Shown one piece after another: positions 1 through 36,649 of a stretch of DNA of 36,649 bases (position 1 is its first letter; the number at the start of each line of letters is the position of its first letter). This stretch comes from Acidisoma sp. L85 (lineage in GTDB: Bacteria; Pseudomonadota; Alphaproteobacteria; Acetobacterales; Acetobacteraceae), in NCBI RefSeq assembly GCF_009765865.1, contig NZ_LMUQ01000043.1:1-36649 (forward strand). Direction: 5' to 3'. The translations under genes were made by a program, and so were the position numbers. The notes beneath the pieces are model-generated. The model was given only the letters and a program-made list of their open reading frames with translations, was not told where the DNA came from and did not search any database.

Positions 1-525
1 CGGAATATCGCGACGCTTCGCTACCAATTTCCTTACATGGAGCGAGGCTCGCGGCGGCCTGATAGCCCGGCTCTGGCACATCGAACGGTTCGAGCGGCGG
101 CCATCGAGGCGGCGCGGCAATTGCCAGCACTGCCTCTTATCGCCGGCGGCAAATCATTCGGCGGTCGCATGACCTCCCAAGCGCAAGCGGAGTCGCCGCT
201 CCCCAAGGTCGAGGGGCTGGCCTTTTTTGGATTTCCGCTGCATCCAGCGAACAAACCCTCAATCACACGCGCGGAGCACCTCAGCCAAATTCAAATTCCG
301 ATGCTCTTTCTACAGGGCACGCGGGATGCGTTGGCCGACATGACGCTGCTGGCTCAAACCATCAACACGCTCGGCGCAAGGGCGACGCTCGCAGAGGTCA
401 GCGGAGCGGATCACTCCTTTCATGTGCCAGCGCGATCTGGCCGCACGGACACGGACGTCCTGACGGATATGCTCGATACGCTTTCCATTTGGATTACGGC
501 GAGCACCAGAAAAGGAGACGTTTGA
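1..525 (+). CDS. alpha/beta hydrolase, KANL3/Tex30-like (5' end outside window)
   Basis: The frame is open from the first base of the window, and the codons before the first ATG (position 37) read as a conserved beta-strand segment (ATLRYQFPYME). The gene therefore starts upstream and is cut by the window edge. The visible part has the nucleophile elbow GGKSFGGRM, a later QGTRD that fits the acid residue, and a GADHSFHV motif that fits the catalytic histidine. The order and spacing match the small KANL3/Tex30 (dienelactone-hydrolase-like) cytoplasmic hydrolases, whose substrates are mostly unknown. It ends at TGA, and no partner gene follows directly. Family assignment is from motifs; substrate cannot be inferred. 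Confidence 0.8.
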   Translation, partial: RNIATLRYQFPYMERGSRRPDSPALAHRTVRAAAIEAARQLPALPLIAGGKSFGGRMTSQAQAESPLPKVEGLAFFGFPLHPANKPSITRAEHLSQIQIPMLFLQGTRDALADMTLLAQTINTLGARATLAEVSGADHSFHVPARSGRTDTDVLTDMLDTLSIWITASTRKGDV

Positions 526-826
526 TATCCTTCTAAGACCTCATTTCGCTAAAACGGCCGCAGCTTTGTCTCGCGGATTTCGCGACTATTGCGCTACAGA
601 ACGACAGAGAAAACAATATTTTTTCTTCAGCGGCTCCATATGACAAAGGGCGAGCAATATTTAGCCGATCTGATTATCAGATTTTAATGCATCGACATAT
701 TGTGCTTGCGAGGAATCGACGCCATCTGCGGCTTTCGACCAATGTCGCGTCGTAACCATTCTGATGACTAGTTGGATAGTGGACCTTGCGTCAGAATTCG
801 CCCGCAATCTGAAAGAAACATGCACT
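526..826. other. AT-rich intergenic region with a short dyad
   Basis: No coding frame with protein-like composition is visible. The stretch 600-700 is much richer in A/T than its surroundings and probably carries the promoter of the AT-hook gene. A perfect dyad, ATCTGA-TTA-TCAGAT, lies at 668-682 and could be an operator. No sigma-70 hexamers stand out clearly enough to place. Confidence 0.35.
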
Positions 827-1051
827 ATGTCTGCCACCACCACCCGCGCGCCGCGCGGAACGAAGAACTTGTTTCTGGCCTTTTTTGCTGCTGCTGACGC
901 CATCAAGGAAGATAAGCGTCCTGCGGCCATCAAGGCCGCGCTGGCGTCGATCCGCGAAGAGTTGAAGGCCTCACGGGAACGGGCGAAATTGGCCAAGTCG
1001 CGCGCCGGCAAGAGGGGTCCAGGCCGCCCGCGCAAGGTTAAAACTGTCTAG
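827..1051 (+). CDS. small AT-hook DNA-binding protein
   Basis: A 74-residue basic, Ala/Lys/Arg-rich protein. Its C-terminus carries a GRP core flanked by basic residues (KRGPGRPRK), the signature of an AT-hook that binds the minor groove of A/T-rich DNA. The body (about residues 10-55) is predicted helical from its Ala/Glu/Lys pattern. I chose the ATG at 827 because the protein-like sequence starts there (MSATTTRAPRGTK); an in-frame ATG at 764 adds 21 residues of unlike composition. No strong ribosome binding site precedes either start. A nucleoid-associated or regulatory role is inferred from the motif only. Confidence 0.6.
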   Translation: MSATTTRAPRGTKNLFLAFFAAADAIKEDKRPAAIKAALASIREELKASRERAKLAKSRAGKRGPGRPRKVKTV

Positions 1052-1469
1052 TATTGAGTGTTGGTTCAATCCGCTCGTCTTCGAGCCGATCTTAAAACCA
1101 GGACGACTAGCGAAGCGGCCGTCGTGGCTGGAATTCTGAAATAGTCCGAACCCCTTCTCATATCGAGCAGCCACCACGCCGTCTCAAGCGAATGACGCCT
1201 TGTCACTCAGATACCATCGAGACCCGGCTCCATCCAAATTCCATGTCAGCGTCTGGCAAGGGCGAATAGGAGCCGTCGTTCACCCTCCGGTCAAGGATTA
1301 CGCTCACGGTCAACGTCTTCAATCAGAAGAGCGTCCGCCCTGATGAGGCAGCGGCGATGGATCGATTCATACATCTCGTAGACGTTCTCCCTGCGAGTTT
1401 GTCGGCCTCCCAATTGTCGACAGGCGCACTGCGGGTTGTCCAGTATCAGATTGAACCCAACTTCCGCTC
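1052..1469. other. gene-free interval
   Basis: About 420 bases with only short frames that do not resemble proteins. I see no RNA gene, repeat or strong hairpin here. It presumably holds the promoter of the ferredoxin gene near its right end. Confidence 0.4.
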
Positions 1470-1802
1470 ATGAGTAAAAAGATCAAAGTCGCGCCTGCAA
1501 CGGTCTTAAGCGTCCCGACCGGTTGGGATGAGACCCTCTTAATCTGCGGCAAGTGTAGCAAGAAACTCTCGGGCGGCTTCGGCAAAGATGGCGCCGAGCC
1601 GTTAAAGACCGTTCTTCGTGCCTATCTGCGAAAACACGGCCGGCGAAGCACCAGGATCATTGAGGTGAACTGTTTCGGCGTCTGCCCGAGGAAGGCCGTC
1701 ACTATGGCCCGCAGTTCGAAACCGGAAAGTCTGCTTGTCGTGGGGGCTCGAGTGGATCCAGCAAGTCTCCTTAGCTGGCTCCCGCCACGGAATTTAGAGT
1801 GA
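1470..1802 (+). CDS. (2Fe-2S) thioredoxin-like ferredoxin
   Basis: A 110-residue protein with four cysteines in the pattern expected for thioredoxin-like [2Fe-2S] ferredoxins: C26-x2-C29 early and C68-x3-C72 in the segment VNCFGVCPRKAV, followed by a hydrophobic strand and a C-terminal helix. Such proteins carry electrons in the cytoplasm. The family usually spaces the first cysteine pair more widely, so this is a compact variant. It stands alone between non-coding stretches, so its redox partner cannot be named. The ATG at 1470 gives a sensible N-terminus (MSKKIKVAPATVL). Confidence 0.75.
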   Translation: MSKKIKVAPATVLSVPTGWDETLLICGKCSKKLSGGFGKDGAEPLKTVLRAYLRKHGRRSTRIIEVNCFGVCPRKAVTMARSSKPESLLVVGARVDPASLLSWLPPRNLE

Positions 1803-1958
1803 CCCCAATCAGAAATATTAGCCCGACAGCTTGCGTCATTGTACGGCGCCCGCTCGCTCACACGCGCTTCGCTAGCTCTCGCACCCCGGGCTAGAGCCTC
1901 GACACGCGTTTTAACCCGCCTGCCCGCGCGTTGAACGATATCACACGGAAATTGGCGC

Positions 1959-2369
1959 TCACAAAATCGAGGATATATCGGCTACTTGGTCCGGGCTCTC
2001 CAATGTCGCGAGATGGCCCGTTGCTATCTCCAAATAGCAATAGCGCACGTTTGGGATGAGATCGACCAGGCCACGTGCATAAGCGGGCGGAGCCAGATGA
2101 TCGTGCGCGCAACCGATAACCAAAGTGGGTTTGTTGATGCGCACCGGCTTGGTTTCTTACGTCCTTGTCATAAGCAATTCAACCTGCCGCGCCAATCCGT
2201 CCCAGCCATCTTGAGCAGCAATTTCCTTGATGTCCTCTGGGTAAGGAAATCCGAGGTAAAGCCGGTAAACAGTCGACTCGCCAACTTCAGTACGATATTT
2301 CCTTGCTTTCGATTTCCTACACGCTCCGCACACAGAACCTGTGGCACCTGGGGCAGGCCAGCGCACCAT
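1959..2369 (-). pseudogene. alpha/beta hydrolase remnant with in-frame stop
   Basis: Two blocks in the same minus-strand frame belong to one protein. The upstream block reads YRLYLGFPYPEDIKEIA and continues to a TAA at 2157-2159. Directly after the stop the frame continues with INKPTLVIGCAHDHLAPPAY and ATGHLATLESPDQV, a typical C-terminal half of an alpha/beta hydrolase with an acid residue (AHDHL) and a catalytic histidine (GH). The 5' half with the nucleophile elbow is missing: before the first block the frame holds unrelated sequence with Cys pairs. It is therefore truncated and carries a nonsense codon. Confidence 0.6.
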
Positions 2370-2419
2370 GACGGCATGCTCACATTCTTACCGCGGCCAA
2401 GTTTAGGGGCCGGCTCCGC

Positions 2420-3136
2420 TTAAGCCGTAAAACGTAGACCGCCGTCGCAGATCAGCGTTTGGCCGGTCATGAAGTCGTCGGCGATCAAAAACGCGATCGC
2501 CTGCGCCACGTCCTCCGGCCGCCCGACGCGGCCGACCGGGGTTCTGGCCGCGAAGTCTTTGAACATCGCCTGCTTCTGGGGCTCAGGCATGCCGTCCCAC
2601 CACGGTGTATCAATCACGCCCGGAGAGACCCCATTCACACGCATGGGCTTGAGTTCGACGGCGAGGATCGGGACGAGCGCTGCGACGGCGGCATTGGCAG
2701 CGCCAATCCCGGCTGTGCCAGGCACGGCAGCCTGGGCTGAGACGGCCGAGACGAAGGTGAGGCTGCCCGTTGGGCTCAAGGAGGGCAGCGCTGCCTGCGC
2801 TGTCGCGAAGTGTGCATAGACCTTCTCCTCGAAGCCAAGTCGAACGCTGGCAAGACTGACGGTCGCGAAAGGCCCTACGCCCTGGCCGCTTCCGAGGGCC
2901 AATACCAAGTGGTCAAACCTGCCGATTTGCGCGAATTGGGCTGGAAGTGCGTCAGCCGCAGCCGCGTCCATCAGCACGGTCTGCGCTTGCCCTCCTAGCT
3001 GGCGTCCCGCCTCGGCAAGTCGGTTTTCGTTACGGCCCCCAATGGTGACCCGGGCGCCGGATGCGAGGAGATGACGCGCGGTAGCGAGACCGATCCCCGA
3101 TGAGCCTCCGACGATGACAGTGTGCTGAGATGACAT
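2420..3136 (-). CDS. SDR family protein lacking the Tyr/Lys catalytic pair
   Basis: A 238-residue Rossmann-fold protein. The nucleotide-binding motif GGSSGIG is at residues 10-16, an ALGSG segment stands near where NNAG is expected, and a Ser lies at about 130-133. The C-terminus is typical of SDRs (PGVIDTPWW, RPEDVAQAIAFL, DGGLRF). Where the family has Tyr-x3-Lys this protein reads IGAAN (about 144-148), so both residues are replaced. Some divergent SDRs have this trait; its reaction cannot be predicted. I chose the ATG at 3136 over 3166 because GGAG lies 7 bases upstream. It diverges from an MmyB-type regulator, the usual arrangement for a regulator and its target. Confidence 0.8.
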   Translation of the reverse strand: MSSQHTVIVGGSSGIGLATARHLLASGARVTIGGRNENRLAEAGRQLGGQAQTVLMDAAAADALPAQFAQIGRFDHLVLALGSGQGVGPFATVSLASVRLGFEEKVYAHFATAQAALPSLSPTGSLTFVSAVSAQAAVPGTAGIGAANAAVAALVPILAVELKPMRVNGVSPGVIDTPWWDGMPEPQKQAMFKDFAARTPVGRVGRPEDVAQAIAFLIADDFMTGQTLICDGGLRFTA

Positions 3137-3272
3137 GATATGCTCCAATGTATTGAGCGGCCGCACAAGGCTGTCGGGTCTCGTTTACGCCGCTCGAGGG
3201 AGCATGGCTCGAACGAAAGGGCGCAAACAGTTTCCAGCTGATCCTAGTATTGATTATGCTATCGTGACCTTC

Positions 3273-4124
3273 ATGAGCGATGCTCCGACGATCGATGCTG
3301 ACGCCCGCCGACGTGAAGCCGGGGAGTTCCTGCGGTCGCGCCGTGAGCGACTCGTCCCGTCTGATGTAGGCCTCTCAAATGGCTTCCGGCGGCGCACCCC
3401 CGGCTTGCGCCGCGAGGAGGTCGCGATGCTCGCCGGCGTCGGAACAACTTGGTACACCTGGCTCGAGCAAGGGCGGGACGTGAAGCCTTCCAACGAGGTC
3501 CTATCGGCGCTCTCGGGCGCCCTGCAGCTCGATCCTACCGAACGGCGCCACCTCTTTGTCCTCCACGACCGGCCGTTGCCAGATCCACGCTCAACGGGAG
3601 TAGAGCGGATCAATGAGCCGCTCCGCCGGATGTTGGACAGCCTGACGGGGCAGCCCGCTTACGTGCTCGGCCGGCGGTGGGACTTGCTGGCGTGGAACAG
3701 GGCAGCCGAGGTGGTGTATGGCCCGTATGGGCGGCTCGAGGGCGATGAGCGCAACACGCTCCATCTAATATTTACAGATCCGGATCATCGCCGCTTGCTC
3801 GTCGATTGGGAGGCAGTGGCGCGGGCCTCGCTCGCGATGTTCCGCGCCGACTATGCCCGCCATACCGGAAACCCGGATTTCACGCGCCTCATCGCTCACC
3901 TGACGCGTCAAAGCACAGAGTTCGCGCAGTGGTGGCCGCAGCGTGAGGTGGCACGCCCGCTCGCGGGCCAGAAACGCGTCAATCACCCGACCGCGGGGCA
4001 AATGCTTTTCGAATACTCCAGCCTTGGCGTGGGCGACCTGCCGGATATGAAGCTGATCGTCTTCACACCCCTTGATGATTCAGGCAAGAAGCTGGAGCAG
4101 CTACTGCGCGATCGGCCGCGGTGA
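3273..4124 (+). CDS. XRE-family regulator with MmyB-like ligand domain
   Basis: A 283-residue transcription factor. The N-terminal third has a helix-turn-helix in the context GLRREEVAMLAGVGTTWYTWLEQGRDVKPS. The rest is the MmyB-type PAS-like sensor domain, recognised from YVLGRRWDLLAWNRAAEVVYG, the NTLHLIFTDPDHRRLLVDWE segment and the terminal LIVFTPLDD. This family commonly represses a divergently transcribed oxidoreductase gene, here the SDR at 2420-3136, and is thought to bind a small hydrophobic ligand. The ATG at 3273 (MSDAPTIDADARRREAGEF) fits family N-termini; starts further upstream add unlike sequence. The 136-bp shared intergenic region has a weak long-spaced dyad, GAGCGGC (3155-3161) and GCCGCTC (3189-3195). 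Confidence 0.88.
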   Translation: MSDAPTIDADARRREAGEFLRSRRERLVPSDVGLSNGFRRRTPGLRREEVAMLAGVGTTWYTWLEQGRDVKPSNEVLSALSGALQLDPTERRHLFVLHDRPLPDPRSTGVERINEPLRRMLDSLTGQPAYVLGRRWDLLAWNRAAEVVYGPYGRLEGDERNTLHLIFTDPDHRRLLVDWEAVARASLAMFRADYARHTGNPDFTRLIAHLTRQSTEFAQWWPQREVARPLAGQKRVNHPTAGQMLFEYSSLGVGDLPDMKLIVFTPLDDSGKKLEQLLRDRPR

Positions 4125-4219
4125 CGATACGATAATAACAGCTGCTGCTCTAGGAGGCGTCGAGTTCGCCGCTGCCGTGTTGGCGATAACGCGTTGTCCG
4201 CAGTTCGCACGGAAGGTCC

Positions 4220-4441
4220 TCAAGATAAGCTCTTTGACGCAGCAGCCTCAAGGGGCGCCTCCAGCAATCCGAGTGCCTTATAATCCTTGAGGTCTACTTG
4301 CACGAGAAGGTCGGCGACTGCGGCCTTTTCGGTATCTCCTTTTCCAACCGGATCTCCGGCTTGGTAGCTGTCCATTGTCGCCGTCCAGTCAAAAGACCGC
4401 TCCTCTATAGGTAGTCGATCGTAGCGTGTGACGATTTTCAT
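4220..4441 (-). CDS. small hypothetical protein
   Basis: A 73-residue acidic protein beginning MKIVTRYDRLPIEERSFDWTA, with a GDTEKAAVADLLVQVDL segment that suggests a short beta strand followed by an amphipathic helix. The composition and domain-like layout look genuinely coding. I recognise the general type (small conserved alphaproteobacterial proteins with an 'EAxADLL' helix) but no function. The ATG at 4441 is preferred over 4465, because the added eight residues look like read-through of untranslated sequence. Confidence 0.5.
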   Translation of the reverse strand: MKIVTRYDRLPIEERSFDWTATMDSYQAGDPVGKGDTEKAAVADLLVQVDLKDYKALGLLEAPLEAAASKSLS

Positions 4442-4465
4442 GCGTGCCCCCGGTGCTCGGTGCAA

Positions 4466-5232
4466 GCTGAGTCACACCCTGTGAACAAGTGAATTTTGCG
4501 CAATCAGCGACAGTATCGCGGTTACGTGTTGGTAGTGTGCTTCTCTGAAATCTATAAGTAGGCGCGAGATCCTTTCATTCCACGCCGAGGAACTTCCTTT
4601 ACAAAGTAAGCCAGCATTTTGCTAGCCGGGAGCTCCGCGACCAAGGTTTCCAGCAGCGTCTTGTCTGTGTTCTAGAGAGCGGCTCCGCCGCGTGACCGCC
4701 GCCACCCCGCACAAGATTCTGGGTCTAGAACGCGTGCGTTGAATTCGAGAGAAGCTAAAACTGTGCATATAAGAGCGGGAGTGAACTTCTTGTGTGTATC
4801 CCTGACAGGGTGCAAAACCCTGCGCACCGCCGCTTCTTGACCGGCAGTCGCGGGGTTCAGGCCGCACCTGACCAACCCGGGATCACGCATGGGTTCGCAG
4901 ATTGGCCCGACGTTGCCCTTGCGAACCGGGCGCAGCATTTGCGGTGGCCGCTACGGGGATAGTGCGCTGGCGCGGGGTAGCGGCGGCCGCGACCCGATCT
5001 CGCGACCGCCGGGTTGGCGGAATCTTCAAGTCTCCGCCAACCCGGCCCCGCTTTAGCTTCGCCGTCGGCCCGCAAGCCGACGCGAGCCGGGCAGAGGCGT
5101 CGCGCAAGGAGATAGTAAAATACGACTTCAACTCCGCGCTGACCTTGCGGTCAGTATCGACAAGTTGCCAGCAACACAGCAGATGATCGTCGATGGCAGC
5201 GGCATATTGACGCAATCTCAGCTTGCGTGTGA
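4466..5232. other. long gene-free interval with hairpins
   Basis: About 770 bases without a convincing gene; the open frames here overlap on both strands and have low-complexity Arg/Ala composition. Visible structure includes a 6-bp hairpin at 4806-4822 (arms CAGGGT/ACCCTG), a 13-bp perfect inverted repeat at 5009-5045, and a 6-bp hairpin with TTGC loop at 5139-5154 (arms CTGACC/GGTCAG) downstream of the LuxR-type gene. None has a proper T-tract. Confidence 0.4.
5009..5045. repeat. 13-bp perfect inverted repeat
   Basis: The arms are CCGGGTTGGCGGA (5009-5021) and its exact reverse complement TCCGCCAACCCGG (5033-5045), with an 11-nt spacer. It could fold as a strong RNA hairpin on either strand. 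No T-run follows on the plus strand (CCCCGCTTT), so a classical terminator is doubtful; a protein or recombinase site is possible. Confidence 0.55.
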
Positions 5233-6018
5233 TCAGGCCGATGCCCATTGGCTCGTCGTGGTTGCACTGGACAGACGATATGCCGCGAAGGCCGCTTGCG
5301 TCCGGTTAGTCGCCCCCATCTTGCGCATAATGTTGCGAACATGGACCTTAACGGTGCTTTCGCTCATCCCGAGATCAAACGCAATGATCTTGTTGGCTTT
5401 TCCGAGCTGCAGCTGTTCCATCACGTGTCCCTGGCGCACCGTCAACTGGCTGGGTGACCGAACAACTGCTTCTGCGGCCGCGCGACCTGCGCGCTCGTTC
5501 AACATGACATCAGTGGGCACATAGGTGCCTCCCGACTGCACGAACTGGATAGCCGCGAGGGTCATCGCGAGACTTGTCGTTTGCGTTGGGATGAAGCCGT
5601 TCGCGCCATTCGTTAGTGCGTCGCGAATTGTGCTTGCCTGACGACCCTCTTCGAGGTCCGACAAGACAACCAGTCTTGCGCTTTCAAAAGCCAGATGGAG
5701 CTGCGAGGTTCCTGAAAGAGAGGCCTCTGAGCTGTGGGAGTAGTAGACGATAAGGTCGAACCCGCTGCCTTCTTGCGAAATGCACTCGTCAACAGATGCA
5801 AAAGCGTGGATCTTGTTGTCGGGATACATATCACCCAGTGACGACAGGAAACATTCTCGTGTGAGACTGTAACTGTCAATCAACGCGAGCCGCATTAGGC
5901 TCGACGCGGCGTTCGAGCGCTTAGCTGGAGCGGACGATGGCCCAAAGCTCTCGCTAAGCTCTGCTGCGTCCTCCGAATAAGTCGAAAGGGAGGAGGCATC
6001 GGCGCTGAAATTGTCCAT
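5233..6018 (-). CDS. LuxR/NarL-type regulator with degenerate receiver
   Basis: A 261-residue protein with an unstructured Ser/Ala-rich N-terminus (1-40), a receiver-like domain (about 42-165) and a C-terminal LuxR helix-turn-helix (about 190-250: SQLTVRQGHVMEQLQLGKAN, MSESTVKVHVRNIMRKM, then a TNRTQAAF segment). In a true receiver the beta-3 strand ends in the phosphorylated Asp. Here it reads FDLIVYYSHSS, with no Asp, and the conserved Lys near FIPTQ is also absent. Activity is therefore probably not controlled by phosphorylation. It is transcribed alone. The start at 6018 has no strong ribosome binding site. A 20-bp dyad lies 90 bases upstream and may be an autoregulatory site. Confidence 0.82.
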   Translation of the reverse strand: MDNFSADASSLSTYSEDAAELSESFGPSSAPAKRSNAASSLMRLALIDSYSLTRECFLSSLGDMYPDNKIHAFASVDECISQEGSGFDLIVYYSHSSEASLSGTSQLHLAFESARLVVLSDLEEGRQASTIRDALTNGANGFIPTQTTSLAMTLAAIQFVQSGGTYVPTDVMLNERAGRAAAEAVVRSPSQLTVRQGHVMEQLQLGKANKIIAFDLGMSESTVKVHVRNIMRKMGATNRTQAAFAAYRLSSATTTSQWASA

Positions 6019-6611
6019 GTCTAAAACTTTCGAATTTTAGCGGTTAATTGGGCGTAGGCGGTTTGAATGACCTTCGTTTAGCTGGATATTTGTTGCGTTG
6101 GATTGCTGTTACGTAAGGAAACGTAACCGCAAGCGCGCGTGATGAGCTAAATAAGAGACAATGTCTCGCCACGCGGTTCGGTCGGTGCGCGTTCGATGCT
6201 CGCCGCCCATCGGTGCGACGCTCACCAGGACCTAACGGCGGTGTTCCGCTGCTGATGGACGGTGCTCAGGGGCTAAGCCGCACACCGAACTCTGGCAGCG
6301 GATCCGTAAGCGTCTTCCGATCGACGCGGTTGACATAGCGTTGTGGCGAAGGTGACGATCGCACTGGCAGCGGATTCGGGAAGGCTGATCGCTTGAAAGC
6401 AACCTTCGGGAAGCGGGCTTGTCATGCTGAACACAACCCGCCGCCGTGTCCTAGCTTTCGCGATCACCCTCGTGCCGGTGCTGGCATTTCGCCGTACTGT
6501 CGCCGGTGCCATGGTGGTGGAACCAGTGCCGGAATCAGCGCGTCACCCACCCGCCGCTATACGTTGATGGGACGCACTAAAGTTGCATTTCAGACTTGAG
6601 AAGCGATTGGC
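6019..6611. other. gene-free interval between regulator and DUF2189 gene
   Basis: About 590 bases. It holds the promoter side of the LuxR-type gene and the 3' side of the cyo operon. Apart from the 6108-6127 dyad I see no gene, RNA or repeat; the short open frames do not look protein-like. Confidence 0.4.
6108..6127. promoter_or_regulatory. 20-bp perfect dyad upstream of LuxR-type gene
   Basis: The sequence GTTACGTAAGGAAACGTAAC has perfect 7-bp arms around a 6-bp centre. Its overall size matches sites bound by dimeric LuxR-type proteins (lux boxes are about 20 bp with dyad symmetry). It lies 90 bp upstream of the start of the regulator at 5233-6018. Function is inferred from symmetry and position. 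Confidence 0.45.
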
Positions 6612-7478
6612 TCAGGCGACGATGCGACGATAGACATGCCAAGTTGCGTGGCCGAGGAGCGGCAAAGTGACCGCCAGGCCAAAAAGCCCAGGAATGGCGC
6701 CGATGACCAGACCGACGACGATCACCACGCCCCAGCCCAGCATGAAAACCGGGTTTCGCGCCATCGCCTGCAACGAGACACCAATTGCCTCCATCGCCGT
6801 CACCGGCTTATCGAGCGCAAGTGGGAAGGACACGCAGCCGATCGCCACGGCAACCAGGGCGAAAATGATGCCGGCGCCACAGCCGATGACGATCATCTTC
6901 CAGCCGGCGGTGGTCGTCAGCACCCGGGTGAGGAAGAAAGCGCTGGCCTTGTCGGATGAAGTGCCGAGCGTCGAGTGATAGATGACGCCAGCGACCGCGA
7001 GCCATAGCAAAAAGAGGAGAATGGCGATACCGCCGAGGACGCGCAGCGACCGGCCGCGTGGCCCGAAGAAAAGATTCACGGGATGCGCGGCGGCATCCTC
7101 TCCATACAGCTCGCGTCCACGGCTGAGGGCCGCGTACCAGAGCGTCGCCAGCGGTCCTATCAGTGCGAAACCGGATGCGGCCGGGAACAGGAACGGCAGC
7201 AGTGCGCGGTCCGCGACGACGCCGGCGACAACCAGGCCGGCAAGCGGAAAGAGCACCGCGATCGTGATCTGGTCGGTCCGCAACGCGCGGAGGTCGTCAA
7301 ACCCCTCGCGCAGCGCGGAGACGAGGTCATTGAGGCCGGCCTTACGAATTTCGATGGGTCCCGGCGACGCCGCGTCGTCCCGCTCTTCCTCTACGCGGGC
7401 GGCGACCTCCTCATGGGTTTCGGGCGGGGCGCGGAACACAACCATGAAGGCATCGGAGAGTGTGGTGGCGAAGCTCAT
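6612..7478 (-). CDS. DUF2189 family integral membrane protein
   Basis: A 288-residue inner-membrane protein. A soluble N-terminus with an acidic stretch (about 20-40) is followed by IRKAGLNDLVSALREGFDDL and then about six hydrophobic segments. The paired hydrophobic helices, the FPLALDKPVTAMEAIGVSLQ loop and the PLLGHATWHVYR end are typical of DUF2189 proteins. These are often found beside terminal oxidase genes, but their role is unknown. It begins 27 bp after cyoD and on the same strand, so it is probably the last gene of the cyo operon. A role in oxidase assembly or haem/copper handling is only a contextual guess. Confidence 0.85.
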   Translation of the reverse strand: MSFATTLSDAFMVVFRAPPETHEEVAARVEEERDDAASPGPIEIRKAGLNDLVSALREGFDDLRALRTDQITIAVLFPLAGLVVAGVVADRALLPFLFPAASGFALIGPLATLWYAALSRGRELYGEDAAAHPVNLFFGPRGRSLRVLGGIAILLFLLWLAVAGVIYHSTLGTSSDKASAFFLTRVLTTTAGWKMIVIGCGAGIIFALVAVAIGCVSFPLALDKPVTAMEAIGVSLQAMARNPVFMLGWGVVIVVGLVIGAIPGLFGLAVTLPLLGHATWHVYRRIVA

Positions 7479-7505
7479 GCGGATCGTTTCCCTACCTGGC
7501 CGCCG

Positions 7506-7892
7506 CTACTCGAGCAACGTCGGTTGCTGAGTCATGTCCATGCCCGGCATCGTGTCGGGCATAACGCGCGGCGCAAGCGAGTGGAACATCCAGACCGAAA
7601 GCCCGATCGTGAAGACGAAGAGCGGCAGCGTGAGGATGAGCGAGACGCTTTTCCAGGCTTGAGCCGGGGACAGGCCCAAGCCGAAGAACAACGCAGCCTG
7701 TGCGACGAGCGCGATAACGACGAGCGAGAATATGACCCAGAGGAAGGCAGGGTAGGTAAGCACATGCTGCTGCGTGACCAGCAGCGCCGCCAGCATGAGA
7801 ACGATGGAGGCGGCATAACCGGCGAAATAGCCGCCGGTGCTTGCCTGGCGCACTTCGGAGTGCAGCAGCGGATCCTGTCCATGAGTGGCCAT
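7506..7892 (-). CDS. cyoD: cytochrome bo-type quinol oxidase subunit IV
   Basis: A 128-residue protein with three hydrophobic helices (GGYFAGYAASIVLMLAALLV, LWVIFSLVVIALVAQAALFF and SVSLILTLPLFVFTIGLSVW), as in CyoD. The family is usually about 110 residues; the extra length is a Met-rich C-terminal tail (MPDTMPGMDM) that might bind copper, though this is speculation. Subunit IV aids assembly of the copper-containing catalytic subunit. Its ATG overlaps the cyoC stop by one base (TGATG), which implies translational coupling. Confidence 0.92.
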   Translation of the reverse strand: MATHGQDPLLHSEVRQASTGGYFAGYAASIVLMLAALLVTQQHVLTYPAFLWVIFSLVVIALVAQAALFFGLGLSPAQAWKSVSLILTLPLFVFTIGLSVWMFHSLAPRVMPDTMPGMDMTQQPTLLE

Positions 7893-8521
7893 CAGAAGGC
7901 TCCCCTAAGATAAACGAAGGCGTAGACGCAGACCCAGACGGAGGCCTGGAACTGCCAGAACATCCGCAGGTTGAGCAGGCGCGCGACGATGCTTGGGGTG
8001 AAGCCGGACCTTGCCACCTGAACGATCATGACGAGCATCCAGAGGATGCCGAAGGCCATGTGCAGCCCGTGCGTCCCGATCAGCACGAAGTAGATTGAGA
8101 GGAAGCCGCTCCGGTCGGGACCGTCGCCCAGGGCGATGAGCCGTGCGAAGTCGCCGAGTTCCAGTCCGATGAAGACGAGGCCAAGGACGAGGGCGATGGT
8201 GATGTAGAGAATGACGCCCGGCTGGCTGCGCATCTTCATGGCAACGCTGGCGAGGCTGTAGGCGAAGACGCTCGTCATAACGGCGAGAGTTTGCCAGAAG
8301 CCTGCGAGCGGGTGGACGATCTGGTGGGCACCGGGTCCGCCTGCGAGATTAGTTGTCTGGTCGAGCACGCCATAGGCGGCAAAGAGCGCCGCAAAAATGA
8401 GCGCGTCACTCATCATGTAGAGCCAGAAGCCCAGGGTGCGCGTCGCGATATCGTCATGCGCCTCAGCCTCGTGCTGCCACAGCACCGAGTCCGGGGTGGC
8501 AGGCCGCTGGTGAATTGCCAT
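7892..8521 (-). CDS. cyoC: cytochrome bo-type quinol oxidase subunit III
   Basis: A 209-residue membrane protein with five hydrophobic helices and the haem-copper oxidase subunit III pattern: LGFWLYMMSDALIFAALFAA at the first helix, FIGLELGDF, and the highly conserved GTHGLHMAFGILW. Length matches CyoC of other bacteria (about 200). I place the start at the ATG at 8521, which overlaps the TGA of cyoB by one base (TGATG). The open frame continues upstream to 8704, but only as a shadow of cyoB. Confidence 0.95.
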   Translation of the reverse strand: MAIHQRPATPDSVLWQHEAEAHDDIATRTLGFWLYMMSDALIFAALFAAYGVLDQTTNLAGGPGAHQIVHPLAGFWQTLAVMTSVFAYSLASVAMKMRSQPGVILYITIALVLGLVFIGLELGDFARLIALGDGPDRSGFLSIYFVLIGTHGLHMAFGILWMLVMIVQVARSGFTPSIVARLLNLRMFWQFQASVWVCVYAFVYLRGAF

Positions 8522-10587
8522 CAGTGGGCCCCGGCTTCCATGAGTGGCGGTCGCGACGGCTGCTCGGCGATGATGCCGGAGGCGGCCGTCCGCCGTTCCA
8601 TCGCTGCGATCTCGCCCGGCTGCAACATGTAGCCGGGCGTGTGCTGGAACGAGCGGAAGATGACCAGAGCGATGATGGCGAGCAGCCCGCCGCCCGCCAT
8701 CCACCAGATGCGCCAGATCATGCCGAACCCGAGGCCGAAGGAGCAGATGCCAATCAGGATCGGTATCATCGTGTTGCCCGGCATGTGGATCGGCGCAAAG
8801 CGATCGGGATGCGAGAGATCGAGCCCACTGCGCCGCCGCCAGTCCAGCTCATCCCGCGCATTGATCTGCGGGGTGACAGCGAAGTTGTAGAAGGGCACCG
8901 GCGTCCGGGTCAGCCACTCCAAAGTGCGCGACGTGCCCCATGGATCGGACTCGAGGCTCGTGTTCCGGTTGCGGAGGCTGACGAAAAGCATCCACGCAAA
9001 GATCAGGACGGAGAGGCCGTAGAAGCCGATACCAATCTCCTGGATGATGAGGAGGGGCAGCATGTGCGGGTCGTAAAGATAATCCAGCCGCCGCGTCTCC
9101 CCCATGAAGCCGAGCGCGAACATGGCTACGAAGACCAGGATGGAGCCGGTCGAAAAGGTCCAGAAGAACAGCTTGCCGCTGCGCTCGTCGAGCTGCATGC
9201 CGAAGACCTTCGGGAACCAGAAGATGACGGCGCCGAAGATCGCGTAGGCGATGAGCAGGACCATGCAATGGAAGTGAGCCACCACGAAGACGCTGTTGTG
9301 GACCGTGTAGTCGATGGCCGGCATCGCAAGCATCATCCCGGTCAGGCCGCCGGCCAGCAGCATGAACAGGCCGCCGAGGCACCACAACATAGGCGTCTCG
9401 AAGGTCAGCCGGCCCCGGTACATCGTGAAGACCCAGTTGAAGACCTTCACGCCAGTCGGCACGCCCACCAGCATCGTGGCCACGCTGAAGAAGGTATTCA
9501 CCCCAGGGCCGGCGCCCATGGTGAAGAAGTGATGCAGCCAGACTAGCCAGGCGATACCCGCAATCGCGAAGGTGGCCGCGACCATGGTAGTGTAGCCGAA
9601 GAGCGGCCGGTGCGAGAAAGCCGGGATGATTTCCGAGAAGATGCCGAAGGCTGGCAGCACGAGGAAGTACACCTCCGGGTGGCCCCAGATCCAGAATAGG
9701 TTGGTGTACAGCATCAGGTTGCCGCCCAGGCCGGCCGTGAAGAAATGCGTGCCGATGTAGCGGTCGCAGCTCAGCATCGCGAGCGCCACGCCGAGAACCG
9801 GGAAAGCGGTCAGGCCGATGATGTTGGTCGAGAGCGTCGTCCAGGTGAAAACCGGCAGGCGGAACCACGTCATGCCGGGCGCACGCATCATGACGATGGT
9901 GGCGATCATATTGACGGCGTTCAGGGTGGTCCCGATGCTCGAGATCTGGATAGACCAGACCCAGTAGTCGACGCCGACGCCCGGGCTGAAGGGCAGCTCG
10001 GTCAGCGGGATCAGGCCAGACCAGCCCGCATCCGAGAAATCACCGACGAACAGCGAGACCATGACAAGCGCCGCACCCATCGCGGTCAGCCAGAGGCTGA
10101 GGGCATTCATATACGGAAAAGCCATATCACGGGCGCCGACTTGAAGGGGCACAATGACGTTGGTGAGGCCCGTGAGGATTGGCGTCACCGCAAACAGGAT
10201 CATAATGGTCCCGTGGGAACTGTAGATCTGGTCGAAGTGGTACGGCGGAATGTAGCCGTGCGAGGCGTCTAGAAAATGCGGCGAGTGGGGTCCGTCCGCG
10301 AGTACTTGCTGTGTCCGGATCATCAGCCCGTCGAAGAACCCGCGGAACATCATGACGAGCCCGACGATGATGTACATGACGCCGATCTTCTTGTGATCGA
10401 CGGTCGTGATCCACTCGCGCCAGAGGTAAGGAATTTTCTTGAAATAAAGGACGGGCAGGACAATGGCGATGCCCGCGACGGCGGCGAGCGTGAAAGCGAA
10501 AAGAATGATGACGTTGTCGTAGGGGATGGCGTGCAGCGTGAGACGGCCGAACAGAAAGGACCAGGGGCCCTGCAGATGGACTGGCAC
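8521..10587 (-). CDS. cyoB: cytochrome bo-type quinol oxidase subunit I
   Basis: A 688-residue polytopic membrane protein, the catalytic subunit that reduces oxygen to water and pumps protons. It has the low-spin haem ligand region YSSHGTIMILF (His125), the binuclear-centre motif WGHPEVYFLVLP with Glu and cross-linked Tyr of the proton channel, LHHFFTMG, and VAHFHCMVL with the last two haem ligands. The ubiquinol-site residues of E. coli CyoB (Arg71, Asp75, His98, Gln101) have equivalents Arg82, Asp86, His117 and Gln120, so it oxidises quinol, not cytochrome c. The start is a GTG at 10587, one base after the cyoA stop; AAAGGG lies upstream in the end of cyoA. Confidence 0.97.
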   Translation of the reverse strand: MPVHLQGPWSFLFGRLTLHAIPYDNVIILFAFTLAAVAGIAIVLPVLYFKKIPYLWREWITTVDHKKIGVMYIIVGLVMMFRGFFDGLMIRTQQVLADGPHSPHFLDASHGYIPPYHFDQIYSSHGTIMILFAVTPILTGLTNVIVPLQVGARDMAFPYMNALSLWLTAMGAALVMVSLFVGDFSDAGWSGLIPLTELPFSPGVGVDYWVWSIQISSIGTTLNAVNMIATIVMMRAPGMTWFRLPVFTWTTLSTNIIGLTAFPVLGVALAMLSCDRYIGTHFFTAGLGGNLMLYTNLFWIWGHPEVYFLVLPAFGIFSEIIPAFSHRPLFGYTTMVAATFAIAGIAWLVWLHHFFTMGAGPGVNTFFSVATMLVGVPTGVKVFNWVFTMYRGRLTFETPMLWCLGGLFMLLAGGLTGMMLAMPAIDYTVHNSVFVVAHFHCMVLLIAYAIFGAVIFWFPKVFGMQLDERSGKLFFWTFSTGSILVFVAMFALGFMGETRRLDYLYDPHMLPLLIIQEIGIGFYGLSVLIFAWMLFVSLRNRNTSLESDPWGTSRTLEWLTRTPVPFYNFAVTPQINARDELDWRRRSGLDLSHPDRFAPIHMPGNTMIPILIGICSFGLGFGMIWRIWWMAGGGLLAIIALVIFRSFQHTPGYMLQPGEIAAMERRTAASGIIAEQPSRPPLMEAGAH

Positions 10588-10588
10588 T

Positions 10589-11644
10589 CTATGAGCCCTT
10601 TCCGTTTTCGGAGCTTCGGCGCTGATTGGATGGGCCGCTATCGGGCGCCATTTTCTCGGTGAGGTCGGCGGGGACCGGATAGGTCAACCCGTTCAACGCG
10701 TCCGTCACGGCACGATTGAACACGCCGGTGTCCACTGAGGCGAAGTAGCCCGGCTTGGCGCCGATGTTCAGCGTGGGATGAGCGAGCTTCTGGAACACGG
10801 CGTAGGACAAGGCACCGCGGTTCGGCTGCGCCTGGCCCGCCTGCACTCCGGCTACCCAGCTGCTGAAGCCGTCCCCGCTCATGACGCGGGTGGAGAACTG
10901 CATCCATGAAAAGCCCGCACCGCTGAAGTCGGCGGAGAAGCCGGTAAACGTTCCTGGACCGTCGGAACTAAAGGCGTCCCGCGTCTGCATGCCGGGCATC
11001 ACGTCGATCATCGGTGCAAGTTGCGGGATGAAGAAGTCGTTTGTGACTGATGTGGATGTCATCCGCAGCCGCACTACCCGCCCCTGTGGCACGACAAGGT
11101 CGTCGATCGTCGCGATATGCTGCTTCGGGTAAATGAAGAACCACTGCCAGTCCGTCGTGATGACATCAATTTCTAATGGAGCTTGCGCTGGCACCTGCGT
11201 GCCGGCGGGCGCGCGGAGCACGGTCGGGTCATAGGGATTGGTCTCGATGACGGACTCATAGGTAAAAACCGCGAGCAGGGCGACGATCGCGATCGGGCCG
11301 CCCCAGATCAGGAGCTCGATTGTCATAGAATGCGCCCAATCCGGATCGTAGGCGGCCTTGCGCGCCTTGCCGTAGCGCCAGATGAAAAGGCACAGCATCA
11401 AGGTTGTCGGCAGGATTATGAGCAGCATGATGCCCACATCGATCATCGTGTACTTGAGCTGCGCGGCTGCGACAGGGCCTTTGGGGTAGAAGAGCCGGAA
11501 CTCTTCGCCGCAGCCGCCAAGTGGAATCAGTGCGAGACCCACAAGTGGCCATGTCAGCCATTTCGAAAGATGCTCTTTGACGTGGGAACACTTGACCGGA
11601 GCCAAGACGAAATCCTTCCTGCGCAGACGATGAGGTTTGACCAT
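10589..11644 (-). CDS. cyoA: cytochrome bo-type quinol oxidase subunit II
   Basis: A 351-residue lipoprotein subunit. The hydrophobic segment LTWPLVGLALIPLGGC ends in a lipobox with Cys45. Two membrane helices follow (about residues 65-90 and 108-130), then a periplasmic cupredoxin domain (ITTDWQWFFIYPKQ; NDFFIPQLAPMIDVMPGMQT). Where cytochrome c oxidases have the CuA cysteines this protein has none (GAGFSWMQF), which confirms a quinol oxidase. The ATG at 11644 has AAGGA nearby but gives an unusually long 28-residue basic leader before the signal segment. cyoA is the first gene of cyoABCD-DUF2189. Confidence 0.95.
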   Translation of the reverse strand: MVKPHRLRRKDFVLAPVKCSHVKEHLSKWLTWPLVGLALIPLGGCGEEFRLFYPKGPVAAAQLKYTMIDVGIMLLIILPTTLMLCLFIWRYGKARKAAYDPDWAHSMTIELLIWGGPIAIVALLAVFTYESVIETNPYDPTVLRAPAGTQVPAQAPLEIDVITTDWQWFFIYPKQHIATIDDLVVPQGRVVRLRMTSTSVTNDFFIPQLAPMIDVMPGMQTRDAFSSDGPGTFTGFSADFSGAGFSWMQFSTRVMSGDGFSSWVAGVQAGQAQPNRGALSYAVFQKLAHPTLNIGAKPGYFASVDTGVFNRAVTDALNGLTYPVPADLTEKMAPDSGPSNQRRSSENGKGS

Positions 11645-11927
11645 GGTTCCTTCGTACAGCGCGGCGCGCCGGATCGCAGCTGAGTTCTACGGGAGATCTC
11701 GATTCTGTCGAGTGGCTCCGTCAGGAGTTCAGTGTTTCCAGAGATCACAAAGAGGCCAACCAGGCAACACTTGGCCGATGGCACCCGTCGGGTGCAGGAC
11801 CATTTAGGCCGCACATCCTGGTCCACCCCGCTACAGCAACGACAATCACTTTCGTTTAGGTGTACTGGTCGTGATTCGATCTGACAGATGCCCTGGATGG
11901 TGTCGGATGGGTTATCGGTGTCCGACG

Positions 11928-12705
11928 TTACGCGGCGTTGAGCATTTTGCCCCTGGCGATGGGTTTGCTGTCAATGAAGGTCTGCATGGGTGTCTTACCA
12001 TAACACCAGCGTCCCTGGTGGGACCGTTGCTCGTTGTAGCTGGCCATCCAGACGTCGGGGTCAGTCTGCAGCTGCGCGATATTGCTGTAGATTCGCTTGC
12101 GGAACGCGAGCTGGTAGAATTCTCTGAGCATGGTCTTATGGAACCGCTCGACGATGCCGTTGGTTTGCGGGCTGCAGGCCTTGGTCCCGCTGTGGCCGAT
12201 GTCCTCGCCCGCGAGATGCGACAAAACTCGGTTCCGCGATCGGTCAGCTCCCGGCCTAGCTTGAGATCCTGCTGGTCGAAGAACGGCACGACACGGTCGT
12301 TGAGCAGATCGGCCGCGGTGATCGGGGTTTTGCGGTCATACAGCTTGGCAAAGCCCAGCTTGGTGTAGGTGTCGATGAAGGTCTACTCATAGATGCGCCC
12401 CACGACTTTGAGCGTGCCGACATAGAACGTGTCCTGAGCCCCGTAATAGGCCGGGCAATCACTCTCGAACTCGCCGAACGCCTCCTTGTCCAGCTGGCGC
12501 GCTCCGGGGCTGCAATCTGGGCCTCTGTCAGCACCAGGCCGTCCTGGGCGCTTTTAGCCTCCAGGGCTTTGAGCCGCTTCTGCATGGTTTCCGGGTCATG
12601 GCGCTGCCAGACACAGCGCACGCCAGCGGGCGAGGCCGCGATGTCGGGCGCGCCCCCATCCAGGTCCCGGCCAGTGATCGCCTGATCACGGACTGGCAGT
12701 CGCAA
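11928..12705 (-). pseudogene. IS481-like DDE transposase, decayed
   Basis: Pieces of one integrase-core transposase occur in successive frames. [20 protein letters not shown] lies near 12550-12620. [18 protein letters not shown] and [20 protein letters not shown] follow in a second frame, with a TAG at 12383-12385 inside it. [20 protein letters not shown] comes next, and then SPQTNGIVERFHKTM and HQGRWCYGKTPMQTF in a third frame (11928-12224). The N-terminal helix-turn-helix is missing, and roughly ten codons are lost near 12220. At least two frame changes, one nonsense codon and a 5' truncation make it non-functional. I could not find terminal inverted repeats. Confidence 0.75.
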
Positions 12706-13040
12706 CCGGATTACAGTTTAGATTACTGCAATCATTCAGTGTTTGCTTGCGCATCCGTGCGTTTTCTCGGTGCGTTTACGTGCGGCCAAGTCACTAGCGA
12801 CTGGTCGTCGGGGCTTCAGCGCAGCAGTGACTGAGCGACTGCGTGAGACGGGCCTGGCAATCGTGGTGCCGTCAAGCTTATCCTTGCCAATTCAGGTTGC
12901 GCGAACCGGATGACACCCAATGTGCTCTCTTAGAGTAGAGAACGCGGCGGGCAGTCTCAGCGACACGGGTTCCTACGCCTGATCAGCTGATTAGTCCCGA
13001 CGCACACGTCGACTCAGTTTCGGAAGTTCGGGAGATGAGC
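12706..13040. other. gene-free interval upstream of stress-protein pair
   Basis: About 330 bases between the transposase remnant and the CsbD-like gene. I see no protein-like frame and no strong repeat; it presumably includes the promoter for the two genes that follow. Confidence 0.35.
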
Positions 13041-13304
13041 GTGAACGCAGATCGCATTGGAGACACTTTCCAGAATTTGGCTGAAAAGGTCCAGGATGCC
13101 TTGACTGGGGACACCAGAGCTCAGCTTGAGGTCAAAGCGCGTCGGGTGGCCGGCCAAGCTCGAGACGCGTACGGCGAGGTAGTCGAGCAGGCGGCAGATG
13201 CTGCGACCGCTGTTGGCAAAGGTGTGGAGCAACAACCGTTGATCGCCCTGCTAATAGCTGGGGCCGTCGGCTACGCGCTCGGCAAGCTGCTTCATCCTCG
13301 CTGA
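13041..13304 (+). CDS. CsbD/DUF883-like membrane-anchored stress protein, copy 1
   Basis: An 87-residue protein. An amphipathic helical N-terminal part (ADRIGDTFQNLAEKVQDALT and KARRVAGQARDAYGEVVEQA) resembles CsbD and DUF883/ElaB proteins. A C-terminal hydrophobic segment, PLIALLIAGAVGYALGKLLH, has the small-residue pattern of a membrane anchor. Family members are induced by general stress and some bind ribosomes at the inner membrane. GGAG ends directly before an ATG at 13035, too close to serve it, but lies six bases before an in-frame GTG at 13041, so I prefer the GTG. A related gene follows 29 bases later, probably in one transcript. Confidence 0.7.
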   Translation: MNADRIGDTFQNLAEKVQDALTGDTRAQLEVKARRVAGQARDAYGEVVEQAADAATAVGKGVEQQPLIALLIAGAVGYALGKLLHPR

Positions 13305-13333
13305 TTTGGCACATAAGCAGGGAGAATGCATCC

Positions 13334-13570
13334 ATGAAATCAGTTCTGGCTTTGGCAACTTTTGCTTTAGCGATCCTCGTTCTTGAAGGCAAAGCTCGCC
13401 AGGTCGCCGCCGATGCTCAGGGTGCCTATGGTGAGACTGTGGATCGGGTTCGCTCCGTAGCGGCCGATACCCGCCGTGCGACGACGAATCGGCCCATTCC
13501 ATCTCTGCTGGTCGCAAGCCTCGTGGGTTACGGTCTAAGCCGTCTGACACGTTTAATTGGGATCGACTGA
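13334..13570 (+). CDS. CsbD/DUF883-like protein, copy 2 (diverged tandem paralogue)
   Basis: A 78-residue protein related to its upstream neighbour: it shares the block KAR-VA--A--AYGE-V and a C-terminal anchor (SLLVASLVGYGLSRLTRLI). It differs at the front, where a hydrophobic segment (MKSVLALATFALAILVLEG) replaces the amphipathic CsbD-like start, so it may be anchored at both ends or exported. AGGGAG lies about ten bases before the ATG. No function can be assigned beyond membership of the stress-protein group. Confidence 0.6.
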   Translation: MKSVLALATFALAILVLEGKARQVAADAQGAYGETVDRVRSVAADTRRATTNRPIPSLLVASLVGYGLSRLTRLIGID

Positions 13571-13753
13571 GACCTACACATACGGATCTGAGCTGAGGCG
13601 CGCGGCGTCACAATCATTGCTGTGCCTGCAGCTTTCTTCCTGTATCTCGCAACTTGACCCAGCTACGCCTTGGTCAGCATTTCGGATGTTTCCATGCTCC
13701 GCGTTTCCTGCAGTGACAAGCGGGGTAACTACGTCGCTGACGTTACAATCGTC

Positions 13754-14110
13754 CTAGGATTCTGGAACGGGGTCGATGCCAAGTTCCTGCCGGATGTGCT
13801 GAAACTTCTTCGGATCGGCGAAACGGCGGTCCGTCATCATTGCCCGCAGCTCGGCCAACCCTTTTGTCGTGAAGAATAACCGAGGGGGACGTGATCCGGT
13901 ATCAAGCCGCATCAGCCCCCGCTCAATCAGACCGTTGGCGATGGGCGAGAGCTTAGGCTTTCCGCTCTCAGGTCCGCCCCGCCAGGTTTTGAGCATAAAG
14001 CCCTCGGCGACCGTCGGATATGTCGAGAAGAACATATCGAGCTCTCGCCGGATATACTCTCGCTCGCCGGCCGTGAACCCCGCGGCAGTCGGATCGTTCA
14101 GCTTGCTCAT
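13754..14110 (-). CDS. hypothetical protein, winged-helix-like
   Basis: A 118-residue protein beginning MSKLNDPTAAGFTAGEREYI. The part KLSPIANGLIERGLMRLDT followed by PRLFFTTKGLAELRAMM resembles the recognition helix and wing of small MarR/PadR-like winged-helix domains, with an N-terminal helical segment (REYIRRELDMFFSTYPTVAEGF). I know no experimental function. A TTG-initiated extension to 14170 is possible but adds unlike sequence, so I prefer the ATG at 14110. It is an isolated gene pointing toward the stress-protein pair. Confidence 0.6.
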   Translation of the reverse strand: MSKLNDPTAAGFTAGEREYIRRELDMFFSTYPTVAEGFMLKTWRGGPESGKPKLSPIANGLIERGLMRLDTGSRPPRLFFTTKGLAELRAMMTDRRFADPKKFQHIRQELGIDPVPES

Positions 14111-14170
14111 GCCAAATCCAAATGAGTGGCCCACTCTCCTCAGGAACGTAAGGTTTTGCGCCCGAGTCAA

Positions 14171-14537
14171 TCCCGCATACGTCGTTGAATTTTTGGGTCT
14201 AGGAGATCATGAGGGCGGAACGCCACAACCCGCGCGATGTTGTCAATACCGATATTCCATCTCAACGGGGCAACTCCCTAAGCTAAGCTCAAATGTCTGC
14301 CAGCTATCTCGCGAATGTAATCTTTCTTCTAGCCGCTCCATCGCACCTGCATTGCCTCCTCTTGCAGCTCACGCGCAAGGTCGGCGTGCTTTGGAACCAT
14401 CGCCGCCTCACTCCGACGCGCCAGATAGTGGCTCGCGCAGAAGGGATATGTACGAAAGTTAATCGCGATCACGGCGTATTTCTACACCACAGGCACGTCG
14501 CTTTCGAGCGTGACCGTAGGCCGGAGTAACTGGATGC
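14171..14537. other. gene-free interval left of IS630 element
   Basis: About 370 bases with no convincing frame; it ends at the TA dinucleotide where the IS630 element begins. Confidence 0.35.
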
Positions 14538-15568
14538 TAGAGCAAAAACCGACCGATCCGACTCGAAAGTTCTTGCCCGACGCGGCGGCGATCTGATTCT
14601 CTGCGCGTGCTGGAAGGGGGCAGCAAAGCATGGGACGGACTTTATCAGAAGACCTTCGTCTGCGCGTCATTGCGGCGGTCGAGGCGGGGCTATCCCGGCG
14701 CGCGGCGGCTGAGCGGTTCGGTGTCGGTATTGCAACCGCTATTCGCTGGATGCGGGCGTTCAAAGCGACGGGGTCGACGCGGGCGCAGCCAAAAGGCGGG
14801 GATCAACGCTCGCATCGCATCGAGGCATACCGGGACGTGATCCTCGGTGCCGTCGCGGTCAAGGTGGACATTACCCTGGTGGAACTGGCCGAAATGCTGC
14901 GGCGGGAGCACGACTTGCCTGTGGCGCTCAGCACCATTTGGCGGTTCCTTGATCGTCACGCGATGACCCTCAAGAAAAACCGCGCACGCCAGCGAGCAAG
15001 ACAGGCCCGACGTGCTGGCGCGGCGGCAGGCCTGGTTCGACGAGCAGCCTCAACTCGATCCGCAACGCCTGGTCTTCATCGACGAGACCGGTGCGTCAAC
15101 CAAGATGGCACGCCTGCGCCGTCTGGGGGGCGTCCACCCCATCATTGGAAAACCACCACTTTCATCGGCGCCTTGCGTCTGAACGGCATGACCGCGCCGA
15201 TGGTGATCGACGGGCCGATGAACCGCGATGTATTTCACGCCTATGTCCGCCACGTGCTGACACCGACGCTGAAGCCCGGCGACATCGTGGTGATGGACAA
15301 CCTGCCTGCCCACAAGGGTGGCGAAACGCGCAGGATGATCGAGGCGGCCGCTGCCAGGCTGCTCTATCTGCCGCCTTACTCGCCCGACTTCAATCCGAAT
15401 GAGAACGCCTTCTCCAAGCTCAAGGCCATCCTACGCAAAGCCTCAGAGCGCACGATCGACGGACTGTGGGAAACCATCGGACGCGCCATCGACCAATTCA
15501 CCCCTGCCGAGTGCGCCAACTACTTCACCGCCGCAGGTTACGAGCCAGAATGAAAGGATTCTGCTCTA
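14538..15568 (+). mobile_element. IS630-family insertion sequence with TA duplication
   Basis: The transposase locus is bounded by imperfect inverted ends: GAGCAAAAACC at 14540-14550 and GGATTCTGCTC at 15556-15566, matching as GAGCA[A/G]AA[A/T]CC when reversed. Each end is flanked by TA (14538-14539 and 15567-15568), the target dinucleotide duplicated by IS630/Tc1-mariner elements. The element itself is 1,027 bp, within the family's range. The ends look intact although the transposase gene is damaged. Confidence 0.72.
14630..15553 (+). pseudogene. IS630 transposase with two compensating frame changes
   Basis: One uninterrupted 307-codon frame exists, but its middle does not encode the family sequence. 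Residues 1-115 (GRTLSEDLRLRVIAAVEAGL; TIWRFLDRHAMTLKK) and the last 135 (HWKTTTFIGALRLNGM; VVMDNLPAHKGG; YLPPYSPDFNPNENAFSKLK) are standard. Between about 14975 and 15140 the expected protein (HASEQDRPDVLARRQAWFDE, then LVFIDETGASTKM) is in the next frame. The first change lies in an A-run after CTCAAG, consistent with loss of one A; the second comes with a small deletion after MARLR. The first catalytic Asp, in FIDET, is therefore not translated. It would pass as an intact gene by length but is almost surely inactive. Confidence 0.75.
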
Positions 15569-15811
15569 ACTGCGACGCGCTGCTCCATGCCTGCAGCGAC
15601 GCAGTAGCATAGATCTGAAGCTTGTAGGCTCCAGAGTTGACCCAACGTTCATTGCCGCACGAGACAGAGTAAGCTATTTTCCAAACCTGATTAAAGGAGG
15701 TTGTTGAGGCGCTCAATGGATAGAATGCAGACCTAAGGGATCGACGGCCAAGCGAAAAGTGGGGTTGATTCGGAACGAATCTGCAAATCTCCAGCGATCG
15801 ATCATCAAGTC

Positions 15812-16126
15812 GTGAACGCTCTCGTTAAGGATCTCGGCCCTGACACCTATCGGATTCTGCTGGACACGTTCTCGAGCGATTTCGTCGAGGTTCATGCCAA
15901 GCTAATCACGGCTATGACAGCTGCCGATGTCGAGGAACTCAGAAGGCAGCTACATGCTATACGAAGCATAAGCCTGCCGATGGGGGCTGTGGAACTCCCA
16001 TGCCTCGTCCGGACGATCGAGACGCATGAAGATGACGAAGTCCTTCAAGCAACCGTGACATCTCTTCAGGAAATCGCGCGGGGATTCCGGCGATTTCAGA
16101 CGGCAGCTTCCGCTTTGCTTCGCTGA
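15812..16126 (+). CDS. orphan HPt (histidine phosphotransfer) protein
   Basis: A 104-residue helical protein resembling a stand-alone HPt domain. The segment RRQLHAIRSISLPMGAVELP matches the phosphotransfer helix H-x3-S-x5-GA, with His48 as the probable phosphate carrier; Arg takes the place of the usual Lys. Flanking helices (LLDTFSSDFVEVHAKLITAM; VTSLQEIARGFRRFQTAASA) complete the bundle. The only start in the open frame is the GTG at 15812, with a poor ribosome binding site. It lies 47 bp from a convergent operon encoding a receiver fused to a degenerate HPt, so the two may be remnants or partners of the same phosphorelay. Confidence 0.6.
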   Translation: MNALVKDLGPDTYRILLDTFSSDFVEVHAKLITAMTAADVEELRRQLHAIRSISLPMGAVELPCLVRTIETHEDDEVLQATVTSLQEIARGFRRFQTAASALLR

Positions 16127-16173
16127 GAAGCTGGAGCGAAAGCATCACGGAACAGAAGGAGAACTCAATCGGC

Positions 16174-16638
16174 CTACTCCGATGGCGATGCGGGAAAGCC
16201 TCGGATCATCTCTCTTATGATCGCGCGCACCTTTGGGTCGTCGACCTGCCGCGCGAGTTTTCCTAGCCGCATGACTTCTGTTATCGCTAACTCCTCAGGA
16301 GGTTTGGCGACGAAAACTTCACGCGGCTCGTGCGAAACTTCCTCATTTCTGCATTCCAGATCTGAGAAGAAATGCGCAATGGGTACATCGAGCGCAAGCG
16401 AGATGGCATAGAGACGGGCGGCTCCCAACCTACGAGCTCCCGTCTCATAATAACGAACCTGCATCGACGAGACGCCTACAACATCGCCAAGCTGACGATA
16501 AGAGATATTCAATTCTTCACGTCGCCGTTTCAGGCGCGTCCCTACGGCGAGATCAACGGCCGCTGTGGGACTGCTGGCTGCGTCCTCTTTTGAGGAGGAG
16601 GCAGTCTTCGCATCTGAAAACACTTGTATCGGTCTCAT
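16174..16638 (-). CDS. XRE-family helix-turn-helix regulator
   Basis: A 154-residue protein with a low-complexity N-terminus, a Cro/CI-type domain at about 30-92 (GTRLKRRREELNISYRQLGD; VVGVSSMQVRYYETGARRLG; ALDVPIAHFF) and a helical C-terminus ending in REMIRGF. Its ATG overlaps the TGA of the upstream receiver/HPt gene as ATGA, so the two are translationally coupled and probably work together. The domain resembles SinR/PuuR-type repressors common on plasmids and in sphingomonads. The target is unknown. Confidence 0.82.
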   Translation of the reverse strand: MRPIQVFSDAKTASSSKEDAASSPTAAVDLAVGTRLKRRREELNISYRQLGDVVGVSSMQVRYYETGARRLGAARLYAISLALDVPIAHFFSDLECRNEEVSHEPREVFVAKPPEELAITEVMRLGKLARQVDDPKVRAIIREMIRGFPASPSE

Positions 16639-17408
16639 TTTGATTGGCCGCCATTGTCTCCCGCCTCAGCGGTCTTCGTCACAATGAAGCGTTCGAGGGC
16701 ATCGACGATCACCTCGGTTTCATACCTGACGCGCGCAATTATGAGAGGTTCTATCGTCTTCAGATACCTCGGCTCTAATCGACCTGCGTGATAGTAGACC
16801 GACTTCACGCCGTTAGCCCCTAAGCTGCCCGTGGAACTGAGCACCCCCGTCATCGCAGCCTGGAATCCCTCGATATCGCCGCTTGCAACTGCAGCATGCA
16901 TATAGTTTAGTGATACTTCGACGTCTGTTTTTACTGCGTTGCCGAAGTTACGAACGCCGGCCTCACCCGCGAAACTGAAAAGCTCTTCGAGCATAGTCAC
17001 GTCGAGATCATGGCTGCTCACTGGCCGATACTCTAGGCGGTCTTTTAAATGAATCACGTTGCTGATGGGCGGCGGCAGCGAATCTTCGCGAGCCACGATG
17101 AGACTGTTCAAAGTCTGCACAAGGGTATCGGAGCTTATCGGATGGGCGAGGAAGGCGTCCGCGCCGGCACTTAGGCAATCTTGTTTCGTCGCTGCCCGAT
17201 CATCGGCGCTGATGGCTATGACTGGGAGGCGCCCCGATTCGCCCTCGCATACTTCCTGAAACCGGATGAGCTTGATGGCCTCGGTGCCGGAGAGTTCCGG
17301 CATGCATAGGTCGATCAGCACGGCGTCAAAGTCGCCTTTTGCGGACAACTGGTCCAGAACCGCGTCTCCGGAAGATACGACTGACGTTTCGAAGCCGGCT
17401 TTACGCAA
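16635..17408 (-). CDS. truncated receiver plus degenerate HPt domain protein
   Basis: The open frame gives 257 residues from a TTG at 17408. Residues 1-105 are a receiver domain lacking its first strand and acidic pair: the frame before the TTG reads WRKLLRKAGFETSV, a normal alpha-1 region, but a stop lies seven codons upstream. The phospho-Asp site is present (FDAVLIDLCMPELSG), yet the conserved Lys is His (AHPIS). Residues 135-230 match an HPt domain (LDVTMLEELFSFAGEAGVRN; VLSSTGSLGANGV), but the phosphorylatable His is replaced (AAMTGVLSS). The layout is that of the C-terminus of an RpfC-like hybrid kinase. It is either a decayed fragment or a repurposed binding module. It overlaps the XRE gene by ATGA. 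Confidence 0.62.
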   Translation of the reverse strand: MRKAGFETSVVSSGDAVLDQLSAKGDFDAVLIDLCMPELSGTEAIKLIRFQEVCEGESGRLPVIAISADDRAATKQDCLSAGADAFLAHPISSDTLVQTLNSLIVAREDSLPPPISNVIHLKDRLEYRPVSSHDLDVTMLEELFSFAGEAGVRNFGNAVKTDVEVSLNYMHAAVASGDIEGFQAAMTGVLSSTGSLGANGVKSVYYHAGRLEPRYLKTIEPLIIARVRYETEVIVDALERFIVTKTAEAGDNGGQSK

Positions 17409-17476
17409 TAGTTTACGCCAAGGTCTTCCATGCTAAGCTGGACACCTCCGGCCCGACCCGCCTCAATCGCCCGATT

Positions 17477-18046
17477 ATGCTCGCAGCACCGTCGAAGACA
17501 GATATTCGCGCAACTGTCGGGACAACCCGGACCATCGTCGAGAATCTACTCACGGGCAGGACGTCGGCGACGGACAAGGTCGAGGATGGCGAAATTCTCG
17601 CGGCGATGCTGGACGCCTTCGCCGCGGGCGCCAAGGAGCGGCAACCAATCGCTGCATGTGCAGACGCGGCAATCGACGCTGCGGGGTCCAAGCACATCGC
17701 CATGCTTCGTGCAGGCCACGTGAATCCGGAGGGCGGGGAGGGCACGGAGCCGCCTGTGACTGATCTGCTGCCGATGTTGGAAGCGACAAGCGCCGCGGTG
17801 TTCGCAGGCGCCGTCGATCCCGGCACACCGACCGGCCCGATCAACGCGGATGACATGCGGGTGCTGGTGCGTATTGAGACTTCTGTATCTAGAAGTGCTC
17901 AAGTGGGACGCCGGAACAGCCTTGCCGCGCTGGCGGAGCGGGACCGAGCGCGCCAAGGCCGTCAAGCACCCGCTCGACCGTCTGCGATGGGGGCGCCGGA
18001 GTTGCTCAAATTGATAGACGGTCTAATCGAGCAATTGGCGGCATGA
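17477..18046 (+). CDS. hypothetical protein, unknown family
   Basis: A 189-residue Ala-rich, mildly acidic protein that I do not recognise. Codon third positions are strongly G/C, like neighbouring real genes, and the sequence alternates helical stretches (GEILAAMLDAFAAGAKERQP; LLPMLEATSAAVFAGAV) with Pro/Gly linkers. The basic segment AERDRARQGRQAPARPS precedes a terminal amphipathic helix (APELLKLIDGLIEQL). No signal peptide or membrane segment is present. The ATG at 17477 has a weak ribosome binding site. It diverges from the truncated receiver gene, and its left edge may be a rearrangement junction. Confidence 0.42.
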   Translation: MLAAPSKTDIRATVGTTRTIVENLLTGRTSATDKVEDGEILAAMLDAFAAGAKERQPIAACADAAIDAAGSKHIAMLRAGHVNPEGGEGTEPPVTDLLPMLEATSAAVFAGAVDPGTPTGPINADDMRVLVRIETSVSRSAQVGRRNSLAALAERDRARQGRQAPARPSAMGAPELLKLIDGLIEQLAA

Positions 18047-18167
18047 ACCTCGGGAACCTTAAATACATGAGCATCAGACCTGAGGCTGGCCGCTGTTGAT
18101 CTTGAAGCTAGTCTTGGCCGGGATAGGCTACCTGCTCTCGGCGCCCGTCGCGCCGGAACGGACGCCA

Positions 18168-19071
18168 CTATTCTAGATACGGCGTCAGCACATCTTCGAT
18201 CCATTTCATGAATGCGCGGGTGCGGCGCGACAGATTGCTCCGATGTGCTACGACAAGGGACACTGCGATAGCCCGGCGACGAAAAGGGGGGATGATCTCC
18301 ACAAGCGCCCCACTTCTAAGTATTGGCCAATTCCCAAGAGCGGTGCCTGAATCAGGCCAAGGCCGGCGACGGCGGCGGCGTCGTAGGTCTGCGCGCTGTT
18401 GACGTGGAGCGCACCAGGCAACTGAAGCGTCGCGTAACTGTCGCCGTCCGGATATTCCCATCCATAGGGTCTAGCGCCCAGCGTCGTCGAAAAATGATTG
18501 TCCGATGTTCCTGACGCTGGAGATCTTCAAGCGATCGAGGGACGCCATATCGCGCCAGATAGGCTGGACTGGCAGCGTTGACCATGCGCAACAGGCCAAG
18601 CGGGCGGGCAATCAGCGTCTCGTCCCCTATGGGTCCAAGCCGCAATACACAGTCGAACCCCTCTTGAACCAGATCCACTTGCCGATCCGTGCTCGATATC
18701 TCCAGCTCCAACTCGGGGTGAGTCGCCATGAAACCCGGCAAGGCCGGCACGACCGTTGTGCGCGCGACCTCGGTCGGAAGATCGACCCGCAAACGACCGC
18801 GAAGTGCTACGCGATCGCACGCGAACATCGAATGCAGGTCATCGACTTCAGCCAGTAGATCGCGGGCACGCGCATGAAATGCGCGTCCGTCCTCCGTCAA
18901 CTGCACGCTGCGCGTCGTCCGGTGCAGAAGCCTGACACCGACATCTTCTTCCAGTTTCCGGACCGCCGTTGAGGCCCTCCCTTTTTGGATGCCCAGGCTA
19001 TCAGCCGCGTGGGTGAAGCTCCCCATTTCCGCGACCGTGATGAATATGAGGATGGATTCGAGATTCTGCAT
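18168..19071 (-). pseudogene. LysR-family regulator with two frameshifts
   Basis: Residues 1-200 are a normal LysR protein: the winged helix MQNLESILIFITVAEMGSFT, RASTAVRKLEEDVGVRLLHR, then the effector domain to RRWALDP near 18465. The family sequence then continues in a second frame (GDSYATLQLPGALHVNSAQT, YDAAAVAGLGLIQAP) and after about 18345 in a third (LGNWPILRSGALVEIIPPFR to LTPYLE at 18168). Two frame changes therefore break the effector domain. It diverges from the intact DoxX/NmrA pair, which it presumably once controlled. Sequencing error is possible but would need two independent events. Confidence 0.78.
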
Positions 19072-19163
19072 ACTCCGGCCTCGGTATTGTTTATTAAAAA
19101 GAGAACAGTGAGTTCATTGCCCCAGCGTTTATCACACCAAAGAGACATAGTAACCTCCCAAAT

Positions 19164-19180
19164 ATGAGGATCTTCCTCAT
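19164..19180. promoter_or_regulatory. dyad in the LysR-DoxX intergenic region
   Basis: A perfect dyad, ATGAGGA-TCT-TCCTCAT, sits immediately upstream of the ribosome binding site of the doxX-like gene (GTG at 19194). Its position between divergent regulator and target fits an operator or the promoter-proximal part of a LysR site; a mRNA hairpin next to the ribosome binding site is an alternative. Confidence 0.4.
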
Positions 19181-19193
19181 TGGAGAATGACGA

Positions 19194-19616
19194 GTGTCCG
19201 AAACAATGAACCTGCATCACGCGCGTGAAGCTATAACCTTGCATCACAGCCTGTGGGCCGGCCGGATCATGAACGCGATTGTCGTTATCGCTCTGATGGC
19301 AGATGGCATTATTCAGCTTTTCGCGCCGGCACAGATTGCAAGCATGTTGCAGGAAACCGGCTTCGCGACGGACCTGACCAGTGTCGTGGGCCCGGTCCTA
19401 CTCGTCTGCGCTATCTGTTACGCCATCCCGGCCACTGCCGTCCTCGGCGCGATCCTGGTGACAGGCTATCTAGGAGGTCCCATCTGCGCCCATGTCCGCA
19501 TCGGTGAGCTGGGGTCGCCGCCGGAAATCATTTCCCTGCTTCTAGGCGCGATGACATGGGGCGGCCTCTACGCGCGCGATCCCCGTATCCGGGCCATTCT
19601 GCCGCTCATCCGTTGA
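19194..19616 (+). CDS. DoxX-like family membrane protein
   Basis: A 140-residue protein with four hydrophobic helices, starting at WAGRIMNAIVVIALMADGII and continuing through VVGPVLLVCAICYAIPATAV, LGAILVTGYLGGPICAHVRI and ISLLLGAMTWGGLYA. The TGYLGG-I-AHVR pattern is characteristic of DoxX-like proteins, small inner-membrane proteins linked with quinone and redox balance. A GTG at 19194 is served by GGAG eight bases upstream; the ATG at 19206 is an alternative. The NmrA-like gene follows 44 bases after the stop, so the two form an operon. Confidence 0.8.
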   Translation: MSETMNLHHAREAITLHHSLWAGRIMNAIVVIALMADGIIQLFAPAQIASMLQETGFATDLTSVVGPVLLVCAICYAIPATAVLGAILVTGYLGGPICAHVRIGELGSPPEIISLLLGAMTWGGLYARDPRIRAILPLIR

Positions 19617-19660
19617 ACCAAGAGGGCAGTCTTCTGTCCCTCAAGATTAGGAGAAAACAC

Positions 19661-20533
19661 ATGTTTTTAGTAATGGGAATTACGGGAAAAGTTGGCGGCG
19701 CGACGGCAAAGCATCTGTTGGCGCACGGCAAGGAGGTACGCGCGCTGGTTCGCGATCGCGAAAGGGCGTCAAACTGGGCAAATCAGGGCGTGGAACTGGT
19801 AGACGGCGATTGGAATGCTTCGGCAGCCGTCGAGCAAGCGCTCGAGGGCGTCGAAGGCGCTTTCGTCATGTTGCCGGCTGTCTGGGCGCCCTCGCCCGAC
19901 TACAGAGAAGCAAAGGGCGTGATTGCAAACTATGTCGAGGCGCTCACCAAGACAGCGCCGCCGCGGGTGGTGGCACTTTCGTCAATGGGTGCGAACAGGA
20001 CCAGCGGGCTCGGGATGATCACGGCCTTGTCTCTTCTGGAGCGAGGTTTTCGCGACCTGACATCCCCAATCGCGTTTGTGCGCGCAGGTGGATTCTTCGA
20101 AAACTTCTTGTACGGCTTGCAGGTCGCCCAGGGCGGAACGCTGCCAGTCTACTATAATCCGACAAACCGGAAGTCGACCATGATCGCGACGAACGACATT
20201 GGCGCGGAGGTCGCAACCCTTTTGACTGGGCCAGCTTGGTCAGGGCAGCGCGTCGTCGAGCTTGGTTCGATAGTCAGCGCGGATGAAGTCGCGGAGCAAT
20301 TGGGTGAAGTTCTGAATCTCGACGTAAAAGCAGTTGCGGTTCCGCGCGCAGGTTGGGCGGAAGCGTTCGAACGGTTCGGCATCCCGAATGGCCACACCGG
20401 ACCCGCCGAAGAAATGTTTGACGCCGTTAACGCGGGATGGATGGACCTCGGAGCCGAGAATACGGGGCACGTGGCGGGTAAAACGCCTGCACGTGATGTA
20501 TTCGAGGCTGCACAGAACGCCGCCAAGGCGTGA
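19661..20533 (+). CDS. NmrA-family NAD(P)-binding protein
   Basis: A 290-residue atypical SDR. It begins MFLVMGITGKVGGATAKHLL, the GxxGxxG dinucleotide motif, followed by VRALVRDRERA with basic residues that favour NADP(H). Later segments (GVELVDGDW; GAFVMLPAVWAPSPDYREAK; VVALSSMGA; FVRAGGFFENFLY) match NmrA/QOR2-like quinone reductases and redox sensors. The Tyr-x3-Lys pair is absent, as is usual in this group. AGGAG lies about seven bases before the ATG. Together with the DoxX-like protein it probably handles quinone or electrophile stress. Confidence 0.85.
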   Translation: MFLVMGITGKVGGATAKHLLAHGKEVRALVRDRERASNWANQGVELVDGDWNASAAVEQALEGVEGAFVMLPAVWAPSPDYREAKGVIANYVEALTKTAPPRVVALSSMGANRTSGLGMITALSLLERGFRDLTSPIAFVRAGGFFENFLYGLQVAQGGTLPVYYNPTNRKSTMIATNDIGAEVATLLTGPAWSGQRVVELGSIVSADEVAEQLGEVLNLDVKAVAVPRAGWAEAFERFGIPNGHTGPAEEMFDAVNAGWMDLGAENTGHVAGKTPARDVFEAAQNAAKA

Positions 20534-20579
20534 GTCGGGGTCTCTGTCAGGTTTCGGCTAGTCATGCCATACGGGAAAT

Positions 20580-20613
20580 GTCCGGTTTCTGATCATGCCG
20601 GCCTAAACCGGAC
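20580..20613 (+). terminator. hairpin downstream of NmrA-like gene
   Basis: Perfect 9-bp arms GTCCGGTTT (20580-20588) and AAACCGGAC (20605-20613) enclose a 16-nt loop, 47 bases after the stop. There is no T-run, so it may be a factor-dependent terminator or mRNA-stabilising hairpin. Confidence 0.4.
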
Positions 20614-20742
20614 TGACAGCTTTCCACCCAAGAGGCCATAAAGCCCCCGTCGGCTCTCGACCGAGGCTGTGTGAATACGTCGTTCTGACGCTCTTTGGTA
20701 TGACGGCTAGCTGGTCGTGACGATCAGGGCTTACCCCCGCCG

Positions 20743-21524
20743 TCAGGCTCGGATGGCTTGCAGCACCGGCGCCACCCCGAGAAGCTTGATGACCCTTTTT
20801 ATGTTATAGGCCAGGACTGCGAGGCTCATCTGGGTTCGGACTTTTTCGAGTGTGCGGGTCAGGAAGGGTGTAATGCCGCCCCAGGCTTTGAACGTGCCAA
20901 AGACATGCTCGACGGTTTGGCGGCGCAGCGCCATCGCGTCGGGCAGTTGGTCGAGCCTGGTTTGCATGGCGTCGAGCACCACCTCATGCTTCCAGCGCTT
21001 GAAGCGTTTGATATTCTCCGGTGTGCAACGTGGTCTGAGCTCGCAGCTGAGACAGGCGGTCAGATTGCGGTAATGAGTGATGTCGCCACGGTTGTCCGAG
21101 CGCTCGACGCCTTTGGTCAGGTGTGCGCCAGCCGGGCAGGTGTAGTGGTCAGCGGTCGCGTCATAGACAAAGTCACCTCGCGCGAAGAGACCCAGCTTGA
21201 GCCTGCCGGAGGTGTCTATCTTCGGCACGCAGGCAACACGCCGGTTCCATCGCATGCCAGCACCTGCTCGCTGTTAAAGTAGCTCCGATCGGCCAGGATC
21301 GTGATCTCGGTGGCTTGCGCGGCATCCTTGGCTCCCAATCCCATTAATACGAGTTGCGAGCGGTCGTGTCCCTCATTGACCACTTCATGCGCCATGATCA
21401 GGTGGTGTTCTGTGTCCACAGCAAGCTGCACGTTGTAGCCGACGATGCCGGTGCCACGGCCGCTGGTCGCCATGGAACGCGCGTCGGGATCGGTCAACGA
21501 TATTTGGCCGTCGGGCTGGCTTTG
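20743..21524 (-). pseudogene. IS1182-family transposase remnant
   Basis: The first block (21216-21524) reads ISLTDPDARSMATSGRGTGI and GYNVQLAVDTEHHLIMAHEV, the central DDE-domain region of IS1182 transposases. The second block (20743-21255), in another frame, holds the rest: the zinc-binding TACLSCELRPRCT, then RQTVEHVFGTFKAWGGITPF with the catalytic Glu, to LGVAPVLQAIRA. A frame change near 21235 separates them, and a TAG at 21525-21527 plus missing N-terminal sequence complete the damage. GAGGCTGTGTGAATAC at 20663-20678 may be the 3' terminal inverted repeat of this family; no second end is seen. Confidence 0.75.
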
Positions 21525-21529
21525 CTAGC

Positions 21530-23293
21530 GAATTCTGGGTTCTTCCGCACATTTCGTGCTGGTTTGACGTTAGGCTGCGTTCAGCACCCGAGCGCGAAGG
21601 AGTTCGAAGCCTGCGCGGCCGTACATGGTGCGTTTTAGCATCTTCAGGCGACTGATCTGTCCCTCCACGGGGCTTGTGGTCCAGGGCAATTCAAGCGACG
21701 CCGAAATTGCTGCGAAGTCGCGACGTAAACCTGCGGCGAACCGCGCGAGCATGGTGTCAGCGGCGGCGGCAAGGATCGTGCCGAGATCGCCATTAATCTT
21801 GCGTCGGGGAAGCGCATTGAACTGCTGCGCCCAAGCGACGGCCGCGGCGAGCGCGGGCTCGTCCTCGAGCAGCTTGGTCCTGAAGAGTTCGTCCTCGGCG
21901 GTCAGCCTTGATGTTCCCGACATAAGCAGCCGTGCCAGCCGATACCCCCGCGGAACCGGCCAGATAGGCGGCAGGGGATCAGCCGCGATCTTGCCCTCGC
22001 CTGCGTCGTCTCGGCGATGCTTGCTCACCCAGTGCCGCACTGTGCTCGGTCGCCCGCGGAAGCCTAGGGACACCAGTTCGCGCCAGAGTTGGGCAGCGTT
22101 GCGGCATCCTTCATTCCACCGGCACGTCAGGACGTCGGCGAAAGGGTCGAGGATGCCGCCGCTCGGCGGCTGCTTCCACAGCGGGGCGTGCCCCAATCGG
22201 AGCCATCTTCGGACCGTCTTGCGCTCGGCGCCGAGTTCGGCGGCGACGCGTTTGATCGACGCTCCAGCGCTGCGCAGTCGCGCGGCCTCCTCGTACCGAG
22301 ACTGTCGGCGCGCACGCGATGCCATGCTGATCAACTCCGCAGCGGTCGGCTTCGAGGTGGCGGCTGTCATGGCAGCAGGAGGGGCCGATGCGGCGGACGC
22401 GCGGAGATTCGCCCTTACGTGTTGGGCCGCGCGGCCGGCGGCGGCACTGTGCTTGTCGGTAAGGTTCTGAACGGCCTCGCCGAGATTCCTGAGCAGGTGC
22501 CACCGGTCGGCTACTTGCACCGCGGCGGGCGCCCCTTGCCGAATGCCGTCGGCATAAGCGCCAGCACGGTCACGGGCTACGACCTCGATACCGGGGCGAT
22601 CGCGCAGCCAAGCTGCAACAGTTCCTGCTTCCCGGTCGGGCAAGAGATCCACCACGTGGTTGGTCTCCAGGTCCACCACCACTGTCCCGTACCGACGTCC
22701 TCGTCTCCACGCCCAATCGTCAATCCCGAGCACTCGTGGAGTTCGCGCGGGCGCTCCAATGCGTGACAGGGCCGATGCCAATCGCAGCAGCGTGTCCGGG
22801 CTGGTCGGGATTGCAAGCCGCGTCGCAAGGCGCGCACCAGCCTCACCGCCCAGCGCGAACGCTAGATGTCGATGCAAATCTCGAAGTCTTTCGGTCTGTC
22901 GGCTCGACGGGTGTATTACCCCTGTCAGACGTTCAGCGAATGTCTGGCGCGAACAAATCCGGTTGCGACAGCGGAAGCGGCGCGCTGCCACCCGGATCGT
23001 CACGGCTCGTCCTTGCCACGGTAGATCACTCAAAACGCGCCGATAAACACTGTGAACCCGTGTCGACGCCACGCCGCAGGTTGGACAATCCGCGACCATT
23101 GGGCGGGGTGACGCCTCGATTGTCACTCGATCTGCAGTCGGCACCACGCGAATCACTTGTAGCGCGCGAGGGATGAAGGAAAGCAAGGAAGGGGGCACGT
23201 TGAGCACCTTGGACGTGAGTCCAGGTGTCTCCTCGATCCAGTCCTCGAGTACAAGCCAAACCAGCACGAAATGTGCGGAAGAACCGAATTCTG
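21530..23293 (-). mobile_element. complete ISL3-family insertion sequence with 8-bp target duplication
   Basis: The element spans 21538-23285 (1,748 bp). Its ends are perfect 29-bp inverted repeats, 21538-21566 beginning GGTTCTTCCGCACATTTCGT and 23257-23285. Both sides carry the same octamer, GAATTCTG (21530-21537 and 23286-23293), the 8-bp duplication expected for ISL3. The perfect ends and duplication indicate a recent, intact insertion. It lies at the truncated 5' edge of the IS1182 remnant. Confidence 0.93.
21570..23198 (-). CDS. ISL3-family transposase
   Basis: A 542-residue transposase. It has the N-terminal zinc-ribbon-like region (ADCPTCGVASTRVHSVYRRV; RFRCRNRICSRQTFAERL), the DDE core (VLGIDDWAWRRGRRYGTVVV; VVARDRAGAYADGIRQGAP; VADRWHLLRNLGEAV), an inserted helix-turn-helix (AAELGAERKTVRRWLRLG), and the terminal WTTSPVEGQISRLKMLKRTM with the catalytic Glu. 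I start it at the GTG at 23198, inside the element, with AAGGTG about seven bases upstream; an open frame runs on to 23336 but crosses the inverted repeat and target site. The stop lies three bases inside the left terminal repeat. It looks functional. Confidence 0.92.
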   Translation of the reverse strand: MPPSLLSFIPRALQVIRVVPTADRVTIEASPRPMVADCPTCGVASTRVHSVYRRVLSDLPWQGRAVTIRVAARRFRCRNRICSRQTFAERLTGVIHPSSRQTERLRDLHRHLAFALGGEAGARLATRLAIPTSPDTLLRLASALSRIGAPARTPRVLGIDDWAWRRGRRYGTVVVDLETNHVVDLLPDREAGTVAAWLRDRPGIEVVARDRAGAYADGIRQGAPAAVQVADRWHLLRNLGEAVQNLTDKHSAAAGRAAQHVRANLRASAASAPPAAMTAATSKPTAAELISMASRARRQSRYEEAARLRSAGASIKRVAAELGAERKTVRRWLRLGHAPLWKQPPSGGILDPFADVLTCRWNEGCRNAAQLWRELVSLGFRGRPSTVRHWVSKHRRDDAGEGKIAADPLPPIWPVPRGYRLARLLMSGTSRLTAEDELFRTKLLEDEPALAAAVAWAQQFNALPRRKINGDLGTILAAAADTMLARFAAGLRRDFAAISASLELPWTTSPVEGQISRLKMLKRTMYGRAGFELLRARVLNAA

Positions 23294-23399
23294 GCCCGGA
23301 GTGCTGGCGGATTTTGGCCCACCCTCCGTCCCTCAACCTACGGTCACCCTGGTTTTGCCGGGGGACGCGGAGTGGATTGGAACGTCAGAGTGGAATTGT

Positions 23400-23525
23400 T
23401 AGCCGCGCCAGTGTCCGGCTCATCGCCGACGGGCTGAGCCCAAGGCGGCGGGCGGCCCCAGTTACGCTACGTTCCGCGAGCAGCACATCGAGCGCTCCCA
23501 ACAAGTTCAGATCGACCGTCTTCAT
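23400..23525 (-). pseudogene. LysR-family regulator, N-terminal stub
   Basis: From the ATG at 23525 the frame reads MKTVDLNLLGALDVLLAERS and VTGAARRLGLSPSAMSRTLA, a perfect LysR winged-helix start, then leaves the family after RL near 23405. About 42 of some 300 residues remain. It diverges from the SDR gene at 23656 and was probably its regulator. The break lies about 110 bp from the ISL3 end, so another event removed the rest. Confidence 0.75.
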
Positions 23526-23655
23526 TGCCGTATCATACAGCCCAGTCTGCAAAGGCATAGCGTCGCGTGCAATCGATGTTTGCATCCTGTGCGGCTGGCG
23601 GCACGCATCGGACCCGCTATTCTCGGCTCGGACCCGATACAGAAGGAAAAGCGCC

Positions 23656-24366
23656 ATGGAGCCGAATACTGAAACTACTCAAACCATATTGCTGGTCGGT
23701 GCCTCGCGCGGTCTTGGCCTGGCGATGGCGGCCGAGTTCGTGGCGAAAAACTGGCATGTCATCGGCACGGTGCGCGAAAGTGGCCGGACCGGGCTGCATG
23801 ATCTGGCCGACGCGCACGGTGACCGGGTTTCGATCGAACCTCTGGACATCACCGAGCCCGACCAGATTGCGGGATTGTGCGACAAGCTTTCGGGCCGCGC
23901 CTTTGACATGCTGTTCGTCAATGCCGGCACCGCCAACCGAAATCAGGGCGAGACGATCGCGGAGGTCTCAACCGATGAGTTCGTGCGCGTGATGCTAACC
24001 AACGCGCTCGGCGCAATGCGTGCCGTCGAGGGTTTGCAGGACGTTGTGCATGAGGGCGGCGTGATCGGCGTCATGTCGTCGGGCCAGGGCAGCATCAGCA
24101 ACAACACCAAGGGTGGCCACGAGGTCTATCGCGGCAGCAAGGCGGCGCTCAACCAGTACATGCGGAGCTATGCCGCGCGCCATGCGGACGACGAGCGGGC
24201 GATACTGCTGATGGCGCCGGGCTGGATTCGTACCGAGCTGGGCGGACCGGAGGCGCCGTTCGGCGTCGAGGAGACCATCCCGCAGATTGTCGATACGCTC
24301 ATCGCCCAGCAGGGGCGACCGGGGCTGCGATATCTCGACCGGTTCGGCAAGACGGTGCCATGGTGA
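23656..24366 (+). CDS. short-chain dehydrogenase/reductase
   Basis: A 236-residue classical SDR. It has the dinucleotide motif GASRGLG, DITEPDQIAG for the adenine pocket, VNAGT in the NNAG position, a catalytic Ser in VMSSGQGS, and YRGSK as the Tyr-x3-Lys pair. The C-terminus (MAPGWIRTELGG) is typical. A purine-rich AAGGAAAAG precedes the ATG at 23656. It is a cytoplasmic NAD(P)-dependent oxidoreductase of unknown substrate. It was probably controlled by the divergent LysR gene, now a stub. Confidence 0.88.
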   Translation: MEPNTETTQTILLVGASRGLGLAMAAEFVAKNWHVIGTVRESGRTGLHDLADAHGDRVSIEPLDITEPDQIAGLCDKLSGRAFDMLFVNAGTANRNQGETIAEVSTDEFVRVMLTNALGAMRAVEGLQDVVHEGGVIGVMSSGQGSISNNTKGGHEVYRGSKAALNQYMRSYAARHADDERAILLMAPGWIRTELGGPEAPFGVEETIPQIVDTLIAQQGRPGLRYLDRFGKTVPW

Positions 24367-24431
24367 AGGCGAGCCGCCGCATGGCGCTTGAGGGATCGAG
24401 CGACTGTGCAAACGGCAGCTTCTTAGCCATT

Positions 24432-24983
24432 TTACGCGAGTTGACATTCCGTGACGACCCAACCCGGACGCCAGCGGTCCAAGCGGGCGGGCGCGAAAGC
24501 CTGCATTGCGTGGCGGAACATCCCGTCGGCTTTGCGCCCATGCCCATCGCTCAGACGGCCCGGTCGAGGTCTCGGGAGCGGACTTTGAATATCCGGAGCC
24601 GCGAAAGGTGCATTCGCCGCGACGAGGCAACCGGCCTCACCGAGAAAACTAGCGAACCGGTTGTTCGTGGCCAACACGAGGTCTGCGGCTGTCTCGGCCG
24701 AGTTGCGGACCGCATGCTTGATGCCGTCGGCGATCAGCAAACTCCGGCCAGCTGTGACCACATTCCATTTCGGGGCATCGTCCATAAGAAACACGTCGAG
24801 GCGACCTTCAAGAACATAGAAGCACTCGGGATCGATATGACCGTGCAGGGGAACAATTTTGCCCGGCGCCATGCGCGTCCGAAAGAGAACAGTGTCGCCA
24901 GGCGTGATGCCCATTCGCGCGACCATCTCAAAACGAGCGCCGACCATATCGATCATGTCGCCGAGTTTGACTTCCTCAACCAT
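24432..24983 (-). CDS. cupin-domain protein
   Basis: A 183-residue protein. Residues 1-120 form one cupin barrel: MAPGKIVPLHGHIDPECFYV and LEGRLDVFL hold the first metal-binding motif (His, His, Glu), and GIKHAVRNSAETAADLVLAT the second (His). Such proteins bind Fe, Mn or Zn and act as dioxygenases, isomerases or sensors; the reaction here is unknown. After NAPFAAPDI the sequence becomes Pro/Arg-rich and unlike the family, which suggests a frame change or fusion at the 3' end. GGAGG abuts the ATG at 24989 and is ideally spaced for the ATG at 24983. It lies 40 bp after the relaxase gene on the same strand. Confidence 0.75.
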   Translation of the reverse strand: MVEEVKLGDMIDMVGARFEMVARMGITPGDTVLFRTRMAPGKIVPLHGHIDPECFYVLEGRLDVFLMDDAPKWNVVTAGRSLLIADGIKHAVRNSAETAADLVLATNNRFASFLGEAGCLVAANAPFAAPDIQSPLPRPRPGRLSDGHGRKADGMFRHAMQAFAPARLDRWRPGWVVTECQLA

Positions 24984-25022
24984 GAACATCCTCCGAGTAT
25001 CCCGTCGTGCGATGCGGCGAAC

Positions 25023-28000
25023 CTAGGTCCCTGGCGATGGCGAGGAGGATCGCCGGGTTGCCACGTGATCCATCTCGCGCCGCGACAGCTCCGCGTCAAT
25101 CCGGAGGCTACGGAGATGGCCCTCCCGGTCGGACAAGGGTCCGGTGAGGGTCGTCTCGGCCGCCGCGATCGCGTGGTCCAGCGAGGCAATGAGCGCCGGA
25201 ATGCTTTTGCGCACGGCCTCGGCCTGCATTCGGCCGCGGGCTTCGCGGCCAATGCTGCGCCCTTGGAGCTCCATCGTCTCCACGCGATGTCCGGCAGCCA
25301 TGAAGGAGCGCACCGCCAAGTCGCGGTCCTCTCGAGCCGCCTGCATCAGGTCCATGCCGAGCGCCTTGTAGGGTTTGGCGGCCATGTCCTCGGCCACCTT
25401 GGACCACATGTCCTCGGCCTTGATCGGCGTCAGGTCACCCAACGCGCGCCGGCTGCGAACGGCGTCGAAGGTCGCCACATCCGAAATCATCGTCCAAGTA
25501 GTTCCACGCGCCCGACTTTCCGCCACGTAGGCCGTGAACCCGGTCATACCGGCGGTGCCGCGGGGCAGGGCGTTGATGTGCTCGTCCGAGGTGATCCCCT
25601 GCGCGGCGTCGATCGTCATGGCATGCCCGAAGCCGACCAGAAGCCGCCCTGTCGCCTTGTGCTCGAGGCGCTTCCACTCGACCTCGCCCAGGCGCCCGGC
25701 CTTGTCGCGCAACACCAAGCCGTTCGCCATGCGGCCCACCACCTCGACGATATCGCCATTGTTGCCGATCGAGCCGCCTTTGCCGTTGATCTTGGCCCAG
25801 GTCCGCCGGAACAGCCGGAGCTTGTCGCCTGTCGCGATAGGGATGGCATAGTGTTCGCCGCGCTGATCGATCGCCTCATAGACCTGCTCGTCATTGCGAA
25901 GCTCGCCACGCACCTGCATCCGGTCGCGGATGGCGCGGCTGAGGTCAGCGGTGTCGGCGTTAGTCGGCGCTGAGACGGTGATGCTCCCCTTTGAGCCAGC
26001 GGCTGTGAGGGCGTCCCGACGCTGCATGTAAAAGTCTGCGATACGGCCGATGACTTGGTCTTGGTCGCCGCCGATGAAGCGGGCGGTGCCGTCTTGGCGC
26101 TTCATGGCGAGGGCTTTCTCCACTTCGCCAAGGTGATGGTTGCGTCGCTCCACCGCTTCCAGCTCGGCTTGACCATTAGCGAGGCGTGGCCCGCTGATCT
26201 CCCGGCCGCGTTGCTTTCCGGGAAGCCTGTCCGCGGAATCGAGGTCAGGCTCGGCGCCCCGGAACAGGCCCGCGATCATCCGCAGGCGACGCGTCTCGGA
26301 TGCGTTGCGTCCTTTCTGGCGGACAGTGCTGAGCAGCTCGGCCTGTGCCTCCTTCGGCAACACCCGCCGCAAGATCTCAATGGCATCGCCCGCCTCGACC
26401 GACTGCGCTTGCTCCCGGTCGCCCAAGGCCTTGATGGTCAGGCCGGTCTTGCGCTGGAGCTGCAAGAGAGCGAGCATTGCGCGGGGTGCGACTTGGCTGA
26501 TTTCGTCGATCACCAGGACCGTATTGCGGCTGGCTGCGAATTCGCCGCTCTCGATCGCCCTAAGGAGCGGATCCATGGCGATCGTTCTGACAACGCCAGC
26601 ATCCTTGAGGGCGTCTGCCTGCTTCCAGCCCGTCGCCAATCCCAAAACGTCCCGACCACCCGCATCAAAACGGGTATCGGCCTTCCAGGCCTCGACCAAA
26701 GGCTTGACCAGCGTGGTCTTCCCGGCGCCCGCCACGCCTGTGAGCAGCGAGAGGGCACCTCCCTGGCCAAGCGCATAGATCGCCGCCCTCTGGGCAGCCC
26801 CGTGATCCGGCTCTGACGTGAAATCCAGGCCCGAGGCGGCAATCGCCGCCGCGATGGCGCCGTGGGTTAGAGCGCCGGCCTTGTCGGCCGCCGCGCGGGT
26901 CGCCTCCGCGGCGAGGCTTTCCTCGATCCGGACCTGGGCGGTGTTGGTGACGCGGACCTTGTCGCCGGACATGCCAAGGATGAGTGCGACCTGTTCGCCC
27001 TTCAGCGTCAGGCCCCGCTGCTCGATGAGCGACACCACCTGATCGATGTCACTAACACCGCCGGCGATGCCGGTTCCGATCAGGCTCCGCGCCGCATACA
27101 TCCGGAGCTTGTCGTGGTCGATGACGGCGGCCGTGTGGAATTCCTGGGCAAGATGGCGGGCGGCGAAGCGGTAGGCGGCGTCGAAGCGTTCGGCAGCCGG
27201 CCGCACCTCGTGCTGGGTTTCGTCGAGGATAGTCTGATGGTGCCAGCCAATCGTGGCGGCCTGCTCCCGCCAGATTTCGTGGTCGTTCTTGTCACCATGC
27301 TTCTTCAAGCGCGAGGCAAGGCCGGCGGTGGAAAGGATCTTGAACTTGCCCTCGATGGATAGCGCGTCCCAGTTAAGCCCTTGAGACTGAGCATAGGCCT
27401 TCGCAGATCCCAGAATCTGCCGGCGACCTTTGCTGAACAGATCGACGGCCTGTTGCGGGATCGCCTCGAGCACGATCGCTTGTTCATTCTTGTCGTAGCC
27501 GATCCGGGCGCCAAGGCGCCGCAGTTCATCGGCCAATCGTGCCTGGAAGAAGGCGCCGAACTCGTGCACACGGCTATGAAGGCGCTGAGTATCGAGGGAG
27601 CCCACGCGACTGTCCTCGGTGACGACCAGGTTGAAGAGGGCATTGTGGATGTGAGCATGCGGGTCACCGCCGATCGGCGATTGCGCCAGGTAGGTTGCGC
27701 CGTGCGCGCCATCCTGCACGGGTAGGGTGGGCCGGGCGGTATGATGACGAAAGCTCACCCACCCGACTTCCCCCGGGTCGGCGCCGTCCTCCCCGGCCTT
27801 CCCCTTACGCGCCCAACCGACCTCCCGAGCCACGAAGCGCATGGTGGCGTCGTTCGCACGATCGATGGCGTGCCAGATCATGGCGCTCTCGGCGGCCGTC
27901 GCTGCGAATTCGGCCGCCAGGGTGACTGACTTGTGCGGTGCCAGCGTCAGGTCATAGGCGCTGACCTTGCGCTTCTGCTCTGTCCAGGCTTCCCCGGTAT

Positions 28001-28274
28001 CGGCGCGCTTGGCTTCGAATAGCCGATCGAGATCGGCGTCCTTGGGCATGGTCCGTGGATCGATACCAAGCGCTTGCGCCACCTCAGCAGGCGTATCCGG
28101 CCGCCACGTCGCGCGGCTGTCGCGCCCCGTGTAGTACGAGGTGAGCCGGCCGCCGCTGTCCAGCACCCTGCCAGGGTCCGTCCGGAAGTCATGGGCCGGT
28201 TGCGGAGTATTCTCGGTGAAGTAGGCGCGGATCAGCTTGCCGGCGGACGCGGCCGCCAGCTTGCGGAAGGTCAT
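25023..28274 (-). CDS. traA: MobF-family conjugative relaxase-helicase
   Basis: A 1,083-residue bifunctional protein of the TrwC/TraI type that nicks oriT and unwinds the strand for transfer. The relaxase domain covers about 1-330: candidate catalytic tyrosines in LTSYYTG (47-48), the YDLTLAPHKSVTLA motif, and the metal-binding GGDPHAHIHNALF (His206, 208, 210). The helicase domain follows: Walker A GVAGAGKTT (513-521), Walker B VLVIDE (586-591), and later AITIDAAQG-like motif (GHAMTIDAAQGITSDE). Length is normal for MobF. The ATG at 28274 overlaps the stop of the accessory gene (TGATG); an in-frame GTG at 28277 also exists. The symbol follows common use for such relaxases and is not specific. 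Confidence 0.93.
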   Translation of the reverse strand: MTFRKLAAASAGKLIRAYFTENTPQPAHDFRTDPGRVLDSGGRLTSYYTGRDSRATWRPDTPAEVAQALGIDPRTMPKDADLDRLFEAKRADTGEAWTEQKRKVSAYDLTLAPHKSVTLAAEFAATAAESAMIWHAIDRANDATMRFVAREVGWARKGKAGEDGADPGEVGWVSFRHHTARPTLPVQDGAHGATYLAQSPIGGDPHAHIHNALFNLVVTEDSRVGSLDTQRLHSRVHEFGAFFQARLADELRRLGARIGYDKNEQAIVLEAIPQQAVDLFSKGRRQILGSAKAYAQSQGLNWDALSIEGKFKILSTAGLASRLKKHGDKNDHEIWREQAATIGWHHQTILDETQHEVRPAAERFDAAYRFAARHLAQEFHTAAVIDHDKLRMYAARSLIGTGIAGGVSDIDQVVSLIEQRGLTLKGEQVALILGMSGDKVRVTNTAQVRIEESLAAEATRAAADKAGALTHGAIAAAIAASGLDFTSEPDHGAAQRAAIYALGQGGALSLLTGVAGAGKTTLVKPLVEAWKADTRFDAGGRDVLGLATGWKQADALKDAGVVRTIAMDPLLRAIESGEFAASRNTVLVIDEISQVAPRAMLALLQLQRKTGLTIKALGDREQAQSVEAGDAIEILRRVLPKEAQAELLSTVRQKGRNASETRRLRMIAGLFRGAEPDLDSADRLPGKQRGREISGPRLANGQAELEAVERRNHHLGEVEKALAMKRQDGTARFIGGDQDQVIGRIADFYMQRRDALTAAGSKGSITVSAPTNADTADLSRAIRDRMQVRGELRNDEQVYEAIDQRGEHYAIPIATGDKLRLFRRTWAKINGKGGSIGNNGDIVEVVGRMANGLVLRDKAGRLGEVEWKRLEHKATGRLLVGFGHAMTIDAAQGITSDEHINALPRGTAGMTGFTAYVAESRARGTTWTMISDVATFDAVRSRRALGDLTPIKAEDMWSKVAEDMAAKPYKALGMDLMQAAREDRDLAVRSFMAAGHRVETMELQGRSIGREARGRMQAEAVRKSIPALIASLDHAIAAAETTLTGPLSDREGHLRSLRIDAELSRREMDHVATRRSSSPSPGT

Positions 28275-28648
28275 CACGAGGCAGCACTCCCGTCCGCGCC
28301 ATGGCCGGCAGCGGCCCCATACCCGTTCGTCCCGGACGTCCCTTTCATGGCGCGGACCACATCGTCTGGCAGGCTCGTGGCCATGCTGTCGGTGCGGCGA
28401 TCGATGCGTCGGAGGAGGGCCCCGTTATCACCGACTCTCGCCACCAACTCAGCCAGCAATTCCTGCATTGACGGCCCGTCACCAAGCTCAGGCGTGAGCT
28501 TCCCGATGACGACGCCCAGCTGCTCCGCAAGGAGCCGCAAGATCGCCCCTTGTGCTTCGAGGGTGCCGGCGATCTGCGCCTGCTCAGACTTCAGTTCGTC
28601 CTGTCCGCGAATAATGCGGATCAGAATATCGGTCGCCTCGGTCGCCAT
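28274..28648 (-). CDS. relaxase-operon accessory protein, coiled coil
   Basis: A 124-residue protein. Its first 60 residues are helical with heptad character (ILIRIIRGQDELKSEQAQIA, then GTLEAQGAILRLLAEQLGVV) and the middle helix reads MQELLAELVARVGDNGALLR; the tail is Gly/Ala-rich and disordered. It is directly upstream of, and overlaps by one base, the MobF gene, the position taken by small relaxosome or coupling accessory proteins in other plasmids. GGAG precedes the ATG at 28648 and lies inside a 9-bp dyad. Its biochemical role cannot be read from the sequence. Confidence 0.7.
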   Translation of the reverse strand: MATEATDILIRIIRGQDELKSEQAQIAGTLEAQGAILRLLAEQLGVVIGKLTPELGDGPSMQELLAELVARVGDNGALLRRIDRRTDSMATSLPDDVVRAMKGTSGTNGYGAAAGHGADGSAAS

Positions 28649-28677
28649 GATGCTCTCCTCGTGTTCGTGAGAGCATC
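28649..28677. promoter_or_regulatory. 9-bp dyad covering a ribosome binding site
   Basis: GATGCTCTC (28649-28657) and GAGAGCATC (28669-28677) are perfect inverted repeats with an 11-nt spacer. The left arm abuts the start codon of the relaxase accessory gene, and the GGAG ribosome binding site lies next to or within it. It could be a repressor site or an mRNA hairpin that limits relaxase-operon translation. Confidence 0.5.
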
Positions 28678-28778
28678 CCGAAAATCGGTGCGAACGACGT
28701 CAGACGTTTTTCTCGACCTGCGTCAATGCGTGTCGCCGTGCACGACGGGTGCAATGGTGTATGGAAAACCCTTTTTGA

Positions 28779-28866
28779 CGGAAAGCTCACGGCAAGCCGA
28801 CGGCAAGTCGAGGGAAAACTCACGGCAACTGGGCGGAAATTTCACGTCCAGCGCTCGGAAGAACAT
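28779..28866 (+). repeat. 11-bp phased direct-repeat array
   Basis: Hexamer cores fall exactly 11 bp apart: CGGAAA 28779, CGGCAA 28790, CGGCAA 28801, GGGAAA 28812, CGGCAA 28823, CGGAAA 28834, a degenerate CGTCCA 28845, and CGGAAG 28856. Units 1 and 4 agree over a longer stretch (GGAAAgCTCACGGCAA and GGAAAaCTCACGGCAA, 33 bp apart). One motif per helical turn places all cores on one DNA face, which suits cooperative binding of a small dimeric protein such as a relaxosome or partition factor. The period is shorter than typical replication iterons (17-22 bp). Confidence 0.75.
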
Positions 28867-28926
28867 GAACTGATTTTAATCTGACTGCGTCTCTTCGTTC
28901 GCGCCAATCCGCATCAGCCTCTTCCT

Positions 28927-29436
28927 ATGACCAAGGAAGAGCACGAGCGAGCGAGAGCGACGATGAAGGCGCGAGCGTATCCGCGTAACAGTCACCTGTA
29001 CCGCTGGCTTCGTGAAAACCACCGAATGGTGGGGGAGGCCTTCAAGGCCACGGGCGCTGGCTGGGACGGTCTCCTTGCCGTTGTCCTGGATGCCGGCGTC
29101 GTGGGGCGGCAAGGAGCCCCTCCCAACAAATGGTCGGTGCGTAAGGTTTGGCTCCGCGTCTGCGCCGACATCGCGGCCGAAGTGGCTGACCAAGGAGCCA
29201 CGAAGTCCGCCAAGCCACCATCCGATCGAAGCCGACAAAAAGGAGATTGGCAGCCGCCGATCACGACGAAGGACACCTCGGTAGGTCGCCGGGTCAGTCC
29301 GCCGACGGCTGCGCCTGTTCCCGCTCAACAAGGTGACGAACATCTATCGGAGCGAGTGAGAGCGCAGTTGGCTGCGGTCGACGAACAGTTTGCCTACTTG
29401 GACCGGCATATCATCCGGCCAAAACAAAGGACCTGA
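28927..29436 (+). CDS. conjugal transfer protein in TraK position
   Basis: A 169-residue basic protein. The N-terminal 80 residues look like a folded helical domain (SHLYRWLRENHRMVGEAFKA, then WSVRKVWLRVCADIA) that could bind DNA; a disordered Ser/Pro/Arg-rich linker and a short terminal helix follow (SERVRAQLAAVDEQFAYLDR). I do not recognise a named family. It is the first gene facing out of the probable oriT and is followed by a TraL-like ATPase, the order traK-traL-traM known from IncP plasmids. By position it may bind the phased repeats. The ATG at 28927 lacks a good ribosome binding site; an ATG at 28963 is an alternative. Confidence 0.6.
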   Translation: MTKEEHERARATMKARAYPRNSHLYRWLRENHRMVGEAFKATGAGWDGLLAVVLDAGVVGRQGAPPNKWSVRKVWLRVCADIAAEVADQGATKSAKPPSDRSRQKGDWQPPITTKDTSVGRRVSPPTAAPVPAQQGDEHLSERVRAQLAAVDEQFAYLDRHIIRPKQRT

Positions 29437-29440
29437 AACC

Positions 29441-30280
29441 TTGTCAGAAGCATCGCAGCCCCACGACGGTCGCCCTGTCCTCTTCGTTGGTGTTGGCCGA
29501 CAGAGGGTCGGCAAAACCACCTTGCTAAATACCATCATCCAGTCCTTGCGAGAGCAGGGGACGGAGTTGGTCATCTGGAATGCCGACCTTCTTAACGTGA
29601 CGTATAACCTTCCGCTGTTCCACCGCGATGTGCTGGAGCCACCTTCATCTGAATTCGAGGATGTGAAGTCTTGGCTGGAGGAGCGAATTCAGGATCAGAT
29701 TGACGGTCAATATAATGCCTTCCTTGATGTCGGTGGCGGCGACACGGCCCTGAGCCGGTTGGTCCAGGAGATCCCAATCGTCCAGACATTGGAGCGCCAG
29801 GGAATCCGGGTGGTGCTTGCCCACGTCATCGGACCAGAACAAGCAGACGTTGATTATCTACGGCACTTCACGGCGCGCCAACTCTTCGCACCTGAAGCGA
29901 CACTGATTGTGCTGAATGCTGGCTTGATTATGTCGGGGCGATCAGCCGCCCATGCATTCGCCGCGATCCGTCGTCATCCCGTCGTGACGGCTGCGATCGA
30001 TCAGGGCGCTCACCTCGTGATGATGCCGCCGCTATCCTGTATGTCGCAGGTTACAGACCGCGGCCTCACCTTCTCTGAAGCCGGGGAGGGAGTGATTAAG
30101 GGCGATCGCCCCCGCCTCTCATTCTTTGACCAGGAGCGGGTTGCGATTTGGTGGCAGAAGGCTGTGCCTGTTTTCATCGCGTCTATCCCGCCGCTGTGGC
30201 TGCCCTATCGGCCTGGGGCCAGGCCGATCGCTATCCCAGCTGCTAGCGAGAGTTCGACCGAGGATGCCGCCAGTGCTTGA
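29441..30280 (+). CDS. TraL/ParA-like P-loop ATPase
   Basis: A 279-residue cytoplasmic ATPase. The N-terminal VLFVGVGRQRVGKTTLLN is a Walker A motif (residues 17-27), and FLDVGGGDTALSRLV occupies the Walker B region, as in the ParA/MinD-related TraL and TraC proteins of conjugation systems. The rest has the alternating strand-helix pattern of the fold (IRVVLAHVIGPEQADVDYL; ATLIVLNAGLIMSG). I place the start at a TTG at 29441, because AAAGGA lies nine bases upstream and the previous gene stops five bases before; the frame upstream of it is a shadow. Its partners are probably the genes on either side. Confidence 0.78.
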   Translation: MSEASQPHDGRPVLFVGVGRQRVGKTTLLNTIIQSLREQGTELVIWNADLLNVTYNLPLFHRDVLEPPSSEFEDVKSWLEERIQDQIDGQYNAFLDVGGGDTALSRLVQEIPIVQTLERQGIRVVLAHVIGPEQADVDYLRHFTARQLFAPEATLIVLNAGLIMSGRSAAHAFAAIRRHPVVTAAIDQGAHLVMMPPLSCMSQVTDRGLTFSEAGEGVIKGDRPRLSFFDQERVAIWWQKAVPVFIASIPPLWLPYRPGARPIAIPAASESSTEDAASA

Positions 30281-30299
30281 GAACAGCCAGGAGCGAAGG

Positions 30300-30962
30300 G
30301 TGTCGGACACGGTCCCGCCGCCCTTGGATCTCGCGGAAATGCGCAGCCGCTTTGCAGACCGGCTAGCCGCTGTCGAGACGGCCGCGCGTGATTGGGGGGT
30401 GCGGCCTGAATATCCCGAAGGGGTTTTCATCTCGACAATGATCAGCACGCAGGCCGGGTTCGCGGAAGTAGCGTTGGGCGTCGCGGATGCACTGCTCACC
30501 ATTGTCGAGCGGGCGAAGGCGGCGGGAGAGGATGAGTTGGCCCGGCAAAGGGTCGTGACGGAGCGAACGCGCCAAACGCTGGCGAAGGCGAGTGGCGTGA
30601 TAGAGAACCTGGACAGGGGTGCGCGGCAGGCAATCGAGAAGATCGAGGTCGATAAAACCGCGGTCTTGACCCAGCTGGTCAAAGACATTTTGCCGGACAT
30701 GACGCGCGGGGTTCGCGAGGCGCTCGTCATTAAGCAGCGTCGATACAATCACGAACGCGAGTGGATGCGCGCCCTTTGCATCGGCGCGCTGATGGTGGGC
30801 CTGGTGCTGACAGGCTACGTCTGGGGCACGTGGTCGGACTGGGGTATGGCCGGCCGCGTTGAAAACATTGGCATTGCGATCGAACGCTGCCAACTGACGT
30901 CACATTGGGAGGACGACAAGGGGAATCGACTCTGCGAGATGAAAGACTTCTCTGGGATTTAG
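30300..30962 (+). CDS. membrane-anchored coiled-coil transfer protein (TraM position)
   Basis: A 220-residue protein. A long helical region (about 10-150, with RFADRLAAVETAARDWG, ADALLTIVERAKAAGEDELA and ARQAIEKIEVDKTAVL) is followed by one membrane segment, ALCIGALMVGLVLTGYVWGT (about 158-177), and a short C-terminal tail with two Cys. The cytoplasmic coiled coil tethered to the inner membrane would suit a link between relaxosome and transfer channel. I chose the GTG at 30300 because AGGAG lies six bases upstream and it starts 19 bases after the ATPase stop; earlier in-frame starts overlap that gene. Family unknown. Confidence 0.68.
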   Translation: MSDTVPPPLDLAEMRSRFADRLAAVETAARDWGVRPEYPEGVFISTMISTQAGFAEVALGVADALLTIVERAKAAGEDELARQRVVTERTRQTLAKASGVIENLDRGARQAIEKIEVDKTAVLTQLVKDILPDMTRGVREALVIKQRRYNHEREWMRALCIGALMVGLVLTGYVWGTWSDWGMAGRVENIGIAIERCQLTSHWEDDKGNRLCEMKDFSGI

Positions 30963-31021
30963 GCTGTCGGTTCGTACCGGATAGCCCGACGATCAGATCT
31001 AACCTGATCGAGGAGGTGCGT

Positions 31022-31850
31022 GTGGAAGGACAATGGAGGCATCTGAGAGGCCGAAGGACGGCGGGATGGCGAGCAAAGCAGCTTTTGGCCGGTTCAGCAG
31101 TTGGATTTGTGTTCTGGGGATCGGCCGCGGTGGCTGACCCAGAACCACAAACATTAACCGGTGTGCCGCAGCAAATTATCCCCGAGGCCACCGAGGTTGG
31201 ACTGCCTCCGTTCACGATGCAAGCGGGAACGGTTTCGATAGGGGTAGCACGACTGGGACCAGCGGCACGAGCGGGGCGGGGACGTCAACGGACAGCAGTG
31301 CCCTCGACACAATGTTGGGGACATCGTGGGGTGCCTCTGCAGAGCAAAGTGCGGAGGCACTCGGGGTCAACGCGACAGCGGTGGCGGCAACGTGCGTTCT
31401 CGAGAGTGGGTGTCAGAACGTGGCTGGAACGGGGAGTATCACCGGTGCGTTCCAGATGACCACCGCGACCTTTCAGTCGAGTCTAGCAGCGGCGCTGGCG
31501 CAAGATCCAGCCCTGGTGGCGGACATCGTCCCGGGAACTGCAGGTCAGAGTGACCCAGCGACGGAGGCGATCGCAGCGGCCGAATATTTGAACAGGGAGC
31601 GCAGTCGCTAGAGAATGATGGAGTGGCTGACCCTACGGTGTTGGACGTCAGGAGTTATTATAATTTTGGTCCCTCCGGCGCGGCCATCGCCACGGCTGAT
31701 GGAAGCGCGACAATGGCGTCTGTCTTATCAACGACCTCTGCGGCAACTCTGGCGAGCAACGGCATTACATTGGGCGAGACTGTCGCGCAGTGGCGGACGT
31801 CGGTATCGAATAAGATCGGAAGCGCCGCTACAGCTTCCATTTTGACGTAG
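31022..31850 (+). pseudogene. VirB1-like lytic transglycosylase with two frameshifts
   Basis: The GTG at 31022 has GGAGG five bases upstream and opens a signal peptide (AKQLLAGSAVGFVFWGSAAV-ADP). After the GGGG at 31241-31244 the protein continues in another frame (GSTTGTSGTSGAGTSTDSSA), reaching the transglycosylase core with the catalytic Glu in CVLESGCQNV and the GAFQM motif. Near 31591 (TTGAACAGG) a second change shifts it to QGAQSLENDGVADPTVL and on to 31850. Both changes are consistent with loss of one base in a short run. The intact protein would cut peptidoglycan for the transfer channel. Confidence 0.68.
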
Positions 31851-31859
31851 GAAATGACG

Positions 31860-32255
31860 ATGCGGTTCACCATCACCGGGCTCGTGCTTGCCTTTTCGTT
31901 CATCGCTATCGGTGCTTCCGCGCAAGGATTGCACGCGGTAAAACCTCTGGGAGGCTGGACCTGTATGAAACTAAACCTATCGCAGAAGCAGTCGCTCGAC
32001 CCCTCGGTACATGTGGTTGTTCGCGCCGCCCCCCGTGCTGACGCTCCTGAACTAGGCTGGGCGGCAATGACAGTGGCAGTCCGTTCACCTGTTCACAAGG
32101 TGAATGGATTTGAGGAGTTGCTGTTTCCGAACGGGAAGCTCGTTTGGATTGCGTCGCAATCCCTGAGCCCATGGAGCAGTGTCGCGGACCCAGCCGCGCG
32201 CTGCGTGCCGTCGATGATGTCAAACGGTAAGCCCGGGTTCGCCTATCTTCATTAA
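31860..32255 (+). CDS. small exported protein of the transfer region
   Basis: A 131-residue protein with a clear signal peptide (RFTITGLVLAFSFIAIGASA-QG) and a mature part with two Cys (GGWTCMKL; AARCVPSMM) that could form a disulfide. The segment SLDPSVHVVVRAAPRADAPE to GKLVWIASQSLSPWSS looks like a small SH3-like beta domain, a fold often seen in periplasmic accessory proteins. TAGGAA abuts the ATG at 31854 and is better spaced for the in-frame ATG at 31860, which I chose. It follows the VirB1-like gene by nine bases, so it is probably part of the same transcript. Confidence 0.65.
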   Translation: MRFTITGLVLAFSFIAIGASAQGLHAVKPLGGWTCMKLNLSQKQSLDPSVHVVVRAAPRADAPELGWAAMTVAVRSPVHKVNGFEELLFPNGKLVWIASQSLSPWSSVADPAARCVPSMMSNGKPGFAYLH

Positions 32256-32344
32256 AGCGGTAAAGAGCTGTGGCAGCGCGAACGTGCCAAATCAGTCTTG
32301 CCTTAACGCTGCACAGGCACAGGCGCTGCCAGCGCGCGGGTATT

Positions 32345-32365
32345 GCCGGGCCTTTCGGGCCCGGC
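32345..32365. terminator. GC-rich hairpin after transfer genes
   Basis: Perfect 8-bp arms GCCGGGCC and GGCCCGGC flank the loop TTTCG, 90 bases after the exported-protein stop. No T-run follows on either strand, so terminator function is only likely, not certain. It sits between convergent transcription units. Confidence 0.45.
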
Positions 32366-32372
32366 CGCTCCG

Positions 32373-32822
32373 TCAGTATGGCCATTCGTTCTCAGGGATG
32401 ACCTCGGTCTGAGCGATCCGTGTGTAGCTCACTGGCGTTTCCCAGAACCCTCGGCGATTTTCTAGCAGGACAACCAGCCGGCCATGGACGTGATTGCCAG
32501 AGTGTCTTGCGTGAGGGTGTGATCCATTGGTTTGCTCTCGCTCTTTGTCTGCAGCCCAATCGCTGCTGAGCGGTGTAAATGCTGGCCTTCGTGTCGGGTC
32601 AAAGGCGCGCTTCTTCGGCGCGGCCGGAGCCGCACGGAGCCACGCGCGGGCCATTTTCGGCCGAGCATGGCGACGACCGACCATTTGAGGCGACGCGACC
32701 TCGGCCGGCATTACTGCAGGAGAGCAGTGAAGGCTTTCTTCCTTGCACGCTCTCAAGAGCTCTTCGTGACCGCCCGACGCGTTGGCTGGCAGTACGCATT
32801 CAGCTGTTCGCGGCGGCTCCAT
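32373..32822 (-). CDS. possible small protein downstream of HTH gene
   Basis: A 149-codon frame overlapping the HTH gene end by 23 bases. Only the last part looks protein-like (HGRLVVLLENRRGFWETPVS then YTRIAQTEVIPENEWPY); the first two-thirds are Arg/Pro/Ala-rich and could be a shadow frame. No ribosome binding site supports the ATG at 32822. If real, the start may be internal. I do not recognise it. The rest of the stretch 32256-32799 holds only the hairpin at 32345-32365. Confidence 0.28.
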   Translation of the reverse strand: MEPPRTAECVLPANASGGHEELLRACKEESLHCSPAVMPAEVASPQMVGRRHARPKMARAWLRAAPAAPKKRAFDPTRRPAFTPLSSDWAADKEREQTNGSHPHARHSGNHVHGRLVVLLENRRGFWETPVSYTRIAQTEVIPENEWPY

Positions 32823-33048
32823 TGATCAGAGTGTCATCAAGAATTGAAAGTGGTTTCCGTCGCGGGCACGGATTGGTAATATGGACGGCGACCAGCACCT
32901 CGAGCCATTTCGCGACGGAAGGATCGATTTGGCCTTCGCCGGCCAGCCAACGTCGGAGCGTCGTCCGGTGCTCACCGGTTCGCCTGGCGAGTTCTCGCTC
33001 GGACCAGCCCAGGATGATCAGGCAAACCGACAAACGATAGGGAGACAT
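32800..33048 (-). CDS. small helix-turn-helix regulator
   Basis: An 82-residue protein starting MSPYRLSVCLIILGWSEREL, then ARRTGEHRTTLRRWLAGEG, a compact XRE-like helix-turn-helix, and IDPSVAKWLEVLVAVH. It resembles small plasmid-borne DNA-binding proteins that control their own promoters. The ATG at 33048 fits the domain boundary; the open frame runs upstream to 33273 but through the operator region. Two dyads lie 15-69 bases upstream of the start, so autoregulation is likely. Whether it also controls transfer genes cannot be told. Confidence 0.68.
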   Translation of the reverse strand: MSPYRLSVCLIILGWSERELARRTGEHRTTLRRWLAGEGQIDPSVAKWLEVLVAVHITNPCPRRKPLSILDDTLINGAAANS

Positions 33049-33062
33049 CGGCGGCGCGGGAC

Positions 33063-33117
33063 TGTGTCCATAATGGCCACATGACGCTGCCGTCGGGATG
33101 TGGCCATTTTGGACACA
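33063..33117. promoter_or_regulatory. double operator upstream of HTH gene
   Basis: Two 19-bp imperfect dyads, TGTGTCCATAATGGCCACA (33063-33081) and TGTGGCCATTTTGGACACA (33099-33117), each built from half-sites of type TGTGKCCAW. As a pair they also form a larger inverted repeat: 20-bp arms with one mismatch and a 15-nt spacer. Dyad centres are 36 bp apart. They lie just upstream of the HTH gene start (33048), where a repressor would overlap the promoter. Confidence 0.7.
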
Positions 33118-33660
33118 CGAGCCTCTGGGGATCAAAATTGCTGACGAATGACTGTGATCTGTCTCTGTGCGCGGGGCCACACTGCCGATCGGATCCATTG
33201 ACCGAGCATCGAAGATTTCGGTGCGAACGACGACTCCGCCCCTGTTCGCATCGACTATCGTGCCCTTTGCCACACAGGGATTCCTGGTGACGGCGTGGCC
33301 GACGAGAGTAAGACTGCACCACGAGGTCGCTCAGGTGAAGGATGTTTGTGTATCAGGACCATTGACGAAGTTTGGTTAGTTAAAGCCGCGATAGTTGGCC
33401 GGCAGGGCGGGAGCTGTCGGCATTGGCGTGCCCACACGTCATGATCTGCTTTTGCCTGACCTGCTGGCGTGACGCAGCGTGGATTCCGGAAACTGCTCTG
33501 TGCAACCGGCAGCTCTGCTTGTGCAAGGCGCGGACAAAAGGGGGGTCGTGGAGCGGCCACGCACGCTCGCCCTTGGAGTCCGCCTCGTTGTGTTAACGCT
33601 CGGTGCCAACACGCGGTTGGTGCCGCAAACGTGCGACGCCCGTTTGCTTAAAAGGTAGGA
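33118..33660. other. gene-free interval
   Basis: About 540 bases between the double operator and the terminator of the next gene. Open frames on both strands here have no protein-like features, and I see no repeat. Confidence 0.35.
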
Positions 33661-33682
33661 GGCGGGAGCCGAAGCTCCCGCC
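33661..33682 (-). terminator. UUCG-loop terminator of the 33689-34264 gene
   Basis: On the minus strand the transcript folds as a 9-bp stem (GGCGGGAGC with GCTCCCGCC) closed by a TTCG tetraloop of the very stable C(UUCG)G type, followed by TCCTACCTTTT. It begins six bases after the stop codon of the gene at 33689. Stem, tetraloop and T-rich tail make this the clearest intrinsic terminator in the window. Confidence 0.82.
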
Positions 33683-33688
33683 GTAGTC

Positions 33689-34264
33689 TCAGCCTTCGAA
33701 GGCGCCCATCTGGACGGTTGCGCTGGCGCGGCTGGTGCTCTGGGCCTGGCTCGGAGCCTCGTAGGGCTTCCACTCATTGCCGGTGAGGTGAGCGTAGGCG
33801 GAGACCGCGCCCTCGGCGGCCGCCAGGAGAGCATGCGCCTGGAGACCCATTTCGCCGGCGAAGATACGGGCGCGCTCGGCCCTGCTTTCAAAGCCGCTCA
33901 CGCCATCGCGGTCTTCGTCGCGGTCTTCGTTGGCGACCTTCATGGTGAGTTCGCGGGCCAGGGTGACCTTGCCGGTGTAAAACTGGCCGGCCCCGAAGGC
34001 GGAGCTGACATAGGCGCCGACGATCCGCTGCAGATGCATCTCGAGGGCCTTTTCGGAGAGGGGGAGTTCCTTGGAGGCGAGGGCCAGGTGCTCTTCGGTT
34101 GCTTCGCGGATGCCGGCGGTGTCGACGGGCTCGAGGCCGAAGGTGCGGGAGAGGTTTTCGGCGAGGGCACTGTGGGGGCACAGGCTGGCGGCAAGTTCGA
34201 GGGTGACGGGCTGGCGGGTCTGGGTGGTGCGGGCGGCGGTCTGGGTGCGGGTCTTGCTGGCCAT
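33689..34264 (-). CDS. conserved hypothetical plasmid protein
   Basis: A 191-residue, mostly helical soluble protein. A basic Thr/Arg-rich start (MASKTRTQTAARTTQTRQ) leads to ELAASLCPHSALAENLSRTF, then IREATEEHLALASKELPLSE, VTLARELTMKVANEDRDED with an acidic DRDEDRD run, and FAGEMGLQAHALLAAAEGAV. I recognise it as the kind of conserved protein found on alphaproteobacterial plasmids but know no function. The ATG at 34264 has AGAGAG upstream. It is single-gene, with its own UUCG-loop terminator. Confidence 0.75.
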   Translation of the reverse strand: MASKTRTQTAARTTQTRQPVTLELAASLCPHSALAENLSRTFGLEPVDTAGIREATEEHLALASKELPLSEKALEMHLQRIVGAYVSSAFGAGQFYTGKVTLARELTMKVANEDRDEDRDGVSGFESRAERARIFAGEMGLQAHALLAAAEGAVSAYAHLTGNEWKPYEAPSQAQSTSRASATVQMGAFEG

Positions 34265-35086
34265 GATTTCGATCTCTCTTGCGCCGGAAAGGTTCGCCGG
34301 CCCAGTGCCGGCTTTCCCCCTCGGGTGTGGTCGACCAGAACCGGGTAGGAGGGAGCGGAAGCCTCTGAGGACGGCAGTGGTGCGGGAGCGCAGCGACCCG
34401 GTGCCGTGCGAACCGCAGGCGCTTGCCGTTTGGCAAAGTGGGGGTTGGAGTGAGTGACGCCCGGTTCAGACCACAACAGCCCGAGGGGTGAGACCGGACA
34501 GGGCAGACCAGGCGGACCACCGGTGCATGCGATCGACATTCCCTATGGTCAGCGAGACCCGCACCCAGACCGCCGGCCGTGCTTGCACCGTCCCTTGAGA
34601 ACCGCCCCTGGCATTGAGTGCCAGCCTGTGCCCCATGCCTCCCTACTCTCCGAGCCTCCTTGGTCGTCTCTCCCCACCAGGGTCTGACTGTCATCGAGGA
34701 CCGGCACCTGGTTTTTGCCAAAGCAACGTGGCTGCCTAAGGCGCGGGTTGCATTGGAGGTTCTTCGGAACGACCTTCAGCGCAGCGGAGGATTGAGCAGT
34801 AATTCAAGCTCACAGACCGCCATTCCAAACTGATCGGCATAGAGGCTGCAACGCCGCGACTCTTAGCGCGAGCGTGTTCGAAAGTCGGCTGAGGAGTGCC
34901 GTCACAAAGTTGACGTAGCGGAGCGGGCTGCCCGACCGGCTGCCGAAAATGCTGATCCTGCCTCTGCTTCGCTGGGTGAGGAGGCTGGAGAGGAACTGCA
35001 CAGGCCAGATCCTACCGAAGCTGCGCGGGACAGGCGGCTTTCGGGAACAGAGAGTGAGCGTCCTGCATGCCGATCCCGTAGCCTGA
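34265..35086. other. long gene-free interval
   Basis: About 820 bases upstream of the conserved hypothetical gene without a supported gene. A start-less frame at 34867-35216 on the plus strand has protein-like acidic/basic composition and might be a gene remnant. The left part presumably holds the promoter of the 33689-34264 gene. No repeats or RNA genes are visible. Confidence 0.4.
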
Positions 35087-35287
35087 TCACCGACCTCCGC
35101 CTGCGGTCCGCCCCGGCGCTGTCTTGTTTCCGGACGACGCCGGCGCGACCAGGAGCTTGTCGCCCTCCGACCGGTGGCTCATGCAGGTCCAGACCTCGCC
35201 GGCGCGAGTGTTGAAACCGAAACTGGCGAGCGCACCACACACGAAGCAGGTGCGGGCCGCCGCGAATGTAAAACCGGAATCATCCAT
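35087..35287 (-). CDS. small zinc-ribbon-like protein
   Basis: A 66-residue protein. Cys residues in TCFVCGA and a Cys/His pair in WTCMSHR could bind zinc (Cx2C...Cx3H). The rest is short beta-like sequence and a Gly/Arg tail. GGAG about seven bases upstream supports the ATG at 35287; the frame continues to 35317. It diverges from the WGR gene, with only 57 bases between their starts, so the two share a promoter region and may be co-regulated. No function known. Confidence 0.62.
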   Translation of the reverse strand: MDDSGFTFAAARTCFVCGALASFGFNTRAGEVWTCMSHRSEGDKLLVAPASSGNKTAPGRTAGGGR

Positions 35288-35344
35288 AGCGAGCTCCGTG
35301 ATCGCGGGTCTATTCACCGTCCCGCAATTTGCTAGGCTCCTGTC

Positions 35345-35635
35345 ATGGCGACTCGTGGTGCGAACCGAAAGAAACCTCAGCCGGTACAGCTGCCACTGTT
35401 TCCGGACAGCGCGGTGTTGTGCCGCATTCGGCCGGAATTAAACGAGTGGCGGTATTACAGGATGGAGGTGTGGCCGGACTTGTTCGGCCGCGCGCTTCTG
35501 ATGCGCCAGTGGGGCCGGATCGGGACGGATGGTCGCCAGCGGACGGACCCGCATCCTGATTCGGGAGCTGCTCTCAATGCTCTGGCCCGAATTGCACGAT
35601 CCAAGCACCGAAGAGGGTATCGGCCGCGGCCTTAG
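35345..35635 (+). CDS. WGR-domain protein
   Basis: A 96-residue single-domain protein. The signature is clear: NEWRYYRMEVWPDLFGRALL followed by MRQWGRIGTDGRQRTDPH, i.e. the Trp-Gly-Arg motif and surrounding strands. In larger proteins (PARPs, MolR) WGR domains bind nucleic acid; stand-alone copies are common on alphaproteobacterial plasmids and are of unknown role. A basic linker precedes the domain (TRGANRKKPQPVQLPLF). A hairpin at 35662-35684 lies 26 bases after the stop. Confidence 0.82.
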   Translation: MATRGANRKKPQPVQLPLFPDSAVLCRIRPELNEWRYYRMEVWPDLFGRALLMRQWGRIGTDGRQRTDPHPDSGAALNALARIARSKHRRGYRPRP

Positions 35636-35694
35636 ACGGTTGAGTCGCGCGACTTGGCCGGGGCGACACATCCTGGATGTCGCCGGAACAGGTT

Positions 35695-35718
35695 GGGGTT
35701 GGGGCTGGGGCTTTAGGG
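35695..35718 (+). other. putative G-quadruplex motif
   Basis: Four G-runs on the plus strand (GGGG at 35695, 35701 and 35707, GGG at 35716) are separated by loops of 2, 2 and 5 bases, which satisfies the usual quadruplex pattern with short loops. It lies between the ends of the convergent WGR and ssb genes. Function is unknown. Confidence 0.5.
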
Positions 35719-35928
35719 CCGCGTCCTGAAGCCGCGATCTCAGGACGATCACACTGCGCGGAATTAACTGCTTTGTTCATGCCAAACGCCGCCAGCAACC
35801 GGGGGGCAACAGGAGACAGACAGCTGTATCTGAAGGCGAGGTCAACAAGCGCCGACGCTGGCGAGGCTCCCATTCCGATTGACCGTCGCGCGGTTCACCC
35901 GAATCCTCCACATTGGGATGAACGGTTG

Positions 35929-35955
35929 ACGACCCGCACGTGGAGCGCGGGTCGT
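35929..35955 (-). terminator. hairpin downstream of ssb
   Basis: Perfect 9-bp arms ACGACCCGC (35929-35937) and GCGGGTCGT (35947-35955) enclose nine bases, starting 15 bases after the ssb stop. The T-run is lacking, so it is a probable but not classical terminator. Confidence 0.5.
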
Positions 35956-35969
35956 TGGCGAGCGCAGCC

Positions 35970-36416
35970 CTAGAATGGAACTTCGTCTTCCAAATCGGGG
36001 CCTGTGTGCGGCAGGTCTCCATCGCCCATGCTTTCATCCGCCGTGGCGGTCTGGCGATGGCCACCATTCGTGCTCGAAAGCATCGTCATCTCGCCTTTGA
36101 AGCGAGCGAGCACGATCTCGGTGGAGTAGCGCTCAATGCCGGATTGGTCGACCCATTTCCGCGTCTGAAGCTGGCCCTCGACGTAGACCTTCGCACCCCT
36201 TTTCAGGAAGCGTTCAGCGACCTCCGCGATCTGGCTGTTGAACACGACGACGCGATGCCACTCGATGCGCTCCTTACGCTCGCCGGACGCCTTGTCATTC
36301 CAACTCTCGCTCGTGGCAAGGTTGAAGGTAACAATCTTGTCGCCGGTTCGACTGCTGCGGACTTCAGGATCCTTACCGAGATTGCCGATCAGGATCACCT
36401 TGTTGACGGAAGCCAT
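35970..36416 (-). CDS. ssb: single-stranded DNA-binding protein
   Basis: A 148-residue SSB. The OB fold covers about 1-110: [20 protein letters not shown], then [39 protein letters not shown] and [21 protein letters not shown] short linker leads to the acidic tip DLEDEVPF, which recruits repair and replication partners. It binds single strands during replication, repair and strand transfer. At 148 residues it is shorter in the linker than many chromosomal alphaproteobacterial SSBs, which fits a plasmid copy serving the transferred strand, though a chromosomal origin cannot be excluded. Confidence 0.95.
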
Positions 36417-36649
36417 GTAATTTTCTCACATTTTACAACCAAGAGAAGGCGTCTGGCTTATGCCGTCGGCGTCCCTTCGTGTGCGGCCCCTGGGAACCGG
36501 CCGGAAGAGACGGACAACGGAACGTGCTTGCGTTGGACCAGAGCCACACGGAACGCAGTGAGTATGGCGAGGACCTACCCGTTTTCCAGCGCGCGGTTGG
36601 TTCAAGCCGCAGCAACACGAGAAGGGGCGAGACGGCCGAAGCGAAGCGC
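36417..36649. other. window end, no gene seen
   Basis: The last 230 bases hold only the upstream region of ssb. An A/T-rich patch just before the start (36419-36440) may be part of its promoter. Nothing else is recognisable. Confidence 0.35.

Follow-up and report, generated by a model that had tools for sequence, protein, structure and literature searches.

An array of eight 11-bp direct repeats beside a predicted transfer origin of Acidisoma sp. L85 is quite probably the specific binding site of the StbA-like protein whose gene lies at 28927-29436: a centromere-like site that would probably serve as operator and restrain transfer as well. The window, that is, the whole stretch of 36,649 nucleotides analysed, belongs to contig C64, and the genome measures 6.4 Mb. 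Its gene order places a three-gene stb-like operon divergent from the MOB genes across the predicted oriT, with the following features.

25023 to 28277, minus strand: MOBF (TrwC/TraA-type) relaxase-helicase P0001 (PF08751, 1e-40; NF041492 MobF, 1e-44, above cut-off)

28274 to 28648, minus strand: small gene P0002 in the TrwA position, directly before the relaxase (gene order)

28739 to 28763, plus strand: candidate oriT nic element, with hairpin TGCAC-GACGG-GTGCA and then ATGGTGTATG (sequence, relatives)

28779 to 28866, plus strand: 11-bp direct-repeat array of eight units, proposed binding array of the StbA-like protein (period tests, motif counts)

28927 to 29436, plus strand: StbA-position gene P0003, 169 aa (predicted helical domain at the N-terminus, linker of low confidence, helix at the C-terminus)

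29441 to 30280, plus strand: StbB-position ATPase with a GRQRVGKT P-loop and a predicted SIMIBI (ParA/MinD-class) fold (sequence, predicted model)

30300 to 30962, plus strand: StbC-position protein with one likely membrane segment by eye (sequence reading)

The array units start at 28779, 28790, 28801, 28812, 28823, 28834, 28845 and 28856, the step being exactly 11 bp throughout. The first-pass annotation had claimed this spacing, a [C/G]GG[A/C]AA core and a degenerate unit at 28845. The spacing and the degenerate unit (CGTCCA) were confirmed; the core proved strict in six of the eight units, and unit 28856 (CGGAAG), which that annotation did not mention, is off in its last base, one mismatch to the core. 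At period 11, column identity was 0.64 over six units compared with 0.33 +/- 0.03 in Markov shuffles, and 0.58 over eight units compared with 0.30; 0 of 1000 shuffles equalled the six- or eight-unit identity. Period 11 alone was prominent in the intergenic region (periods 7-23 tested), and the array was the highest-scoring periodic stretch of the whole window (z 10.6; periods 8-24 scanned). SGGMAA-N5-SGGMAA occurs five times in the window, always within the array, against 0.09 expected. Three consecutive units with at most one mismatch were matched six times in the 6.4-Mb genome, four times inside the array and twice as isolated sites outside it with one mismatch each. A helical turn takes about 10.5 bp. 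Because 11 bp is not a whole turn, the earlier statement that all motifs face the same side of the helix holds only approximately, the angular drift along the eight units being roughly 120 degrees. A plasmid nucleotide search with the intergenic region as query returned a single short match, and no earlier description of the array of this lineage was found in the open-licence literature.

The genes on the two flanks were correctly anticipated. The PF08751 and NF041492 matches establish the MobF relaxase on one side, and the gene on the other had been called TraK-position; TraK of RP4 is listed among the R388 StbA-related proteins in the accessible part of PMC3098194. P0003 is the most divergent gene of the module among close relatives. 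Its predicted structure has a mean pLDDT of 81, and no Pfam or NCBIfam family matched it above cut-off. A Foldseek search against 350,542 chains gave nothing significant; the R388 StbA domain (7pc1) came fourth (E 5.9), with the highest probability (0.16) and target TM-score (0.51) among the 11 matches listed. In hhalign, the StbA family and the R388 StbA family aligned over 51 columns at a probability of 33% (E 4.4e-4, a single-comparison value), and the corresponding profile comparison of the StbB families reached a probability of 14%. Family-versus-single-sequence comparison with R388 StbA and StbB gave no match, no NCBIfam StbA or StbB model was listed for the window proteins, and a genome-contig scan with P0003 alone returned no matches. 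A PDB sequence search with the StbA family yielded one weak match, aminodeoxyfutalosine synthase, which we discarded.

The StbB-position model (mean pLDDT 86) matches MinD, ParA, TP228 ParA/ParF and MipZ as well as SRP, FtsY, HypB and Get3, with E about 1e-5, probability 1.0 and TM-scores of about 0.4-0.6. Because SRP/FtsY, HypB and Get3 match alongside MinD, TP228 ParA/ParF and MipZ, the predicted class of the protein is SIMIBI and a ParA-like function is putative. In a search with NF041292, the NCBIfam StbB subfamily, the window protein was not listed up to E 1; R388 StbB scores 335.6 bits. From reading the sequence, the StbB-position gene probably starts with TTG at 29441 and the StbC-position gene with GTG at 30300; the searches used 29429-30280 and 30189-30962, respectively. 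An ISL3 family transposase lies at 21570-23336, beside the conjugation region.

To place the array among its relatives, 81 loci were compared. The StbB-position protein matched 94 plasmid records by tblastn, from which 18 regions were taken; three regions from P0003 or DNA matches, 58 species-genome loci, the window and C68, the second locus of the window's own genome, complete the set. Within up to 1.9 kb upstream of stbB, the best period (8-20) was 11 in 56 of the 81 loci, or in 50 of 70 without known duplicates, versus 0 of 80 downstream control stretches; such best-period counts are open to influence from coding sequence, which favours multiples of 3. The array as a product of chance or compositional periodicity would fit the shortness of the units and their mixed letters, and is rendered next to negligible in probability by this upstream-downstream contrast and by the 1000 shuffles.

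The candidate nic element, with GGTGCAATGGTGTATG at 28748-28763, recurs with the array. Its degenerate pattern, GGTGCAWTGGTSYATG, has three exact matches in the genome (C14, C64 and C68), each beside an 11-bp array. Of 126 distinct anchors on the core [AT]TGGT[CG], 69 have a perfect 5-bp hairpin on the 5' side, compared with 11 of 504 control positions. This count is anchored on the core alone; arm counts made with the nic regular expression are partly forced, since that expression itself specifies some of the hairpin. The arms across loci include GCACC/GGTGC, GCATC/GATGC, GCACT/AGTGC and CATGC/GCATG; TGCAC/GTGCA is the GCAC/GTGC pair in a shifted register, and pairs with a single occurrence may have arisen by chance. 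The window element also has ATGGTGTAT in common with a Xanthomonas plasmid of R388 type. At the level of sequence, the compensatory arm changes, the hairpin 5' of the core and the common ATGGTGTAT support a MOBF nic site. We predict cleavage between 28760 and 28761, a placement by analogy with the cut position of R388. If this predicted nic and its strand are right, the array and the stb genes would enter the recipient first.

Among the 54 non-duplicate loci with a nic-like element, the best period in the 170 bp after it was 11 or 22 in 46, and 45 of these exceed the 95% null level; the same periods came out best in 10 of 162 shuffles and in 4 of 54 real stretches upstream of the nic-like element. 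The other eight loci gave 23 (four), 19 (two), 15 (one) and 10 (one). The 54 exclude 16 of the 81 loci, in which the nic regular expression did not match or the stretch was too short, and 11 further loci that duplicate others in the first 120 bp after the element; among the 16, at least four (L055, L078, L082 and L118) show the nic-like element or a variant on reading. Unit letters differ widely among the related loci, and some have no array by the period test. In a broader collection of 81 upstream stretches, made up of the window, C68 and 79 stretches from genomes that have several StbB-position relatives, the best period was 11 or 22 in 37 and 12 in 18 (row count), several of the latter with z above 10, so that 11 bp is not universal. 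The proposal to look for the same array at related loci was thus answered by period 11 in most of them, and also by varying unit letters and by loci with 12-bp repeats or no array by the test. The 12-bp arrays (z 10.8 to 14.1; L167, L168, L169, L171, L173, L174, L200, L202, L204 and L206) belong to more distant stb-like loci, and the four of these whose array letters were read have a TTGGTCTGT core.

A separate region of this kind is found at C14:17349-17568 (about 8350-8570 of L058), where an intact nic-like element and a shortened one are oriented towards each other. Each is followed by its own 11-bp repeats, with differing units by reading; the period test confirms one of the two. C14 gave no match to a StbB relative and a sole relaxase match that is weak and distant, and an adjoining serine-recombinase-like frame looks broken by eye. 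The region is possibly a relict of two plasmid leading regions.

Across the loci, the array tracks stbA and the nic-like element, not the relaxase. Where a relaxase match lies no more than 4.2 kb away, 33 of 39 loci have the array; where none is in view, 13 of 15 do, eight of these 15 having a short upstream stretch. On Beijerinckia pBIND01 and Methylosinus trichosporium pOB3b2, where the relaxase lies about 15 kb and about 22 kb, respectively, from the stb-like operon, nic element and array are found at stbA. Two relaxase loci from Beijerinckia and Methylosinus have neither, while a small gene in the P0002 position is present. The expectation that the array is a property of the relaxase locus therefore failed at these two examined loci, which have no adjacent stb operon. 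Beijerinckia indica pBIND01 also carries a tandem pair of StbB-like genes (L042:2617-4379).

These observations bear on the suggestion of the first-pass annotation that the array is a site of relaxosome assembly. As a relaxosome site within oriT, it would be bound by P0002 or the relaxase to aid nicking, in keeping with its start 18 bp past the predicted MOBF nic and with the co-occurrence of nic-like element and array in 46 of 54 loci. The relaxase is also preceded by a small TrwA-position gene here and in related plasmid regions, though on a different strand in Methylobacterium, and in L061 and L062 such a gene adjoins the relaxase as well (position compared only). We nevertheless regard a relaxosome site as unlikely, and less likely than an StbA-type centromere and operator, because the array goes with stbA and the nic-like element, not with the relaxase locus. 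In Beijerinckia and Methylosinus the P0002-position gene stays with the relaxase, but nic element and array stay with stbA; the window and C68 have different arrays despite identities of 81% in P0002 and 93% in the relaxase. Far less probable still is that the repeats are iterons at which a Rep protein starts replication. The constant length of the direct repeats and the plasmid-like contig would suit this; against it, no Rep family was recognised among the proteins scanned, the genes on either side of the array, P0002 and P0003, matching no family above cut-off, and the array accompanies stbA in most of the 81 loci.

The binding site of a StbA-like protein has a precedent in R388. According to the accessible passages of PMC3098194, stbABC of R388 runs divergently from the MOB operon, direct repeats of 9 bp (stbDRs) in two sets of five, with 2-nt spacing, surround its promoter beside oriT, StbA binds the stbDRs in vitro and needs them for its roles in stability and conjugation, and StbB is a ParA-like ATPase required for conjugation. 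The earlier opinion that the layout was undescribed is thus contradicted. In our period tests upstream of stbA, R388 and three StbA homologue loci, one from Xanthomonas (weak, z 5.2) and two from Pseudomonas, gave 11 in four of four cases (z 9.4, 5.2, 8.7 and 15.7); the Pseudomonas syringae homologue is on a MOBP plasmid with no annotated stbB behind it. R388 (IncW, MOBF11) and the window have in common a divergent MOB operon, an oriT (predicted in the window) and direct repeats of 11-bp period, then a small DNA-binding protein (here by its StbA position), a ParA-like ATPase (here by its predicted fold) and a third gene. The stb genes of the window would also lie on the leading side of nic, as in R388, if the predicted nic and its strand are right. 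They differ in that the window has one array instead of two sets of five, its unit letters depart from TTGCATCAT of R388, its array starts 18 bp after the predicted nic rather than about 115 bp after the cut as in R388, and several of its relatives are typed MPF_I whereas R388 is MPF_T. Layout and predicted ATPase fold are R388-like, and common descent with R388 StbA and StbB is putative. NAH7 TraD, a StbA homologue, and RP4 TraK likewise are StbA-position proteins beside oriT, a likeness of position; TraD protects the traDEF promoter region (accessible part of PMC12421886) and TraK binds between nic and traK (as cited in the same passages of PMC3098194).

We propose that copies of P0003 occupy neighbouring units, spaced by roughly one turn of the helix, beside the MOBF oriT. 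By analogy with R388 StbA and its stbDRs, the resulting nucleoprotein patch would act as a centromere-like site that spreads plasmid copies in the cell. It would probably repress its own stb promoter, and would hold transfer back until the plasmid is brought to the transfer machinery by the ParA/MinD-like partner. What we infer from this arrangement is the binding, the role in segregation, the repression, the control of transfer and the exact position of nic. The thought that a small protein might coat the array cooperatively and control transfer is compatible with the R388 reports in the accessible part of PMC3098194, and would carry over to the window by that analogy.

Another version would have the StbA-like protein autoregulate the stb operon with the array as operator alone and no role in segregation. 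The array ends 60 bp before the stbA start, and the R388 stbDRs lie around the stb promoter; on the other side, the stability role of R388 StbA depends on the repeats (both from passages of PMC3098194). Eight units would exceed the usual need of one operator, and a consensus promoter scan limited to sigma-70-type sites found no match at the array and stb upstream region. Moreover, neither the four ParB_N nor the 11 RepA-type partition ATPase matches of the genome lie on C64 or C68, contigs that are possibly incomplete. We consider this operator-only version improbable.

A small DNA-binding protein on short direct repeats is also found in ParR/parC of plasmid R1, where the parC repeats are 11 bp, and of clostridial plasmids. 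The motor of ParMRC is the actin-like ParM, whereas the window ATPase has a predicted SIMIBI fold; type II (ParMRC) partition was accordingly rejected, no actin-like ParM being found in the operon. ParMRC systems form specificity families that underlie compatibility (accessible part of PMC9426499).

Array type follows StbA type in the cases compared. Window and C68 are 93% identical in the relaxase, 81% in P0002, 82% in StbB and 89% in StbC but 43% in StbA, and their array units differ. C68 and the Acidisphaera locus L063 (relaxase 89%, P0002 65%, StbA 73%, StbB 86%, StbC 75%) both have TCCG-type units. Over 903 pairs from 43 loci, mean array similarity climbs from 0.30 where StbA similarity is lowest to 0.91 where it is highest. 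The Mantel partial rank correlation of array with StbA given StbB was 0.12 (1 of 999 permutations as high), and that of array with StbB given StbA 0.09 (16 of 999). The 43 loci come from the 46 with period 11 or 22, L053, L064 and L065 having been removed by hand because of a doubtful StbA frame, and several StbA coordinates were placed by hand. The association is thus in part common descent, and its separation from StbB is weak but non-random.

The StbA-like gene and its array may, tentatively, form a fast-changing plasmid address, in which unit letters and StbA change together. Equally tentatively, there would be little change meanwhile in the nic element, the relaxase, the ATPase and the pitch, which is 11 bp here and 12 bp in distant relatives. 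If so, related plasmids would be separately addressable with an unchanged transfer system, and the loci set up a test case of a DNA-binding protein and a repeat array changing together while the spacing holds. A rule that co-resident arrays must differ, as would be expected if arrays determined incompatibility, was not supported: 3 of 18 co-resident pairs with a usable array were similar (above 0.7), compared with 6 of 723 cross-genome pairs, a comparison confounded by relatedness. The contrast between the window and C68 arrays within one genome is a single case.

StbB-position relatives (E <= 0.001) occur in 126 of the 397 genomes of the family, about 35 of them weak (E above 1e-8). This suggests that inheritance and transfer are coupled in an R388-like way in a second plasmid lineage, one that is largely unannotated. 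For many plasmids the comparison supplies a predicted nic site and oriT; some of these plasmids are typed non-mobilizable by PLSDB, as are 31 of the 94 plasmid records with a StbB-position match. In several deposited records a StbB-position ATPase is named 'zeta toxin family protein' or 'FAD-binding oxidoreductase'; the predicted fold of the window member is SIMIBI.
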